Part shown: piece by piece, positions 1 to 64,000 of the stretch | Layout of the letters: every line of letters starts with the position of its first letter | How positions within the stretch are numbered: position 1 is the stretch's first letter | Program-made: the position numbers and the translations under genes | NCBI RefSeq assembly: GCF_020921035.1 | Contig: NC_063155.1 | Location: forward strand, 26,033,294-26,097,293 | Source of the DNA: Rhodamnia argentea | Lineage: Eukaryota > Streptophyta > Magnoliopsida > Myrtales > Myrtaceae | Direction: 5' to 3' | Length of the DNA stretch: 64,000 nt | Notes under the pieces: model-generated | The model's input: the letters and a program-made list of their open reading frames with translations, nothing else | Told to the model about the DNA's origin: nothing | Database searches by the model: none

Positions 1-2367
1 GATGCCCTCGTAAATTTCTAGATCATAAAACTTCCAAGTGATTCAACCATATGTATGACTTCAATGCTCCTACTGATGTGGTGGGGTATAAGACTTCAAA
101 TAAAAACTACAGTTACTAACTAGATCTTGCTCGTGCACTACTCAGAAAGAGGAACGAAGATATATGATGACGAAATTTCTTCAGGAACTCCCTCGAAGCT
201 CCAGAGCAGTTTTCAACAACTTTGATTCCTCGCCTCCTTCCTCTATCGAATTCGATTCCCACCGTGGACGGAGACATTATTTGCCTTACAATTCCCAGGA
301 TTAAATCTAATGCAACGGTATTTGCTAGGTTAATTACCAACAAAAAATCCGAAACTTATTACTCGTATGCCAATTCAGTTCTAAGATTCTTAATTTTGTC
401 AATTCGGTTGTAAATATTTTGACGATCCGGCAATGTAGCCCTTCCGATAAATTTTGGCGAGAAATCGCTGACTCAGACAAAGACCGTCCTAAAATATTAA
501 GTAGGTTTAGGACTTTTTTATTTTATTTTATAGATAGTACTTTCATAATTACAGCCAAAAGAATCCCGAATAATGCGATGGGAGCACTAGACAAGACAAG
601 TGTACGTATGTGATGGATCGATAAATTTGAGCTCTGATTGTCCGTTTCCATCATCTCATCGGAGGAGAGATTCGTGAATCATAATGAACAAGTCCATTGG
701 CTGTTGCTTCCCAGCTGTGTGCATGTGCATGCCAGGCTTAGAAAAACTTTTCCAAGAAAAGGACGTCGGAACTCAATAATGAAAATTTCCTAGGCGACAA
801 AACATACGTATTCTTCTTCCCTTTTTCACCGCACTTGCTCATGTTTCTTTTGGACCGTGTCGAGAGCTTAAGCAATTGATTAAGTGCTTTGACAGGAAAA
901 TTATCAAAAAAATTCTAAATTTATTATAATTATATAATTTTAATTTTAATTTTTTTTTGCAATTAAGTAATAGACCTTTTGCATTGGTGTCAATTCAATT
1001 CATTTGATTAGCTTTGGCTGGCCGAAGTTGACATAGATAATTTTTAATAATATTTAATAATTTTTTGAATATGAATTTTTTAATTTTCTTCACTTTTTTT
1101 CTTCTCTTTCTTCCTCTATCGTCGGATTGGCGACTGACCACTAGCAAGGCTGACCTCCCCCTAGCTGGCCCTCGCCTCTAGCCTGTCACCAATTTGGCAA
1201 TCGGCTGGAAGAAGAAGGAGAAGGGGAAAAAAAGAAGAAAAAGAAAGAAAGGGAAAAAAAGGAAAATAAAAAAAATAAAAAAGAATCTGAAAAATATTAA
1301 AATAAAAAAATCTGAAAAATATTAGAATATTTTTAAAAATTACCACGTCAGCTCTTGCCAGTAAAGTCGGCCAGATGGATTGATTTGATACAAATACAAA
1401 ATTTTTTGGACTCAATTGCAAAAAAAATATCCATGACTCGAATTGATACAATTACGATAGATTTAAAACTTTTTTGTTTGATTTTCCCCTACCTTAAATA
1501 GTCTTGTACACGCCATTACTTAAAGAGAAGAGAATTCGAAAGCTGTAGCCATTGCTGTTTCTCAAATCGATCCAAAGGAACAGAGGGGGAGAAGGGACGT
1601 CAACACGGCATGTCTTGCTGTTTCTCAAATCGATTCAGTGCATAGAGTACCGCTCATAACCTGCATATGCCAATCCTCCTTCGTTGGGTTGCTTTCTTTC
1701 TTACTTTCCAAAACTTCCAAGGGAAAACCCCATTCATCGTGGACGGGACCGACCATGCCGAAACGGCCGGAAACTCGAATCGTGTTAGGCGAAAGGCGTA
1801 GTTCAAACACTTGAAAGAATTTTCCGCACGTATTATACTAGAGCGCCGAAAATTGTACATACGAAGTCTTTCCATTTAAATAGAACGACTCGAAGTTTTA
1901 CAGCACAAACCTTATGTTATAATCGTGGGACATACACAGCCAAATTGCCAAAGAATCGTGACCATCTCGAGCCACTAGGAGGGACACTAAGGCAAAAGGG
2001 TGCCAAAAATAGAAATACTAGATAGTTGCGGGCGGGTGGTAGAACTCCGCCACTGCCCACTTCTGTAATTACCAAAATATGGAGGGACCACCTTAACCAA
2101 ATAATGCCTGAACATGAGAAGAGCTAATGTAAAATTATTAGCCCTTCTCATATTTGCTGGGTACAATGACCTCCGCCAACATATTACAAACGCGACACAC
2201 ATATACATAACTCAAATCTCAATCAAGGGGTTGTAGTCGACACTATACTAACCACACTATAAACATCTTCTGCCCATAGGTTGGCTTTCCGGGAGCCCGT
2301 CTCTTATTAAGCGTTACCGTCTTATTCGGACACCCTAGCCGGTTTCGGGGTAGATGTTTCGTTCCCT
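1..2367. other. Gene-free, repeat-rich spacer
   Basis: I see no gene here. The short open frames have no recognisable domain and no convincing splice context. Two stretches resemble the long-TIR repeat family seen intact at 6.4 and 13.4 kb: about 300-530 (phrases of the type 'caattcagttctaa' and 'ggtttaggact') and about 895-1490 (a left arm beginning near 'ggaaaattatc' and an inverted right arm ending near 'gattttcccc', around a purine/pyrimidine-rich core). I could not find a clean target duplication for either, so they are treated as degraded copies. The part from about 1560 to 2360 lies downstream of the expansin stop codon and probably holds its 3' UTR. Confidence 0.5.
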
Positions 2368-3841
2368 CTAGCGGAACTGGCCTCCCGAGAAGGTCTGCCC
2401 GAAGGACCAGCGGGCAGGCGCCACGTTGTAGGCCACGACGCTGCGGCTGTCGCTGGTGGTGACCATGAAGGAGAGGCTCTGGCCGTTGAGGTAGGTGTTG
2501 CTCTGCCAGTTCTGGCCCCAGTTCCTCGACATGGGCATCCACCCGGTCCTCGACCCTTTGATGGACACGGAGTGGACATCACCGGCCCCGCCGACGTTGG
2601 TGATGAGGATCAGGTTGAAGTAGGAGTGGCCGTTGATCGTGAACCTTATGCCTCCCTTCCTCCGGCAGGGCACCCTACACAAAGTCCCCCATACTGAACA
2701 TTGTAAATTGACCCATTGGACCACAATGTTTATGTGCTCCTAACACATGCACCTAACTCTTTTCATGTGACCGAAAAAATGGGGCTGAGTGTTGCAATGC
2801 ACGTACCTTCGGTACGCCACCGGCACGATACCGGCTCGGTACCGGGCGATGTGCTCGAAGACGGGCTGAGAGAGGTCGAAGTGGTGGAGTGGGGGGTTGC
2901 ACCACCCCCCTGCGTTGTTGGGGAGAGCGTTGTTGGGCGGGCAGAAGTTGGTGGCGGTGACCACGATGGTCGTGGGGAGGCACCACTGGCGGTCGTTGAC
3001 GCACCGGATCTCGTAGCACGACCCGCAGCTCAGGCCGTTGTTGAAGAGGGCCGTGCTCAGCGCGGCGGTGTTGGTGCCGTAACCCTGGCTGTACAAGTTC
3101 CCATACCCGCAGGCTCCACCTGTGTGATGAAGATGAGACGGAGTTTAGAGATGAGCTCCCTGCTCCTGAGTGGAAGCGACGGGAGAGACTTTCTTCTAAT
3201 CTTTTATGACATTGGAAATTTTTGTGGAGGCGCTATAGCAGAGCACAATGCAGAGGACTCTTTTGCTGTGCTAGGGACTTCCCTTAAATGCCAGTTAACC
3301 TACAAATTTTGGGAAATGTAGGAGTAAAAAAAAGAAGAAGCAAATTCGTTTCCAGCTTCTTTTCCTTAAAATGTATATAATTACTGTACTTTTTATCATC
3401 CTTCATGTCCTGAAACTGTGAACTGGCCAAGTGTGAGAATGCTTAACAAATGTCAGCGAAATTCACCCCCTGCTTTCTTTTTGCTCATTAGATGTACCAG
3501 CACAGCAGGAGCGACTTCATTGCCTCGTTGCTGTGGATGTCATTACCTTATCATGGTTATTATTAGCCAAGTGAGTAGCTGTGTGTGGCGTTCAGGGAGA
3601 CGAAACAGAGTAAAAGAGTATGAAAATGAAGAAGCAGAGGAGGAGGAAGAAGAAGAAGAAGAAGAAGAGGAGGAGGGAAGGGCTGGTTACCCATGGTCCC
3701 AGAAGCGTCGCTGCCTCCATAGAAAGTGGCATGAGCACTAATCCACCCTCCTTCTGCTCCTCCTCCTCCTCCTCCGTGCCCATCGACGGAGCAGACCCAC
3801 ATTGCGAGCCAACCCACCAGCGCCAACCCAACCACAGCCAT
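2368..3841 (-). CDS. EXPA: Alpha-expansin (EXPA1/EXPA10-like)
   Basis: Secreted wall-loosening protein that disrupts cellulose-xyloglucan contacts without hydrolysis and promotes acid-induced extension. Three coding exons on the minus strand: 3841-3691, 3119-2807 and 2674-2368. All junctions are GT-AG and join in frame to give 256 residues, the usual alpha-expansin length. Visible features are an N-terminal signal peptide, a glycine-rich stretch after it, the mature start [13 protein letters not shown], the family motif [13 protein letters not shown] restored across intron 1, the HFD motif of the GH45-like domain, and a C-terminal CBM63-like domain with [10 protein letters not shown] ending [10 protein letters not shown]. 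The intron positions are the two classical expansin ones. The ATG at 3841 is the first in the exon, 12 bases after a good acceptor, so a 5'-UTR intron is likely. The family is certain; the EXPA1/EXPA10 assignment rests on gene order. Confidence 0.95.
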
Positions 3842-4057
3842 TCTTCGCTTCCCCTGCACAGCCCAAAGACCAAGTTAGCACCATTATGCAATGCAGCATT
3901 CTTGGGGAAAGAAAGAGACAAAAACTCCAGTTTTAAGCACACCGCACTCTCCAAGCTTAGCCAAGTTTGGATGAAAAGGAAGAGGCTTTTCGGAGTTCGC
4001 TTTTAGAGCAATGACCAAAATGGAAGCTAGTGTGATTATTACCTGCATAAAGGACTG

Positions 4058-4091
<34 letters not shown>

Positions 4092-4105
4092 GAATGGAGT
4101 GAGGG
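3842..4105 (-). other. Expansin 5' UTR with a leader intron
   Basis: Read on the minus strand, the TATA box is followed by a CT-rich leader, including a perfect (CT)n run (GA on the plus strand, about 4063-4089), and then a strong donor, GCAG followed by GTAATAAT, at 4043/4042. A matching acceptor (GTGCAG) lies at 3854, 12 bases before the start codon. This defines a short untranslated exon (about 4105-4043) and a 189-bp leader intron (4042-3854). The transcription start is inferred from TATA spacing only. Confidence 0.65.
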
Positions 4106-4132
4106 GAAATGAAGAGGGGGCTTAAGCGGGAG

Positions 4133-4139
4133 ATTTATA
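4133..4139 (-). promoter_or_regulatory. TATA box of the expansin gene
   Basis: TATAAAT on the minus strand, about 30 bases upstream of the CT-rich leader and followed by a plausible leader exon, donor and leader intron. Position and context fit a core promoter element. Confidence 0.6.
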
Positions 4140-4149
4140 GGCGGAAGAG

Positions 4150-6150
4150 GGGTTGCTCCACTGCTTCTGGATGTTGAGTTGCTTCACAAATAACACACAC
4201 AGAGGACAGGAGAGGCAGAGACATTTTGCTGAACTGTTTGGTTTGGTAGGGACCAGACGGCTGCATGTGCTTTAGGACCGTACGAGCGGTTTCCAAACAG
4301 TGACTGCACGACATTTTCTCGGGTAAACGAGGCTCGAATCTGGTTTTTTTTTTTGGGAAGACAGCGTGTGGTTTTCGTGGCGTTTACTCTAGGGAAAGAA
4401 GAGGCCAAAAAGGCAAAAAGGAAAATGAAGGAGAAGAAGAAGAGATCCTCAAAATCTAGTCTTAGTAAAGGACGGACAGATGGCGGTGTTTCAGACGCCG
4501 TGCCCACATGCAATCGTTTTTGTTCTCATGCAGCGCCCGTTTTGCCGCACCTGCTCCCTTCCCCTCTCCTACTTTCTTGGATGCTCCTTCGTAGCGTCTT
4601 AAATGACACGTCGTCAAGCAAAGATTATCCTTCTTGATCAAGCCAGTTCCATAGAGTAAAACATTGACATAGACCCTCGTGGAGTTCCATTGCCATGCGC
4701 TAATCACACTGATCCATTTCATTAGTTGCTCGTTAACAGAGTGTTTTTCCCTCTTTTCATTACATGATTCTGGGCAAATAAAACGAGGATCGATCATTAC
4801 ATCTCGCAACCAAAGCTACGTACGCCCTTGGAAAGGAGGTTAGGTTAGGTGGGAGGTGCTCCAACTTTCGTTCGCTTCATTTAATGGGGTGGATTCTCTC
4901 GTTTAGAACCGAAGACCGACGCGATTCAACTTGGGGGTTTTGATGGAATCAACGTGGGGTTCATCTGCTCGAATGGAGACAACTCTCTTAGCCTCGATTA
5001 CCCTTTTCTAGGAGTAGCCTTTTTTTTTTTTTGGTCGGAATAGGAGTAGCTTCATTCCGGGCAAATTTATTAACCCTAGACACTCATTAGTTCACCGTTA
5101 GGTAAACGAGTGAATGATCATTCGAGTGGAGACCCTTAGCTCTCCCCTAGCCTTGATTCCCTTTCTAGGAGGAGCTTCGTTCCACCCTTAACTCGGTTCA
5201 ATGCCAAATCCTGCATTAATAGCTCAAATTTCAAGCTCAGTTTACTCAGTCAGTCTTTTGTTCTTATGCTCCAAGCTGATTGACAGCTCAGCTCTCTTGT
5301 AGAAGATTATTCGGACTAAGGGTGTGTTTGTCCGAACGAATTATTCTTTTTCCGCGAATTAGTTTTCCAAGGACTTTCACGCGTTTAATTCGCTGCAAAA
5401 TGATCCGTCCACGAAAAAATCATTTTACGGTCGAAGAAAATGTGCATGCTTATACTTAGGAAAACAAATTCCTCAACCCGAAAGAGGGGGAAATCATATT
5501 CCTAGAAAAAATTCTCCTTCGTCGCGAAAATTTTTCTCGAAACAAGCACGCACGTCCAGAGAAGTCTAATCTCGGACTATCATCAGTAATTTTACAATCA
5601 ATAGGCACACTCTTAACCAATCAAGCCCCAGGGCGGTAATTCCACGAGAGCAATAATGAGCACATGATGCATAAATCAATGAGAAGTCCCCCTTCAAGTA
5701 TGACAGGCATGGATTTCCAAATTGGAGTCCAGCATTTCTCCTCTGTCTTTCGCTCATACGTGTCGTCTGATGTGGTGGGCCGGTTGGTGGTCATCACCTC
5801 CATAAAACAAAGCTGTGGCCCGTCGTTTTTGTCTACCTAGATGAGATCTGCTTGGACAACGAAATGTACAAATTCCATTCGGATAGTCTAAGCGAGATCA
5901 GAGGAGCCGGGATTTCCGGTGATTAGCATGTCAATCAATCGGGAACTAAAAAAGAATCCAGAAGCGTAACCTAAAATATTCTAGTTTGTGTAGTGGAGCA
6001 ACTAAAGTTTCTCATTTTCTTTGTTTATTAGTTTGCATGAAATTATCTTCATTTAATTCGTGACATTTGCCTCCATATTGCGATTCGATGAGGATGATCT
6101 GCAATGATAAGCATATATACAAGAAAAAGAACCCATTTTTTTTTTTTATA
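4150..6150. other. Spacer upstream of the expansin gene
   Basis: No gene recognised. Holds the expansin upstream region and, at about 5320-5560, a small foldback repeat: 'gtgtgtttgtccgaacgaatt' type sequence at the left and 'cgcgaaaatttttctcgaaacaagca' type sequence at the right, inverted with respect to each other. The wording resembles the common plant MITE ends that read 'gtttgttt...gcgaaaa'. I could not delimit it by a target duplication. Confidence 0.4.
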
Positions 6151-6345
6151 GAATACGTTAAAACTTATTAAAAATGCTCACGACAGCACCAGCCGCGTCA
6201 TATAGGACAATCGGCATCCACGTCAGTAATTTCCAACCAAAATTGATTGAATGGACTCAATTGGCACTAATGCAAAAAGGTTTAAGACCGAATTGATACC
6301 AATGCAATAAGTTTATGACTATTTTGGAACTTTTCTCCTTGATCT
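6150..6345. repeat. Partial copy of the long-TIR MITE family
   Basis: Resembles the right half of the element that follows at 6367: a 'cgtcatataggacaatcggcatccacgtcag' region, then an arm with 'actcaattggcac', 'ttaagaccgaattgatacc' and 'caataagtttatgac'. Only one arm is present, so it is a truncated copy next to a fuller one. Confidence 0.5.
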
Positions 6346-6366
6346 TTTACTCCATTACATTTTCCT

Positions 6367-6925
6367 GGAGAAAATTACCGTAAATGTTCCAAACCTATTA
6401 TAACTATGCCAATTCAGTCCTAAACTTTTTTTTTTTTACCGATTTAGTCCTAAATTTTTTGTAATTATACCAATTCAGTCTATTCGGCCAATTTTAGCTT
6501 GTCGGAGCCAATCGTCCGACGACATAAAATGTCAAATTGTTTTTCCTTTTTCCTTTCTTTTCTTTTTTTCCCTCTTCTTCCTTAGGCCGGTCACTAAGAC
6601 AGAAGCTCGCCAACCCAAATCTGGCCCTCGCCGCCACCAAATTTAGGCCGGCGAGGTGAGCCTCACCGGCCGTCGCCGAGGTCCAGCAATCGGCCCGAGA
6701 AAGAAGAGGGAAGTAAGCAAAAAAGAAATAGAAAAGGAAACAGACAAATAAAACGATAAAAAAAATTCAAAAATATTAAAATATTATGTAACCGGTTGGT
6801 CAGCTTTCACATCAGTGCCGACCGACCAAAAATAGCTAGATGTACTGAATTGGCCAAATTGCAAAATTTTTAGAACTAAATTGACACAATTGTAATAGGT
6901 TTAGGATTTTTTTAGTAATTTTTCC
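6367..6925. mobile_element. Long-TIR MITE, probably Mutator-like (non-autonomous)
   Basis: A 559-bp foldback element. Its left arm (from GGAGAAAATTACC) is the imperfect reverse complement of its right arm (ending TAATTTTTCCC), and pairing extends for more than 50 bases through the segments 'cctattataactatgccaat' and 'attgacacaattgtaatagg'. The core is GC-rich and flanked by a pyrimidine tract on one side and a purine tract on the other. The flanks are CATTTTCCT (6358-6366) and CATTTTTCT (6926-6934), a 9-bp target duplication with one mismatch. Nine-base duplications with long terminal inverted repeats are typical of Mutator-like elements. It has no coding capacity. Confidence 0.75.
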
Positions 6926-6934
6926 CATTTTTCT

Positions 6935-9900
6935 CTCATTGCATCCTCTCATTTCGAAGATTGCACTTCCCAACTCACTCTCTCAAAACCGTTAGTTTGC
7001 GGCTGGCGAATGCGACTCTCGAAAATCTTGCAAAACATAAGGTTCTCGGGGCTTTAGAGGCGCAAAATGCGAGTTGAGAATCCCAAACTTAAATTTTGGT
7101 GGAATTCACATAATCGCATCAAAACGTAAGCTCGCATATCCGTCCGTAGGTCAAATCAGATATGTAATTATTGAAACAGCTGTTGTTGCAGAGTAGACGA
7201 GATGCATTGATCTAAATTAGAGCGCGCTATTTTTGTTTTATCTGCCCCCAAAAAAAATACTAGGCTAAATTGGTTGAAATCAATTGAATAATGGTGGGTA
7301 GGGTAGGCTCTTTTCGAGAGAGACGTGCATCTTGCGCGCGCACATGCACTCTACATTCACCTCTTTGGCTCTTTGCGCACCCCATCTTTATTATTAATTC
7401 CTCTGTATTTGTCTTTTGGGACACTTCGTTTCAAGATTCTTTCGAGGAGGCCGCTGAAAATCAAGCAATCGAGAAATTTCGTGGGTTTCTCTTTCTTTTT
7501 TTTTGTTGGATTCTATGGCTACAACACGAGCTTAGCTAGAGAGATAAGAGCTTACCCTCTTTAGATTTTGATGCGCTTCAATTTGGTTTACCATCCGAAC
7601 TTAGATTTAGTTTGGGATGCATACTGCGCGCACGGGTGTATCGGTTTGTAATTTTCTATTACATGCATCAAAAAGGGTTTGGACGAGGCAGGGACTAACC
7701 CGCAATCCATTGTTTGAATGTTCTATTTAAGGAGCTAACAAAACATCTATAGGCCATCGAGTAAGCTCGAATCGGTAAAGTCCAAGACTGTCCATGTGTC
7801 ACGGGCCGACTGATTTAATCACGGAATTAGCCCGTGCAATACCTGGAGAGCCAAGCCAGGCCAGCCTTCCTTCTTTTAGTTGTCCCATATAATAATACGA
7901 TGGACAGCATCTTCAGATCGGATCGTACCACATCCAACTTAGCTCAAGCATCCGGATAGGTACAATAACTGATTTCGATTTGTCATGGCCTTATCAGGTG
8001 AACGGCATCCACTCCCGATTAGTTTATATAAGGGAGACCAACCCCATCTTCAGAACTCCCTAGAGATATAATATTTTCATCCTAGAACTCCTAGTACAAA
8101 TCACTCTGACGCCACTTCCACAAATCAGTTGCATCTTCCACTCTGCATGCTCACTCACCATGATAACAACACAAGCTCCACTCCCAAGGATATACGAGCA
8201 CGGGAGAACTTGCCCATTTGGGACACGGAATTGTTGGTCCGTGTCGCACGCATCTAGGCCCTAAGTCCATTCCTAGTCGGCTTAACTAAAATTTATTGAG
8301 ATCGAGAAGGTACTGAAGGAGCGAACTCATGACTTTTTGACTTACAAATTGAGTTGTTGGATGGCTCGACCGGCCATCGATCGACCACGCATGCTCATGC
8401 TTGGTCCATCTTGAATACGGTAGATCTCGTTCAACCATCCTTATAAATTTCACGAATTTCAATGGTTTACGATCCAGACAGGTATTTATGTCCGAAATAC
8501 CAACTTCCCCCCTTCTTTTAACAATGGTTCTGGCGGTGCCTTTGATGACAAGAACGTTGATATCGATGTGAGCCAAAGCGCAGGTCACATGTTCGGAGAC
8601 ACTGATGATATTCTGCAAAGATTTTCCTTCCTTTCGTGTTCCCCTCTCACCTTTCACTGTCGCACAGGCTCTTCAGGGTTCACTGGGGGGTCCAATTAGG
8701 GTTTTGATTCTCCTCAGCTACATAGGTCGAGAGGTGCAGAAAAAAAAAAAAAAAGAATCGGAAGTCCTACTTGGCCCCCAAAAGAGAACAAGAAGAAGAA
8801 GTAGAAGTAGTAGGTCTTTTGCTAAAAAAAATCTAGAAACTTTAAAGAAATAATGAAAAAAAAAATTTTGCATTCGACTTTACTTGTCAATTTTTGCATT
8901 TTGTAGAAATTTTTTGGGATTTTTAGTTATTAGATTTTGATTGCGTCTAAAAATAAAAAGCAAAAAACAAGCTTAAAATCATGTTGGCCTCTTTTGTTTC
9001 CTTTTTTATAGGATTCTTAACTGCCTGAATAAGCCAAGGTTTCGCCGAATTTACTAGATTTCCTGTCTCCTACTTTTCGTAGTATGTCGTGTTCAATGTC
9101 CCCACGCACCTGTCGAAAGTCAATTGGATGAATTTTGGAGGCAAGGCAACCATCTCAGTCTGCTTTACGTCTAATTAAGAGAGTTCCCCAGTTTTGATCT
9201 CGTTGTTTAAACCTAATTGGCTAAAATTATATTTGGGACACGGGCAGATCAACACGGCACAAAACGGAAAACATGTACAAGGAGGACTTGACTGATGAGA
9301 TTAGAAAACCTTTCTTATAGTTTATGCAGAATGTAATTCGTTTTACGAAAAGATAATAGATGGTTTCTCTTTTAATAATAATCTAGATTTGTATGGTAAG
9401 ATTAGAATGGTCTATGTTGTGTCGAAATGGTAATCGATGCTCTCGAAATCTAGATAAAAGATCGTAAAAGTTGATATAATGGTGTACAAAATCTACTACC
9501 GCGAGAATATAACTAATGTCCGTTCGATGTTGAGTTTTGCGCATAAAGGAGGACATCGGTAAAGACTAATTAAGAAAGGGTCGTATTTAAGAACAAAAAA
9601 AAAAAAGAAAAGGAGATGGCGAAACACCGAAAGTGTAATATGCTTGGCATCGTAGTATCCCCTATATATTTAGTGTGATGCCTACCAGTCATCGAGGGAG
9701 AAGACAAAAGAGAAAAAAAGAAAAAATCAGAACTAGTAAATGCGTAGCCGAAAATAGATAAACAGACACGGTCGTCCGGGTCATTAATTTCAACTCGATT
9801 ATGTAAGCCACCTCAGTAAAAATCATATGACAAGGCGCCGAATTTATCGGGGAGGCCACACGTTGAGAGTAAGTTCAGACGTGGGACATTCATCTATGAA

Positions 9901-10010
9901 CTTAGATTTAGGAAAAGGGGAAGAAAAGCTTTGTTTGTATTGACGGACACATAAGTTTTGCACCATTAGAAATATATCCCCCTCTATAAACATGAAAGAA
10001 GGCAGGCCTG
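6935..10010. other. Gene-poor spacer
   Basis: No gene supported. The longest open frame (minus strand, 8286-8657, 123 residues) has no family I recognise and no splice context. The stretch 7740-8280 has a composition unlike its neighbours (a 'tgtcacgggccgac' phrase and its partial echo 'gcccgtg', then 'cacggaattgttggtccgtg'), possibly an old transposon fragment that I cannot classify. Homopolymer A and T runs are frequent. Confidence 0.4.
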
Positions 10011-10120
10011 CTCGGGAACCGGATCGGACCGATCGATCCCAATTCTCAAGTGGGTCCATGATCAGATGGGCGACTTCCCAGTTCTAAGGCGGGAATCGAC
10101 CCATTTTGAAATCGATCATT
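10010..10120. repeat. Remnant of the hAT-type GGTTCCGG-rich MITE
   Basis: Contains 'gggaaccggatcggaccgat' and 'ttctcaagtgggtccatg'. The second phrase is the reverse complement of wording near the right end of the element at 44418-45105 ('acccacttgagaacc'). It has no terminal repeats or target duplication and appears to be a fragment. Confidence 0.4.
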
Positions 10121-10521
10121 CATAATTCATATACAGTAATAATGTTCGTGTTCCAAAGGTTTTTTTTTTTTTTTTCGGGTTCAGAATGCCAAAGTTACTT
10201 TGGAGGGTCCCGGCCTCCTAGTCCTCCTCGTGCGGAGGTCGTCAAAAAGCCCATTAGTCGTTATAGGCTAATCACGTCTTATGGCGACTCCTTTTTTTTT
10301 TTTTCGATAGGGACGGGTCACATCATGTCCATGTCCGTCCTCATTGGATTGCAATTGTTGCTCTTTGCACATGCACACTTTAGATGTTGGGCATCACCAA
10401 CGAGCACCTCTCTCAATCTACGTGGCGAATTTCGGGATTTGTTGATATCCCGTCGGCAGGTCTTGTGACGGAAAAAAAAAAAAAACACACACACACACAC
10501 ATGAGCCCGCACGGAGTTGAT

Positions 10522-10895
10522 ATCACGAAAAACTCTAAATTGATACATTTATGATAAACTTACTACAAATTAATTTTTTTAACCACGGAAAATTTCAAAT
10601 TGATATGCCTGTCACAAATTTACCCTCCGCTAATTTGAATTAAATTAGATTAATACCGCCAAAAACCCTAAACTAGTACACCTGTGATAAATGGAGGGCA
10701 AAAACCCCAAATTGATACACCCGTCAACTGTCACTTGTCATCTAACTCAAGAATTTGATAGTAAAATTTAACGAGAACTAACGAATGGTAAATTTATCAC
10801 ATGTATATTAGTTTGGAGTTTTTGGTGATAAAAAAATTAATTTAGGGTAAATTTGACATATGTGTACCATTTTTTGATTTTTCATGGTGTTAATC
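10522..10895. repeat. Foldback MITE-like repeat
   Basis: The left part (about 10522-10640) reads 'aaaaactctaaattgatacatttatgata' and the right part (about 10790-10895) is its imperfect reverse complement ('ttagtttggagtttttggtgat', 'ttaatttagggtaaatttgac'). Each arm itself contains two related units. A (CA)n microsatellite (about 10486-10500) lies just before it. Ends and target duplication could not be fixed. Confidence 0.5.
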
Positions 10896-10899
10896 CAAA

Positions 10900-13350
10900 A
10901 ATATGAGAATATGTTAGGCTAATGAAAGTAACCTTCTAAAATTGTAAAAGCTGTTGCACAATCTATAAATTATTTGGACCAAGACCATTTGAATCATTAA
11001 TTATGTGAATTTTCTCGTGAGCCTCACATGATCAACGGTTTAGACAGGCTTGATCTACTTGATCTAAAGGTTGTGCAATATTTTCCTCGGAAGTATTGCG
11101 CTTGCTGTTGCATTAGGTTGCCTCCTAGTCTTGTCACCACATTTTGGACCAAAATCTTTCGCCCTGTTTTCATATGGTTGCGAAATATTCGAAATGCTAA
11201 CTTGAAATCGATTTGCGGTCCGTGATAGACCGGAAATGTGATCATCGAGATGAGACTCATAGTGTCTTCCGTTTAGAAGCGGATTTTCGTGAAAGGAGCT
11301 GAAATAGTGGCCAAGTCCGCCATTGAGCGGGTCGCGAGGCAAGGAGTCGAGGGCGGGGAGGAGGAGGTGGGCATCACGATGACAGTGCCACAATAGGACG
11401 ACGTGGTAGTAAGTGTGCAATCTGGGAGGATATTGACTAGGTGCGGTAAGAAAAAAAAAAAAAGAAGACAAATGAAAATTAGGGTTTCTCAACGGCCATT
11501 TTGAGAGGAGTGAGAAAGAAGAGAGAGATTGTAACCTGCTAATATAGGAAGAGGGGCGATTTTCAGTTCAGTTAATTGAACCGAACCGAATCGAAATAAC
11601 CGCGAACGAGAACAAAAAAAGAATGGTTATCGTTTCATTATCCGAATCGGATCGAAATGCATGAAATTTTCTGTTCGGTTCGATTCGGTTAGGATTTCAA
11701 TTCGAATTTTCAGTTCGGTTCCAACACCTATACTCTTATACGATTATCGAAACACGAATAGGAGACCTACTTGGCACACTCACGGCCCTCCTAAAGGAAG
11801 TACTTGCGTTTCTTAGTCACCCAAAACTAAGGAAGGAGTGCAATTGCATGAGAAATACAATGCATCAAGCAAAGTCCCCGCGATCGATGGGAAGCCGAAA
11901 GCTATTGTGAATCTCTTCATTGGAGATTATGACACGTTCATGTCTTTCAACTGCCTTTCGTTAGATTACCTAACGACCTAAGCTAATCCCTATATTTATC
12001 TTTCTTTTTTTCTTTAATTCCCGCTTTAATATTTTTTCCCCCCCATAAAACTACGAACAAAATGCTCTAAAAAAGGCGCACCAACTCGCAATTAGGTCGA
12101 GGGCCATGCGATTTGGTAGGGTTAAAAGCGACCTCTCCAAAGCCCCATCAAGATTCGGATCACTGACCCTAAGCCAACAAGGAGGGGAAGATGAATCACT
12201 CCCGACCGTCTGATTCTTCTTTTTTTTTTGGTTGAAAAAAAAAAAGGTTGTTGCCGACAGGAGAGAAAGTGTTTCCAATTTGATTCTGGGAATGGGATAA
12301 CGTTGTCGTTTTCGTTGCGGATTGGGATCGTTATTGGAAGTTACATCAATCATGTTGCATGGCACTTGGCTTTTAACTTTAGAACCTGTCGAGCAGGATG
12401 TTCGGAAAACAATGCGGTACTTCAACGTATGTTTTTCAAACACTTCACCCCGCTTTCTTCTTAATTTGCCGCTTGTTTCTTCCATACTATCGGTGCCACG
12501 TCCGTAAATGAACCGAATTGGCATAAATATAAAAGGATTTGGGACTAAATTGGCACAAATGCAATAAATTTAGGACTTTTTTTGATAAAATTTCCGCTAA
12601 AATGATTAATTTCTAGCTAGCAGCGAGTCGATTAAATCTTGATTAGAAGCAAATGCTGATCAGCTGCAAGAAAAGGTCGAGCGGTCCTAAATATTCATTT
12701 TATAAGTGATTGCCGTCTCGATAATTTCGATACCCTCGATATATAGAATTCAACGTTTACAAGACGCGCACGCACACGGCTCTTCAATTTCGATCTAGAA
12801 TTCAATGGTTTTGTGCCCTGTACCGGATGAATTTACTATGTACCCAGCCTGTCCATCATATCTAAGCTAGGGTCATGGAAAGAGATTAGTCAAAGATCGC
12901 ATGCCATCGGCCATTTGTGGCGGCATTAACGTCGACCGTGACTCCAAATCCACAATATCTAATGGAGTGACCCCAGGTTGAGTGTTCCTCCCACTCACTT
13001 CGATGATCCCTTCATTGACAATTTGGTTCGTTCCCATCTCTCTCTCTCTCTCCCTTTCTTTCTTTCCTTTCCTTTCCCCATCCAGGAAATGCATCTCGCG
13101 TCGTTGCCCGCCTTTTACGCTTCTTCGTTCGACCCCGGCACGTGCAGCACCGATTCTTTGCTTAGTCTCGAGATGAAGTGAGGTGGAGATTTGACTGATG
13201 TTTTCATCAAAGTGATTGACTTTGCCTCTTCTTTCATTATTAATGGTGGCCGGTGCATGAGATATGGTGCCGTCCGTTGATACGCTGGAGCATTGTGATC
13301 GTACAAGGAGAGAGGGTCCACGGCCTGCGGCCCAGATCGAGTGGTACTGC
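10900..13350. other. Gene-poor spacer with repeat fragments
   Basis: No gene supported. About 11565-11745 is a small region of GAACCGAACCGAATCG-type wording with its inverted counterpart ('gttcggttcgattcggtt'), the kind of palindromic tract found inside hAT-like MITEs. About 12505-12595 is a lone right arm of the 9-bp-TSD MITE family ('actaaattggcacaaatgca', 'aatttaggacttttttt'). Small open frames at 12.05-12.5 kb and 12.9-13.3 kb have no recognisable domains. Confidence 0.4.
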
Positions 13351-13359
13351 TTACTTCGA

Positions 13360-14021
13360 GGGGAAATTACAAAACAAAAAAAAAAACAGATTTGTTAAGT
13401 CTATTGTATTTATGCCAATTCTATCATAAACCGTCAATTTTATCCTAAACATTTGGACGATTTGTCTATGTAGTTTTTCCGGCTAATTTTCATAGGAAAT
13501 TGCTGATGTGGATGCCGACAATGCCACACAGGACAGCTAATACTGCGTTGACAATATTTTTATGATATCTTTTAAATCTTATGAATTTTTATTAGTTAAT
13601 TATTTACTTTTTTTCTTTTTTTCTTTCTCCTTCTAAGCTGGGTGAGGGCCAACGACCCTTGTCCACTGCTTGCAAGGCCTTTGCGGCCCTCACCTAGTGG
13701 CTAGCAAGGGTCTGCCAGCCACCCTTGGACTTGGTAGAAAAAATGGAAAGGCAAGAAAAAAATAAATTAATAAAAATATACAAAAATTCAGATTTTTGTT
13801 CAAAAATTTAAAAGTCATAAAAGAAACATCAAAGTCAATGCCGATCGTCTTACGTGGCATCGCTAACGTTCAAGCCAGCGATTTTCGATCAAAATTAGAC
13901 ATGAAGATTACATTGATAAATCGCCAAAATGTTTAGAACTAAATTTGTCAAATTGAAAAGTTTAGAACCGAATAGATATGAGTGAAATAGGTTTATAATT
14001 TTTTTTTTTTGAATGTTCCCC
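13360..14021. mobile_element. Long-TIR MITE, probably Mutator-like (non-autonomous)
   Basis: A 662-bp relative of the element at 6367. Left arm starts GGGGAAATTAC and right arm ends ATGTTCCCC. The arms carry 'atgccaattctatcataaac' and the inverted 'tttagaaccgaatagatatg'. The core holds a direct/inverted pair of 'aagg-ccttgcggccctcacc' type sequence. Flanks TTACTTCGA (13351-13359) and TTGCTTCGA (14022-14030) form a 9-bp target duplication with one mismatch. This second independent 9-bp duplication supports the Mutator-like assignment. No coding capacity. Confidence 0.8.
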
Positions 14022-14030
14022 TTGCTTCGA

Positions 14031-15769
14031 AGTTAATAACATTGTATTCGTGGTAGAATGTAGATCATGCGGGATGCGCATACCAATGTCATGTACAAGA
14101 GCTATTTTTGGGTACGTCGGATCCATGGGAGCCTTCTCGCTATCATTGTTTAACAGATCACGACCCACCAAAATCAAGTGTCATGCTGCACTGCCGGCCT
14201 GCATAATTCCGGTGCACCATGAAAAATGTTTCCATTTACAAAGCGCCGCGTTCGTTAATTTGCTCTTCTTTCTTTTCCTAAATTTGTTGGGATAACTCCT
14301 CAACAATTTCTCTCCCAAACAATTTATCATCAATCAACATAGTTGCTATCGACAAATTAACAATGAAGACAGACTAGACGTACAATTGAAATACGAAACT
14401 TCTCACCTCAGGCCGACTGAATCCAGCTTTCGACAAGAACATGGCCCGTAGAATTTGGATTAAGTCTAATTAACCACCGACAAAACAAAGGGTTTCTAAT
14501 TAAGCCCATAAGGCGACGTGAGATTGTGTGAAGGCACTGAAAACTAAGCTCCGGTTAAATTTAAGACAAAACGGCAATTTGCCAAATTCTCATCTTGGGA
14601 GGAGGGCCAACATGTCTGAAGAGGAATCTGAAGTATTTGTCGTTGGACATGTACTGTGTGAAGCAGCAGGATATGGTACATGACATTGCAGCATGGTACG
14701 TGCCTTCACATTTTGCTACAAGGGGCTTTGTACAAGACAACCCTTGCGGATGACACTTCTCATGCCGACCAAAGTGTTTGCATCCAACTAAGATTTGCAG
14801 TCCTCCGATCTTTGCCTTGTGTTTCTGTCTGTCTCTCTCTCTCCCCTCAAATTGAGACAAGGGTTACCATCAGATGTTTACAGTCCTTGTCTATGATGAG
14901 CGACATAGGTACGCTCATCTCTAGTCTCTCAAACGTCCAGAAAACAGCGGTTTGTGTGGGAAACCCGTCGCGGTTGGACACCTGTGGAGGTTCAAATTAC
15001 ACGACAGATTCCACTGGCTGCACACACCGAGGTCAACCCTTGTCAGATGAGATGCTTCGCACCTCTGTGGGAGAAGTGCGGGATGCAGCCACATGCACGC
15101 TTCATCTGTGAGATTTTCAGTAACTAAAAACCTCAACATGAGATGACCCCTGTTACCGCAGGTCCGCAGTGACATGCCATCCACGATAACACTTCTCGTA
15201 ATTAGAACAAAAATTTAGCTCACTGGTGTTTGGACTTATGATGGGGAATGACCAATGTAGGCAACATTCGGCAGAGATTGTGGTGCTCATAATACCTGTA
15301 GAGATAAGTGCACTGAAAGTCTTATAACTAATCGCGAAAATACCATTGAGTCCTAAAACTTTCAAAGAGTATGATTTAATTGCACTTTTAAAAAGTTTTG
15401 AGACTAAATTGCATTCTTATGACAAGCTTTAGGGACTTCTAATGCACTTATCCCATAATTGTATGGGACTATAAAGAAACCAATGGAATGACTAACACCA
15501 ATGGCCCACCTTCAGGGACTTGCAATCTACCAGGTTAATTATCTGTCTTTTTTCTTCTTTAACATTCCAAGCATAGATCTGTAAGAAGAATTCAATCATC
15601 ACCGAACCCCCCATACTTGATTTGAGCAAGTAACAATGTCACAAGCATACAACAACACTAGGTTTCTCTAGTCTCAAAATCCTACTGGTATAAACCCTTC
15701 AGCCAAAAAGGCAAATCACAGGGATAAAACTACGTGATTACAATTAGAAGTTAACTCTTTCACAAGTGG
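14031..15769. other. Spacer downstream of the RING gene
   Basis: No gene assigned. Two minus-strand open frames (14561-14860 and 14921-15184) are cysteine-rich in places, but I recognise no family and they do not join with convincing splice sites. They may be chance or part of an unrecognised transcript. The segment just below 15770 should hold the RING gene's 3' UTR. Confidence 0.35.
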
Positions 15770-18547
15770 TCATCCAATATTCAAGCTCGGGCCTGCCTTT
15801 GAATTAGAGCACTCGACCGCTGCCTGATGATTCTGATCCATAAATATTCTACTGCTAAACTGCGAAGAATGGGAACCAGTTTTTCTCAACTTACCAGGAT
15901 ATTCCTTGCTCATGGTGCCCTTAAGAGAGAGGTTCTTCTTCACTCGATTCCTATTCAGCAATATCATGGCATTTCGAGGAGGTGCATGCAGTGCTCCTTC
16001 AACGCAATCGCCAACCTGTGTACAACCCCAAGAAGGCCTAGATGGCCCACCCTCAGAAAATGTTCTAAGCCTAGGAAAACCACTCTTCATTTTGGAAATA
16101 ACTCGCAACTCCGGGGAATTCTCTTCATCCACTCTCGCACACACAGGGCAAGGAGGGTCACTTTTCCGCGTCTTAGGAGTTGTCTGCTCCAAACACTCTG
16201 CATGAAAAACGTGACTACAAGAAAGGACCCCAGCGACTGGCATATCTCCACTTCTTACAATCCGACGTGAACTCCACGGCGATCTATGTGAAAGGAATCT
16301 CTCACACAATCCGCATCTGAAAGCATCATCAGATGAGTGGGAGTGGGAGGATCGGCCAAATATTTCAGATTCCAATGGCTCCGATGCATCTGTCAAGTCG
16401 ATGCTGCTGCTGCTGCTCCAACGATGGGCATCTCTTTGTGGAGTGGAGGAAGCATCGAGCCCCAAGATTCCAGCAGCCACAGGATCAGGAGCTTCTCTAG
16501 CAGGACTATCGGTGGGAAAGGAGAGTGGGTGAATCGGCTTGGATATGAAGAAACGGCGGCTTGAGATGTTGCGGTGAGTGCGCATGCATGACTTAAATGC
16601 AGGTTCTGACTCACTACTGTCTGAGCGGGACGAACAAGAACCTAAACTATCTTGATTCACCGTGGTTCCCTGCAAAGTTCATAATTCGAATAATCTCTGA
16701 GATGCCAATTGGAATGTGGAAGCGATCACAATGGGAAGAGATCACAATACCTCCATCATGGGTGCAAAAGATAACGACCGCGAAGCTTGATCTAGCAAGA
16801 TAAAAACAAGTTCTCAAAAGTTCAGAAATGTTGGCACTATGAATCATAGGGATGGCACCAAAAACTGTTTAATCCAGAAAATCTTCACTGAAGCATGGTA
16901 CATATCCTAGCATTGAATGCTCCACGAACAAGTAAAATCTTCCGAGAGGAAGAAAGGAAAGTAAAAGTAGGTTCCAAATTCGGAGCCTATGCAGGAAACC
17001 TTTGACAGCAAACGAGGCGATGGACATGTACCATCTATATCTTATTAATTCTTCTCGAATCTGCAATTACACTTCTCAAACACAAAAGGAGATCTCATGC
17101 AAGGGGTGGCTAGAAGCCGGTCAAGTCCGTATTGCTGGGAAGCACTCAGCCCTCAAAATATGTGGGTTCAGACATTCGACGGGAATACAGGATTGACCTA
17201 GAGGTGGGCTAGAGGTGGGCCAACATTACTAAGACTTATTAGTAGATATCATATTCAATTCTAACTTCCCCAATCCTCTGGTAACCTATCGAAATTAGTA
17301 ATCGAATGTTTTAGCTTGCAATTTGGATGGCATTAAAAAGCTGAAAGCCCAGCCATCTAAGAAATGAACGCCCTAGCTATCTCAGCTTCCCTATAATAGA
17401 GATGTCAATAGTTAGCGTAGCTTATCTCACACTGCTACATTCTTGCCATCTGCTACTCTAAGGTTTAGTTTAGGAACCAGATATATGCATCCTAGAGTAA
17501 CAGTAGTAATATCATCTAGTACAGCTCCAATTAGAACTGATATGTTTTTTTTTCTTCTACGGAAAAATGGCGCATATACAACTTCCAAATTTATGCCAAA
17601 ATAATGGATCCTCAAAGAGCACACTCATGGAAAATGCATAAGCCACATATGGCCTACATCAGATAGGGATCCCACCAATTGAAAATTGATCGAACGCTTT
17701 TCAGTAGTTTCGGCATTGTAGGCCAATACTAGTATGAACTACACTTGTGAACACAAAAGAACTTTTGCTCGAGCCACCAATACCTGACACATTGCAAGAA
17801 AAACCTACATATCCCACAGCTGTTGGCTCGGGATTGGTTTTATTTCAGAGAGAGAGAGAGAGAGAGTAAAAAATTGTGCAGTGTGAATCACCAAGCCGGT
17901 GCCAATCATCATCTTAAATTGGGATGTGATCTCACTTCTACTCTGAAAGTCAGAGAAAATGGTCGAACATCAAAGAACCACAGAATTATGAAATTCTAAC
18001 TTCTTACTCTAAAAAAGCAAGAAAAACACTGGTCTTGCAGTAGAGGACAGCAATAAGCAACCAAACTCTAACAGGATAAGATATCAGAGTGAGAATGCTT
18101 CATAAAATCTACATTTTGATGCTTACCCCTTCTAGTCGGAGTTCCATAGTCCTCGACATTGATTTCTTGTATGGTTGGAGGTGTCCATTGGGGACCCTGA
18201 GACTGGTCAGATGGACTACTTAAAAACAGCTCTGCACCATCAGAAGCAGAATAATGATGATTGTAGAGACGGTTGCCTCTCACCCATCCCCTACTTCCTT
18301 TACTGTTTGAAGATGTGGACGATCGATACAGCTGATCACTGTCCCGTAAACCATTAGGTAGGCCCTCAAATTGAAGCCGGATATCCAATCTTGATGGAGG
18401 TGGCGAAAAGCTAGTGTTTGTTCGCCAGTATGGCTCATGTGGGCCCACAGACCAGTCCCCACTGGCTGCATGTGATCCATGTGGCCTTGCAGCCACACAA
18501 CAGAGTGACCCCGTTTTAGCAATTTTCTGTATAACTCCAGAAGCCAA
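15770..18547 (-). CDS. RING-H2 finger protein, probable E3 ubiquitin ligase (N-terminus unresolved)
   Basis: Two coding exons are clear. The upstream one, about 18532-18127, contains TGSLCCVAARPHGS, the start region of a plant RING family whose members often begin MGS-CCVAAR, and then WTPPTIQEINVEDYGTPTRR. The downstream one, about 16669-15770, is serine-rich, has RRFFISKPIHPLSFP, and carries the RING: CGLC, then SCSHVFHAECL, then CPVC, a C3H2C3 (RING-H2) pattern expected to bind zinc and recruit an E2. The C-terminal third is basic and disordered-looking. The obvious donor after TRRG (18127) and the acceptor before 16669 do not join in frame, so a small exon in the 1.4-kb gap is probably missed. 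Upstream there is a plausible untranslated exon ending with a donor near 19545 and another near 18750, but no ATG joins in frame. The family is sound; the gene model is partial. Confidence 0.75.
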
Positions 18548-18739
18548 TATCTTAACCTTTTAAAACTCGACAATGATCAACTGACATGAATCTGATAGTG
18601 TCTACCATGTCAGCTCATGATTCCATCAAGGAATTAGGTTCACCAAATACATAAATGTCTGCCACTGGCGCTCAAAATACAAGGCAGTATTGCTGCCAAG
18701 GAGGACAATTAATTCAACACCGGCGAATAAACAACTTAC

Positions 18740-19600
18740 CCTCCTAGTCAGGGTAATTATGTCTCCTTCACGGTCACTGTCTAGGAAGAATGTGAATCCA
18801 TCCTGAAGAATGTGTAGCTGTGCCTACAGTAACCAGATTTCGATAAGAAACTATAAGGAATCACAGAGGAAATACTGGCAAATAAAGGAAAACGGCAAAA
18901 ACAACCTCACAGGGAAGCTAAAGGCGAAAAAAGAAATTAAGGTCCTGAGAATCTTCACAAGAATGCCATTGCTAGGGAGTCAGATCAAGGCTCCAAGGTA
19001 ACACCATCGGCGTCATGATTAACAAAAACGAGCAACAATCTTCAATGGCATGCAATTTCGGGTTTTACGCAGTAGTTCCTGGAATTTCTTAGCAGGACCG
19101 CGGAAACACATGAGGAAACAACCCTTCTTCCCCCTCAGCTTTCACCATCTCATGCTAAAACATGCTTTGGCAAAATAAAGCCGAAATTTACAGTGAAAAA
19201 CCTATCCCATCTATCACAACAAATTCCAAAATGACTAGACAATCGAAAGCCCCCAGGTGTCCAAACAGCTGAAGTCAGCACTAACAGCATTCCTGCACGA
19301 GTCACCCTCACCAAGAGACTACCAAATGGGGAATAATTAGAACTTGACACCAAAATCAGTAAATGGCTACCCAAAAACTATCTCCGGAGGCCGAAGCAAA
19401 CAGACCCGCCAAAGAAGTCGAGCACATTTTAGAAGATAAACACTAGCCAAAGCGAAATCAACACCATTTGAGATAAACAACTCGAGAAATTACTAAAAGG
19501 ATGCCCAGATAAAAGTAGTAAGATGGAGCCAACACTTACCAGTGCGATCGGTCATCGAGGAAGAAGGGCAAGAGAGAGAGAGAGATAGAGGGTGTCATTT
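18740..19600 (-). other. Probable 5' leader exons of the RING gene
   Basis: On the minus strand, an ATG-containing segment near 19556 is followed by a strong donor (ACTG then GTAAGTG). A second exon-like piece ends AGGAGG then GTAAGT near 18740 and starts after a CTGTAG acceptor near 18825. Joined to the RING frame these pieces give a stop, so I treat them as untranslated leader. A (GA)n run (about 19572-19586) lies in the presumed leader. Confidence 0.4.
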
Positions 19601-21912
19601 GGAGAAATACACTGCTTGGGGACTCGTAATTTGAGGAAAATGAACGCGAAACTGCACTCAAGGAACCAGAGCCCTAACAGTTGCAGACGGAGAGAAAAGG
19701 GATGGAGGTGTCTGCGTCATTTGCATCGAGGTCCCCCATCTTTTACGTATTTCCGCGTATTCCCTTTGCTTTTTTCCTTCCCCAATTGGTCCTGTCTTGT
19801 TCTTAACCCCATATTTACGTGCTGATCATCCTAAGTATCGCGTGACCAACTCGACAGACGACAGTTGCTCGATTAGACATCTCCAGAAGTCGCATTATAG
19901 TAAAAAACAAAAATTACAAGAATTGGTTGGCTTTTATTCATGTTCGAGTGTTGTCAAGTTACGACTTAATAGGTATCAAATGTTTCCTTCCATGAGCGTA
20001 ATCATTTTTTGAAACTTTAGACCTATCGACTTGGCGACATGGGGATGACCCTTCTCAATTATCTAGATGGAGAGTTAGGATTATCGACTCTCACCGTGTT
20101 ACACATCAATTTAATTGATTATCATTCATATCGATCGCTTTGTTATAATTTCGAATCGATCATTGCTTTCAAAAAAACTGAGCTACATGCCATCAGTGAC
20201 ATGGATTCTGACCATCTTAGCAAAAACCAATCCATTTACTCTTCTTGACCGGCTAAAATGCACAAACATACATACGGGTGTCGGGCCAAAAATGAGAAAC
20301 CTCAGAGAGAGAGTAAAGGTGGGGCTTTGAGTTAACCATGAATTTGACAGCTGTGAATCATCATTGAAATTTCACGACAGAAATTTTGGATTAATAGTTG
20401 TTTTAGACAAACACAAACCATGTTAAGTCTTTGTCAAGGGACTGTGCTCCAAACTGCAAGCACTCTCGTCCAGCCCTCTATGATTCATGTTCCACTCTAA
20501 GCGCGCCCTTCTTTGACTTTTCAGGGGGCAAAGCTCCTTTTTTTTAAACTTTATGAAAGGAAAAGCGTGCGTTGTGTCACGAAATGACATGACAAATCGA
20601 GCTTTAATACTTGCAAAAGATGCGCATAAATTCATTTTTATCAAAGTGGGTCTGCTTCTAGTGCAGCGGTTTGATGTGCTCCATCCACTGCATCCATGCT
20701 GTGCTAAAAGGCCGCTTTTTCCCCAGGCCACACTTGAGATGAACTTGGCATGTCGACTTGCGGTATGAACACATTGCAATTTCACTTCCGGCTCGAGTTA
20801 CTCCCTGGCTGGTCCTATCATTTTTGGCCTCTGAAAGAATAGATAAGGAAATAAGTTATGGACGGCCAGCGATTTCGACCATTCGATTTTGGGAATAAGA
20901 TCAAGATTCGTTCAACATACTGCGAAGGACAGAGAGCCGACGTGAGAAGGGACAAGATCCATTAGATGACCGCGAGAGATAGATCCAATTCAGAAGTTCA
21001 CAATCACAAGGCATTCATTGTTCATCTGGCCAATAGATTTTAGTTCAAATTCTTCCGGGGACTGGATCAAGCTGGAGTAAGCAGGGGCACCTGTGTTCGG
21101 TACTTTTCGGCTTTAAGCTCAACCCAAAGGAATTAATTAAAAGTGTCGGCCAAAAGTAGCGAAAGGAATGATTTGATTTGTAGATGCTTTCCATGAACAA
21201 ACAAGTCAGAACACATCCAGCCATCCTACCCAGATGCGCATCCTATTCGTATCCACTGTTATTATGTTAACAAGAACATTTCGACGTGATGAAAAGTCAC
21301 TTTTCGTTGAGAACAGAGTCAAAACTTGCCGGTTTCCAGATAGCCACGCTCATGATATGTTTGATTCGGATGTCTATGGATAAATTCCTCAGCAGCCCCG
21401 CAACCACCTCATAATGCAATCTTTCTTTTTCTCAGGCTTAAAGCACGATTCGGTCACTTCTGGTCATAAGACAGGAACAATAACAGCATGTTTGGTATCA
21501 ACAGCCAGTATCAGTAAGCCCGTCTATGGTGTTATTTTCGCAGACAATCCTGTAGTTGCAAAGACATCTCGAGCTGGTAGTTTTTCATGATGCAAGGACC
21601 ATTCCGCATACTCGTTATCTTCTTCCAGCTCGTGCTGATCAAGATCCACATAACTTAGAGCTCAAAGTCAGACAGGCGCAAGAAGGTGCTACTGTGTAGA
21701 TACGCACTATATTATGGGATCATAAGGACAGAGTGCATCTACTTAAGGCCAAAGGACTTGTAGCATTCTTCATTATACAAAATCAAGATACCGATGCTTC
21801 CTATATTGCTCATCCCAGATCGAAACTATCCAAAATGGACTAGACTAGCAAACCCAGGTGATAATTTGACATGCTCACCGCTTCTCTATAAACTGGTGGT
21901 TGTTTCGCGGCA
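19600..21912. other. Spacer between the RING and methyltransferase genes
   Basis: Contains the upstream region of the RING gene (from about 19600) and the 3' flank of the methyltransferase gene (below 21913). No open frame has a recognisable domain. I see no repeat family from elsewhere in the window. Confidence 0.4.
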
Positions 21913-24900
21913 CTACTTGGTGGCAATTCCATAAATATGAGAGTTTATAAGGGTGGCGTTAGCTAAAAAAGCCGTGCCAAGCTCGACACTAGAGAATCCA
22001 GCCTCAGATATGTTCTTCCCTGTGTTTCTGGTAAGGTGACACCCATCAGCAACTGCCTGCTGCAAGGGATCGAGGATACTTTGGAGGAACTTGAGGATTG
22101 TTCCATCTGAATTATCAAAATTTGAACAACAAATATCAACCCTAAAGCATAACCAAGTATCGAAAGTGATGTCAACTCAAACTTCTTGCTTTTCATGCAA
22201 CAACTGTTTAGAAGTTTTCTGGGCTCGTACCTTTTGCAGCCACATGCTCCACAAAGATGTAAGAACCACCTGGCTTAAGCACCCTCTTCACTTCTAAAGA
22301 GATTAAAGTAAAGATCACGCTTTGAAAAGGACCAAACGGCCTCAACCCGCAAAGGAGTATAATTCTCCAAAATAAACAATGTTACATAACTCACATGCCA
22401 AGTTTTCTAGCTGCTATCGGAATAATGACTCCTTGCTTGACTTTGCATACCGTTGAGGAAGTCGAAAGAGAGGCTCAACACCTCAGATTCACACTATGGA
22501 AGTGCAGAAGTAGACAGATGGTAAACAAGGGGATCATGCCCTTTGCAGAGTAATTACCTTTCAGCGTCAGGTCAACATCACTGACGGAGCACAAGACGAG
22601 TGTTCCAACAACTGCTTCAACAGATGCATCCCTTAGTGGTATAGCCTCACCAACCTGGAGGACATCAACCAAAGAGTTTCTGATCTAAGAAAAAGGCATG
22701 ATAGAGATTGGTAGTTGGCAGACAGAGGTCATATCTGGCATATATAATCCTTGGGTATTCAGATTGACTAAGCCCAATAAAGCTAGCCATGGCCATTTTC
22801 CCCCTCTTGATCCATCCCCACACCAGATGTAGTATCTTGCCAACTAAGTTCTTTAAGGTTTGGATGATCTTCTTTGCAAGTTGACAAATTACTAGGCCAT
22901 TAAGGTTATTGGTAGCATCTTGAAGACAAGAAAAAATTCACCTTCTACTTGAGAAAGCATCTTCATTCTGTATGTTCGAGCAAAATTCACTGCACATAAG
23001 TTAGAAGAAACACTACAGAATAATCAACAGCCTATGCATTTTCAATTATTCCTGGACAAAACCTTCTTCTTTGTTTTTGGACAATTATCACGAAGAATCT
23101 TCTTGTTCAAGTTTATATGATCTAGTTGACCATGGATCACTCAGGCACAATTATCTCCTCTGGGTATACCAATTCCAATAACCAACTCTTCAAAAGTGCA
23201 CAAATTCAAAAATAAAAAAACAACAAAAAAGGAAATCAAATATCAGCAACTAGTATTGCCATGTTCATGCATTCATACTGCTTGGAGAAATTTGAAGTTG
23301 GGAGATGGTAGTCCAGCTGCTGCTGCTGCTGCCCGAGAATATCTTTCCATTGTTCTCTTTGGGTCTATCCCGACAACATGGACATTGTTGTCATTGGCAT
23401 AATACTTGAGATTAGGACCGGTTCCTATACCGATCTCCAAAACTTCCTTGACTTTTCCCTTCAATTTGCTGAATAGCTGGGACTTATACCCTGCAATCTT
23501 GCAAAGTAACCGAATGCAACCGCAGATAATTATGTATGAACTCGAGACACAAATCTTTTTTCGAAGGAGACAAAGATTAAGACAACTCCGGTAATCTGAA
23601 AAGGGAGACTAACCTCGGCCTCATAAGCTTCCATATCCTTATCAAGGACCACAGCTTGCAACTCCTCATACCACTGAGGTCTAGGAGCGTGATATTTATC
23701 CAAAATTGCCTATGTGCAGATAATGCAAGTTAAATGTCACATCCCCATATCTAACACTCTCCGTGAACTCATTGGACATGAAAAATGGTTGGAATAAAGT
23801 CATAGCCGGCCACATGAGAAGGCGGCCTATTTGTCCAATAAACAAACTGTGTACCTATGGCTCATCTATGCATGGGTTGACTCACTCTTACATGGGAAGA
23901 CATCATAAGCTCCAACTAAAGCATCGACATTGATCATATTCAAAGGGTGAACGAGGAGTCATAACATTAAAGCGAGAAAACCTACCTTTGGTATCACACT
24001 GATAAATACGCAGATCGCTCGCATTCCAAACAGAATGAAATGAATGCCCAAAATCTAGCCATCCCAGTTCAGCAATGACCGAACTTAAATAAGGACAATA
24101 TGTTAACCACTAGGGGTGATCGGTTCTCGATCCGGTCCGGTTCCCCTCAAGAACCGAGAACCGGACCGGTGGTTCCGGTTCTCAATTTTCCGGAACCGGG
24201 AACCGGACCACCGGTCCGGTCCGGTTCCCAGGCGGTTCCATTGGATTGAACACATGCCAAAAAAAAAAATTTGTACCATTCCCGGACGGTCCCAATCTAG
24301 AAAATATAGAGACTGGACATTAAAAAATTTCAAGTTCATTTCCTAAAATGGGTCTTTCAAGGCAAAGTTGAGAACTTTTTGCAAGATTGTTTCCAAAATG
24401 CATATGGTATTCAAGCAAAAACGATCTCCCTTTAGGTCAAAAACGGCCCGGGAATCGACTGAGGCAAGATCAAGATAAGGATTTTGTTTGGGGACTAAGA
24501 AGGCAAGATCGAGAAAACTCCATGCGCATGGAGTTTTCTTGATAAAAAAAAAAAAAATCGATCAATCCGGTTCAGGCGGTCCGGTCCCCGCGGACCCTAG
24601 AACCGGGAACCGGACCACCGGTCCCGGTCCGGTCCGGGCAGTCCGATTTGCTCACCCCTATTAACCACAACTTGCGGTCAAGGTCTTTTATCCAATTCGA
24701 GACATTATCATTGACCAAATCACTTTCCTGAATGGAACTGTTAGAGAGTAAGTTCCCACGACGGATTCTTGAATTTTGTTCACGCGGCTGGATCAGTTTC
24801 ACTCGAAGAGCAACGGTACAGAATATGAAGTCGTGGTTTGCATTTACTGCGTTATTTACCATCTGATTTCACCGACTTTCCTTCAACATTTCATGGCTTC

Positions 24901-25441
24901 TCATGGACCTGACGTGGGACTATCGCCAACTTGATTTAAAAAACCTTAAGCTACGACTACGAGATGAATAAACTATCCGTATTCACCAAAATTTGATTTG
25001 AAACTTCATGTGAAGGAAACAAAAAAAATCGAAAACGGCATGGAAGCCCGATAAAAGAACCGAAATGAAAACATCTCCACAAAGCTTTATAACTACGAGA
25101 GCGAGCGAGACAAGCATGCGTACCGCATAATCAGAAGGAAAATCAGAAGCATTTGAAGGGCGAATTGGGATGAATGGCGATGCGGTCGATACAGCTGCCT
25201 CCATGAAGTGCCGTCTTCCGCAGCGGCAGAATCCACCGCCACGCAACCCGTCACCGACGTGAGCTCGTTTCTGTTCGGAACCAGAGTTCTCGGCCACCGA
25301 AGATGAACCGGAGCGCACGACCACATGATGAAGGAGAGAAGTTCTGATGGGCGTTTGCGTGGAGAAGGTGGGAGCGTCGAGCTTGGAGTTGGAGTTGAAG
25401 ACGGAGGGCCAGGAAGAAGAGTGGAATATCCTTATCGTCAT
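21913..25441 (-). CDS. Organelle-targeted SAM-dependent methyltransferase (UbiE/METTL7-like)
   Basis: Six exons on the minus strand: 25441-25124, 23709-23614, 23497-23279, 22654-22558, 22293-22231, 22106-21913. All junctions are GT-AG and phases agree, giving 328 residues. Residues 1 to about 105 are Ser/Arg-rich and contain CRCGRRHFMEAA, like the plastid-transit region of Arabidopsis relatives. The Rossmann fold follows: motif I EIGIGTG (about residues 159-165), the acidic strand VVGIDP, LVLCSV, and VKRVLKPGGSYIFVEHV, a UbiE/METTL7 hallmark. The substrate is unknown; human METTL7 proteins methylate thiols, but plant members are uncharacterised to my knowledge. A GCT/GCA run encodes a six-alanine tract near residue 200. 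An upstream in-frame ATG at 25525 would lengthen the leader. Intron 1 carries a MITE. Confidence 0.9.
24111..24660. mobile_element. hAT-type MITE inside methyltransferase intron 1
   Basis: A 550-bp non-autonomous element bounded by the terminal inverted repeat TAGGGGTGA (24111-24119 and its complement at 24652-24660). It is flanked by a perfect 8-bp target duplication TTAACCAC (24103-24110 and 24661-24668). An 8-bp duplication with TAGGGGTG-like ends is characteristic of hAT elements. Both subterminal regions are packed with GGTTCCGG/CCGGAACC and GGACCGGT-type palindromic words, probably fossil transposase-binding sites. There is no coding capacity. The perfect duplication suggests a fairly recent insertion. 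Confidence 0.9.
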
Positions 25442-25696
25442 GTGTCTGGGGGAAGGCAGGATTAACATTCCACTAACAAGCCATGAAGAGGAGAAAATAT
25501 TGGGTAGTACGGGACTCCGTGTCACTGTGAGCTAGTTCAATCAGTGGAAGACACGTGGAAAAAGTGCCGTCCATCGGTCCCACTTTCTTTCTCTCTTTCG
25601 TGTTGCATAGATGGGCCTCTCCACGTCATCACGGAAAGACCCATTCAATGGACGACACGTGGTGCGCTAATTCCACCTTTCCTCCTCCCTCTGATT

Positions 25697-25734
<38 letters not shown>

Positions 25735-25910
25735 GCGTCTTCTCCCTCTCTCCCTCCTTTTGAAACTCTCACGACACACACTCCTCTCTCTCTCTCTCCT
25801 CTGTCTCGCAAAATCGAACGACGACCACCACTCGCCGCCGCAGAGAAAGATGTTCGCGTCCGTGCAGTCGTGGCTCTAGCAGGACGGGAGAGAAAACAAC
25901 AAAGAGAAAG
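25442..25910. promoter_or_regulatory. Shared upstream region with (TC)n tract
   Basis: Only about 470 bases separate the methyltransferase start (leftward) from the epimerase relic (rightward), so this probably contains two divergent promoters. It includes a long perfect TC run (about 25700-25732) and further TCTC clusters to about 25805, typical of plant leaders and core promoters. I could not assign a TATA box for either side. Confidence 0.45.
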
Positions 25911-26732
25911 ATGTCAGCTGCTTCGCTTTGCTCTTCCACGTTATAGTCTCAGATCAGTGGGCTCGTAGGAGGTCTCTTCGTCGACCGAGCAATGTCGCTT
26001 TCACCAGGGACTGCCTCCTCCTCCTCCTTAGTCTTGGCATTGAAGTTATGGCTGCTTTTGTCGGTGGAGCTAAAGTTTGGAAAGGTGTTCTTTGAGAGCG
26101 TAACGTTCGTTTGGAATTCGAGATTGTCTAGTGCTTAAATCTGTGTGGAAATAGTATAACCTTAGGGAAGTTGTTTCGACGGGTTTCGATGTAGACATTC
26201 TGGTTGGAACTAAGCGAGTAACGAAGTGTTTAGCAATTCGATCGAGTGTGGTTCAGGAAACGAGGTAAAGTAAATAGAATCAGTTCAATTTCCTTTTCTT
26301 TTCCGGCAGTGTAGTAAGAGTGTGACGTTGTTTGCCGTGTGAAGAAATTTCTCAGTAACTATCTTGAGGATTTTAGGCTAAGATTTCCTTTTGATGACTT
26401 GGATTGAAGTTCAGGCGTTATGTATTTGTGAATATGCAAAGCTGAATTATAATACTGAAGGTCCATCTGTATTTGTAGTGATTGATTGACCGTTATTTTG
26501 GCCAATAACTCAAAGTAGAAGTTTTCTGCGAGTTTCTCTTCCTCTAGCTTCGTGATAGTACTAGTGATAACTGCGCCAATCCTCTGTACATCATCTGCCC
26601 TTGCATTACTACAAATGCAGTCTTTTTACTGAAATTTGGTTTCTGTTATCTAGATTTGAAGTCTGGGAGCTAAAGCTGGAGTTATCCTGAACCCCCATAC
26701 CCCACTAAGTGCTATAGAATATGTTCTTGATG
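25911..26732 (+). pseudogene. RPE: Broken chloroplast ribulose-phosphate 3-epimerase
   Basis: Two homologous exons remain. At 25911 an ATG opens MSAASLCSST, then a TAG sits where relatives have Gln, then SQISGLVGGL follows. This matches the plastid transit peptide of plant RPE as I recall it (relatives read STLLQSQISG). After a frame change, PSNVAFTR is readable near 26000, as in the mature-protein border. At 26654-26732, between a TCTAG acceptor and a GTGAGT donor, is [24 protein letters not shown], a core RPE segment; here a TGA replaces the expected Lys codon before SLGAK. The exons between these two are missing, and the C-terminal catalytic part was not found. The copy is intron-bearing, so it is a decayed segmental duplicate, not a retrocopy. 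Confidence 0.75.
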
Positions 26733-27120
26733 GTGAGTTTACTGTTTGTTCACTTTGGTCGTGAATTTTCCTTTTTTTTTGCACACTATGTTCTTATTAT
26801 CTCTTTCCACTAAGTCCTGTTTGGAAAATTTTGTGGTTTCCATAGCTCAGCACAACATAATGTGCATTTGGAGATGCAACAAATAGATTGCTATACCTGA
26901 GTTTCATAACAAATTTGTTTAGTCATGATTCATGTTCTGGGTCTGGAACGATGTACTGTTTCTGTAGTTTTCTGCATGTTGCATCCTTTATGCCTTTGTA
27001 TTGTGTTCTCGAATACTCTATCCTAGTTTATAAGTTGGATAACTCTCTAACCTTATGCTTGGTTGTACAGCTTCTCTAGTAACAAAGGCTTGCGCGTAAC
27101 TTCTTTGCCTGCATGTCCTC

Positions 27121-27282
27121 TATTTTGGGAAAATGGTGGCTTGTCCACTGGTGATAAAATTGCCATAGCCATAGCATGTCTTGTTGTGTTCTCTGTGCTG
27201 CTTTTGGTGCTATACATATGCTGCATAAGAAGGGGGTGGAAGGATTATGACTTTGCTCTACCTCATGAATTGATGTGTAAGT
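27121..27282 (+). CDS. Possible exon of a small single-pass membrane protein
   Basis: An open segment encodes GLSTGDKIAIAIACLVVF, then SVLLLVLYICCIRRGWKDYD, then FALPHELM. This is one hydrophobic span of about 20 residues followed by a basic, Trp-containing cytosolic-looking tail, ending at a plausible donor (TGTGTAAGTTG). I do not recognise the family and could not connect it to a start codon or next exon. It could be part of a leader of the downstream gene, a separate small gene, or chance. Confidence 0.25.
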
Positions 27283-28082
27283 TGATGTTTGAAACCACTG
27301 TTTTATTATCTTACATATATTTTCTCTTTCGCACACTATGTTCTGCATGTTCAAGCTAACCATTTTCTGAGGAGAGAAAGCTGGATCTGCTTGATATGCC
27401 TAACTGTCTTATTAAACCAATTTATCTCTTCGCTTTGCACACTGTGCATGATACTCCAAATATGCTGAGAGACATACAATGGCTGCAGCTTCTTGCTTAG
27501 CATTTCTGATTGTGTTTATCAAATTATATGCATTTTTCTGAGGATGTCAGAACTTCTATTTTTCAGAATCACTATAAAGTGCGGATCTTAATTCTTCCAG
27601 GCTCAGATTGAAATGTTGTCTTACGGATGGAGATGGGTTATTTGAGTTTTATAACAGCAATGCCAAACTCTTTGCATGCGTTAATTTCTGAAATTTAATG
27701 TTTGAAGATGGCAGTTATAAACTATAATTTTTCCCACACCTTTCTCATCGTCAAAGGAAGCTTGCTTCTTATGAGCTTGTTCTGTTGTTTGTCTTTGCTG
27801 ATTATATCATGCTAATGAATTTGAGGATTGTGTCTCCTACGGGGATGAATTATACTCAATGCAGGGGTGGAGACAGCTTTGGCCAACTTATTGTTTGCTC
27901 CTTAGCTTTTCGACATTTTTCTTTCTCATATTGGGCAAGAAGGTTGGTCCTCTGTTGCACTTGATCGCTGGTGCTGCATTGCTCTGTCTCGTGGAGTCTC
28001 TCCCTGATTCGCTTGCAAAAACTCAGGCTGACAAAGGTTCACTTGCGATTAGTTAGTTAATTCGCACATTCAAGGTTATCCG

Positions 28083-30963
28083 ATGGCTGAATCAGAGGTA
28101 ATCATATACTCATACTATGTGAAAGATATTTTCTTTCTCAAGAAATGGACGGGATATTATTTTGCTTGTAAAAGCACTTTGTTAAATATTTTTTGTTCTT
28201 GCAGCATGAATCTGCCCAACGTGATTGTCAAATTTTTTTGCACAGTGAAAGATCAAACTATTTAAGTGGGGGAGATTGTCAAAGGGTTCTGAATCATTTT
28301 CATTGCGTGCAAATGGAAAATCCAATGTTTTTCTATGCTATACAGGTAGATCAAGATTGTAGAGTGACAAATCTATTTTGGAGAGATAGTTTGTCCAAAT
28401 TTGTCTATGATTGCTTCGGTGATGTGATGGTTTTTGATACCACATATCGTACTAGCAAGTATAACATGATATGCGCACCTTTTGTTGGGGTTAATCACCA
28501 TGGGAGGAGTACTTTGTTTGGCTATGCATTTTTGTTGGATGAGACTGCGAATTCATTTACTTGGTTATTTGAGGTGTTTTTGAAGCCTATGAGAAATAAG
28601 GCTCCAAAAACCATTTTCAGTGATCAAGACCAAGCTATGGCAAAAGCCATTCGAAAGGTTTTTCCGAATGCTCAACACCGCTTATGCACTTGGCACATTG
28701 GGAAAAATGCCAATCAAAACATTCCACATCTTTACAATAAGCAGGGGTTTAAGGATAAATATTTCTCAAAACTTATGTATAGATGCAAATCAGAGGATGA
28801 ATTTGAATCTACATGGAGGAAAATGGAAGAGGAGTGGGGCACTAAGAATAACGGTTGGCTACGGAGGTTATACGACCTAAGACATAAATGGAGTTCGGCT
28901 TTTGGTCGTGATATTTTTTCTTGTGGTATAAGATCAATTCAAAGGAGCAAGAGCACTAACAATGTCTTCCAACAATTGTCGACTAAGATTTTAACCCTTG
29001 TAGAATTTGTCTATCACTATGAAGAACTGCTAAAACAAATGAGAGAAATTAAAGTTCAAAATGATTATAATTCTCGTGGGAAACCCAAATTACGGATTTT
29101 GCACAATATGATATTAACGCATGCCACTTCGGTGTATACTCGTGCCATTTTTAAAAAGTTTAATGAAGAATTTTTTCAAAGTACCGCAAAACAGATTTCG
29201 GGTGCTGCTTTCCGTGGGTTGGTTTGTGAATACACTCTCAAGTGTATGGGGATTCAAGGTGAACATGTTGTCAGATTTAACGCTGCGGATTTTTCAGTTT
29301 CTTGTGATTGCACATTATTTGAATCAAAAGGGTGGTTGTGTCGCCATGCTTTGCACGTGTTGAATATGAACATATCGGTTTCGGTCATTCCATCTTTCCG
29401 TATTTTGAAAAGATGGACTAAGGGTGCGAAGCAAGGGAATGTGAATGATGAATTTCATCAAATGTCACCGGGTCGATCTACATTTGATCGATTTTCCACG
29501 TCAATGCGAATAGCTTTTGAAGTGATGAGTTTGGGAGCCGAAGATAGAAATACTATGAGAATAGTGAAGAAGAATTTGGATGCGACGGTAGCTGAAATTT
29601 CATCATATAAATCAAGTGTGGTTGTGACGGATGATGCTAGTGATGATGATAGTAATGAGACTTCTTTGTGTGAGATGTCGATATTGGAACCCCTTCAAAG
29701 GAAAGGGAAAGGAACAAGCTATGGAAGGCTTAAAAGCTTGAGTGAGAAAAAGAAGAAAAAATCTAAGAAAGTAATACCTCCAGTGCACATAGAAAGTCAA
29801 GGTGAGTGAGAGATAGTTTTAGTTAACATGTTTAGTTGAATTTTATACTTGTGCTACATGATGCCTGTCAACATATTTACTATTTTGCTATGGAGAGTTT
29901 GTTGTCCAAGCAACACATAATGAAACTCATTTACCAAATTATTCAAGAAATTCAAATCAGATTCGTAATGCCTTTTGTCCTAGCAACAATGGTGATCCTA
30001 GAGTCTATCCAAATTTCCATAATCATGTACGTCCCTCTAAGTTCAACATTTGTATTTCGATTCCGCTAATTGGGTCAATTTTTTTAATATAGATGCAATC
30101 ACCGTATATCATGCTGCCAAGGATTATGAATGGATTTTTCCCAATCACTAGTCGGGTATTTAGAAGTCTGGGTTCTTGTTCTAATGTTTGACTGAGTTTT
30201 GCTACTATTCTAATGTTTATTATTAATGGTTTCTCGTTAATAGATGTTGGAGTAGCATGACCATAGAAGCATTTTGTTACATTCTACTAATGAGGTCGTC
30301 TTTTTTTTTTGTTAGATGCGACCACCATACCTCATGCTGCCGGGGATTATGAATGGATTTCACCCATACATTAGTCGGGTATTTATTGTGAGATCATTTT
30401 AGATCACGGTATTGTTTGGCTGAATTGTCACTATTCTGATGTTTATAGTATGATTTCTCGTTTATAGATGTTGGAGTCGCATAACCATGGAAGCATTTTG
30501 TTACATTCTACTATGAGGTAATCTTTTTTTTTTTTTTTTAAGATGCAACCACCATACATCATGCTGCCAGGGATTATGAATGGATTTTGCCCATTAACTA
30601 GTCAGGTATTTATTGTGAATATCATTTTAGATCGCAGTATTGTTTCAATTATTGTAAACTATTCTAATGTTTATTGGTAATGGTTTCATGTCAATAGATG
30701 TTGGAGGACCAGAATAGATCCCATGGAAGCATTTTGAGTCAGGTATAACTTGCCTTACTTGGTGAACCGAGATTATTTGAGATAATTTTAATGCAGGTAC
30801 ATTGTGTAGTAAGCTGTTTTTTTTTTTTTGTAAATAAATTATTAATTCCTTTGTACATGAGTCATCAAACTCTTTTCAGGATCCTCGGATGCATGAATTG
30901 AACAATCCCGAATGCATAGACAATGCACGGTCGCACCATAATTTGTCAGAAGGCAGAAGATAG
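28083..30963 (+). CDS. FAR1-related sequence (FRS) protein lacking the FAR1 DNA-binding domain
   Basis: Domesticated Mutator-like transposase of the FHY3/FAR1 family; members act as nuclear transcription regulators. Exons: 28083-28097, 28205-29801, 29911-30026, then short exons at 30543-30605 and 30698-30742, and a last exon 30880-30963. Phases agree, giving about 639 residues. The large exon shows the MULE domain (VMVFDTTYRT, IFSDQDQAMAKAI, HRLCTWHIGKNAN) and a SWIM zinc finger, CDCTLFESKGWLCRH. A Lys-rich tail (KKKKKSKK) resembles a nuclear signal. Family proteins usually have an N-terminal WRKY-GCM1-like FAR1 domain; here only about 30 residues precede the MULE domain, and no upstream open segment encodes it. 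Either the gene is truncated or a distal exon was missed. The start ATGGCTGAATCAGAG is short but splices perfectly. Two degenerate extra copies of the short exon pair lie at 30093-30517. Confidence 0.85.
30093..30742 (+). repeat. Triplicated exon pair near the 3' end of the FRS gene
   Basis: Three tandem units of about 223-230 bp, each with exon A (63 nt) and exon B (45-51 nt). Exon A copies: 30093-30155, 30316-30378, 30543-30605, encoding variants of MQPPYIMLPGIMNGF, all phase 0 with GTATTT donors. Exon B copies: 30244-30294 (in-frame TAG after three codons), 30468-30517 (50 nt, breaks the frame) and 30698-30742 (45 nt, intact, MLEDQNRSHGSILSQ). The second and third A exons are preceded by T runs of 10-15 bases. 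Only the third B exon can be used without ending the protein early. Confidence 0.8.
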
Positions 30964-32787
30964 CAGCACTGCCCTTGCTTTTTGTGCTTGTTAGAATTAT
31001 CGTCTTCAGTGCTATTTGGGAAGTTTGATTGTGGAGTGAGAATGAAGAAGGTCGATCTTCCGTGCTTAGTTCGGAGGCGTTGGACTTGGTGAAGTTAAAG
31101 CAAGCGACATTGTTGAACTAGTGTACTCTATTCTTACCATACGATGGCTACAGCTTCTTGCTTAGCATTTATATGTTAGAACCGAAACTTACAGCGTGCA
31201 CGAGGTTTTCCGAAGGTGACCATGCATTAATTGATATAGGTGCCAGAAAAGAGGAAATCCTTTAGTTGAATTTTACTTGAACGATGATCTTTATTATTCA
31301 ACCTGCAACATAATGTACACTCCGTGTCGCAGCACTATTTTCGAGGTGGATGATCTGCGAGGCTTATAAGGTTGACAGCACTGGGTAGAATTGACCAGGA
31401 TGTATCAGCATCTTCGACGGCATGAGCTTGAGATATTCCGCTGCCTCTGCAATCTTTCTGCGGATGAAAAGAAGAGATGTGGACGAGTTAAAGCGAGTGC
31501 TTATTGAAAATCTTAGATAGCCAATCCTGAGCACAGACAAAAAAATTCACAGTGAGTTGTCTTTACTTGCCATATTTAACACCGAGTCAACAAATCATGC
31601 ATGTGATCTGTGAGTTGAGCCAATATGCGTTAACAGAAATAATGATCCGGTTCACTTTAGCTACAGAAATGTTTGCAGCCATGTTTAATACTAGGGTGCC
31701 CGGCATCCTTCCCTTGATAGACCAGAATGAATAAAAAATCCTTCTTTTTCGGTTAAAGCATTTGAACTTTGTGTTGGTAACTACTCTCCTGGCAGGTTCA
31801 AGCATCAATAGGCATGCCTTGTCACTTACTTTCCCCCTTTCCATCATTTTAAATGCGCTAGGGTCCCCAAAGGATAACACGCACTTCAGGGACTCGGGGA
31901 GGCAAATGAATGGACTTGGAGCATCCAGCAAATTTCAACTACTGGGAAACTTTAGTTTGGTTCTCCTGGGATGTCTTTGGAATGTCTCAGGTAAAATTGC
32001 ATACTTCCAGAATTTGAAGTCTCGTGAATTGCTAACGAATTAGCACTGGATAATTACACCCAAAAGATCTTTAAGAAAACAACCTGAGATGTCCCTTTGA
32101 TTCAGTTGGTGTAAACACTGACCGTCCTACGTGGCACGGCCAGCACTAATGTTGACAACTTTTGAAAATATTTTAAAAGCTTTTAATTTTTTTTTTTTAT
32201 CTCTTCTCTCTCTTTTTTTCTTTACACTTTCTTTACTGTGGCCGGAGAGGATTGCGGCCCTCACTCGCGGCCGCAATTGTCTGCTTCATAGCTTGCCGCG
32301 TCATGTGGGATGACCGATATCCATATCAGCGATTTTTGACCAAAATTAGTCGGACAGAATAAATTGACACAAATTTGCATAATCGCAATATTAGGACCTT
32401 TTTTTTATGACTTATAATGATGCAAAAGGCAGGTGATGTACAGAGGATTGGGGGCAGTTATCACTAGTACGATCACGAAGATAGACGGAAGAGAAACTCG
32501 CAGAGAACTTCTCCTCTGAGTTATTGGCCAAAGTGATGGTCAGTCAATCACTTCATATTCTGTGGGTGCCGGCCTTCAAATGACACTGATTCAGCCATGT
32601 GAAGAAAATTCAAGACTAAAGGTGTACTGATATATGTCTTGCCTGCAAATACTACAGGAGACCGTTGCAAATACGTCTCTCCGGTTCATCGCACATCAAA
32701 GGGCTTATGGAGTTCAACTGCCTCCTGTTTGGTTCCCATTATGTCGACTACAAAAGGGAAATGAAACAACGGTTCGACCAAAATGAT
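30964..32787. other. Spacer between the FRS and endosulfine genes
   Basis: Holds the FRS 3' UTR and the downstream flank of the endosulfine gene. At 31138-31170 a 33-base word repeats (two mismatches) one at 27473-27505. At about 32045-32410 lies a degraded long-TIR MITE relative ('cgtcctacgtggcacggcc' and the inverted 'tcatgtgggatgaccgat', 'aattgacacaaatttgc'). At 32420-32555 is an inverted copy of 26476-26609. The minus-strand open frame 31587-31931 has no recognisable domain. Confidence 0.5.
32420..32555 (-). repeat. Inverted copy of epimerase-relic intron sequence
   Basis: The reverse complement of this segment aligns over about 135 bases with 26476-26609, including 'ctgcgagtttctcttcc', 'gtactagtgataactgc' and 'caatcctctgtacatca' with only scattered differences. 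Together the copies form a large inverted repeat of about 6 kb span that encloses the FRS gene. Confidence 0.8.
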
Positions 32788-34636
32788 TCAGCATAGAACA
32801 TCATGCGGCTCGTCTTGACAGCCTTTCTCCTCCGAAGAATGATCTTTCTCGTTACCATCCTCTCCTTTGTGGCTCTCATCTTCTGGATCTTCGCTATGGT
32901 AGCCATTCCCTGTGACACACGAACAAGGGACTAAGAAAGTCACAATTACCGCTTTGAATTGAAAGAGGATGATTTTGACAAGTTGACAATCTGGTCCCCT
33001 CGTACCAATCAACCTACTAAGGTCATCTTGACCAGAAAACACATTTAGGACTACAGGAGAAAAATATTTTCTGCGCTTGGTTCTTCATACATGGAAAAAG
33101 TAAATGTAGATGTGCCTCCTTATGATTGCTCAAATGCCAGCAAAAAACTTCATGCTCTTGTTTAGCGGTCAACCCTCTTGTAAAGGATGCTATTTTGTCT
33201 AAAGGATCGGTTGACAGTGCTAATGTGCTTTTACCTTCATTACCATCATCTGCAGGTGCATATGCTGAACGCCTTGACCTTCCTTGGTAATGTGGGGTGG
33301 GCTGATTATAGCAAAAGGATAAAGAGAAGTAAGAAGTCGAGAAACTAACTGTAAACCTATTACAGCATGACAAAACTCGACGTGTAAAGGGAGCAAGAAT
33401 ATCAACTATTATCCAGGAAAATTGAGGCCGCACTCTGAAGGTTCAAATAAGTATTTAACCCTGCAGATACTAATACGTAAGATCATGCATAAATTCCTTG
33501 TTTGGGATACATGATGTGTCATCGTTGAAGGAAAATCCAGTAACCATGGCATTCATCGAGCAAACTACATATGACCTGTTCTCTTTCCTATCTAAGACGT
33601 GATCGGAGGTCTCAGTCCCGGTACACTATGAAATGCTTGGTCCTCAACATATTTTAAAACAACTTCAGAGATTTTCAAAATGCACCGATAATGATCTACA
33701 CAGGTGCATGCCTAGACCCATAGGTTGCAATTCTGGTAGATGTTCGGCATACAAGCTGCAACATTAGCATAAACGTCAAGTACCTGCAACTTGGGTCGGA
33801 GAGCTTCAAGTGGTCCTTTGGGCTTCTGTGCTCCTTGCTGCAATATCGGTCAATGAGAATATTAGACATTAGAACCAACAATCCGTATTCATCCAAAGGT
33901 GATATTTGAAGAAGCTTGAACGACTTATGAGTACCTTACCCAAAGCCCAGTCAGCAGAATCAAAAAAAGCATGTTCATGATCCTGGAGAACACATTTTTT
34001 CAGTGGATGCTAGTCTTAAAATTGCTGGAGTACATCATTTTGGAGAACTAAAGAAGTGAAAGGGGGACAAACAAAACATACCTTGGAAATCAATGGAGGC
34101 TTCTTTGGTAACAGGCCCCCATACCTTTTCTTGATTATTTCCTCCTATAGAAGACATACTTAACTAGATAAAACAGTCCACGCAAACTTTACCCAAGACC
34201 AAGATCCAAAAAATAATGGAATGGAAAACAGAGTACATTCTATCGACCATCTTTGCGTAGGAAACAACTGGTACTTTTCCCTTGAGAAAATAAAAGAATG
34301 AGGGAAAGAAGAAGGGCATCCACAACTGAATCGTATTCTTAGTGCACTTAACATATCATCACAAATTTTTGGTCTTTGGAAAAGTTGCATGAACTAAACA
34401 AAGTCAAATATATTATCTTCAACCTGTACAAGCATCCTGGGCATGATCCTCAACTAAATACAGAATGCACAGGTAGCAATCAGTCATACCTCCTCCTTTG
34501 GGGAAGGCACGGCATTCTCATCACCTACATCTGAATCTATCATGTCTTTCAAAGCACCTTCACCATCGACATCATTTTTGGGTGTACAATCAGAGAGCAC
34601 TTTGTCCCGTGAGTCCTCAACAATTGTGCCAGACAT
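32788..34636 (-). CDS. Endosulfine/ARPP-19-family phosphoprotein
   Basis: Small, probably disordered protein related to ENSA/ARPP-19, which when phosphorylated by Greatwall kinases inhibits PP2A-B55; the plant role is less defined. Six exons on the minus strand: 34636-34490, 34144-34082, 33982-33935, 33837-33784, 33301-33235, 32909-32788. All are GT-AG with consistent phases and encode 166 residues. The conserved core reads KKRYGGLLPKKPPLISK, then HAFFDSADWALGK, then PKGPLEALRPKLQ. FDSADW matches the animal FDSGDY phospho-site; the candidate serine is about residue 79. The C-terminal tail is strongly acidic (repeated Glu/Asp with Ser) and the N-terminus is also acidic. A leader exon with a good donor (CTAATCAG, GTAATCTC) lies near 35350, and an acceptor (ATTGCAG) sits just before the start, so the 5' UTR has an intron of about 0.7 kb. 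Confidence 0.92.
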
Positions 34637-34659
34637 TTTATTGAACGAGTAATAGCTGC

Positions 34660-35480
34660 AATGATGAAGCAGATGATACCCAACAGTCAGGAAAAACACG
34701 AACATCATAGCGACACAGCAGAATAATCAATTTTCTGTCTTTTCAAGCTTCGATACCATTAGGGAAAACGTTCCTCCAATTACTGACTCACCACTGACCC
34801 AAGAGAAATAAGAAGACAAATTTTTGGGAAAGAAAAGAAAAAAAATGTGAACACAGCAGCATCAAGCTAATATCAAAGAACCATACGGGTGTACAGAATC
34901 GAAAACTTTCCCCAGGATTAACTTAGCAAACCAGTTTGCACTATCTCTGACGATCCAGCCTCTCTTACTAAAATTTGAAAACACGATCCGAGCAGTGAAC
35001 CTTCTGACTCGGACGAAAGATCACTATGCCACATCATGGGTCAGCCTTATGTGTCGTTTCACATCTGATCCTAGAGCATCCTGCTATGAAATTTCACCTT
35101 CTTCTGCTTCGATCTAGAAAATCACACGCTTTTTCAAGCCTATGCCACACTAATTTTCCGGTCACGTCGTAATTAGGCTCTTCAGCTAAATGGGGTTTGT
35201 ACCCGTACGTCAGCAAGGAACAGCAAAAGTTCACCTCCAAGCAAAAGAAAATCTTCGGAGCTTGCAGGAACCACCGAATTTCTTTCGCACTAACACGTTT
35301 GTTTGCTACTTGCTCAAACGAAACTAGGAGCGAGATTACCTGATTAGAAAGAGCTCCAGCGAGAAGTCGGGGGCGGAAGATTGTAAGGATTCGAACTCGA
35401 AAGCATTTGAAATGGGAAGATGAAGAGCATTGACCCGGGGAAAGCACGAGAATAAGATGCTTTCTCTGCCTGAATGCCAC
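34660..35480 (-). other. 5' UTR intron and leader exon of the endosulfine gene
   Basis: The acceptor ATTGCAG lies about 24 bases upstream of the start codon. The donor after CTAATCAG lies near 35340, with a leader exon extending to about 35470. The minus-strand open frame across the leader (35094-35480) has no family and is taken as untranslated. Confidence 0.5.
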
Positions 35481-35499
35481 GCCACGCCACGCGCATTTA

Positions 35500-37183
35500 T
35501 CTTTCAGATTCCAGCGCGGGATTTCGCAGGATGATTGATGACGTCACAGAACTCGTCATGGCCACTTGTCACAAGGCAATACTTAAAGATCAAGCCCACT
35601 TCATGAGCAGGCAAATATTTTGGAGAGCTTTGACAAAGGACTTCAGCCGAGCCCAAAGCAGCTTCCTTTGAGCTTTGAAAATTCGTGGATTGCATGCACA
35701 TACAATTTTTTTGGCTTCCAACTTTGCCCGTGCTAATCTTTCATAATTCCAAAAATGTCCTTACCTCACGCGACTACAGGCGAGGGTTCAAGCCCCCAAT
35801 GAAGTTATATTTGGCTGCCGGCCAGCCTCTCCTGAGGTTGTCGGCAACGGTCACCTGGGCGGCGGCTGGCGAGACTTCAGTTGAGGCAGGTCGGTGGCCA
35901 ACTAAGTTCCGTTAGAAAGGTTTTGTTGTTTTCGTGAATGGTATTTGAGCCAAAATTGCTTCTCAAAGTATTTTTAAATTAAACTTTACCAAACGCTATT
36001 TAAATTTTGGAAAAATTTCACCTAGAGTCCTTTGCATTTTCCCAGAAGCTTGCTCCTAAAGTGTTTGCAAAAGCACCTTAGGCTCCTTTTAGCTCAATTG
36101 CCACTAGCAGACAGAAAGTGTTTAGAGAAATCTACTAGGAGAGAATGTGCTTCTATTGTCCGAATGTTGGATAATCATGTTCCCAATTAGATTGGACAAT
36201 TTATAGGAATATATGCAGTGAATTTCACTTAGATCACATTCAGTTTAGAAGGTTTCGTGATTTTTAAGGTAAAATGAATTCTAGTAAACTTTTCCTAGTT
36301 GCAATAATAACAAAATGTGAATGCAAAACAATGATCAAAAGAAAAGGAGAAAAAAAAAACCTTATTTAAGTTTATATTATGATTAGCTCATTTCAATATT
36401 AATAAGTGATTTTTTTTAATCGGTAATTATTTTAGCCCACGTTAGACTTTGACTTTGATTTGGAAACTAAGCTCACGAGGGCTCCTGTGTCGGAATTTAA
36501 TAACGAGGCGGTACATATTTTTTTTGCCCCAACTAGCAGGTCCAGCTTAAGAAGGTTCATGTCTCGTTCATACATTTGCCCGACTACCGTGTTAAGTTTA
36601 TGTTCATTGGGCCTTCCGTAATTATACAAGATCTCTCTATTTACAAACGTTGATCTCATCTATCATTTGACGGTAAAGATCTATTCCTACAAGCTAATCT
36701 CACTTAACATCTAATTGTGAAGATTCACACCCTCTTAAATCCTAGTCTCGGCCAATTCCGTGATAGGCATACATCTTGGTGGATGTCGATCCTTATATCA
36801 TGATCAAATGTTGGAGATTGAGTTCTAACTATCCAATCCAACGACTCTTCTTTCTCTGAATTGATGACTTGGCAATTCGTTCGCGACACACACATTAATC
36901 ATCAATCTTTTTCTCATAAATTGCTCGTGTGTTGAGTATCCATTAGGACTGTAAATCAATTCGATCTCAAACGAGGATCTAACATTTAACTCCAATGGTG
37001 CATTGCAATGAATTGAGAACTCTATATTATCACTCTTCTGGGCGGACAAATGACTTTGTCCTGAAGCGAACCATTGACCATGGAGTTGTACTGAGTAGGA
37101 TAGTAGATGTAACAGCACCTTAGGCTCCTGGAGCCAAACTAAAGCAACAGAAGCCAGTGAAAACTGAGAAATGTGGTATTGGT
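35500..37183. other. Spacer between the endosulfine and P450 genes
   Basis: No gene recognised. The part nearest 35500 is upstream sequence of the endosulfine gene, and the part below 37184 is P450 3' flank. The minus-strand open frame that crosses 36825-37385 overlaps the P450 exon in another frame and is a shadow. No clear transposon ends seen. Confidence 0.4.
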
Positions 37184-39839
37184 TCAAGGGCGTCTCGCTA
37201 TGGTCAGCCTCAGGCCATGCTTCATCGACAGGATGGTCATCATCCTGTACTCCACCGGGTGGTTCGGCACCAGCTTGAACTCGTAAAACCGGCACAGAAT
37301 GGCCAGTGCCATCTTCATCTGCAGATACGCCGAGTCCTTCCCTAAGCATATCCTCGGCCCCGCCTGCATAGCGACAAAGAAACATAAAGCATCCATCGAA
37401 TAAAGATCGTTTGTCCTTCCCTATCAGGACTTGCTTTTTGGTTACTTTGAATAGTCCGACTGAGTTTTGAATATCATGAAAATCTTCTTCTTTTTCACTT
37501 GACCCTCGTCCGCCTTCGTGGTTTTTTTAAGTTAAAATTATTCAGAATTCCTGTCTCCGGCAATAACAATTTGATCGAAACAAGCGGTGCTCATAACAGG
37601 TTCGTCTCGGTAAAATGACAGCTAAGGCAAAGATCACACATTGCAGCATGTTAGGACTGATAGGAAGACAGATCCTGGCATCACACTACAGTTGCTATGC
37701 CTGATGACCATGCTGAATCATCCCTCGAAGGCTTGAACTTAACATAGGCCAGGCTCATCATGAGCAGCTGTCATATATTGTCTCTCAGTCGCCTTCGATT
37801 TACCTGAAATGCAGTGAACTTGAACGGAGAAGCATTTTGAAAGAGCCCCTCCTTCAGCCACCTCTCGGGCTTAAACAAAGCGGCATCAGGACCCCAATTG
37901 TACTCCATTCTTCCCATGGAGTACGGTACATACGTCACCATCCCTCCCGCTTTCACCTTCGTCCCATCAGGCAGTACGTCGTCCTCCAACACGCCCTTCG
38001 GATCCTGCGGTCAAGTTTTTGTTTCGTGAGACAGAAAAACAGAACCGTCATCTCTCTGTTCTGAGCATATACTCATGAATATTGTACTTAAAATGAGAAT
38101 TATCATGCATGCCTGAGGAACCGCTGGATACAGGCGCAGCGTCTCTGTGATCGCAGCATGTAGGTAGTGCAACTTTCCGAGGGAGTCGTAGGTCAATAGT
38201 TTTGCGAATTGCGAGACTCTCCGGTTGAATGATTCAGGGTCGTCCATGCTGTAGGGAAGCAGTGAGCCCTCTTCTTCCCTTGCTCGATCTCTCTCCAAAT
38301 TTTCAAGTTCTGAATAGATCTTCTCGGCAATATTCTGATGGGTCATTATCATGTATATAGACCAGGAGAGGGTGGTTGCTGTCGTGTCCCGCCCAGCAAT
38401 CACAAAGTTCAGGACGATGTCTCTGAGGCTTTTGTCAGTTAAATTGCTCTCCAGATCGTCACCTAGCTGAATGAATCTCGACAGTAAATCATGCTTCATC
38501 TGTAGTTTTCATTCCATAGATCATTTTGTCATTTCCAAGTGAGAGGACAAAAGAAGAGTACTTGAACATCGAGAATCTGGCGGTTTATGTTTATTTACCT
38601 TTGCATCTTCACGAGACTTGTGAGCCGCTTCTACCTCGGCTTTCCGCTTTCTAATGACAGAGTAGGTGAAATCATCAATCACTTTGATGGCTCTGTCAAG
38701 AAGGGCTTCTGACCCCACATTCAGGAATTTCTTGATCCTCCAGAGGGGATCGATGAATCGAAAGGTCACAATTATGTTTGCTGCATCAAAAGATTGAGCG
38801 AAGCGGTTATCTGGTAAATCCGGAGCCAGAGTTCCTATTTCGACGCCGAATCCCACTTTGCATATGGAGTCCAAAGTCATCCTCATCAACAGTTCCTAGA
38901 AACGAAAAAACTTCGCAAGCTTTGTTAGGCTTTGATACAGCAAATAGGGGATATTTCAGCGCCACATGAATCGAAACTATTTCATTTTGATTCTGCTTTA
39001 TTGTAGGAACGGATCTGTTGTTGAACAGAAATGAAGTTTTTCTCAAAAAAAACCATTATTCACCTGCATGTCCACCTCTTTGTTGCAGAATGAAGCTTGA
39101 CTTAGGATAGAAGAAAGCTTCAGACTATATTCTCTGAAGACCACAGTGCTAAAATCCCTCAAATTCTTGGACGCGAATTCGAAACTCGCGGTCTTCCTTT
39201 GCTTCCTCCAAGATTCACCGTCCACATTAAATATCCCATCTCCGAGCAGAACTTCCATGTATGAATGATAAACTTTCCCCTTCAGCAGCAGATAGTTAAC
39301 CTCCTCAGTACAGATGATAGTAAAAAATAGGAAGGAAAAATTGAGCATGAAAAGATAAGAGAACAACCATCTAACGCTACCACCACCAAAATCTACGCAA
39401 ATCTTGACAATTTGAAAGCAAAAAGTGCTTCCTTGATGCATGAACACTATTTAGGTGTTAAAAATGAATTTCTCCGACGAATAAGTAGGAAAATTAAACA
39501 CCTGAATCAATGTTATACCTTTGGATAATTCGCAAAGTTGGTCTTCAAGACATGCTCTACATTTTCCGGATCTGCAATGTAAGTATAGGTTGTAAACGGC
39601 ATAGGTACCACGACAGTCCTCAACTTGGACAAGTACTCGACTAGCCAATCGTGCATCCGCTCGTAATTCATGAACTGCTCGATCGCTGCCCCTACCAGCG
39701 GCCACATCTTTGGGCCAACTTTATTTCTCTGGTTCCATCTGTGGATAATGATCCATGACACAATGACACAAATAGAGATCAACCATCCCACATGTACATC
39801 TGGGAGATAATGTGCTGATGAGAGATCATCGGCTTCCAT
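37184..39839 (-). CDS. CYP704B1: Cytochrome P450, CYP704B1-like fatty-acid omega-hydroxylase
   Basis: ER-anchored monooxygenase. In Arabidopsis and rice, CYP704B enzymes omega-hydroxylate long-chain fatty acids in the anther tapetum to supply sporopollenin. Six exons on the minus strand: 39839-39519, 39279-39064, 38895-38599, 38499-38113, 38004-37804, 37363-37184; all in phase 0, giving 533 residues. Features: N-terminal membrane anchor (about residues 19-35), SYMEVLLGDGIFN, I-helix AGRDTTATT (about 313-321), ETLR (397-400), FKPERW, and the heme loop FTAFQ|AGPRICLG with the ligand Cys about residue 480, split by the last intron. Long exact stretches match AtCYP704B1 as I recall it (for example WRKQRKTASFEFASKNLRDF). 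The intron after residue 407 appears to use a GC donor. Confidence 0.95.
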
Positions 39840-39880
39840 TCTGGAACGGCATAGACTGAAGTTGCAGACATGGACCAGCT

Positions 39881-39887
39881 TTTATAA
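39881..39887 (-). promoter_or_regulatory. TATA box of the CYP704B gene
   Basis: TATAAAA on the minus strand, about 42 bases upstream of the start codon, implying a very short leader. This is the only good match near the start. Confidence 0.5.
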
Positions 39888-39889
39888 TG

Positions 39890-40679
39890 TGCATAGGAAG
39901 TAGGTTACAGCTTGATAGTTGGACAGATATAAAGATGGTGGATTAGCTACTGCGTGAAAGCAATCTTTTTGTGCTCGCTTCGCAGGAAGCTTAGGTTCAA
40001 GAACAAATCACGTCTTTTGAACCCGCAACCTAACTTCACTCAACTTGTGACAGTAAAAATAATTGATAAACTGGTGCTACTTAATAGGATATTAATAAGA
40101 CGTGCTAAAGCAATTGATGGAAGCGATACAAGATCGCTGGAGCGAACGGTACCCTCCTTTGCAAGTACGAGTTTGTGCATTATTAGTTGCCTGTGAACCA
40201 CACACAGATAGCTTCACCTCTTGATTATCCTCCTAGACTGATCTGAATAAGCCGAAAAGATAAATATAATGAACAACAGAAGTGCTTCTGCGCTGCTCTC
40301 TTATAACAATACCACATTCCATTGATCAATCCATGTCAAGTCGTCAACCCGGTATTCCTTGTCTCTTCAATTATACAAATGAACCAGAACAGATGCCATG
40401 CCACACCTGCTAAAACAAAGTACAATTTTGCTTTCAATTGTAACTACTGCATGGAGTAAACTTGTCATACTTGGATGCTATTACAGGATGGCTAAGATTT
40501 TCAAGAAAATTTCAAAATTAGTTTACATGTACGTATGCTCTTAAGTAGACAAATTTCACAAATTAAAAGATGATCAGCACAATCCTCCGTTAGTTTACCA
40601 GCCTGTGAACCACAACAGTTACACTGCTACAGAACTTGGCAGATCTTGCATGGCTTAAGAGATTGTTCTGATTCGATCA
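39890..40679. other. Spacer between the P450 and NAC genes
   Basis: P450 upstream region and NAC 3' flank. No gene or repeat recognised; the plus-strand open frame at 39954-40196 has no domain. Confidence 0.4.
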
Positions 40680-41706
40680 TTATTTCCCTTGATCTGCATA
40701 AAGGCAGGACATTCCGTTTCCACGGAACCGAAGTTTCTTCTCAGCATGATAGGATTCACCATCGCCGATGATGTTTTCGAGACCGAAGGCTGGATGGTAT
40801 GAGCTCTCTATTAGAAGCTGTGAGATGGGACCAAAGTAGTCCAATTGCAACAGATCATGAGTAAGTGAGCGAGTGCTAGGTAATCTCATCACTTGCTCGT
40901 CACTAGCCTCACTGATCACGGTTCGGTTACTTCGGCCATAGAAGTCTTCCACTTTTTGATCCGAAGTTTTACTCGAGTGCTGCTTCTTGTATATCCTGCA
41001 TAGGACCCAATCCAACTGAAACGCAGCACATGAAAGAGTAAGTGATACAGTCAAGTTTATCAAAGGCCAGACTATCCATCGTACCAAGTGATTTGAATTT
41101 TGAAAAAGAAAAATCCTGAACAATTTTAGGATCAAGGCTTACTGTCATAGAGCGATGCTGCACGTGCCTTCTTGAATCAGCCAAACGATACTCGTGCATG
41201 ATCCAATCCGTTTTTAATCCCTTAGGCGGCCGGCCCTCGTAAAACACAAGGGATTTCTTCATTCCTACATGCTTAGACCCGCTATAGATCGGCTTGTCAG
41301 TACCCGTGGCTTTCCAATACCCTGACACCGCCGCTCGGTTAGGACGCGCCCCATTTGGATACTTTCGGTTACGCGGGGTGAAGAAGTACTGTTCCTTCTC
41401 ACCAAGTTCGGCTTTTTCTACAATCCATATTGAAAAACATACTCAGTACAGCAATCACAGGTACTGAATTCTGATAGCAATCACTGACGTTTTCTCCATA
41501 TTAGCTACAAAGAAACTATGTCAGACTTCGCCTCATCGACTTAGGAACTAACCAGGCAATTGCCACGGGTCGAATTTATAAATATCGACTTCGGAGATGA
41601 TGGACACGGGGCATGGCCTGGACATGGCTTGGTTTTGGAGGTAATACACGATCAGTTCTTCATCTGTTGGGTGGAATCTAAAGCCAGGAGGGAGTTTGTA
41701 ATTCAT
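40680..41706 (-). CDS. NAP: NAC transcription factor, NAP/ANAC029-like
   Basis: NAC-domain DNA-binding regulator. NAP-clade members drive leaf senescence and abscisic-acid-linked chlorophyll loss. Three exons on the minus strand: 41706-41553, 41417-41143, 41015-40680, with consistent phases and 254 residues. The five NAC subdomains are visible in order: [54 protein letters not shown], and WIMHEYRL followed by [10 protein letters not shown]. The two intron positions are the canonical NAC ones. The C-terminal region has the clade-like [20 protein letters not shown], an activation-domain motif resembling the NAP 'LPRTCSLAHLLEMDY' block. The ATG used is the only one just before the NAC domain; the frame upstream lacks similarity. 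Confidence 0.93.
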
Positions 41707-41860
41707 CGCAAGCTCTTGACACTTAGAAATTGGAGCAGAGTAGAGTTTGATGCTGAGTGTCTTCGCTACAAAGAGGAAAGCAAGGCCATGGCAATCGAGA
41801 GGGAGTGCCCAAAAGAGAAACTGAGGTGCTTGAAATCTTCTGCATGAAGAAGGCCTCTCC

Positions 41861-41866
41861 TTATAT
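41861..41866 (-). promoter_or_regulatory. TATA box of the NAC gene
   Basis: ATATAAGG on the minus strand, about 155 bases upstream of the start codon, followed by GAGAGGCC. Spacing suits a leader of roughly 125 bases. Confidence 0.45.
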
Positions 41867-41899
41867 CGATGGTCCTTTTTCGTCATCTTGTGAGATTTG

Positions 41900-43395
41900 C
41901 ATGGTTTTGATTGGTGGTTCCTTGGACCCACCGGTCTCACTTGGTGGCTCTTTGTCACGGTTGCATAGGCCAGACAAAAATCCTCGTACGCTCTCTGATC
42001 GGGACTACCATTTTTCTGAAAATTTGTCCCTTCTGTGAAGTGTGTGCGTATGTATAAGTTCACAATTGTGACAAAAGGTAAGATTAAAAAGCCCCTCGGG
42101 ACGCTTTACGTCCAATCAATCATTCCACAAAGGTTGTATTCTCTGTATTGAGTGATTGAACGATGGCGTCGGATGAAGTGAATCTTGTGCTTATAATTAC
42201 TGCTGCTCCATCCATATCCTCTTTTGTAGGCCGTGACTAAAGAGATTAGCTCGATGATCTCATGAGCACCATCATCTAATCCCACAACTTGGATATCTAA
42301 ACTAAATTGACTTTTGACCTCGTTTTTTAGCTGCCAAAGAAGTTAATCGAAACAATAGTACTGTGATTTGACTAGTGACTTGTTAAAAAACCAATTAGAT
42401 ATACAACAATTACCAGTTCCCATAAGCAATGAATATTGCGCACATTTTGTAGTCGGATCAAGAGATTGCTATTCAAGTCACCTATCTCGATGAAAGCAGC
42501 CATGCCATACTAGAATTTCCAGCTTTCACTTCACTGGAATTTTCTTCAAATATTCATTGATTATGAAAGGGTAGATCACATGCTACCACTCTCTAAAATG
42601 ATCTAGCAAATCTCAAAGGAACCCATTTGAATGGTTTGCAAATCCAGGATGGAGGAAAGCTGAAATTAGCAATTGTCTTGTTAATCGATAGACGAGTGCC
42701 TATTGTTTTTTGTCAATTCAATCAAATCATTCACGAGGACAATGAGAAATTGCACTATCATCACGAGATTTCGTACCCCATCTTACGCTATCATACCACG
42801 ACAACATTGGAGAAAGAAAGAGTGCACAAGGTGTTAGGAGCCTGCATAGCAGAAGTCCGACACTTCGTTTAGAACTCCAATTCAAGCTCCGTCAACGTAT
42901 CCAATTAAGAACATTCATTTAAAAGTTTAAATTAATAAATTATGGATTAATTAAGATTTATCAATTATTTTACATCATATCAATTTTTCAATGTTAGATT
43001 TTTTTTTTTTAACACAAAGTACACGTGGAAAGAGAGAGTAGGGATCTTTGTGCACCCGCTAGAGTATAGTTTCAATGTCTACATCAGATTAGGACAAGGT
43101 CGCAAGCGGTTTCCTTGAATAGGTGTGCTGACGTGGCTTTCGTCGGACTTTATCAGATGCCCGTGTACCTGCGAGGATAAGATAAGAACCACAGAAATTG
43201 CAACTTGCTGATTGTGTTTTTTTAACCGGTGGTTCTTATCAGGCCATCTCATTGCCGGGACCCACGTTGACTACAAACAACAGCAGCTCTACGGAAAGTG
43301 GAAAAACAACTATATATCTAACTATTTTATATATAAAAAAAAAGGACCATTTCGACCCAAAAAAAAAAAAAAGGAGAGACTATGAAAAAGAATCT
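41900..43395. other. Spacer upstream of the NAC gene
   Basis: No gene supported. AT-rich; the plus-strand open frames at 42627-42872 and 43198-43401 have no domain. Contains A runs at about 43340 and 43363. Confidence 0.4.
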
Positions 43396-43404
43396 CACTA
43401 AAGA

Positions 43405-44355
43405 TTCCGTTTGTTTCGCAAAGAATGAATCGTTTATAAAAAACATTTTTTGAAAATTTAATTTTCAAGAAAATGACTATATTTTTTTTTGTTTGATTGA
43501 AATATGAAAAAAAATAAAAAAAATATTTTTTGCTGTTTTTTTTTTTGTTGGAAAAATATTTTTTGCTGTTTGGTATGTAAAATTGAATTTAATTTTCCTT
43601 TACGCACTTCATTCAATAACTTTTTGTTTTTCTGTTTTTTATTTTTATTTTTTATTTTTTAAAAAATTGAAATTTGTAATGTTTTAATTATTTATCTTTT
43701 TTCCTTTTTTCTTATCTTTTTTTATTTTTTATGTTTTTATTTTTTTTTCGATTACTGTTTTCTGCCAATCGCCGACCACGATGACGGCCGTCAATCGACC
43801 CATAGCGAGGCTCAACCTTGGTTGAGGTCGGCGACCGCGAGCCCGGCCTAGCGCGAGGCCGACAACGCCTAGCCGGGTCTCGATCGAGCCAATAACGGTT
43901 TGCTCGGCTAAAGGGGCTTGGCCTTGATCCAAGTCAACGACAGCTTGCCTAGCCTCGGTCGAGGCTAGCGACGCCCGGCCTCGCCCGGCCAGCAACCGGC
44001 AAAATGAGAAGAAGGGATACTAAAAAAAAGAATAGAAAAAAAAGACAAAAAAAAAGAAAGTAATTAAAAACAATTTCTCTCCAAAAAATAACAATAAAAT
44101 TTTCAAATTTTGAAAAAATAAATAAATAAAATTTAAAAATAATTATAAAGAAAAAATATGAAAAAGAGAGGAGAAATGAAAAGTGAGGAAACGTTTTCCT
44201 CTTCTCAAAAGAATAAAACATTTTCCTCACTTTTAAAGGAGTTTTTTTCATAGGGGAATTTTTTTTCCAGGACTAGCTTATTTCTGCCCCCCAAACGCTA
44301 GAAAATCCTAGCGATAAAGTTTTATGATAAGTTATTTTTCGTGAAACAAATGGAG
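43405..44355. mobile_element. Large foldback MITE with 'gtttgttt...gaaa' ends
   Basis: Starts near GATTCCGTTTGTTTCGCAAA (43403-43422) and ends with the inverted TTTTTCGTGAAACAAATGGAGCC near 44355. The outer parts are extremely A/T-rich. The centre (about 43760-44000) is GC-rich with repeated 'cgaggc..ggcgacgcc..gcc' type words. No coding capacity; open frames here are low-complexity. Target duplication is unclear, so the superfamily is not assigned. Smaller relatives lie at about 5320-5560 and 48090-48320. Confidence 0.55.
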
Positions 44356-44417
44356 CCTAGTTAAAAAAATACAAGGTACAAAATTCGCAAAATGCAAAAA
44401 TACCTCGTGGTTTTTGG

Positions 44418-45105
44418 TAGGGGTGAGCAAAAAAAAAAAAAAAAAACCAGGGATTCACCCGAACCGAAGCAAATCACATCCAACCGGCTAGTTTTGGGTG
44501 GTTCCCATCGAGTACCGGCTCGATTCCCGATTTCAATTTGTTGAAACCGGTGGGCATTAGCCCGGTTCTCGATTTCAGGTGGGAATCACTCACCCGGACT
44601 AATCGAACCGGATCTATTTATATATGTATAAATATGTGCATATCTGGAACCAACCCATCTCCACCTCAGAAACCTTGTGCGCAATTCTCATCATTGTTGA
44701 TCATTTCTTCTTTCTTTTGTGTTTTAAATGTCTGTTTTTGTTCTCTTCGTTGCCTTATAAAATAGAGTCCTTGTCCACACACTCCTGGAGCAAGTATTGA
44801 ACGAATCAACAACGCCTCCATCACTAGCCCGTGACTTAGCCCTGTGACCTTGATCTGACTCCAGACCATCGTCGGGACGAACACCAACATTCGTGTGGGC
44901 TCTAGGAATGACTTCATTGATTCATTCGCGTATAGTCTTTTTTAATTGATGTTGGTGCTCGGTTCTCGGTAGGATCGGTTCTTTAGACCCACTTGAGAAC
45001 CGGACCGAGGGGATGGCTTATGATTCTCATTTTGCGGAACCGGTTTCTAACGGGTAGCTCTCGATTCTAGGATGAGAACCACCTATCCTAAAACCGATCA
45101 CCCTT
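44418..45105. mobile_element. hAT-type MITE related to the 24.1-kb element
   Basis: Starts TAGGGGTGAGC and ends GATCACCCTTA, an inverted repeat with one mismatch in the first nine bases. Shares GGTTCTC/GAACCGG-rich subterminal wording with the element at 24111 (for example 'gagaaccggaccgagg'). No matching 8-bp flank was found, so it is older or its ends have changed. Interior is anonymous and non-coding. Confidence 0.65.
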
Positions 45106-45109
45106 AATT

Positions 45110-45719
45110 TGCAGCAATATCTTGATATATCTATTGTACAGCCATAATAAATTATAGAAACATCCGATTTACCAATTATCTATAAAAAGGAATCCTCTCT
45201 TGAAAAACTTTAATCCTCCAACTACCTATTACTAATCCTCAATCTCTCTTTCACCCTTTTACCACGACACGAGTACATCATTTTTTATGACCGTCGGCGT
45301 CGACTCGTCACTCGACAACATTGGTAGCAAAACGCAAGAGACTAACAAATGGCGTGATTGTGGCGGCCAAAAGAGAAGAGAGAGCCAAATTTGGTGGTCT
45401 AATTGACCACATTTTTGTCATGGGTGTGGATCAATTGATGATATCTTTGAATTTCGACCATTGGATCATCACATTCACACATTGATGTCCCGTTAGGAGA
45501 TGTGTTTCTCTCTCGAGAGTTAAGGATTTTGGGGAAGAAAAATCGAGGGCCTGCTATGCCATGTATGGCCCATGGTTCGGCCCAAAACAAATGTCCCCTT
45601 CTTGGCCCAAAACAAATGAAATATTTATTCTCAATTGGCTTCCAACATTAGATAGTTGGAAAAAAAAAAAAAAGGAACAAAAAGAGAAAATTAAAAGTGC
45701 ATTGATAATTCCCAAAATG
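45110..45719. other. Spacer downstream of the TPR-SET gene
   Basis: No gene or repeat recognised except an A run at about 45661. Likely 3' flank of the SET gene. Confidence 0.4.
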
Positions 45720-47495
45720 TCAAAGCTCAATTAGACCCCTCAATGCTTGTTTCTTGACCACCTTCCCATAAATTCCCCTTCCCAATTTCAATGCCTTCTC
45801 CATCTCCCCAATCACCCCACCACCACCAAGTCCACCACCACTCCTGCTGCTCAGTTGCTCCACCAACACCTTCAGCACCCTCTCGTCGCTTCCCGTGGCT
45901 TCCGCGACGCTGTCCACCACCGCCTCCGCCGCCGGAATCCGCCTCCCCCACTTCTTCACAGACTTCTCCGACGCGTACGTCTCGCTGTACGCGGCCCAGA
46001 ACGACGCCCTCAGGTACCCCTTCTCTCTCCCCCTCGCGTTCCACCTCCTCATGCCTTCCTCCAGTCTGTACACGACCCCTCCCACGTCCATCCCGCCTTC
46101 AAGACCCGCCTCGATGTCCCTCAGTTCTTGCTTCGATCGCATCTTCTCCTCAAACTCGCACCGCTTGCAAGAGCAATCGAACCCCCACGGGGCCGCCGCC
46201 TCGCGGCGCTTCTTGGGTGGCTGGAGCACGTCGAAGTAGGGGAACGTGAGCTCGTCCCCGGCTTTTACGTCCCGAGAGGTGACGACCATCAGGTGATTCC
46301 CCACGTGGAGCCTCCTCGCGTTGGGGCAACATGAGTGGTTGACGAAAGAAGCGAGGAACCACAGCCCCACGCCATAGTAGTCCTTGTTCCTACCCATTAC
46401 CTTAGCTGAAATCGCATCCTCCACAAGAGAGTTCACATCCAAAATGCCCAAAATCTTGTTCATGTCAAGCTTCTCATTTGGGTAGTCATCTCTCTCACTT
46501 GCCTCTGCCCTGAAAATGCTCAGATCTGGAACCTCAAGACCCTCCTCATCTTCCCCTGAAGACAGAGTACTGATCAGGTGACGGGTTCTGCGGCTTTTCG
46601 AAACACAGCCCGCTACTCTGTCAATGAAGTTCTTCCACATGACCAATTGCTTGTTCTCCCCCGAGCCCGAATCTTCTCCCATCACTATCCCTCTCTCTAT
46701 CGCGATAGCTCTGGTGACCAGCACCACAGTCCCGACGTCGATGTTCTTCGTGGCGAACAGCCCCCTCCCGCTTATCTCCGATTTCTTGATCAGCACCGGC
46801 CCGATGTACTCTGCAAGCTCGGGAATTTCTCTGTGGAACCCGCTCGCGACCCAGTCAGACAGATCGAAATTGCCTGTCCGGGATTGGTACTCGAGCATCT
46901 TGCATTTCTCCAAACACGCATTTAGAGTCCCGCAATTCCCGTTCGCCTGAGCATCCAGCGAAGCCGCCGACTTGAAGCACTCAAGGGCAGCCGAGTACTT
47001 GCTGAGGCTGAGCAAGATCTTACCTTTGCAGACCAAGGCTCTGAAATGGGAGCTCTCGATCGCGAGCGCCTCGTCGCAGTCTCTTAGCGCCTCGTCAAGG
47101 GATCTCAGCTTCGAACTCGCGTCGGCTCGGTTGGCAAGGGCCAGGCAGAGGGATTTCCGGAGCTTAGAGAATTTGTCCGGGTCCGATGCTCCGTCGGTGC
47201 TCGAGAGGTGGACGCGGCAGAGATCAATGAGCTGGGAGTAGAGGCTGGACGACTCGGCCCACTGCTCGCGTAGAAAGAGCTCGTTGGCTTTCGACCTGAG
47301 CTCCTGCAAGAGCTCTTCCTCTGCCATGAGCATCTGCTGTTGCTCTTCTCTCGTTGTTGTTCGGTGAAACGGGATCACTGCTGCTGCTGCACAGAGTTTT
47401 TCGTGTTGTTCCTGTTGGGGGTTGAGGTTGTGGAGCGAGGACTCTCTTGAAATTTTGGGGTCGGGTCTGCTGTAACGGTCGACATTTGGTTCCAT
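45720..47495 (-). CDS. TPR and SET domain protein (SDG35-like)
   Basis: Single-exon gene of 591 residues. Residues about 55-200 are helical TPR repeats (LRSKANELFLREQWAESSSL, LANRADASSKLRSLDEALRD, ALVCKGKILLSLSKYSAALE). The SET domain follows from about residue 225: SGRGLFATKNI, the AdoMet/pseudoknot motif NHSCCPNA, and GDELTFPYFD. The post-SET region CSCKRC would bind zinc. This SMYD-like arrangement suggests a protein-lysine methyltransferase, but neither substrate nor activity is known to me. The best match by memory is Arabidopsis SDG35, which lies next to EXPA10, in agreement with the block context. The start is the first ATG; the first 50 residues are low-complexity and poorly constrained. 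The long antisense open frames are side effects of high GC. Confidence 0.88.
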   Translation of the reverse strand: MEPNVDRYSRPDPKISRESSLHNLNPQQEQHEKLCAAAAVIPFHRTTTREEQQQMLMAEEELLQELRSKANELFLREQWAESSSLYSQLIDLCRVHLSSTDGASDPDKFSKLRKSLCLALANRADASSKLRSLDEALRDCDEALAIESSHFRALVCKGKILLSLSKYSAALECFKSAASLDAQANGNCGTLNACLEKCKMLEYQSRTGNFDLSDWVASGFHREIPELAEYIGPVLIKKSEISGRGLFATKNIDVGTVVLVTRAIAIERGIVMGEDSGSGENKQLVMWKNFIDRVAGCVSKSRRTRHLISTLSSGEDEEGLEVPDLSIFRAEASERDDYPNEKLDMNKILGILDVNSLVEDAISAKVMGRNKDYYGVGLWFLASFVNHSCCPNARRLHVGNHLMVVTSRDVKAGDELTFPYFDVLQPPKKRREAAAPWGFDCSCKRCEFEEKMRSKQELRDIEAGLEGGMDVGGVVYRLEEGMRRWNARGREKGYLRASFWAAYSETYASEKSVKKWGRRIPAAEAVVDSVAEATGSDERVLKVLVEQLSSRSGGGLGGGGVIGEMEKALKLGRGIYGKVVKKQALRGLIEL

Positions 47496-47499
47496 ATTC

Positions 47500-49022
47500 T
47501 ATGCTTTTCCTTGTCCGACGTTTCTGTAACGCCAACGGCTATCGGGGGATTGTGCTCCTCGTCTTTATTTTATTTGTTTTTGCTATTTATTACCATTTGC
47601 TTTTTTGCGATAAGATTTGTAACTCGTAATTATCATATTCTACGTAGCCTAGGGGCCTAATGGATGAGATCAGTCGGCACGCCTCGATATTCAATCTCAA
47701 GTCTGGTCCGTAATTTCTCGAGCTGAAGTTTTCAGTCAGCTCAAGCACCGATTGTATTTATTCTTAAACACGATTTAAGCTTCGAATTTAATCCGGCGCT
47801 AGACCATAATAATGTATTTGATATGTAAATAAATCAGCTACGTCTTGAACGGCTTAATTGGTTCAAACCGTGTGCACAATTAGCAAAACAAGATAGTATT
47901 TTCGCGATATTAAGTGCACGAGTCTGTAGAAGATTTGAACTGATAGTAAGGGTCATGGAAATCCCATAACAAGCAGCAAATTACCCGTTCGAAAATTTTA
48001 AGGTCTCAAAAATTTGACTTTCATTTAAATTTATACTCATGGCCATATTTTTTTTCGGGTGCAAGATATTGGAGTTTCAATCTACTTAGCTAAACATACG
48101 TTTGCTTCACTGAAAATTTCATATTGAAAAAATCCAATAAAAATTATTTTCATTTGTTTGATGATTTCGAGAGTGATTTTCTTCTTGTCGAAGGAGGAAG
48201 CTATTTTTCCCGATCTAAGCTTGTTTTTTTCCTTTCATGAAAAACGTTTTCCATAAATTGGTTACTTTTTCATTGTCAAATTACCGAAAAGTTGGAAACA
48301 ATTTTCCTCCAAACAAATGGAGGAAAATTTTTAAATAAGGACCGAAATTGCTCTCATTTTTTCAAATAAATGCATAAAGTGGTCACGATTGTTTCAAATA
48401 ATGGCTTAACCTTGCTAGCTCGTCAAGGGTATTTTTGTCACAATACAATTTTAATTTAATAAATTAAGAAATACAAAACCTAATTTTTTTAAAAAAAAAA
48501 AGGAAAACATCTCTCACTTGTGGTTGCCGCCCAACAATAGATGGGCCAACGGCGATGGTCGCCCACCGGAGGCGAGGTTCAGAGAGCCACAACCTCTCCC
48601 ATATCTAGGCGAGGGCCAACGACCCTCACCCAAGCAAGAGGGCTGCCTCTTGCCTGTGCTTATTTTTTCTTAGTTTTCTAATTTTTAGAAAATAGATAAA
48701 GGAAAAAAAAAAAATGATGAAAATATCCATAACCAGCTGGTGAGAGGCCCCCTTTTTTACGCTAGCCATTCCGTGCCATTATTCTAAATTGTATCCACTT
48801 CAAACTCTTATTTGAGAAAATGAGAATAATTATACTATTTAAATACATTTATGTCAATTTTGATGGAATTGTCACAAAAAAAAAAAAACGAAAAGAAATC
48901 GATTTTGAAAATTGTCAGTTAATACTAATCAGATATTAAAAGCCTTCACTGTACTCTGTTCTCTTCGGTTCTCTGCTCCCAATTTCACACGAACCGGAGT
49001 CATCTAGCACCACCGCCAACAC
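47500..49022. other. Spacer with MITE fragments
   Basis: Divergent upstream regions of the SET gene (left) and carrier gene (right). At about 48090-48320 a small foldback repeat with 'acgtttgcttcactgaaaa' and inverted 'caatttt cctccaaacaaatgg' type ends. At about 48330-48790 a degraded relative of the 9-bp-TSD MITEs ('aaggaccgaaattgctc', central 'gaggttcagagagccac' region). No gene seen. Confidence 0.45.
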
Positions 49023-50328
49023 ATGGCGGCCGCCACCACTACCAGCGAGCGAACCAGCGCGAAGATCCTGCTCTCTTCGCTTTCGGCCATGGTCGCTGAA
49101 TCGGCCACATTCCCCATAGACCTCACCAAGACGCGCCTCCAGCTCCACGGCCAGTCCCTCCCCTCCTCCTCATCCTCCACTCGCCCCACCGCCACCACCG
49201 CCTTCCGCGTCGCCGCCGACATCGTCCGCCGGCAGGGTCTTCTCGGCCTCTACCAAGGCCTGTCTCCCGCGATCATCAGGCACCTCTTCTACACTCCGAT
49301 TAGGATCGTCGGTTACGAGAATCTGAGGAATGCGGTTGATGCGGGCGATCGGTCCCTCTCTCTCCTCAGCAAGGCTCTCCTCGGCGGAGTTTCTGGAGTC
49401 GTAGCTCAGGTAAAATTGCTCGCTCTATCGTATTAATTGGATCGAATGGTGATGAGCTTTCACAAGACGCCTTTCTCTAGCACACACGAGCTCTGACGTG
49501 AGCTAGAAACAGATATACTCTGATCAACTGAGAGCTGTTCGATGCTTTCAGTTTAAAAAAAAAATCCTGTCTTGTTTTAGACTATTATTCTTATGCTGAA
49601 CTGTCTCTATGGTCAGCGCTCCTACTAGATGCATTTGTATGGTTGACGATTTTATTCTATCTATAAGCTGTTCAGAAATTTGTGGTGCGATCAGCTCATG
49701 GAATTGTCATTTGGGCAAGATTTCATTCGGGATATGCAATGGTTTCAATTTAACTGTGCTTTTCGGTATATGGTTAGTTGTTCAGGTTGTGGCGAGCCCC
49801 GCAGATCTTGTCAAAGTGAGGATGCAAGCCGATGGTCGTATGGTTAGCCGCGGTCTTCAACCTCGGTACTCTGGGCCTTTGGATGCTTTCAGGAAGATTG
49901 TACGTGAAGAAGGTGTCTCAGGGCTTTGGAGAGGGGTTTTTCCGAATGCGCAGAGAGCATTCCTTGTGAACATGGGGGAATTGGCGTGCTACGATCAGGC
50001 TAAGAGATTCGTTATTCAGAATCGAATTGCTGAAGATAATATATTCGCCCACACCTTGGCATCGATCATGTCAGGTCTATCAGCTACAGCTCTGAGCTGT
50101 CCAGCTGATGTGGTAAAGACGAGAATGATGAATGAGGCAACATACAAGGACGGTAAAGCAGTGTATCTAAGCTCTTATGATTGCCTGGTGAAGACTGTAA
50201 AATTTGAAGGCATAAAAGCTCTTTGGAAGGGCTTTTTCCCGACATGGGCGAGGCTTGGTCCTTGGCAATTTGTGTTCTGGGTTTCTTATGAAAAATTTAG
50301 AACAATTGCAGGCATGTCATCTTTCTGA
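49023..50328 (+). CDS. UCP3: Mitochondrial carrier, UCP3/PUMP3-like
   Basis: Inner-membrane carrier of the plant uncoupling-protein group; plant UCP-clade proteins move dicarboxylates or amino acids and some are thought to conduct protons. Two exons: 49023-49409 and 49786-50328, GT-AG, phase 0, 309 residues, the standard carrier length. The three tandem repeats carry PIDLTK, PADLVK and PADVVK, the carrier PX[DE]XX[KR] signatures, each followed by a basic stretch, with the G-lysine box GLYQGLSP, GLWRGVFPN and ALWKGFFP. The intron falls just before the second signature. The N-terminus MAAATTTSERTSAKILLSSL lacks a cleavable presequence, as usual for carriers. UCP3 is the best fit by memory of the sequence. 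Confidence 0.93.
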
Positions 50329-53057
50329 TGAATTTGAGCGGTATCTTTTGTCTGCGGTCACTTTGCATTGGGTGCAAGGGTAAAAGTATGGTCAATTTGC
50401 CCTAGGTAGTCATAAGTTATCATCACTTGCTCTTCACCTTGAAAATTTGTCTGATGAATTACAGGTGTAGCCAACAAGGCAAGAACAATGTGATAATAAT
50501 CCATTTCAGGATTGCACTAGGGAAAATGGTGGAGATGGTCATCAATGTTGTTACTTGTTTTTGGCTTTTAAATGGATATTGAGATTCCTCTGTTTGAAAT
50601 CCCTCTTCTCTCCATATTCCCGACACTAACTTATTACGACTTCTGTCTTGCTTCAAAGACATTTCTTATACGTCAACATATCGATCTCTGTCACCCTTCT
50701 CCTGAGACCGAAATTAGAAACTTTAAAATGCTGTTTATCTTATCCAGTCTTTTATCTAAGAGCTGGGATATGCTTTATCCTTTGTTGATTAGGCTATGGT
50801 GTGGTAGTACACACGGGTCATAGAATTCAAGACTCCAATTTTAGCATGTGAAGCTCATGCAGTAGTAGTAGTGCCTGAGCATAGCCATTTATTTCCAGAC
50901 ACTATGCAACCTGTTGTTCCGGTGATTGTTTCGGTGTCTTAATTGGTTTCCAGTGTTCTATGAAGTTTCTCGAGTTGTTGGAATGTGATTAAGAGGATTC
51001 TGTTAGCCAGGGCATGGTTGAGTTGGGCAACCTGTTCTCATTCACCCATCTGCGATGGTTGGTTCATTTTCTGGATGATATGCTGTCCCAATGGGTGCAT
51101 TTGGTTTGGCTTTGGAAATAGGCTTTCGGGCTTTAAACATCCTTGGGCAAATGCAATTCTGTTTGGTGAAAAATCTTGGAGGGTCACTGGGAAAAAGCAG
51201 TAGGGGTTTAGCTCCAGGCTAGCGAGGAGGAGCATTCAGCTTTCAGCTTTCTCGAGATGCAAAGCCCCGAATTAATGAATGTTTCTAATTTTCATTCTCA
51301 TCCTCACTCACTAATCATAATTCCATGTTTACCCTGAATTATGATTTTGCTGGGTGTAAATTGTTTCACTCTTTAGTGGACTGTAATACCCGGTAGGTTG
51401 TAGGATATTTATATAGTTTTTTTTGGGTTCTTGTCTTATTGCTCGATTACGCGTTTATTCCAGGGTGCATTTCGTGGCGCTCGGTTGATTATGTGTGTGA
51501 TGATCAGATCTGAATCTCTCTCTCTCTGTTTTTTTTTTAGATTAAAGCTTGTTTAACGGATTTTCTGGAAATGTTGTGGCGATCATGCTTTAAGTATATG
51601 TCACTCTTCCGGTTTGCGCTTGATCTGAGAGCTCCAAGCTCGCCAGGGAAATCTCTTTTTTGGTGATGATAGTGCTTCCTGATCTGCAGGTTAAAGTCAG
51701 TTCATTTGGTGAATTGTTGATCTTGTCTGGACGAAGCAGTGGAAAGAAAATTTGGTGGATTTTGGGAGAAAAGTATGCTTTTGGGCTAAATTTTCTCTTC
51801 CTTGACTTGGGTTTGGCTTCTGATCATGAAAGAAATGAGCTGTTTTGGACATTGTAGTTTTTTATCTTCTGGGTGGTGAAGACTGATTGTAATATAGTTC
51901 TTGTTTGTGCTCTGACTCGCTTGCAGGGAAAATCAAAGCTTTATGTTTCTCAATCTTGGTAGATATTATTGCTTTACGTTGGGAGTAAACTCCTGCTGCA
52001 TTATCTAGCAGAACTGTTGAATTCCGTCTATGTGCAAACCCTCTGGTAGTAATGAGCCTAAATGCTCAGTCCAGTGAATCAGATTGACTTCGGCATAGGA
52101 CTTTGTCGGATTACTTTGCTTACTGTGGTTGCGGGAATACAGCGCAAAATCTGATATTATCACTCTGTTTGCAGGGAGTTCCCACCAGATAGCACCGAGA
52201 TAGCTCAAACCCTCGCATTCTACTGGCCATTGCTTCTTGGGCAACAACCTTGATAAGATGCACTTCCGTCCGCATGCAGTTGCAGCCCTTTTGGTCCTAA
52301 GACTGAATATAGATCTGAGTTGGATGGTCCCTTGTCGCTTGCATTTTTCTGGAATGGAGGTCACTGGCAATGTGTTCCGTCTCAACTGGAACATGTGACT
52401 TTTGTGCTAACTCACCTCTAAAACGGCGATTAGCATGTTATGATGCCATCTATGATTGATAGGGTAGGCTTGTTTGGAGGGAGTAGAGAAAATAGCTGGT
52501 TGGCTAGGTAGGGTAGCAATTGCACAGTCATCGTTATCTACTTTGTTAAAATTGGAGTTTTTTTTCTATCAAGAGTGGAAGCAAACTGAAAAGTCGCGCA
52601 TCTCCGAAATTTCAACAACCATCCGAACTCGCGCTACAAGATCCACGTATCCAACTCAATCCGCAAAAAAGTTTTGGTCATTGTTTTTTTCAATTGGACC
52701 TTGTCAAATGCGTTTGCAACAAAGGGCATTTCACTTCTTAAAGCACTTATCAATCGCAGTTTACCAAGTCATACTAAGAATGGCTCAACGCCAGTCCTCT
52801 TGCCTCAGAAGCGGCTGGTATTCTTGTGCCGACCAAAACAAAGATTGATCAGCAGAATTGCCTGATGGTTAACACCCACGAGAACACAAAAAATTGAGTT
52901 TCAATCAGTTGGTGTCAAAACCCAGCAGACAACAAGAACCTGTAGAAAACATACACGACACAAAGCAATAGGCAATTAGGCACCCCACCAGCCACAGCCA
53001 GGTTTGCATCGCAGCCGCAATGGACTTGACAGAACTAGAGAAATATATCCGCTCCCT
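50329..53057. other. Spacer between the carrier and propeller genes
   Basis: Carrier 3' UTR and transcribed-looking, T-rich sequence to about 52400, but no open frame with a recognisable domain. A short open piece near 52178-52250 (EFPPDSTEIAQTLAFYWP) follows a TTTGCAG acceptor-like site; it ends at a stop and matches nothing I know. No transposon ends seen. Confidence 0.35.
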
Positions 53058-54575
53058 TCAGATATGAAAACCTGTCCATCTTTTGAAACCGCTCAGACCA
53101 CTTCCATCATTAACCGCCAAGCCGATTCCAGTCCTCCCTCCGCTGCCAACGCCTCTGTAATACAACCTCCACTCGTCCGCCTCCCCATCCATCTGAACCA
53201 GGCACGGACTCCCCACCCCCTCACCATCCCATCCTCCATCTGATCTTCCCAGGATCGCTCCTTCTCCGAGCCTCCTCCAATCCTTCAGCCCGTCCGCGGA
53301 GACCGCGGCTCCTATGCTCCTCTCCCCGTGCCGGCCCACGCCTTCGTACACCATCAGGTACCGGCCGTCTTTCTTGCTCTTCACCACGCGGGCATTCGCA
53401 GCCCCGCGCTCGTCGAAGCACCCTTTCCTCCCTCCCAATATCTTCCCCAGCTTCAGCCACTTGATGCCGTCCCTCGATCTCGCGATCCCGATGCAGCACT
53501 CGCCCTTCTCCGCGTCGAAGGAATGGTAGTACATTCTCAAATCTCCGTTCCCGTGGAACACGACCTGCGGCGAAGATATGAAGAGGGAATCCCACTCGTT
53601 CTCCGACCCGACGTCGAACAGAGCTCCGCTGTGATGCTCCCCTTCAAGTCTGGCCCAATACCTGCCATCCTGACTCATGGCCAACCCCGGCAAGGACTTG
53701 AAGATCTCCCCTTTTCTGCTGCAGAATCTTTCGGGGTTTTTCACGTCGAGTACCGAAGAATCATCGAAATGCTTGACATTTTCAGAACTATATCCAGTGT
53801 AGTAAAGCCAGTAAACAGCACCGGAGGATCTGACCATGTTACTGGACATAATCACTACCTCACTAGGCCTGATGCTCATTGTGTCGAAAGCCCACCAATC
53901 TTTGCTGCAATTCAATACCAAACCCGCAATGTTGGTTGAATTTACTGCTCCTCCTCCTCCTCCTCCTCCTCCGCGCTCCCAATGAATCCCATTGCTGGAA
54001 ACTGCCAATCCAATTGCATCAGAACTAGGATCCTGATCTGAGCTTCCATGGTACCACATGTACCACCTCTCTTCCTCGTCGCTCAAGAACCTCTTCACAA
54101 CTGGAGACCCGACTTCTGCACTGTCCCACGAGTTTGCGGGGCCCAAGTCAAGCACCAAGCCTCTCGAACAAAGCATTGCCGTGGAAGAAGAAGCAGAAGA
54201 AGAGGAAGAAGTGGTGCAATTATCTGATGACTGTGTCGACTTCTCCTGGGGCTTCGAGCCGTGACTGGACTCAAAGCTCGGATTTTTATCGGTTCCATTG
54301 GTGATGTCGGCGTTGGGCTTCGTGGAACAGTGAATGACGAGAGAAAGGGTGTGCCTGGAGTCAAATGTGATCGTATGATGAGGGAGCAGGTGGGGTCGGT
54401 GAGGGGGTGGACATGGAGGAAGAGAGGTAGTTGGGTTGGTAAAGTTGTGAGCGGTGGTGGGAGTTGCAAGGAAGCTGAAGCTGTTCATCGTAGGAGAAGT
54501 TTGATGCCGAGAAGAATCAAATCTGAATTCGGGAAGTACGAGCGATGATCGGAGGGATCGTGAGCCACTTATCAT
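53058..54575 (-). CDS. Plastid-targeted five-bladed beta-propeller protein (GH43/GH68-like fold)
   Basis: Single-exon, up to 505 residues. Five spaced strand motifs of the type W/Y-x-M/L-Y-Y-x-G are visible: RWYMWYHGSS, VYWLYYTGYS, LRMYYHSFD, RYLMVYEGVG and WRLYYRGVG, marking the blades of an arabinanase/levansucrase/invertase-type propeller. Repeats of 'IGLAVSSNGIHW', 'IARSRDGIKWLKLG' and 'AAVSADGLKDWRRLG' precede the next blade. The catalytic carboxylates of true GH43 enzymes are not evident to me, so enzymatic activity is uncertain. The N-terminal about 100 residues are Ser/Thr/Pro/His-rich with no acidic residues early, like a chloroplast transit peptide. A second ATG at 54488 (MNSFSFLATP) may be the real start. 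An eight-Gly run and a Ser run are coded by unstable triplets. Confidence 0.8.
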   Translation of the reverse strand: MISGSRSLRSSLVLPEFRFDSSRHQTSPTMNSFSFLATPTTAHNFTNPTTSLPPCPPPHRPHLLPHHTITFDSRHTLSLVIHCSTKPNADITNGTDKNPSFESSHGSKPQEKSTQSSDNCTTSSSSSASSSTAMLCSRGLVLDLGPANSWDSAEVGSPVVKRFLSDEEERWYMWYHGSSDQDPSSDAIGLAVSSNGIHWERGGGGGGGGAVNSTNIAGLVLNCSKDWWAFDTMSIRPSEVVIMSSNMVRSSGAVYWLYYTGYSSENVKHFDDSSVLDVKNPERFCSRKGEIFKSLPGLAMSQDGRYWARLEGEHHSGALFDVGSENEWDSLFISSPQVVFHGNGDLRMYYHSFDAEKGECCIGIARSRDGIKWLKLGKILGGRKGCFDERGAANARVVKSKKDGRYLMVYEGVGRHGERSIGAAVSADGLKDWRRLGEGAILGRSDGGWDGEGVGSPCLVQMDGEADEWRLYYRGVGSGGRTGIGLAVNDGSGLSGFKRWTGFHI

Positions 54576-55947
54576 ACGAGTAAGGATGTTTGGAGGGAGA
54601 AATGAAAGCGGAGAGATTGCTCCTTCTCTGGCTCTCTTCTAGTTCTATCTACCAATGGGGTCCCCCACTTTCATCTCGGGAGGAATCTGAGAGGTGCTTA
54701 GGAGGATGGCCTGATGGACTGGTGGTGGCCTGTTCTTCTAGTTGCTTGTCTCGGTCATGTGACTCAGTTTGTGGATAACAATTCTCCATACGGTTTAGCG
54801 ATATTTTCCATTCATTTTCAGGTTTTTTTTTAGATAAGTTATCGGCAAAACGATGCTCTGGGTATACCACGCGAAATTCGCATGCTCGCTAACGTGCCTT
54901 ATTTGTTTAAACGAGCATTTGCAATCTGCGATACTCGATATATACAGATTTGACAGACCTTAGTTAACGTACCTGACATTGGCCAAGATAGTTATCATAT
55001 GGGGCAGGGGGAGATAGATGTTCCTTTCCTTCTATTTTCCAAGTTTTCTTATTATATGTATATAAATTGCTCATCTATCTTAGGAAAATCCTGTGCGAAA
55101 AGGATGTGCATTTCATGAAAAACATCACGCTTCTCTTTTCTTCCAAGAATATATGTGTTGGTTAATTATTCGGATTCTCCGACTTCTTCTTTATAGTTAA
55201 ACAAAATCCAGAATTCACGGAATGAAGTCTCTTTCTCACCCTTTTTCTTTATCCCTTTGTCCAATGTGAATGTTTGAAAGCTCAAGAATGATCTTTTGTC
55301 CTATGCTTTTCTTCTTGTGCTCGGATTAAAGGGAGGATAAAGAGATTGTATGCTTGCTGCTGAAGGAAGGTAGCTCATGGAGCAGTATCGTTACTTTCCA
55401 TACTTGGTTATTCTCACATTTTTGCAGAACAATCGAGCAACTAGGTCGATTCAAAATCGTTAAATATTCACCTAAAAGAAAAATGAATGGGGTAATTTGA
55501 GAAGCAACCATTACATTGCACAAATTCCTGATCTATTATTCATCGACCTGTGAGGGCATTTGGAGATTCCAATTTCACTGCCTTTTTTTTTTTTTTTCAT
55601 TCCATTACATCATTCATTGTTGGAAGAAATTATCATTCTGTTGCGTCATTCATTTTGTTACAACAGTGCATAGAAATCGAACGATGATAGCACTAATGAC
55701 ATTGCTGAATGATAAAGCACGCTTCAACTCATAAGGCTGGAATTTCCAATCCTTGTTCATCAAAATTCTCCAATACTCCCCACTGTTCTACATCGACAAT
55801 AACATATGTCAAAATTATGCACAACCATCGTCAGTACTCTGCAATAAATCAAATTACCTCCACCATAATTTCTACCTTAAGCTAAAGTCACATTCAACAA
55901 ATAGAAGTGAAAAAGATAAGAACTAAAGAGTATAGCTCATCATAAAA
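54576..55947. other. Spacer between the propeller and fucosyltransferase genes
   Basis: Upstream region of the propeller gene and 3' flank of the fucosyltransferase. T runs at about 54828 and 55585. No gene or transposon recognised. Confidence 0.4.
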
Positions 55948-58549
55948 CTACAATTCATCACGACCACTGACCACCTTAAGCCCCCAGCTCATGTCCTCGC
56001 AGTGTCTCACGTAACGCACCAATGCACCCGTGTCAATTCCTGTCTTAGCCTTGCAGTCATAGAAAGGAGGAGCATGAAAGCATGGTTCCATCGACATGGC
56101 TCTACGACATGGTGGGTCAGGAGCGGTTCTGTTTTCAGGCTTGTAAAGGATCCAAGGCTTCAAACCACCGAGGCCCTGAGCCACATACCCAAATGTTGAC
56201 CATGAACTGGTGACTAATACATCAGACATGCCAAGGAGATACATTTCAGCCCATGCTTTCTGGTTGTGTAATTGCTTTTCTGTCTGCTGGTATTCTTCAT
56301 GGCTCGGTTGATACACCCCAACTAAGTCCCCATTGACAGTCGGGTACTCCCAATACATGTTTCTTAATTTTTCAGAGTATCCTGAATTTAGAGATGTCAT
56401 AAGAACGGCTTTTAGCTTCTGGTTTTCTGGAGGAGAGTTAATGGATCCTTTCTCATCTACTTCAGGCAGCAATTTCTCTTTCAGTGTGCAGGCTAATATT
56501 TGGTCCATTATGTATGGGAATGGACCTTTTCCCACATCAAAAACTCTCACCTGGATCCCGATCTTCTCATCTGCCTTTGCTAAATAAGCCTGGTAGTACC
56601 TAGTAATCAGTCCCCACACCCGATTAGTGGGATGGAAGAGGTACCTACCCAAGTGGTGAAAAACAGTTTCTTTATCAGGAAATAATTTGCTTAGCTCTTC
56701 ATCAAAGGAGGGCATCAAGAACAGGGAGGGGACGAAATAATTGTCCGTCTTCAAAACCAACCAAGGAACCTTTGCAAGAACAGTTTGTTCTTCATCGCAG
56801 AAGAAAAGCTTGTCATGGTCTCCATAGTCATGAGCCAAGTGGAGATATAGATAGGCTGGTAGTGCATCGGTAGATGTGTTTATGATGTTATTTTTCAGCA
56901 TGTTTCCATGACATTTGGGAGAATTCTGGTCAAATCTTTGGAGCTGATTAACAAGAGGGAAATCGGTAGGAAGTAACCAAGATTTATCTGGAAATGGTTC
57001 GCAGAAGAGATGCACCATGTCTTTTCCTCGGTCAACAAGCAAGACGCGATTGGTCAGGAGAGCATAAAGAAATGCTGAAGCCAGGGTCAATATTCTGTTT
57101 CCCAAGCCGCTGAAAGATATCCAGACAACGTATTTACAATCCGTAGATCCAATAGCTTTTCCAGAATTGATTTTCGCCAATGTCTCGTTATAGGAATGAG
57201 TGTAAGGACCGCAGCGCTTATGAAGCTTTTCATACTCTCTGAGCCTGGAAATGAGATATGAAGAAGGCTTATGGGGCGAAATCTTCCGATAGATGGCTGA
57301 CTGGAACCTGCTTAAGCACGATTGCTCATCGAACTCAGAAGCAAGAAGCCCGCCAAGCAAATAATTCTTAGGCAAGTCCACTGGCGGAGAGGAGCTGTCA
57401 GTGTCATCTGAACGTATCAAATGGAAGAATAAGAGAAGGGGATTAAAATTTTCCAAGATAATGAAACAATAATGGCAGCAGCAGCAGCAAGACAAGAGGC
57501 TAAGGGGTGAGCGATTGCTCATGAGCAACTTTAGCATGGTCTAACCCAGCAAAGAGAAAAAAAACAAAAAAACTGCAGAATTGTAAATGTTTGAGATATA
57601 GTTGACAAAAGTTGCAAGGAGAGAGCAACAAGCATCTCAAAGGATAATTTTGATTCGCTCTCTAACGTTTTGCTACGAACTTGAACATCTTTGTGGACTC
57701 ACAAGAGACGACTTCAAAACTGTGAGAGCGAACACACTATCATGTTAATAATTAAGAAACTTTGAGAAATACAGAGCGGGAATAACTGTATAACTCAAAG
57801 GCCCTACTAGCATTATGCAGCAGAATTACTTGTGCAATTAACAGCATGAGACACTAGCTCTGGGTCATCGATGGATGCATCGAAGAGGGAAAAGAGCAAT
57901 CATGACAATATAACTAAAGTCTCAGTAGAACCATTTAAAGTCAACTCAATCTTCAACAAGCTCAAATGAAATATCATTATCTTGTAATAATCACGGAGGC
58001 AGCAATACAAATGTTGAGATTCTCCTTTTACTAAGGACCAAGCACCGGCGACTAACGTGAATGATGGAGGGCAGCTGAAAGATTTTGTATCTCCCAAGCA
58101 GTAGCTATTAACCTCAAATGATGTGAACTCAATACCCTTAGCAGATCAAAAAGTGCATAGGAATGCAAGGCAACGGGAACACAAAAGAGGTCAACAAAAA
58201 GGGACTGCAAGCATAGTGGTAATGCCCATCGTCCAGTGCACGCCCAGACAGCCTCGAATTTACCTGAGACCAGTGGCGTAGCGTTGCCATCCAGTGCCCT
58301 CCCTTCCAAAACCCTAGCTTCCGCGAACCCGACGAGGCGATCGGAAGGTCGCTGTTCCCCGCCGCGGGGATAGAGCACAGAGATCGTCGCGATGAGAGGG
58401 AGGACCAGCAGAGCCGAAGCCAAGATCCTGTTCAGCCCCATCGCGCCGAGCCTGAATCTCCTCGGGGGAGCCGGAAGGAACCCGTGGGCCGAGCTACGAT
58501 CCGGGGACGCCGACGGCGACGACCGCCTCCTGAAAGCGCTCAGATCCAT
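55948..58549 (-). CDS. FUT1: Xyloglucan galactoside 2-alpha-L-fucosyltransferase (FUT1-like, GT37)
   Basis: Golgi type II membrane enzyme that transfers fucose from GDP-fucose to galactose side chains of xyloglucan. Two exons on the minus strand: 58549-58264 and 57407-55948, GT-AG, joined in phase 1 to give 581 residues. Near the N-terminus MDLSAFRRRSSP parallels AtFUT1 (MDQNSYRRRSSP), which decides the start. The membrane span is about residues 41-58, followed by a stem with RLVGFAEARVL. The GT37 catalytic region is fully present: LLGGLLASEFDEQSCLSR, YVVWISFSGLGNRILTLAS, VLLVDRGKDM, LYLHLAHDYGDHDKLFF, HHLGRYLFHPTNRVWGLITR, GIQVRVFD, and TSSWSTFGYVAQGLGGLKPW. The C-terminus has RAMSMEPCFHAPPFYDC and HCEDMSWGLKVV. 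The paralogous FUT family is large, so the exact acceptor is inferred from the close FUT1 resemblance. Confidence 0.93.
57412..58260. other. Fucosyltransferase intron
   Basis: About 850 bases, with donor CTCAG/GTAAATT and acceptor CGTTCAG. Open frames here are chance read-through from the exons. No repeat recognised. Confidence 0.6.
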
Positions 58550-58559
58550 TGGGGAGCGC

Positions 58560-61150
58560 CGGCCATTTCGAAAGCTCGTCGTCGATGGCGAGCGCGAGAT
58601 CGATGGCTCTTTCGAGCGAGTGACGAAGCAGAGAATCAGAAGAAGAAGAAGAAGAGGAAGAAGAAGAGAGAGGGGCGACGTAGAGATGGGACTACGAGGA
58701 AGCAATTATGGCAGTTTTGGACTGAGAGGAAGAAGAAGAAGACGACGACTGGTCGGGGAGAGGAAGCGACTTGGCGAGCGAGTGTGATTGGTCAGACGTG
58801 TTAGAGTACTTCTCTACTGTCGCACCATCATATGGGCACTTTAATGATGACGTGGAGCGGCAACAAGATCCACCGACATAAATTAATTAGTACGCTAAAT
58901 CGACGGTACTCAAGATTCAATGGTCCTCCCGTCGCACGGGTGTAAGGTTGTATCTTTGTAAGATTGTTCTAAATATTTGGAATCAACATGAATGTTCGCA
59001 AGAGCAGCAATCCGCGCAAAAAAAAATTATAACAAGATGAGTCCTCACATCAATCTTATGTTATGCTAAAAGTTTATGCACAATTTTATTAAAAGTAAAT
59101 CCCAAATCCTTTCGGCTAGCAAAAGTAAAATGTATAATTACGATAAAGAAAAAATTGAATTGCAATTGAGAATTGCAATGTAAGTGCATGCAAAATTTTG
59201 ATCGAGTAAGATAACATGAATCGTTTGATTTTTAATCACAACATAAGAACGTGCATTGAGGACCTTCGCGACATTTACGTTGAACAAGTCAAAGATATTA
59301 TTTGCTAACGAGATATGATCTTGGTCTTTTCCTCATCTTCAACACAAGATGAATATTGCTTAAAATGTGTGTGTGCGTGTGTGTGTGTATATATATATAT
59401 AAAAGCACAAGATGTGACATTGATCCTTTGCTCATCTTCCACACAAGATGAATATTTCTTGAAGTATTCTTTCACATTTCTCATCTCAGCATCAATTTAT
59501 TCTTTTGTGTTATCTCTCTGGTTTGATTATCTGTCGAATTACAATACTTACTAAAATCCATGTGGACAATCGTCCTCGTTAATCACACATTAGCTACGTA
59601 GGGAGCAATTTAATTTTGATATTCCAAAATCGAAGTCCAACAATGGAGAGTGATTCGGTTAAAGCCGATTCATTTCAGTAGATTCCTATCCGATATACTT
59701 TCAATCAAAAGATAAGTGTATGATACACCTTAGTCAGATAAAATGCTTGTATGATTGGCGGATACAAACACTTGTTGTGACTAAATACGACTTATAGAAA
59801 AGATACTGTTCCACAAATAAGAGCAGATGAAGAGAAATCCAATGGAATGTTAACGATTATCTTTTCATAAAATGTCTTCTCATCTTCCCATTCTTAAGTC
59901 ATTACTCTCTACTTCATTTATGGAAGCACCATTCATTTCCCATTCAAAGGCATTAAGGCACTAAATTTTCTCTTCCGATCTTATGAACCATCGCATACTG
60001 CTATTCGTTTTGTTTTTATTTTTCCCTTAATCCGTCACATAATATTCCTTCCAAGAGGGCTGGGTGTGAATTTTACCTTTTTTCGAGCTCATTTTACTAA
60101 TAAACCGAGCAATCGATTCTAAAAAAATATATGTCGAAATTAAGAGAAGTTTGAAGAGATCATTCATACTTGGTTGAGCATGTTAAGTTAAAATGGAAAT
60201 CGCTTTTCTACCCGTTTAGAAAATCTCAAGATCTAACAAGAGATTAACTAGAGATACCAAAATTTAACGCAGTGTGTTTACTTAATAACATCTCTAAATA
60301 ATTATTTAATTCAATGGGTATGTGTAAGTTACACAGCGTTTGCCACGTCGTACGATAAATTAATTTGGTATATTAAGCTCTAATATATCTACATTATTCA
60401 TTTTGGGCATGGCCTATAGAATGGACCCCTCGAATGTCGGGTTGACTATTTTCCTCAAATCTGGAGACACGCGTCGCGCGTCGGTGGGGCAACCGTTAAC
60501 GCTTCCCACCGCAACGGCATTCGCACTCGACTGCTCCCAGCTTCACAGCCACCGTTTCGATATTCGAACCAGAACGAGCCACGTGTTAAATGCTTAGGGA
60601 TCGATGTTCAAGAGTCGAAACGCACTGGGCCAATATTTTTGCGTACGGTGGTCCGCGCTGCACCTGATCCCGGAGCATAACTAACTCGCATCCGCTGTCA
60701 GCAGAGCAGAGCTTTTACAGGGGGCACCGAAGAGCCACTTCCATTTGCTTCGTCCCGATGCCCCAGAGAGAGAGAGAGAGAGTGCCAGTGCGAATTCGGA
60801 TATCGAGGTATGATCTTGCTTCCGCCATTGACGAGTTTTCCTTGAGCTTGAGGACAATGTGATTGCGATTTTACGGGTGCCATAGCCATACACTACGTTC
60901 GCTCGCGTTTTGTGCCGTATCGCTATCTGCCGGAGAAGACGAAGACTCGCTTTGATCGTCGGAGTCGATGTTAAATCGTCACCTCCGGCGTCATCTCTCC
61001 CCTGCCCCTCTCGCCCTCTGTGTCGGTTCATGTTTTTGTACCATGCATGCTTGTTGTCCCCTTCAAAAAGCACCGATACTGGACTAGGGTTATACACTGC
61101 AGACGCGCCGATCTGTGCCCGTCTGTAGTCACCGCCTCGGCCGTTCACGT
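58560..61150. other. Spacer upstream of the FUT1 and PHO1-like genes
   Basis: FUT1 upstream region to about 58900, with a GAAGAA-rich leader at 58640-58740. At 59320-59470 there is a local duplication of about 45-bp units around a TG/TA microsatellite (see findings). The rest is AT-rich with no recognised gene. A (GA)n run lies near 60768-60782, possibly in the PHO1-like gene's promoter or leader. Open frames on the minus strand at 60681-61148 are unsupported. Confidence 0.4.
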
Positions 61151-61426
61151 AGCCTATGATGATCAGTGAATTTCTTTTTCGCTCTCATTCATTTGAGTTC
61201 GTCGCACTGCTTGATAAACAATCTTTTTTAAGCTATTGTCGGGTTCCTAGTGGCGATTTATGTCCTGGTGTGGTGAGTCCTTCCGGAATTTACAATTTCT
61301 GTCATGGTAAATGTGTTAGGCAGAATGCTTTTCCCTTGGTCTTAGTTTACTCATCGTTTATTTCCCGGTATTTCAGAGTATATGAACACTTAAAACACAA
61401 CAAGAGCTCATTCCAGAACTGCAGAG

Positions 61427-64000
61427 ATGAAGTTTGGAAAACATTTTAAGCGACAAAAAGTGCCAGAGTGGGTCGAAGCCTATATGGATTACAATGGTCT
61501 GAAAAGGATTTTAAGAGGGATAGTGTTCTTTAAGCAGAGCAAGCAACCAGCGACGCCTTTGAGAACCTTTCAGCGAAGATCCTCATTGTACAGATCCTTC
61601 AGTGGACTAACCGTACCATCTGGCATTCCACCTAGCGAGAGAGATATTGAGGACCAAGTGATCGCTGTTAATTCATCGCAAGGGGAAGGTTCTATGCAAT
61701 GTTACAAGACTGACTTTCTCGAGCAATCTAAGGAAGGAGGGGATATTGAGGCCATGTTCTTCAGGAAGCTTGATGAAGAACTTAACAAGGTAAATACCTT
61801 CTATAAAGATAAGGTAGAGGAACTGATGAATGAAGCTTCTTCATTAGATAGACAGATGGATGCACTGGTCGCCTTGAGAATTAAGGTGGAAAACCCTGAT
61901 GCTAATGGCTCCAGTTTGAAGACATATTCAACTAACACTGCCGCCACAGAGCTGTCACCAAGTGATGATCTAAATGGAGACGGTAGTTCAGGTAAGGGGG
62001 TGGTTTTTATTCAATCATTGCATTCTTGTTATGATAAAATATAAGAGGTTTCGAGTTGATGTGTGTCTTCAATTGTGAGGGCATGTTTACTGAAATTGTT
62101 ATTTAATCTAGTAAATATCACAGTAAGATAAACAATTCCTGCTCAATAGGGTACTTCTCTCACTTAGCAAAGGTAGGGGATGAAGTTTTCGGGATACTTT
62201 GCTCAGAAGAATCTATCCTAGGGTGATGTATGTATACAAAGTAATTTTCTCTTCTAAACATGGAGCACAGTACTTGATGTGATGATATTACCGAAAAGAG
62301 ACAGAAAAGGGAGGATCAACCGTCCACCACATATGACCTGTTCTGTAGGCATGTGCAGACAAGAGGTGAATGGATGCAGACACGACCCCCTTGAAGTACT
62401 TGAGCACGTGAAGATTCACAATCCACTTGAATCTCCTATTTCCACATTGAAAGGAGTTTTCAGATATTCCGAAGATGTTGAACTGAGATTCAAAAAAGAG
62501 GAGCTGAGGAAAGTGGAAGAAAGACTGAGGCTTGTTTTTATCGAATTCTATCAGAAACTCCGCCTTTTAAAGCTTTTTAGGTGAAATGTGTTGTAACTTC
62601 TCTGTTTCTGGGGTATTTCTTTTCCCTATATTGAATAGTTATTGCTTTCCTATGATGCGAACAGCTTTATGAACCTCTCAGCCTTTTCAAAGATCTTGAA
62701 GAAATATGAAAAGGTAATACATCAGCACCACGCTGCTAGGTTTGTTTGTTGCACCTTTCAGCTTTCTTATTAGTTACGTAATCATGTGATAATATATATG
62801 CCTGTCATTTGATAGAAAGTATGGTTTAGTGATAATTTTGGGATTCTCTTGTTGTTGCCCATATCATAGATCACATCACGAAGAGCAGCCAGGTCATACA
62901 TGGAAATAGTGGACAACTCTTACCTAGGCAGCTCTGATGAGGTTTGTTCTCTAACCAACAAGCTGGCATGTGGTCTTTGGGATATCATCCTATGTAACCC
63001 TTCAAGATAGCCCATGTAAAATTCAGCTCCAAATATATATGGAGCTAATAAGTCCATCATATCCTCAGTACAGATGAGAATTTATGCTCAGAATTGTTGA
63101 TGGACGTATGAATTCTCTATTTTCTTTGGTCTTATGCTTTGTCGTGTTATACTTCATCTTCTTGATAGGAACAACCATTATTAGGGGGTTAGAGTAATAT
63201 CAACCATGATCCTATCCCAATTCCTAATCCTTCGTACTAATAATGAGGAGGAGTAAATACATTAGTGAATTTTGTCAAAAAGTCAGATTTAGAATTACAA
63301 AAGCTTTGCCCAGTCAGATTTAGAAATACAAAAGCTTTGCCAAGTTTTATTAAACTCATATTACTCTTAACTTGTGAGAAAAGCATTACTCTCACACTAA
63401 AAGACTAATTATACATAGGTCTCTAGTCTCTTGGAGAGGGTGGAAGTAACTTTTGTCGAGCATTTTTCCGATTCAAATCGCAGAGAAGGAATGAAGTCAT
63501 TGAGACCAAAGCTTAAAAAAGAGAGGCATAAAGTAACATTTTTCTCAGGTAAAGGATATTTGTCTCACTAATGCAGTTATATCAGGATACATTCACAATT
63601 TCGGGTCTTCATTGCTTGTTACTGCATGAAAAACCGCAAACTGCAATGTGATTCTTCTGGTTTCCAGGTTTCTTTTCTGGTTGCTCAGCTGCTCTTGTGG
63701 TTGCTGTTGTTCTGAGAATAGAAACCAAAAAGCTGATGGATAGGGAGGAAGGTGCAAGATACCTAGAAAACATTTTCCCTATATACAGGTAGGAAAAACT
63801 TTGTTGAAATATAGATTACTTTTCCAAGGAACATCTGAAAAATTCATCTCCTATACCCATCTAATTGGATGCATGAATCCCATCGATGAAAATATTTTTC
63901 CCCCGTCTTGCAGTTTCTTTGGATTTATCATTCTGCATATGCTAACATATGCGGCAAATGTATTCTTCTGGAGACGATATCGGATTAACTACCCATTTAT
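61427..64000 (+). CDS. PHO1-like SPX-EXS phosphate exporter, 5' part
   Basis: Truncated by the window edge. Exons so far: 61427-61991, 62349-62580, 62665-62713, 62870-62941, 63419-63548, 63668-63788, and 63914 onward. All junctions are GT-AG and phases match. The start [21 protein letters not shown] opens the SPX domain, which senses inositol pyrophosphates. Later SPX pieces are present: [47 protein letters not shown] and NSYLGSSDE. The first membrane spans begin at [16 protein letters not shown], and [21 protein letters not shown] leads toward the EXS domain. Family proteins export phosphate from cells; the exact PHO1;H subtype is unassigned. Block position suggests the Arabidopsis EXS/PHO1 gene next to NAP. 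Confidence 0.93.

Follow-up and report, generated by a model that had tools for sequence, protein, structure and literature searches.

A three-unit exon array in an apparent copy of a Mutator-like transposase gene in Rhodamnia argentea

In the genome of Rhodamnia argentea, a gene described in an earlier note as FAR1-related carries a short exon three times in tandem close to its 3' end. The question raised by this locus is whether such an arrangement represents a splicing switch of one particular gene, or if it has its origin in some other process. The gene is located in the window, i.e., the whole stretch of 64,000 nucleotides that was analysed (G000:C6:26033294-26097293, contig NC_063155.1, from a genome of 346.7 Mb in 74 contigs). 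Positions given below are those of the window, and the features are on its plus strand unless indicated.

The tandem array and its exons

A single array was detected with TRF at 30079-30706, with a period of 227, 2.8 copies, 79% matches and a score of 741. This array, and a start-to-start spacing of 223-230 from one A, or one B, to the next, confirmed the three tandem units, each with a 63-nt exon A, that the note had described. Taken together, the repeat units of 228, 224 and 236 nt extend from 30049 to 30736, as defined by their junctions. Unit 1 (30049-30276, junction-defined) includes the tail of an intron, exon A1 and the 5' part of exon B; unit 2 (30277-30500) has a mosaic sequence, with one part like unit 1 and another like unit 3; and unit 3, the last one, corresponds to 30501-30736.

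The three A exons have 63 nt each, and were assigned from their frame and splice dinucleotides: A1 (30093-30155, MQSPYIMLPRIMNGFFPITSR), A2 (30316-30378, MRPPYLMLPGIMNGFHPYISR) and A3 (30543-30605, MQPPYIMLPGIMNGFCPLTSQ, with AAG as its acceptor). Gaps of 160 and 164 nt separate A1 from A2 and A2 from A3. A direct reading of the letters agrees with the previous description, in that all the A exons are open, in phase 0, with AG ahead and a GT donor behind. As judged from dinucleotides and frame, the duplication of a whole exon with both splice sites is true for A; from the comparison with relatives, B does not appear to share it. The letters also bear out that only the last B is intact: B1 (30244-30294, 51 nt) has an in-frame TAG as its fourth codon, B2 (30468-30517) has 50 nt and breaks the frame, and B3 (30698-30742, 45 nt), assigned by frame, is open and is the sole complete B exon. 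B1 and B2 themselves are probably not exon copies, because the duplicated unit appears to end within exon B. Approximately 33 nt of each belong to exon B, and the remainder was most likely copied from the intron preceding A; B1 would thus consist of 33 nt of exon B and 18 nt of duplicated intron, and B2 has the same kind of composition.

The gene and its transposon family

Upstream of the array, the gene model includes exon 1 (28083-28097), which encodes MAESE, has a GT donor and was placed by alignment to the first exon of relatives; exon 2 (28205-29801), in which Pfam recognises the MULE transposase core and SWIM; and exon 3 (29896-30026), with entry phase 1 and exit phase 0 according to its splice dinucleotides and reading frame. 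The terminal exon, including the stop codon, was placed by reading frame at 30880-30963. When exons 1-3 are joined to A1, A2, A3, B3 and the last exon, an open frame of 686 residues is obtained; the same joining gives 644 residues with one A and 623 without A, and an early stop appears in both of the B-including exon orders that were tried (B1 plus B2, and B2 alone). In Pfam searches, the core encoded in the window (533 residues) showed the MULE transposase domain (PF10551, E 7.9e-31) and SWIM (E 1e-4), and FAR1 was absent from this core at E values up to 0.1. The FAR1 domain (PF03101) is present in two relatives, L007 and L019, and in comparison with family members the window copy has lost roughly 0.5 kb near 28219, in exon 2, without disturbance of the frame, and this DNA-binding domain with it. 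The description of the gene as FAR1-related stands in so far as its MULE and SWIM domains are of the FAR1/MULE type; it appears to belong to a decayed transposon, and is probably not a host FRS gene. We consider it very probable that the array is the 3' end of a Mutator-like (MULE) transposase gene in an old, decayed transposon, from a family in which a doubled exon A is usual, and that the third unit was added later.

The location of the gene inside an old MULE is argued from its dispersed relatives, the termini of a relative on C1, an exact terminus in the window, an inverted pair, and a locus on C6. The array has at least 40 DNA match places in the 347-Mb genome, and 84 protein matches were obtained, some of which are pieces of the same copy and others distant FRS-like genes. 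Among the 19 protein matches that rank next to the window itself, 16 contain stops. Groups of family copies are approximately 89-97% alike over 2.4-4.6 kb and, among the matches listed, they are mostly on different chromosomes. Two 97% identical copies, L007 and L008, lie approximately 45 kb apart (C1, 20.70 and 20.66 Mb), probably as a local duplication.

The relative at C1:36258204-36265990 has terminal inverted repeats of 1.25 kb (93%), and a target duplication of 9-10 bp, CTGGTTGTT(C), at its flanks; this is the only copy in which such a duplication was searched for. At 25491, the window has an exact 15-base match to both termini of this relative, and to the C11 copy at its 5' terminus. 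From this match and the inverted pair described below, the 5' terminal inverted repeat region in the window, that begins GAGAAAATATTGGGT, would extend over 25491-26614, with its right edge as a minimum. When up to three mismatches were allowed, the terminus pattern was found 3 times in the window versus 3.27 expected by chance, and it is the exact match alone that seems telling; just inside the terminus, at 25480-25700 of the window, no other family match was found. The inverted pair is formed by 26471-26614 and 32412-32558 (86%), and its second arm, on the minus strand, would be the remnant of the 3' terminal inverted repeat. The terminal repeats of the window copy are then the exact 15-base 5' terminus and this inverted remnant of 147 nt. 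The locus at C6:8.115-8.120 Mb (L066) contains sequence like 31164-32109, followed by inverted pieces of 26779-25888. A 3' terminus and a target duplication of the window copy were not found in the window, nor was a terminus at C6:8.115-8.120 Mb; the C11 copy has a 3' repeat without the outer end. A search for inverted repeats inside the loci of 4.2-4.6 kb revealed a single weak pair of 25 nt because the element is larger, and the wider flanks of two copies helped in this respect.

Other sequences related to the element were also observed. An inverted pair at 24767-24831 and 32550-32615 (77%) has its left arm outside the proposed 5' end, and does not fit the element borders. The sequence at G000:C8:28590471-28591043 matches 27960-28085, 30163-30340 and 30960-31096 of the window in this order, and resembles a small internally deleted element. 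The upstream stretch 25767-28218 is common to C4:6423500-6433000 (L061), with approximately 77% identity over 25880-28218; by eye, one of the upstream pieces looks like a leucine-rich-repeat receptor-like gene. In this C4 sibling, positions 4302-5059 are self-inverted with transposase-like pieces inside.

As neither the FAR1 domain nor a recognisable 3' terminus has been retained, the transposon gene in the window is most likely dead, or close to it. The codon at 28949-28951, which we take to be that of the third acid (the catalytic glutamate) of the MULE acidic triad, is K in the window; over 31 copies, E is present in 18 and K in 5, window included, and 8 have no letters at this position. 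On the window branch of the core, 78 non-synonymous and 32 synonymous changes were counted, so that N/S is 0.81 of the neutral expectation; strong purifying selection on the protein was not detected on this branch, though the transposase frame (28208-29806) has no stops, versus approximately 4.9 expected under neutrality. Selection ratios from 21 of 30 copies, those with less than 1,000 aligned bases being left out, range from 0.29 to 1.41. This mixed signal could reflect weak constraint or a recently dead copy.

The absence of stops in the core frame would also suit a domesticated FRS-like host gene without its DNA-binding domain, in which alternative inclusion of A1 to A3 tunes the length of the tail. 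In favour of such a gene it can be mentioned that the A combinations tried preserve the frame, and that FRS9 from Arabidopsis also has no FAR1 domain (PMC6000157). Nevertheless, the N/S of the terminal branch, the transposon terminus and inverted-repeat remnant at the flanks of the gene, and the dispersion of its relatives, with stops in most of the best ones, make a host gene unlikely. A combined possibility, in which the plant adopted a MULE-derived protein without DNA-binding domain and varies its tail, from one to three 21-residue repeats, by splicing of tandem exons born in the transposon, is in our opinion very improbable. We therefore favour a decayed MULE copy.

Origin of the repeated units

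That the arrangement is peculiar to this gene is not supported by the family, where 30 of 42 copies have a doubled exon A. These 42 copies are 39 of the DNA places of the array (one short match was left out) plus 3 from the protein search, and an A exon was called with at least 45 of 63 identities within a stretch of 2-4.6 kb per copy. Three A exons were counted in one copy (the window only), two in 30, one in 5, and none was detected in 6, where the classes with one and none may include decayed A exons or A exons beyond the stretch searched. By eye, copy C4e has a degenerate A-like stretch, and in copy C1d a B1 tail lies ahead of its single A. Given that A exons may have decayed or lie outside the stretch searched, and given the B1 tail of C1d, the proposal of a single A-B unit as the starting state is weak.

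The duplicated unit most likely ends inside exon B, and B1 and B2 would each be an incomplete B that runs on into copied sequence of the intron preceding A. This junction was derived from the relatives, as the window alone did not discriminate: the tails of B1 and B2 in the window, aligned after 'GCATTTTG', are about equally similar to the sequence after B3 and to the intron before A1 (31/40 versus 32/40, and 32/39 versus 30/38, with shared exon letters included in the first counts). When the B1 tail of the window was compared with the intron that precedes the first A in 31 copies, the shuffle fraction was <0.05 in 21, which share ancestry and are not independent tests; it did not fall below this value in 10, including the window, whose own intron gave 0.11. 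The B1 tail can be aligned behind the B1 remnant in the remaining copies too, weakly in several of them. The sister group of the window (C1c, C11a, C4b, C3a and C8a; support 1.000) shows the TAG of B1 in 5/5, and AT instead of GT behind the B1 tail also in 5/5. Outside this group, GT is found behind the B1 tail in 17 of 25 copies, and we attribute it to the intron sequence that was copied. On these grounds, the junction in exon B is most likely older than the subfamilies. The relationships among the A exons are less simple, since A1 of the window has a mean identity of 52.3/63 to the last A of the family versus 48.0/63 to the first A, and A2 and A3 are likewise closer to the last A; therefore, similarity among the A exons does not follow their position, which counts against a simple positional history.

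The middle unit resembles unit 3 to the left of a breakpoint at 30412-30418 (27/32 informative sites) and unit 1 to its right (12/15), and the best split fits 39 of the 47 informative sites (permutation p 0.0002). A mosaic of this kind is expected from unequal crossing-over, although gene conversion could give the same result, and the third unit probably arose from later local recombination. From these observations, it is proposed that in an ancestor of the family a segment beginning in the intron before A and ending midway through exon B would have been duplicated in tandem, to give A-(partial B)-A-B, as supported by the junction in the relatives; subsequently, in the window lineage, unequal recombination between both units would have produced the third, middle unit, as supported by its mosaic sequence. 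A transposon family can thus carry and transmit a partial exon duplication, to which further recombination adds a copy.

It is extremely improbable that the array is an assembly error, i.e., a falsely expanded repeat: two-A tails are present in 30 other copies, and a mis-joined copy is unlikely because 14-17% of the aligned positions are different between units.

Splicing of the array and comparison with known systems

By default, splicing would pass over the partial B pieces and connect one, two or three A exons to B3; the resulting tail would have one to three repeats of 21 residues, and inclusion of one, two or three A copies appears possible in frame. Across 31 copies, AG, GT and an open frame are kept by 27, 28 and 24 of the first A exons, and by 24, 29 and 27 of the last A exons, respectively. 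Fitch changes were counted in 30 of the 31 copies with at least two A exons (one was dropped due to low coverage); those at third positions were 47/143 for the first A and 54/128 for the last A (p 0.039 for the last A; difference p 0.13), and on internal branches only, 19/44 (p 0.20) and 22/41 (p 0.008), respectively (difference p 0.39). That the first A is non-coding is not claimed, given that the codon-position bias is clear for the last A only and the difference is not significant. Since the splice sites and frame of the first A exons are kept much like those of the last A, and taking into account this lack of a significant difference, the additional A exons may indeed be coding, and as far as the sequence indicates it is quite possible that they are used by active elements.

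A different outcome would be mutually exclusive splicing of the extra A exons, with one being picked at a time. The presence of three similar A exons of equal length and phase, each with its own splice dinucleotides, is compatible with this mode of splicing; however, the gaps of 160 and 164 nt leave room for joining, the frame does not force the exclusion of any A because its length is a multiple of three, and a tail with two A exons is usual in the family, so this is the least credible of the explanations considered. Regulated choice among the A exons likewise finds no support in the sequences analysed here. Instead of a splicing switch, the array seems to represent the usual course of transposon evolution, and it recommends caution, since tandem exons observed in a single gene may be characteristic of a whole transposon family.

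Among the articles listed on FAR1/FRS, MULEs, and tandem or mutually exclusive exons, no report of this exon array was found. FRS genes derive from MULE transposases, and target duplications of 9 bp together with long inverted repeats are typical of MULEs in plants (PMC2528002, PMC3310237). As in MULEs of the Jittery/FAR1 lineage, a name taken here from papers and not from a tree, the window has MULE transposase and SWIM, and its relatives have FAR1, long inverted repeats and a 9-10-bp duplication; in contrast, the window copy has no FAR1 domain or recognisable 3' terminus, and its tail contains a tandem-duplicated exon. The relatives of the window copy share their domain order with FRS host transcription factors, of which FRS9 is also devoid of the DNA-binding domain (PMC6000157), whereas the window gene is multicopy, has transposon repeat remnants at its flanks and appears weakly constrained. 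A possible similarity to Pack-MULEs lies upstream of the transposase, where pieces of 25840-28050 match other loci on C5, C7, C1 and C6 at 72-89%, and this stretch could possibly be a Pack-MULE capture. Finally, tandem exon duplication is a known process, mutually exclusive exons included, in which an in-phase exon is copied in tandem by local duplication, as occurs here; the difference is that the unit in the window appears to cut exon B, leaving A as the sole complete duplicated exon.
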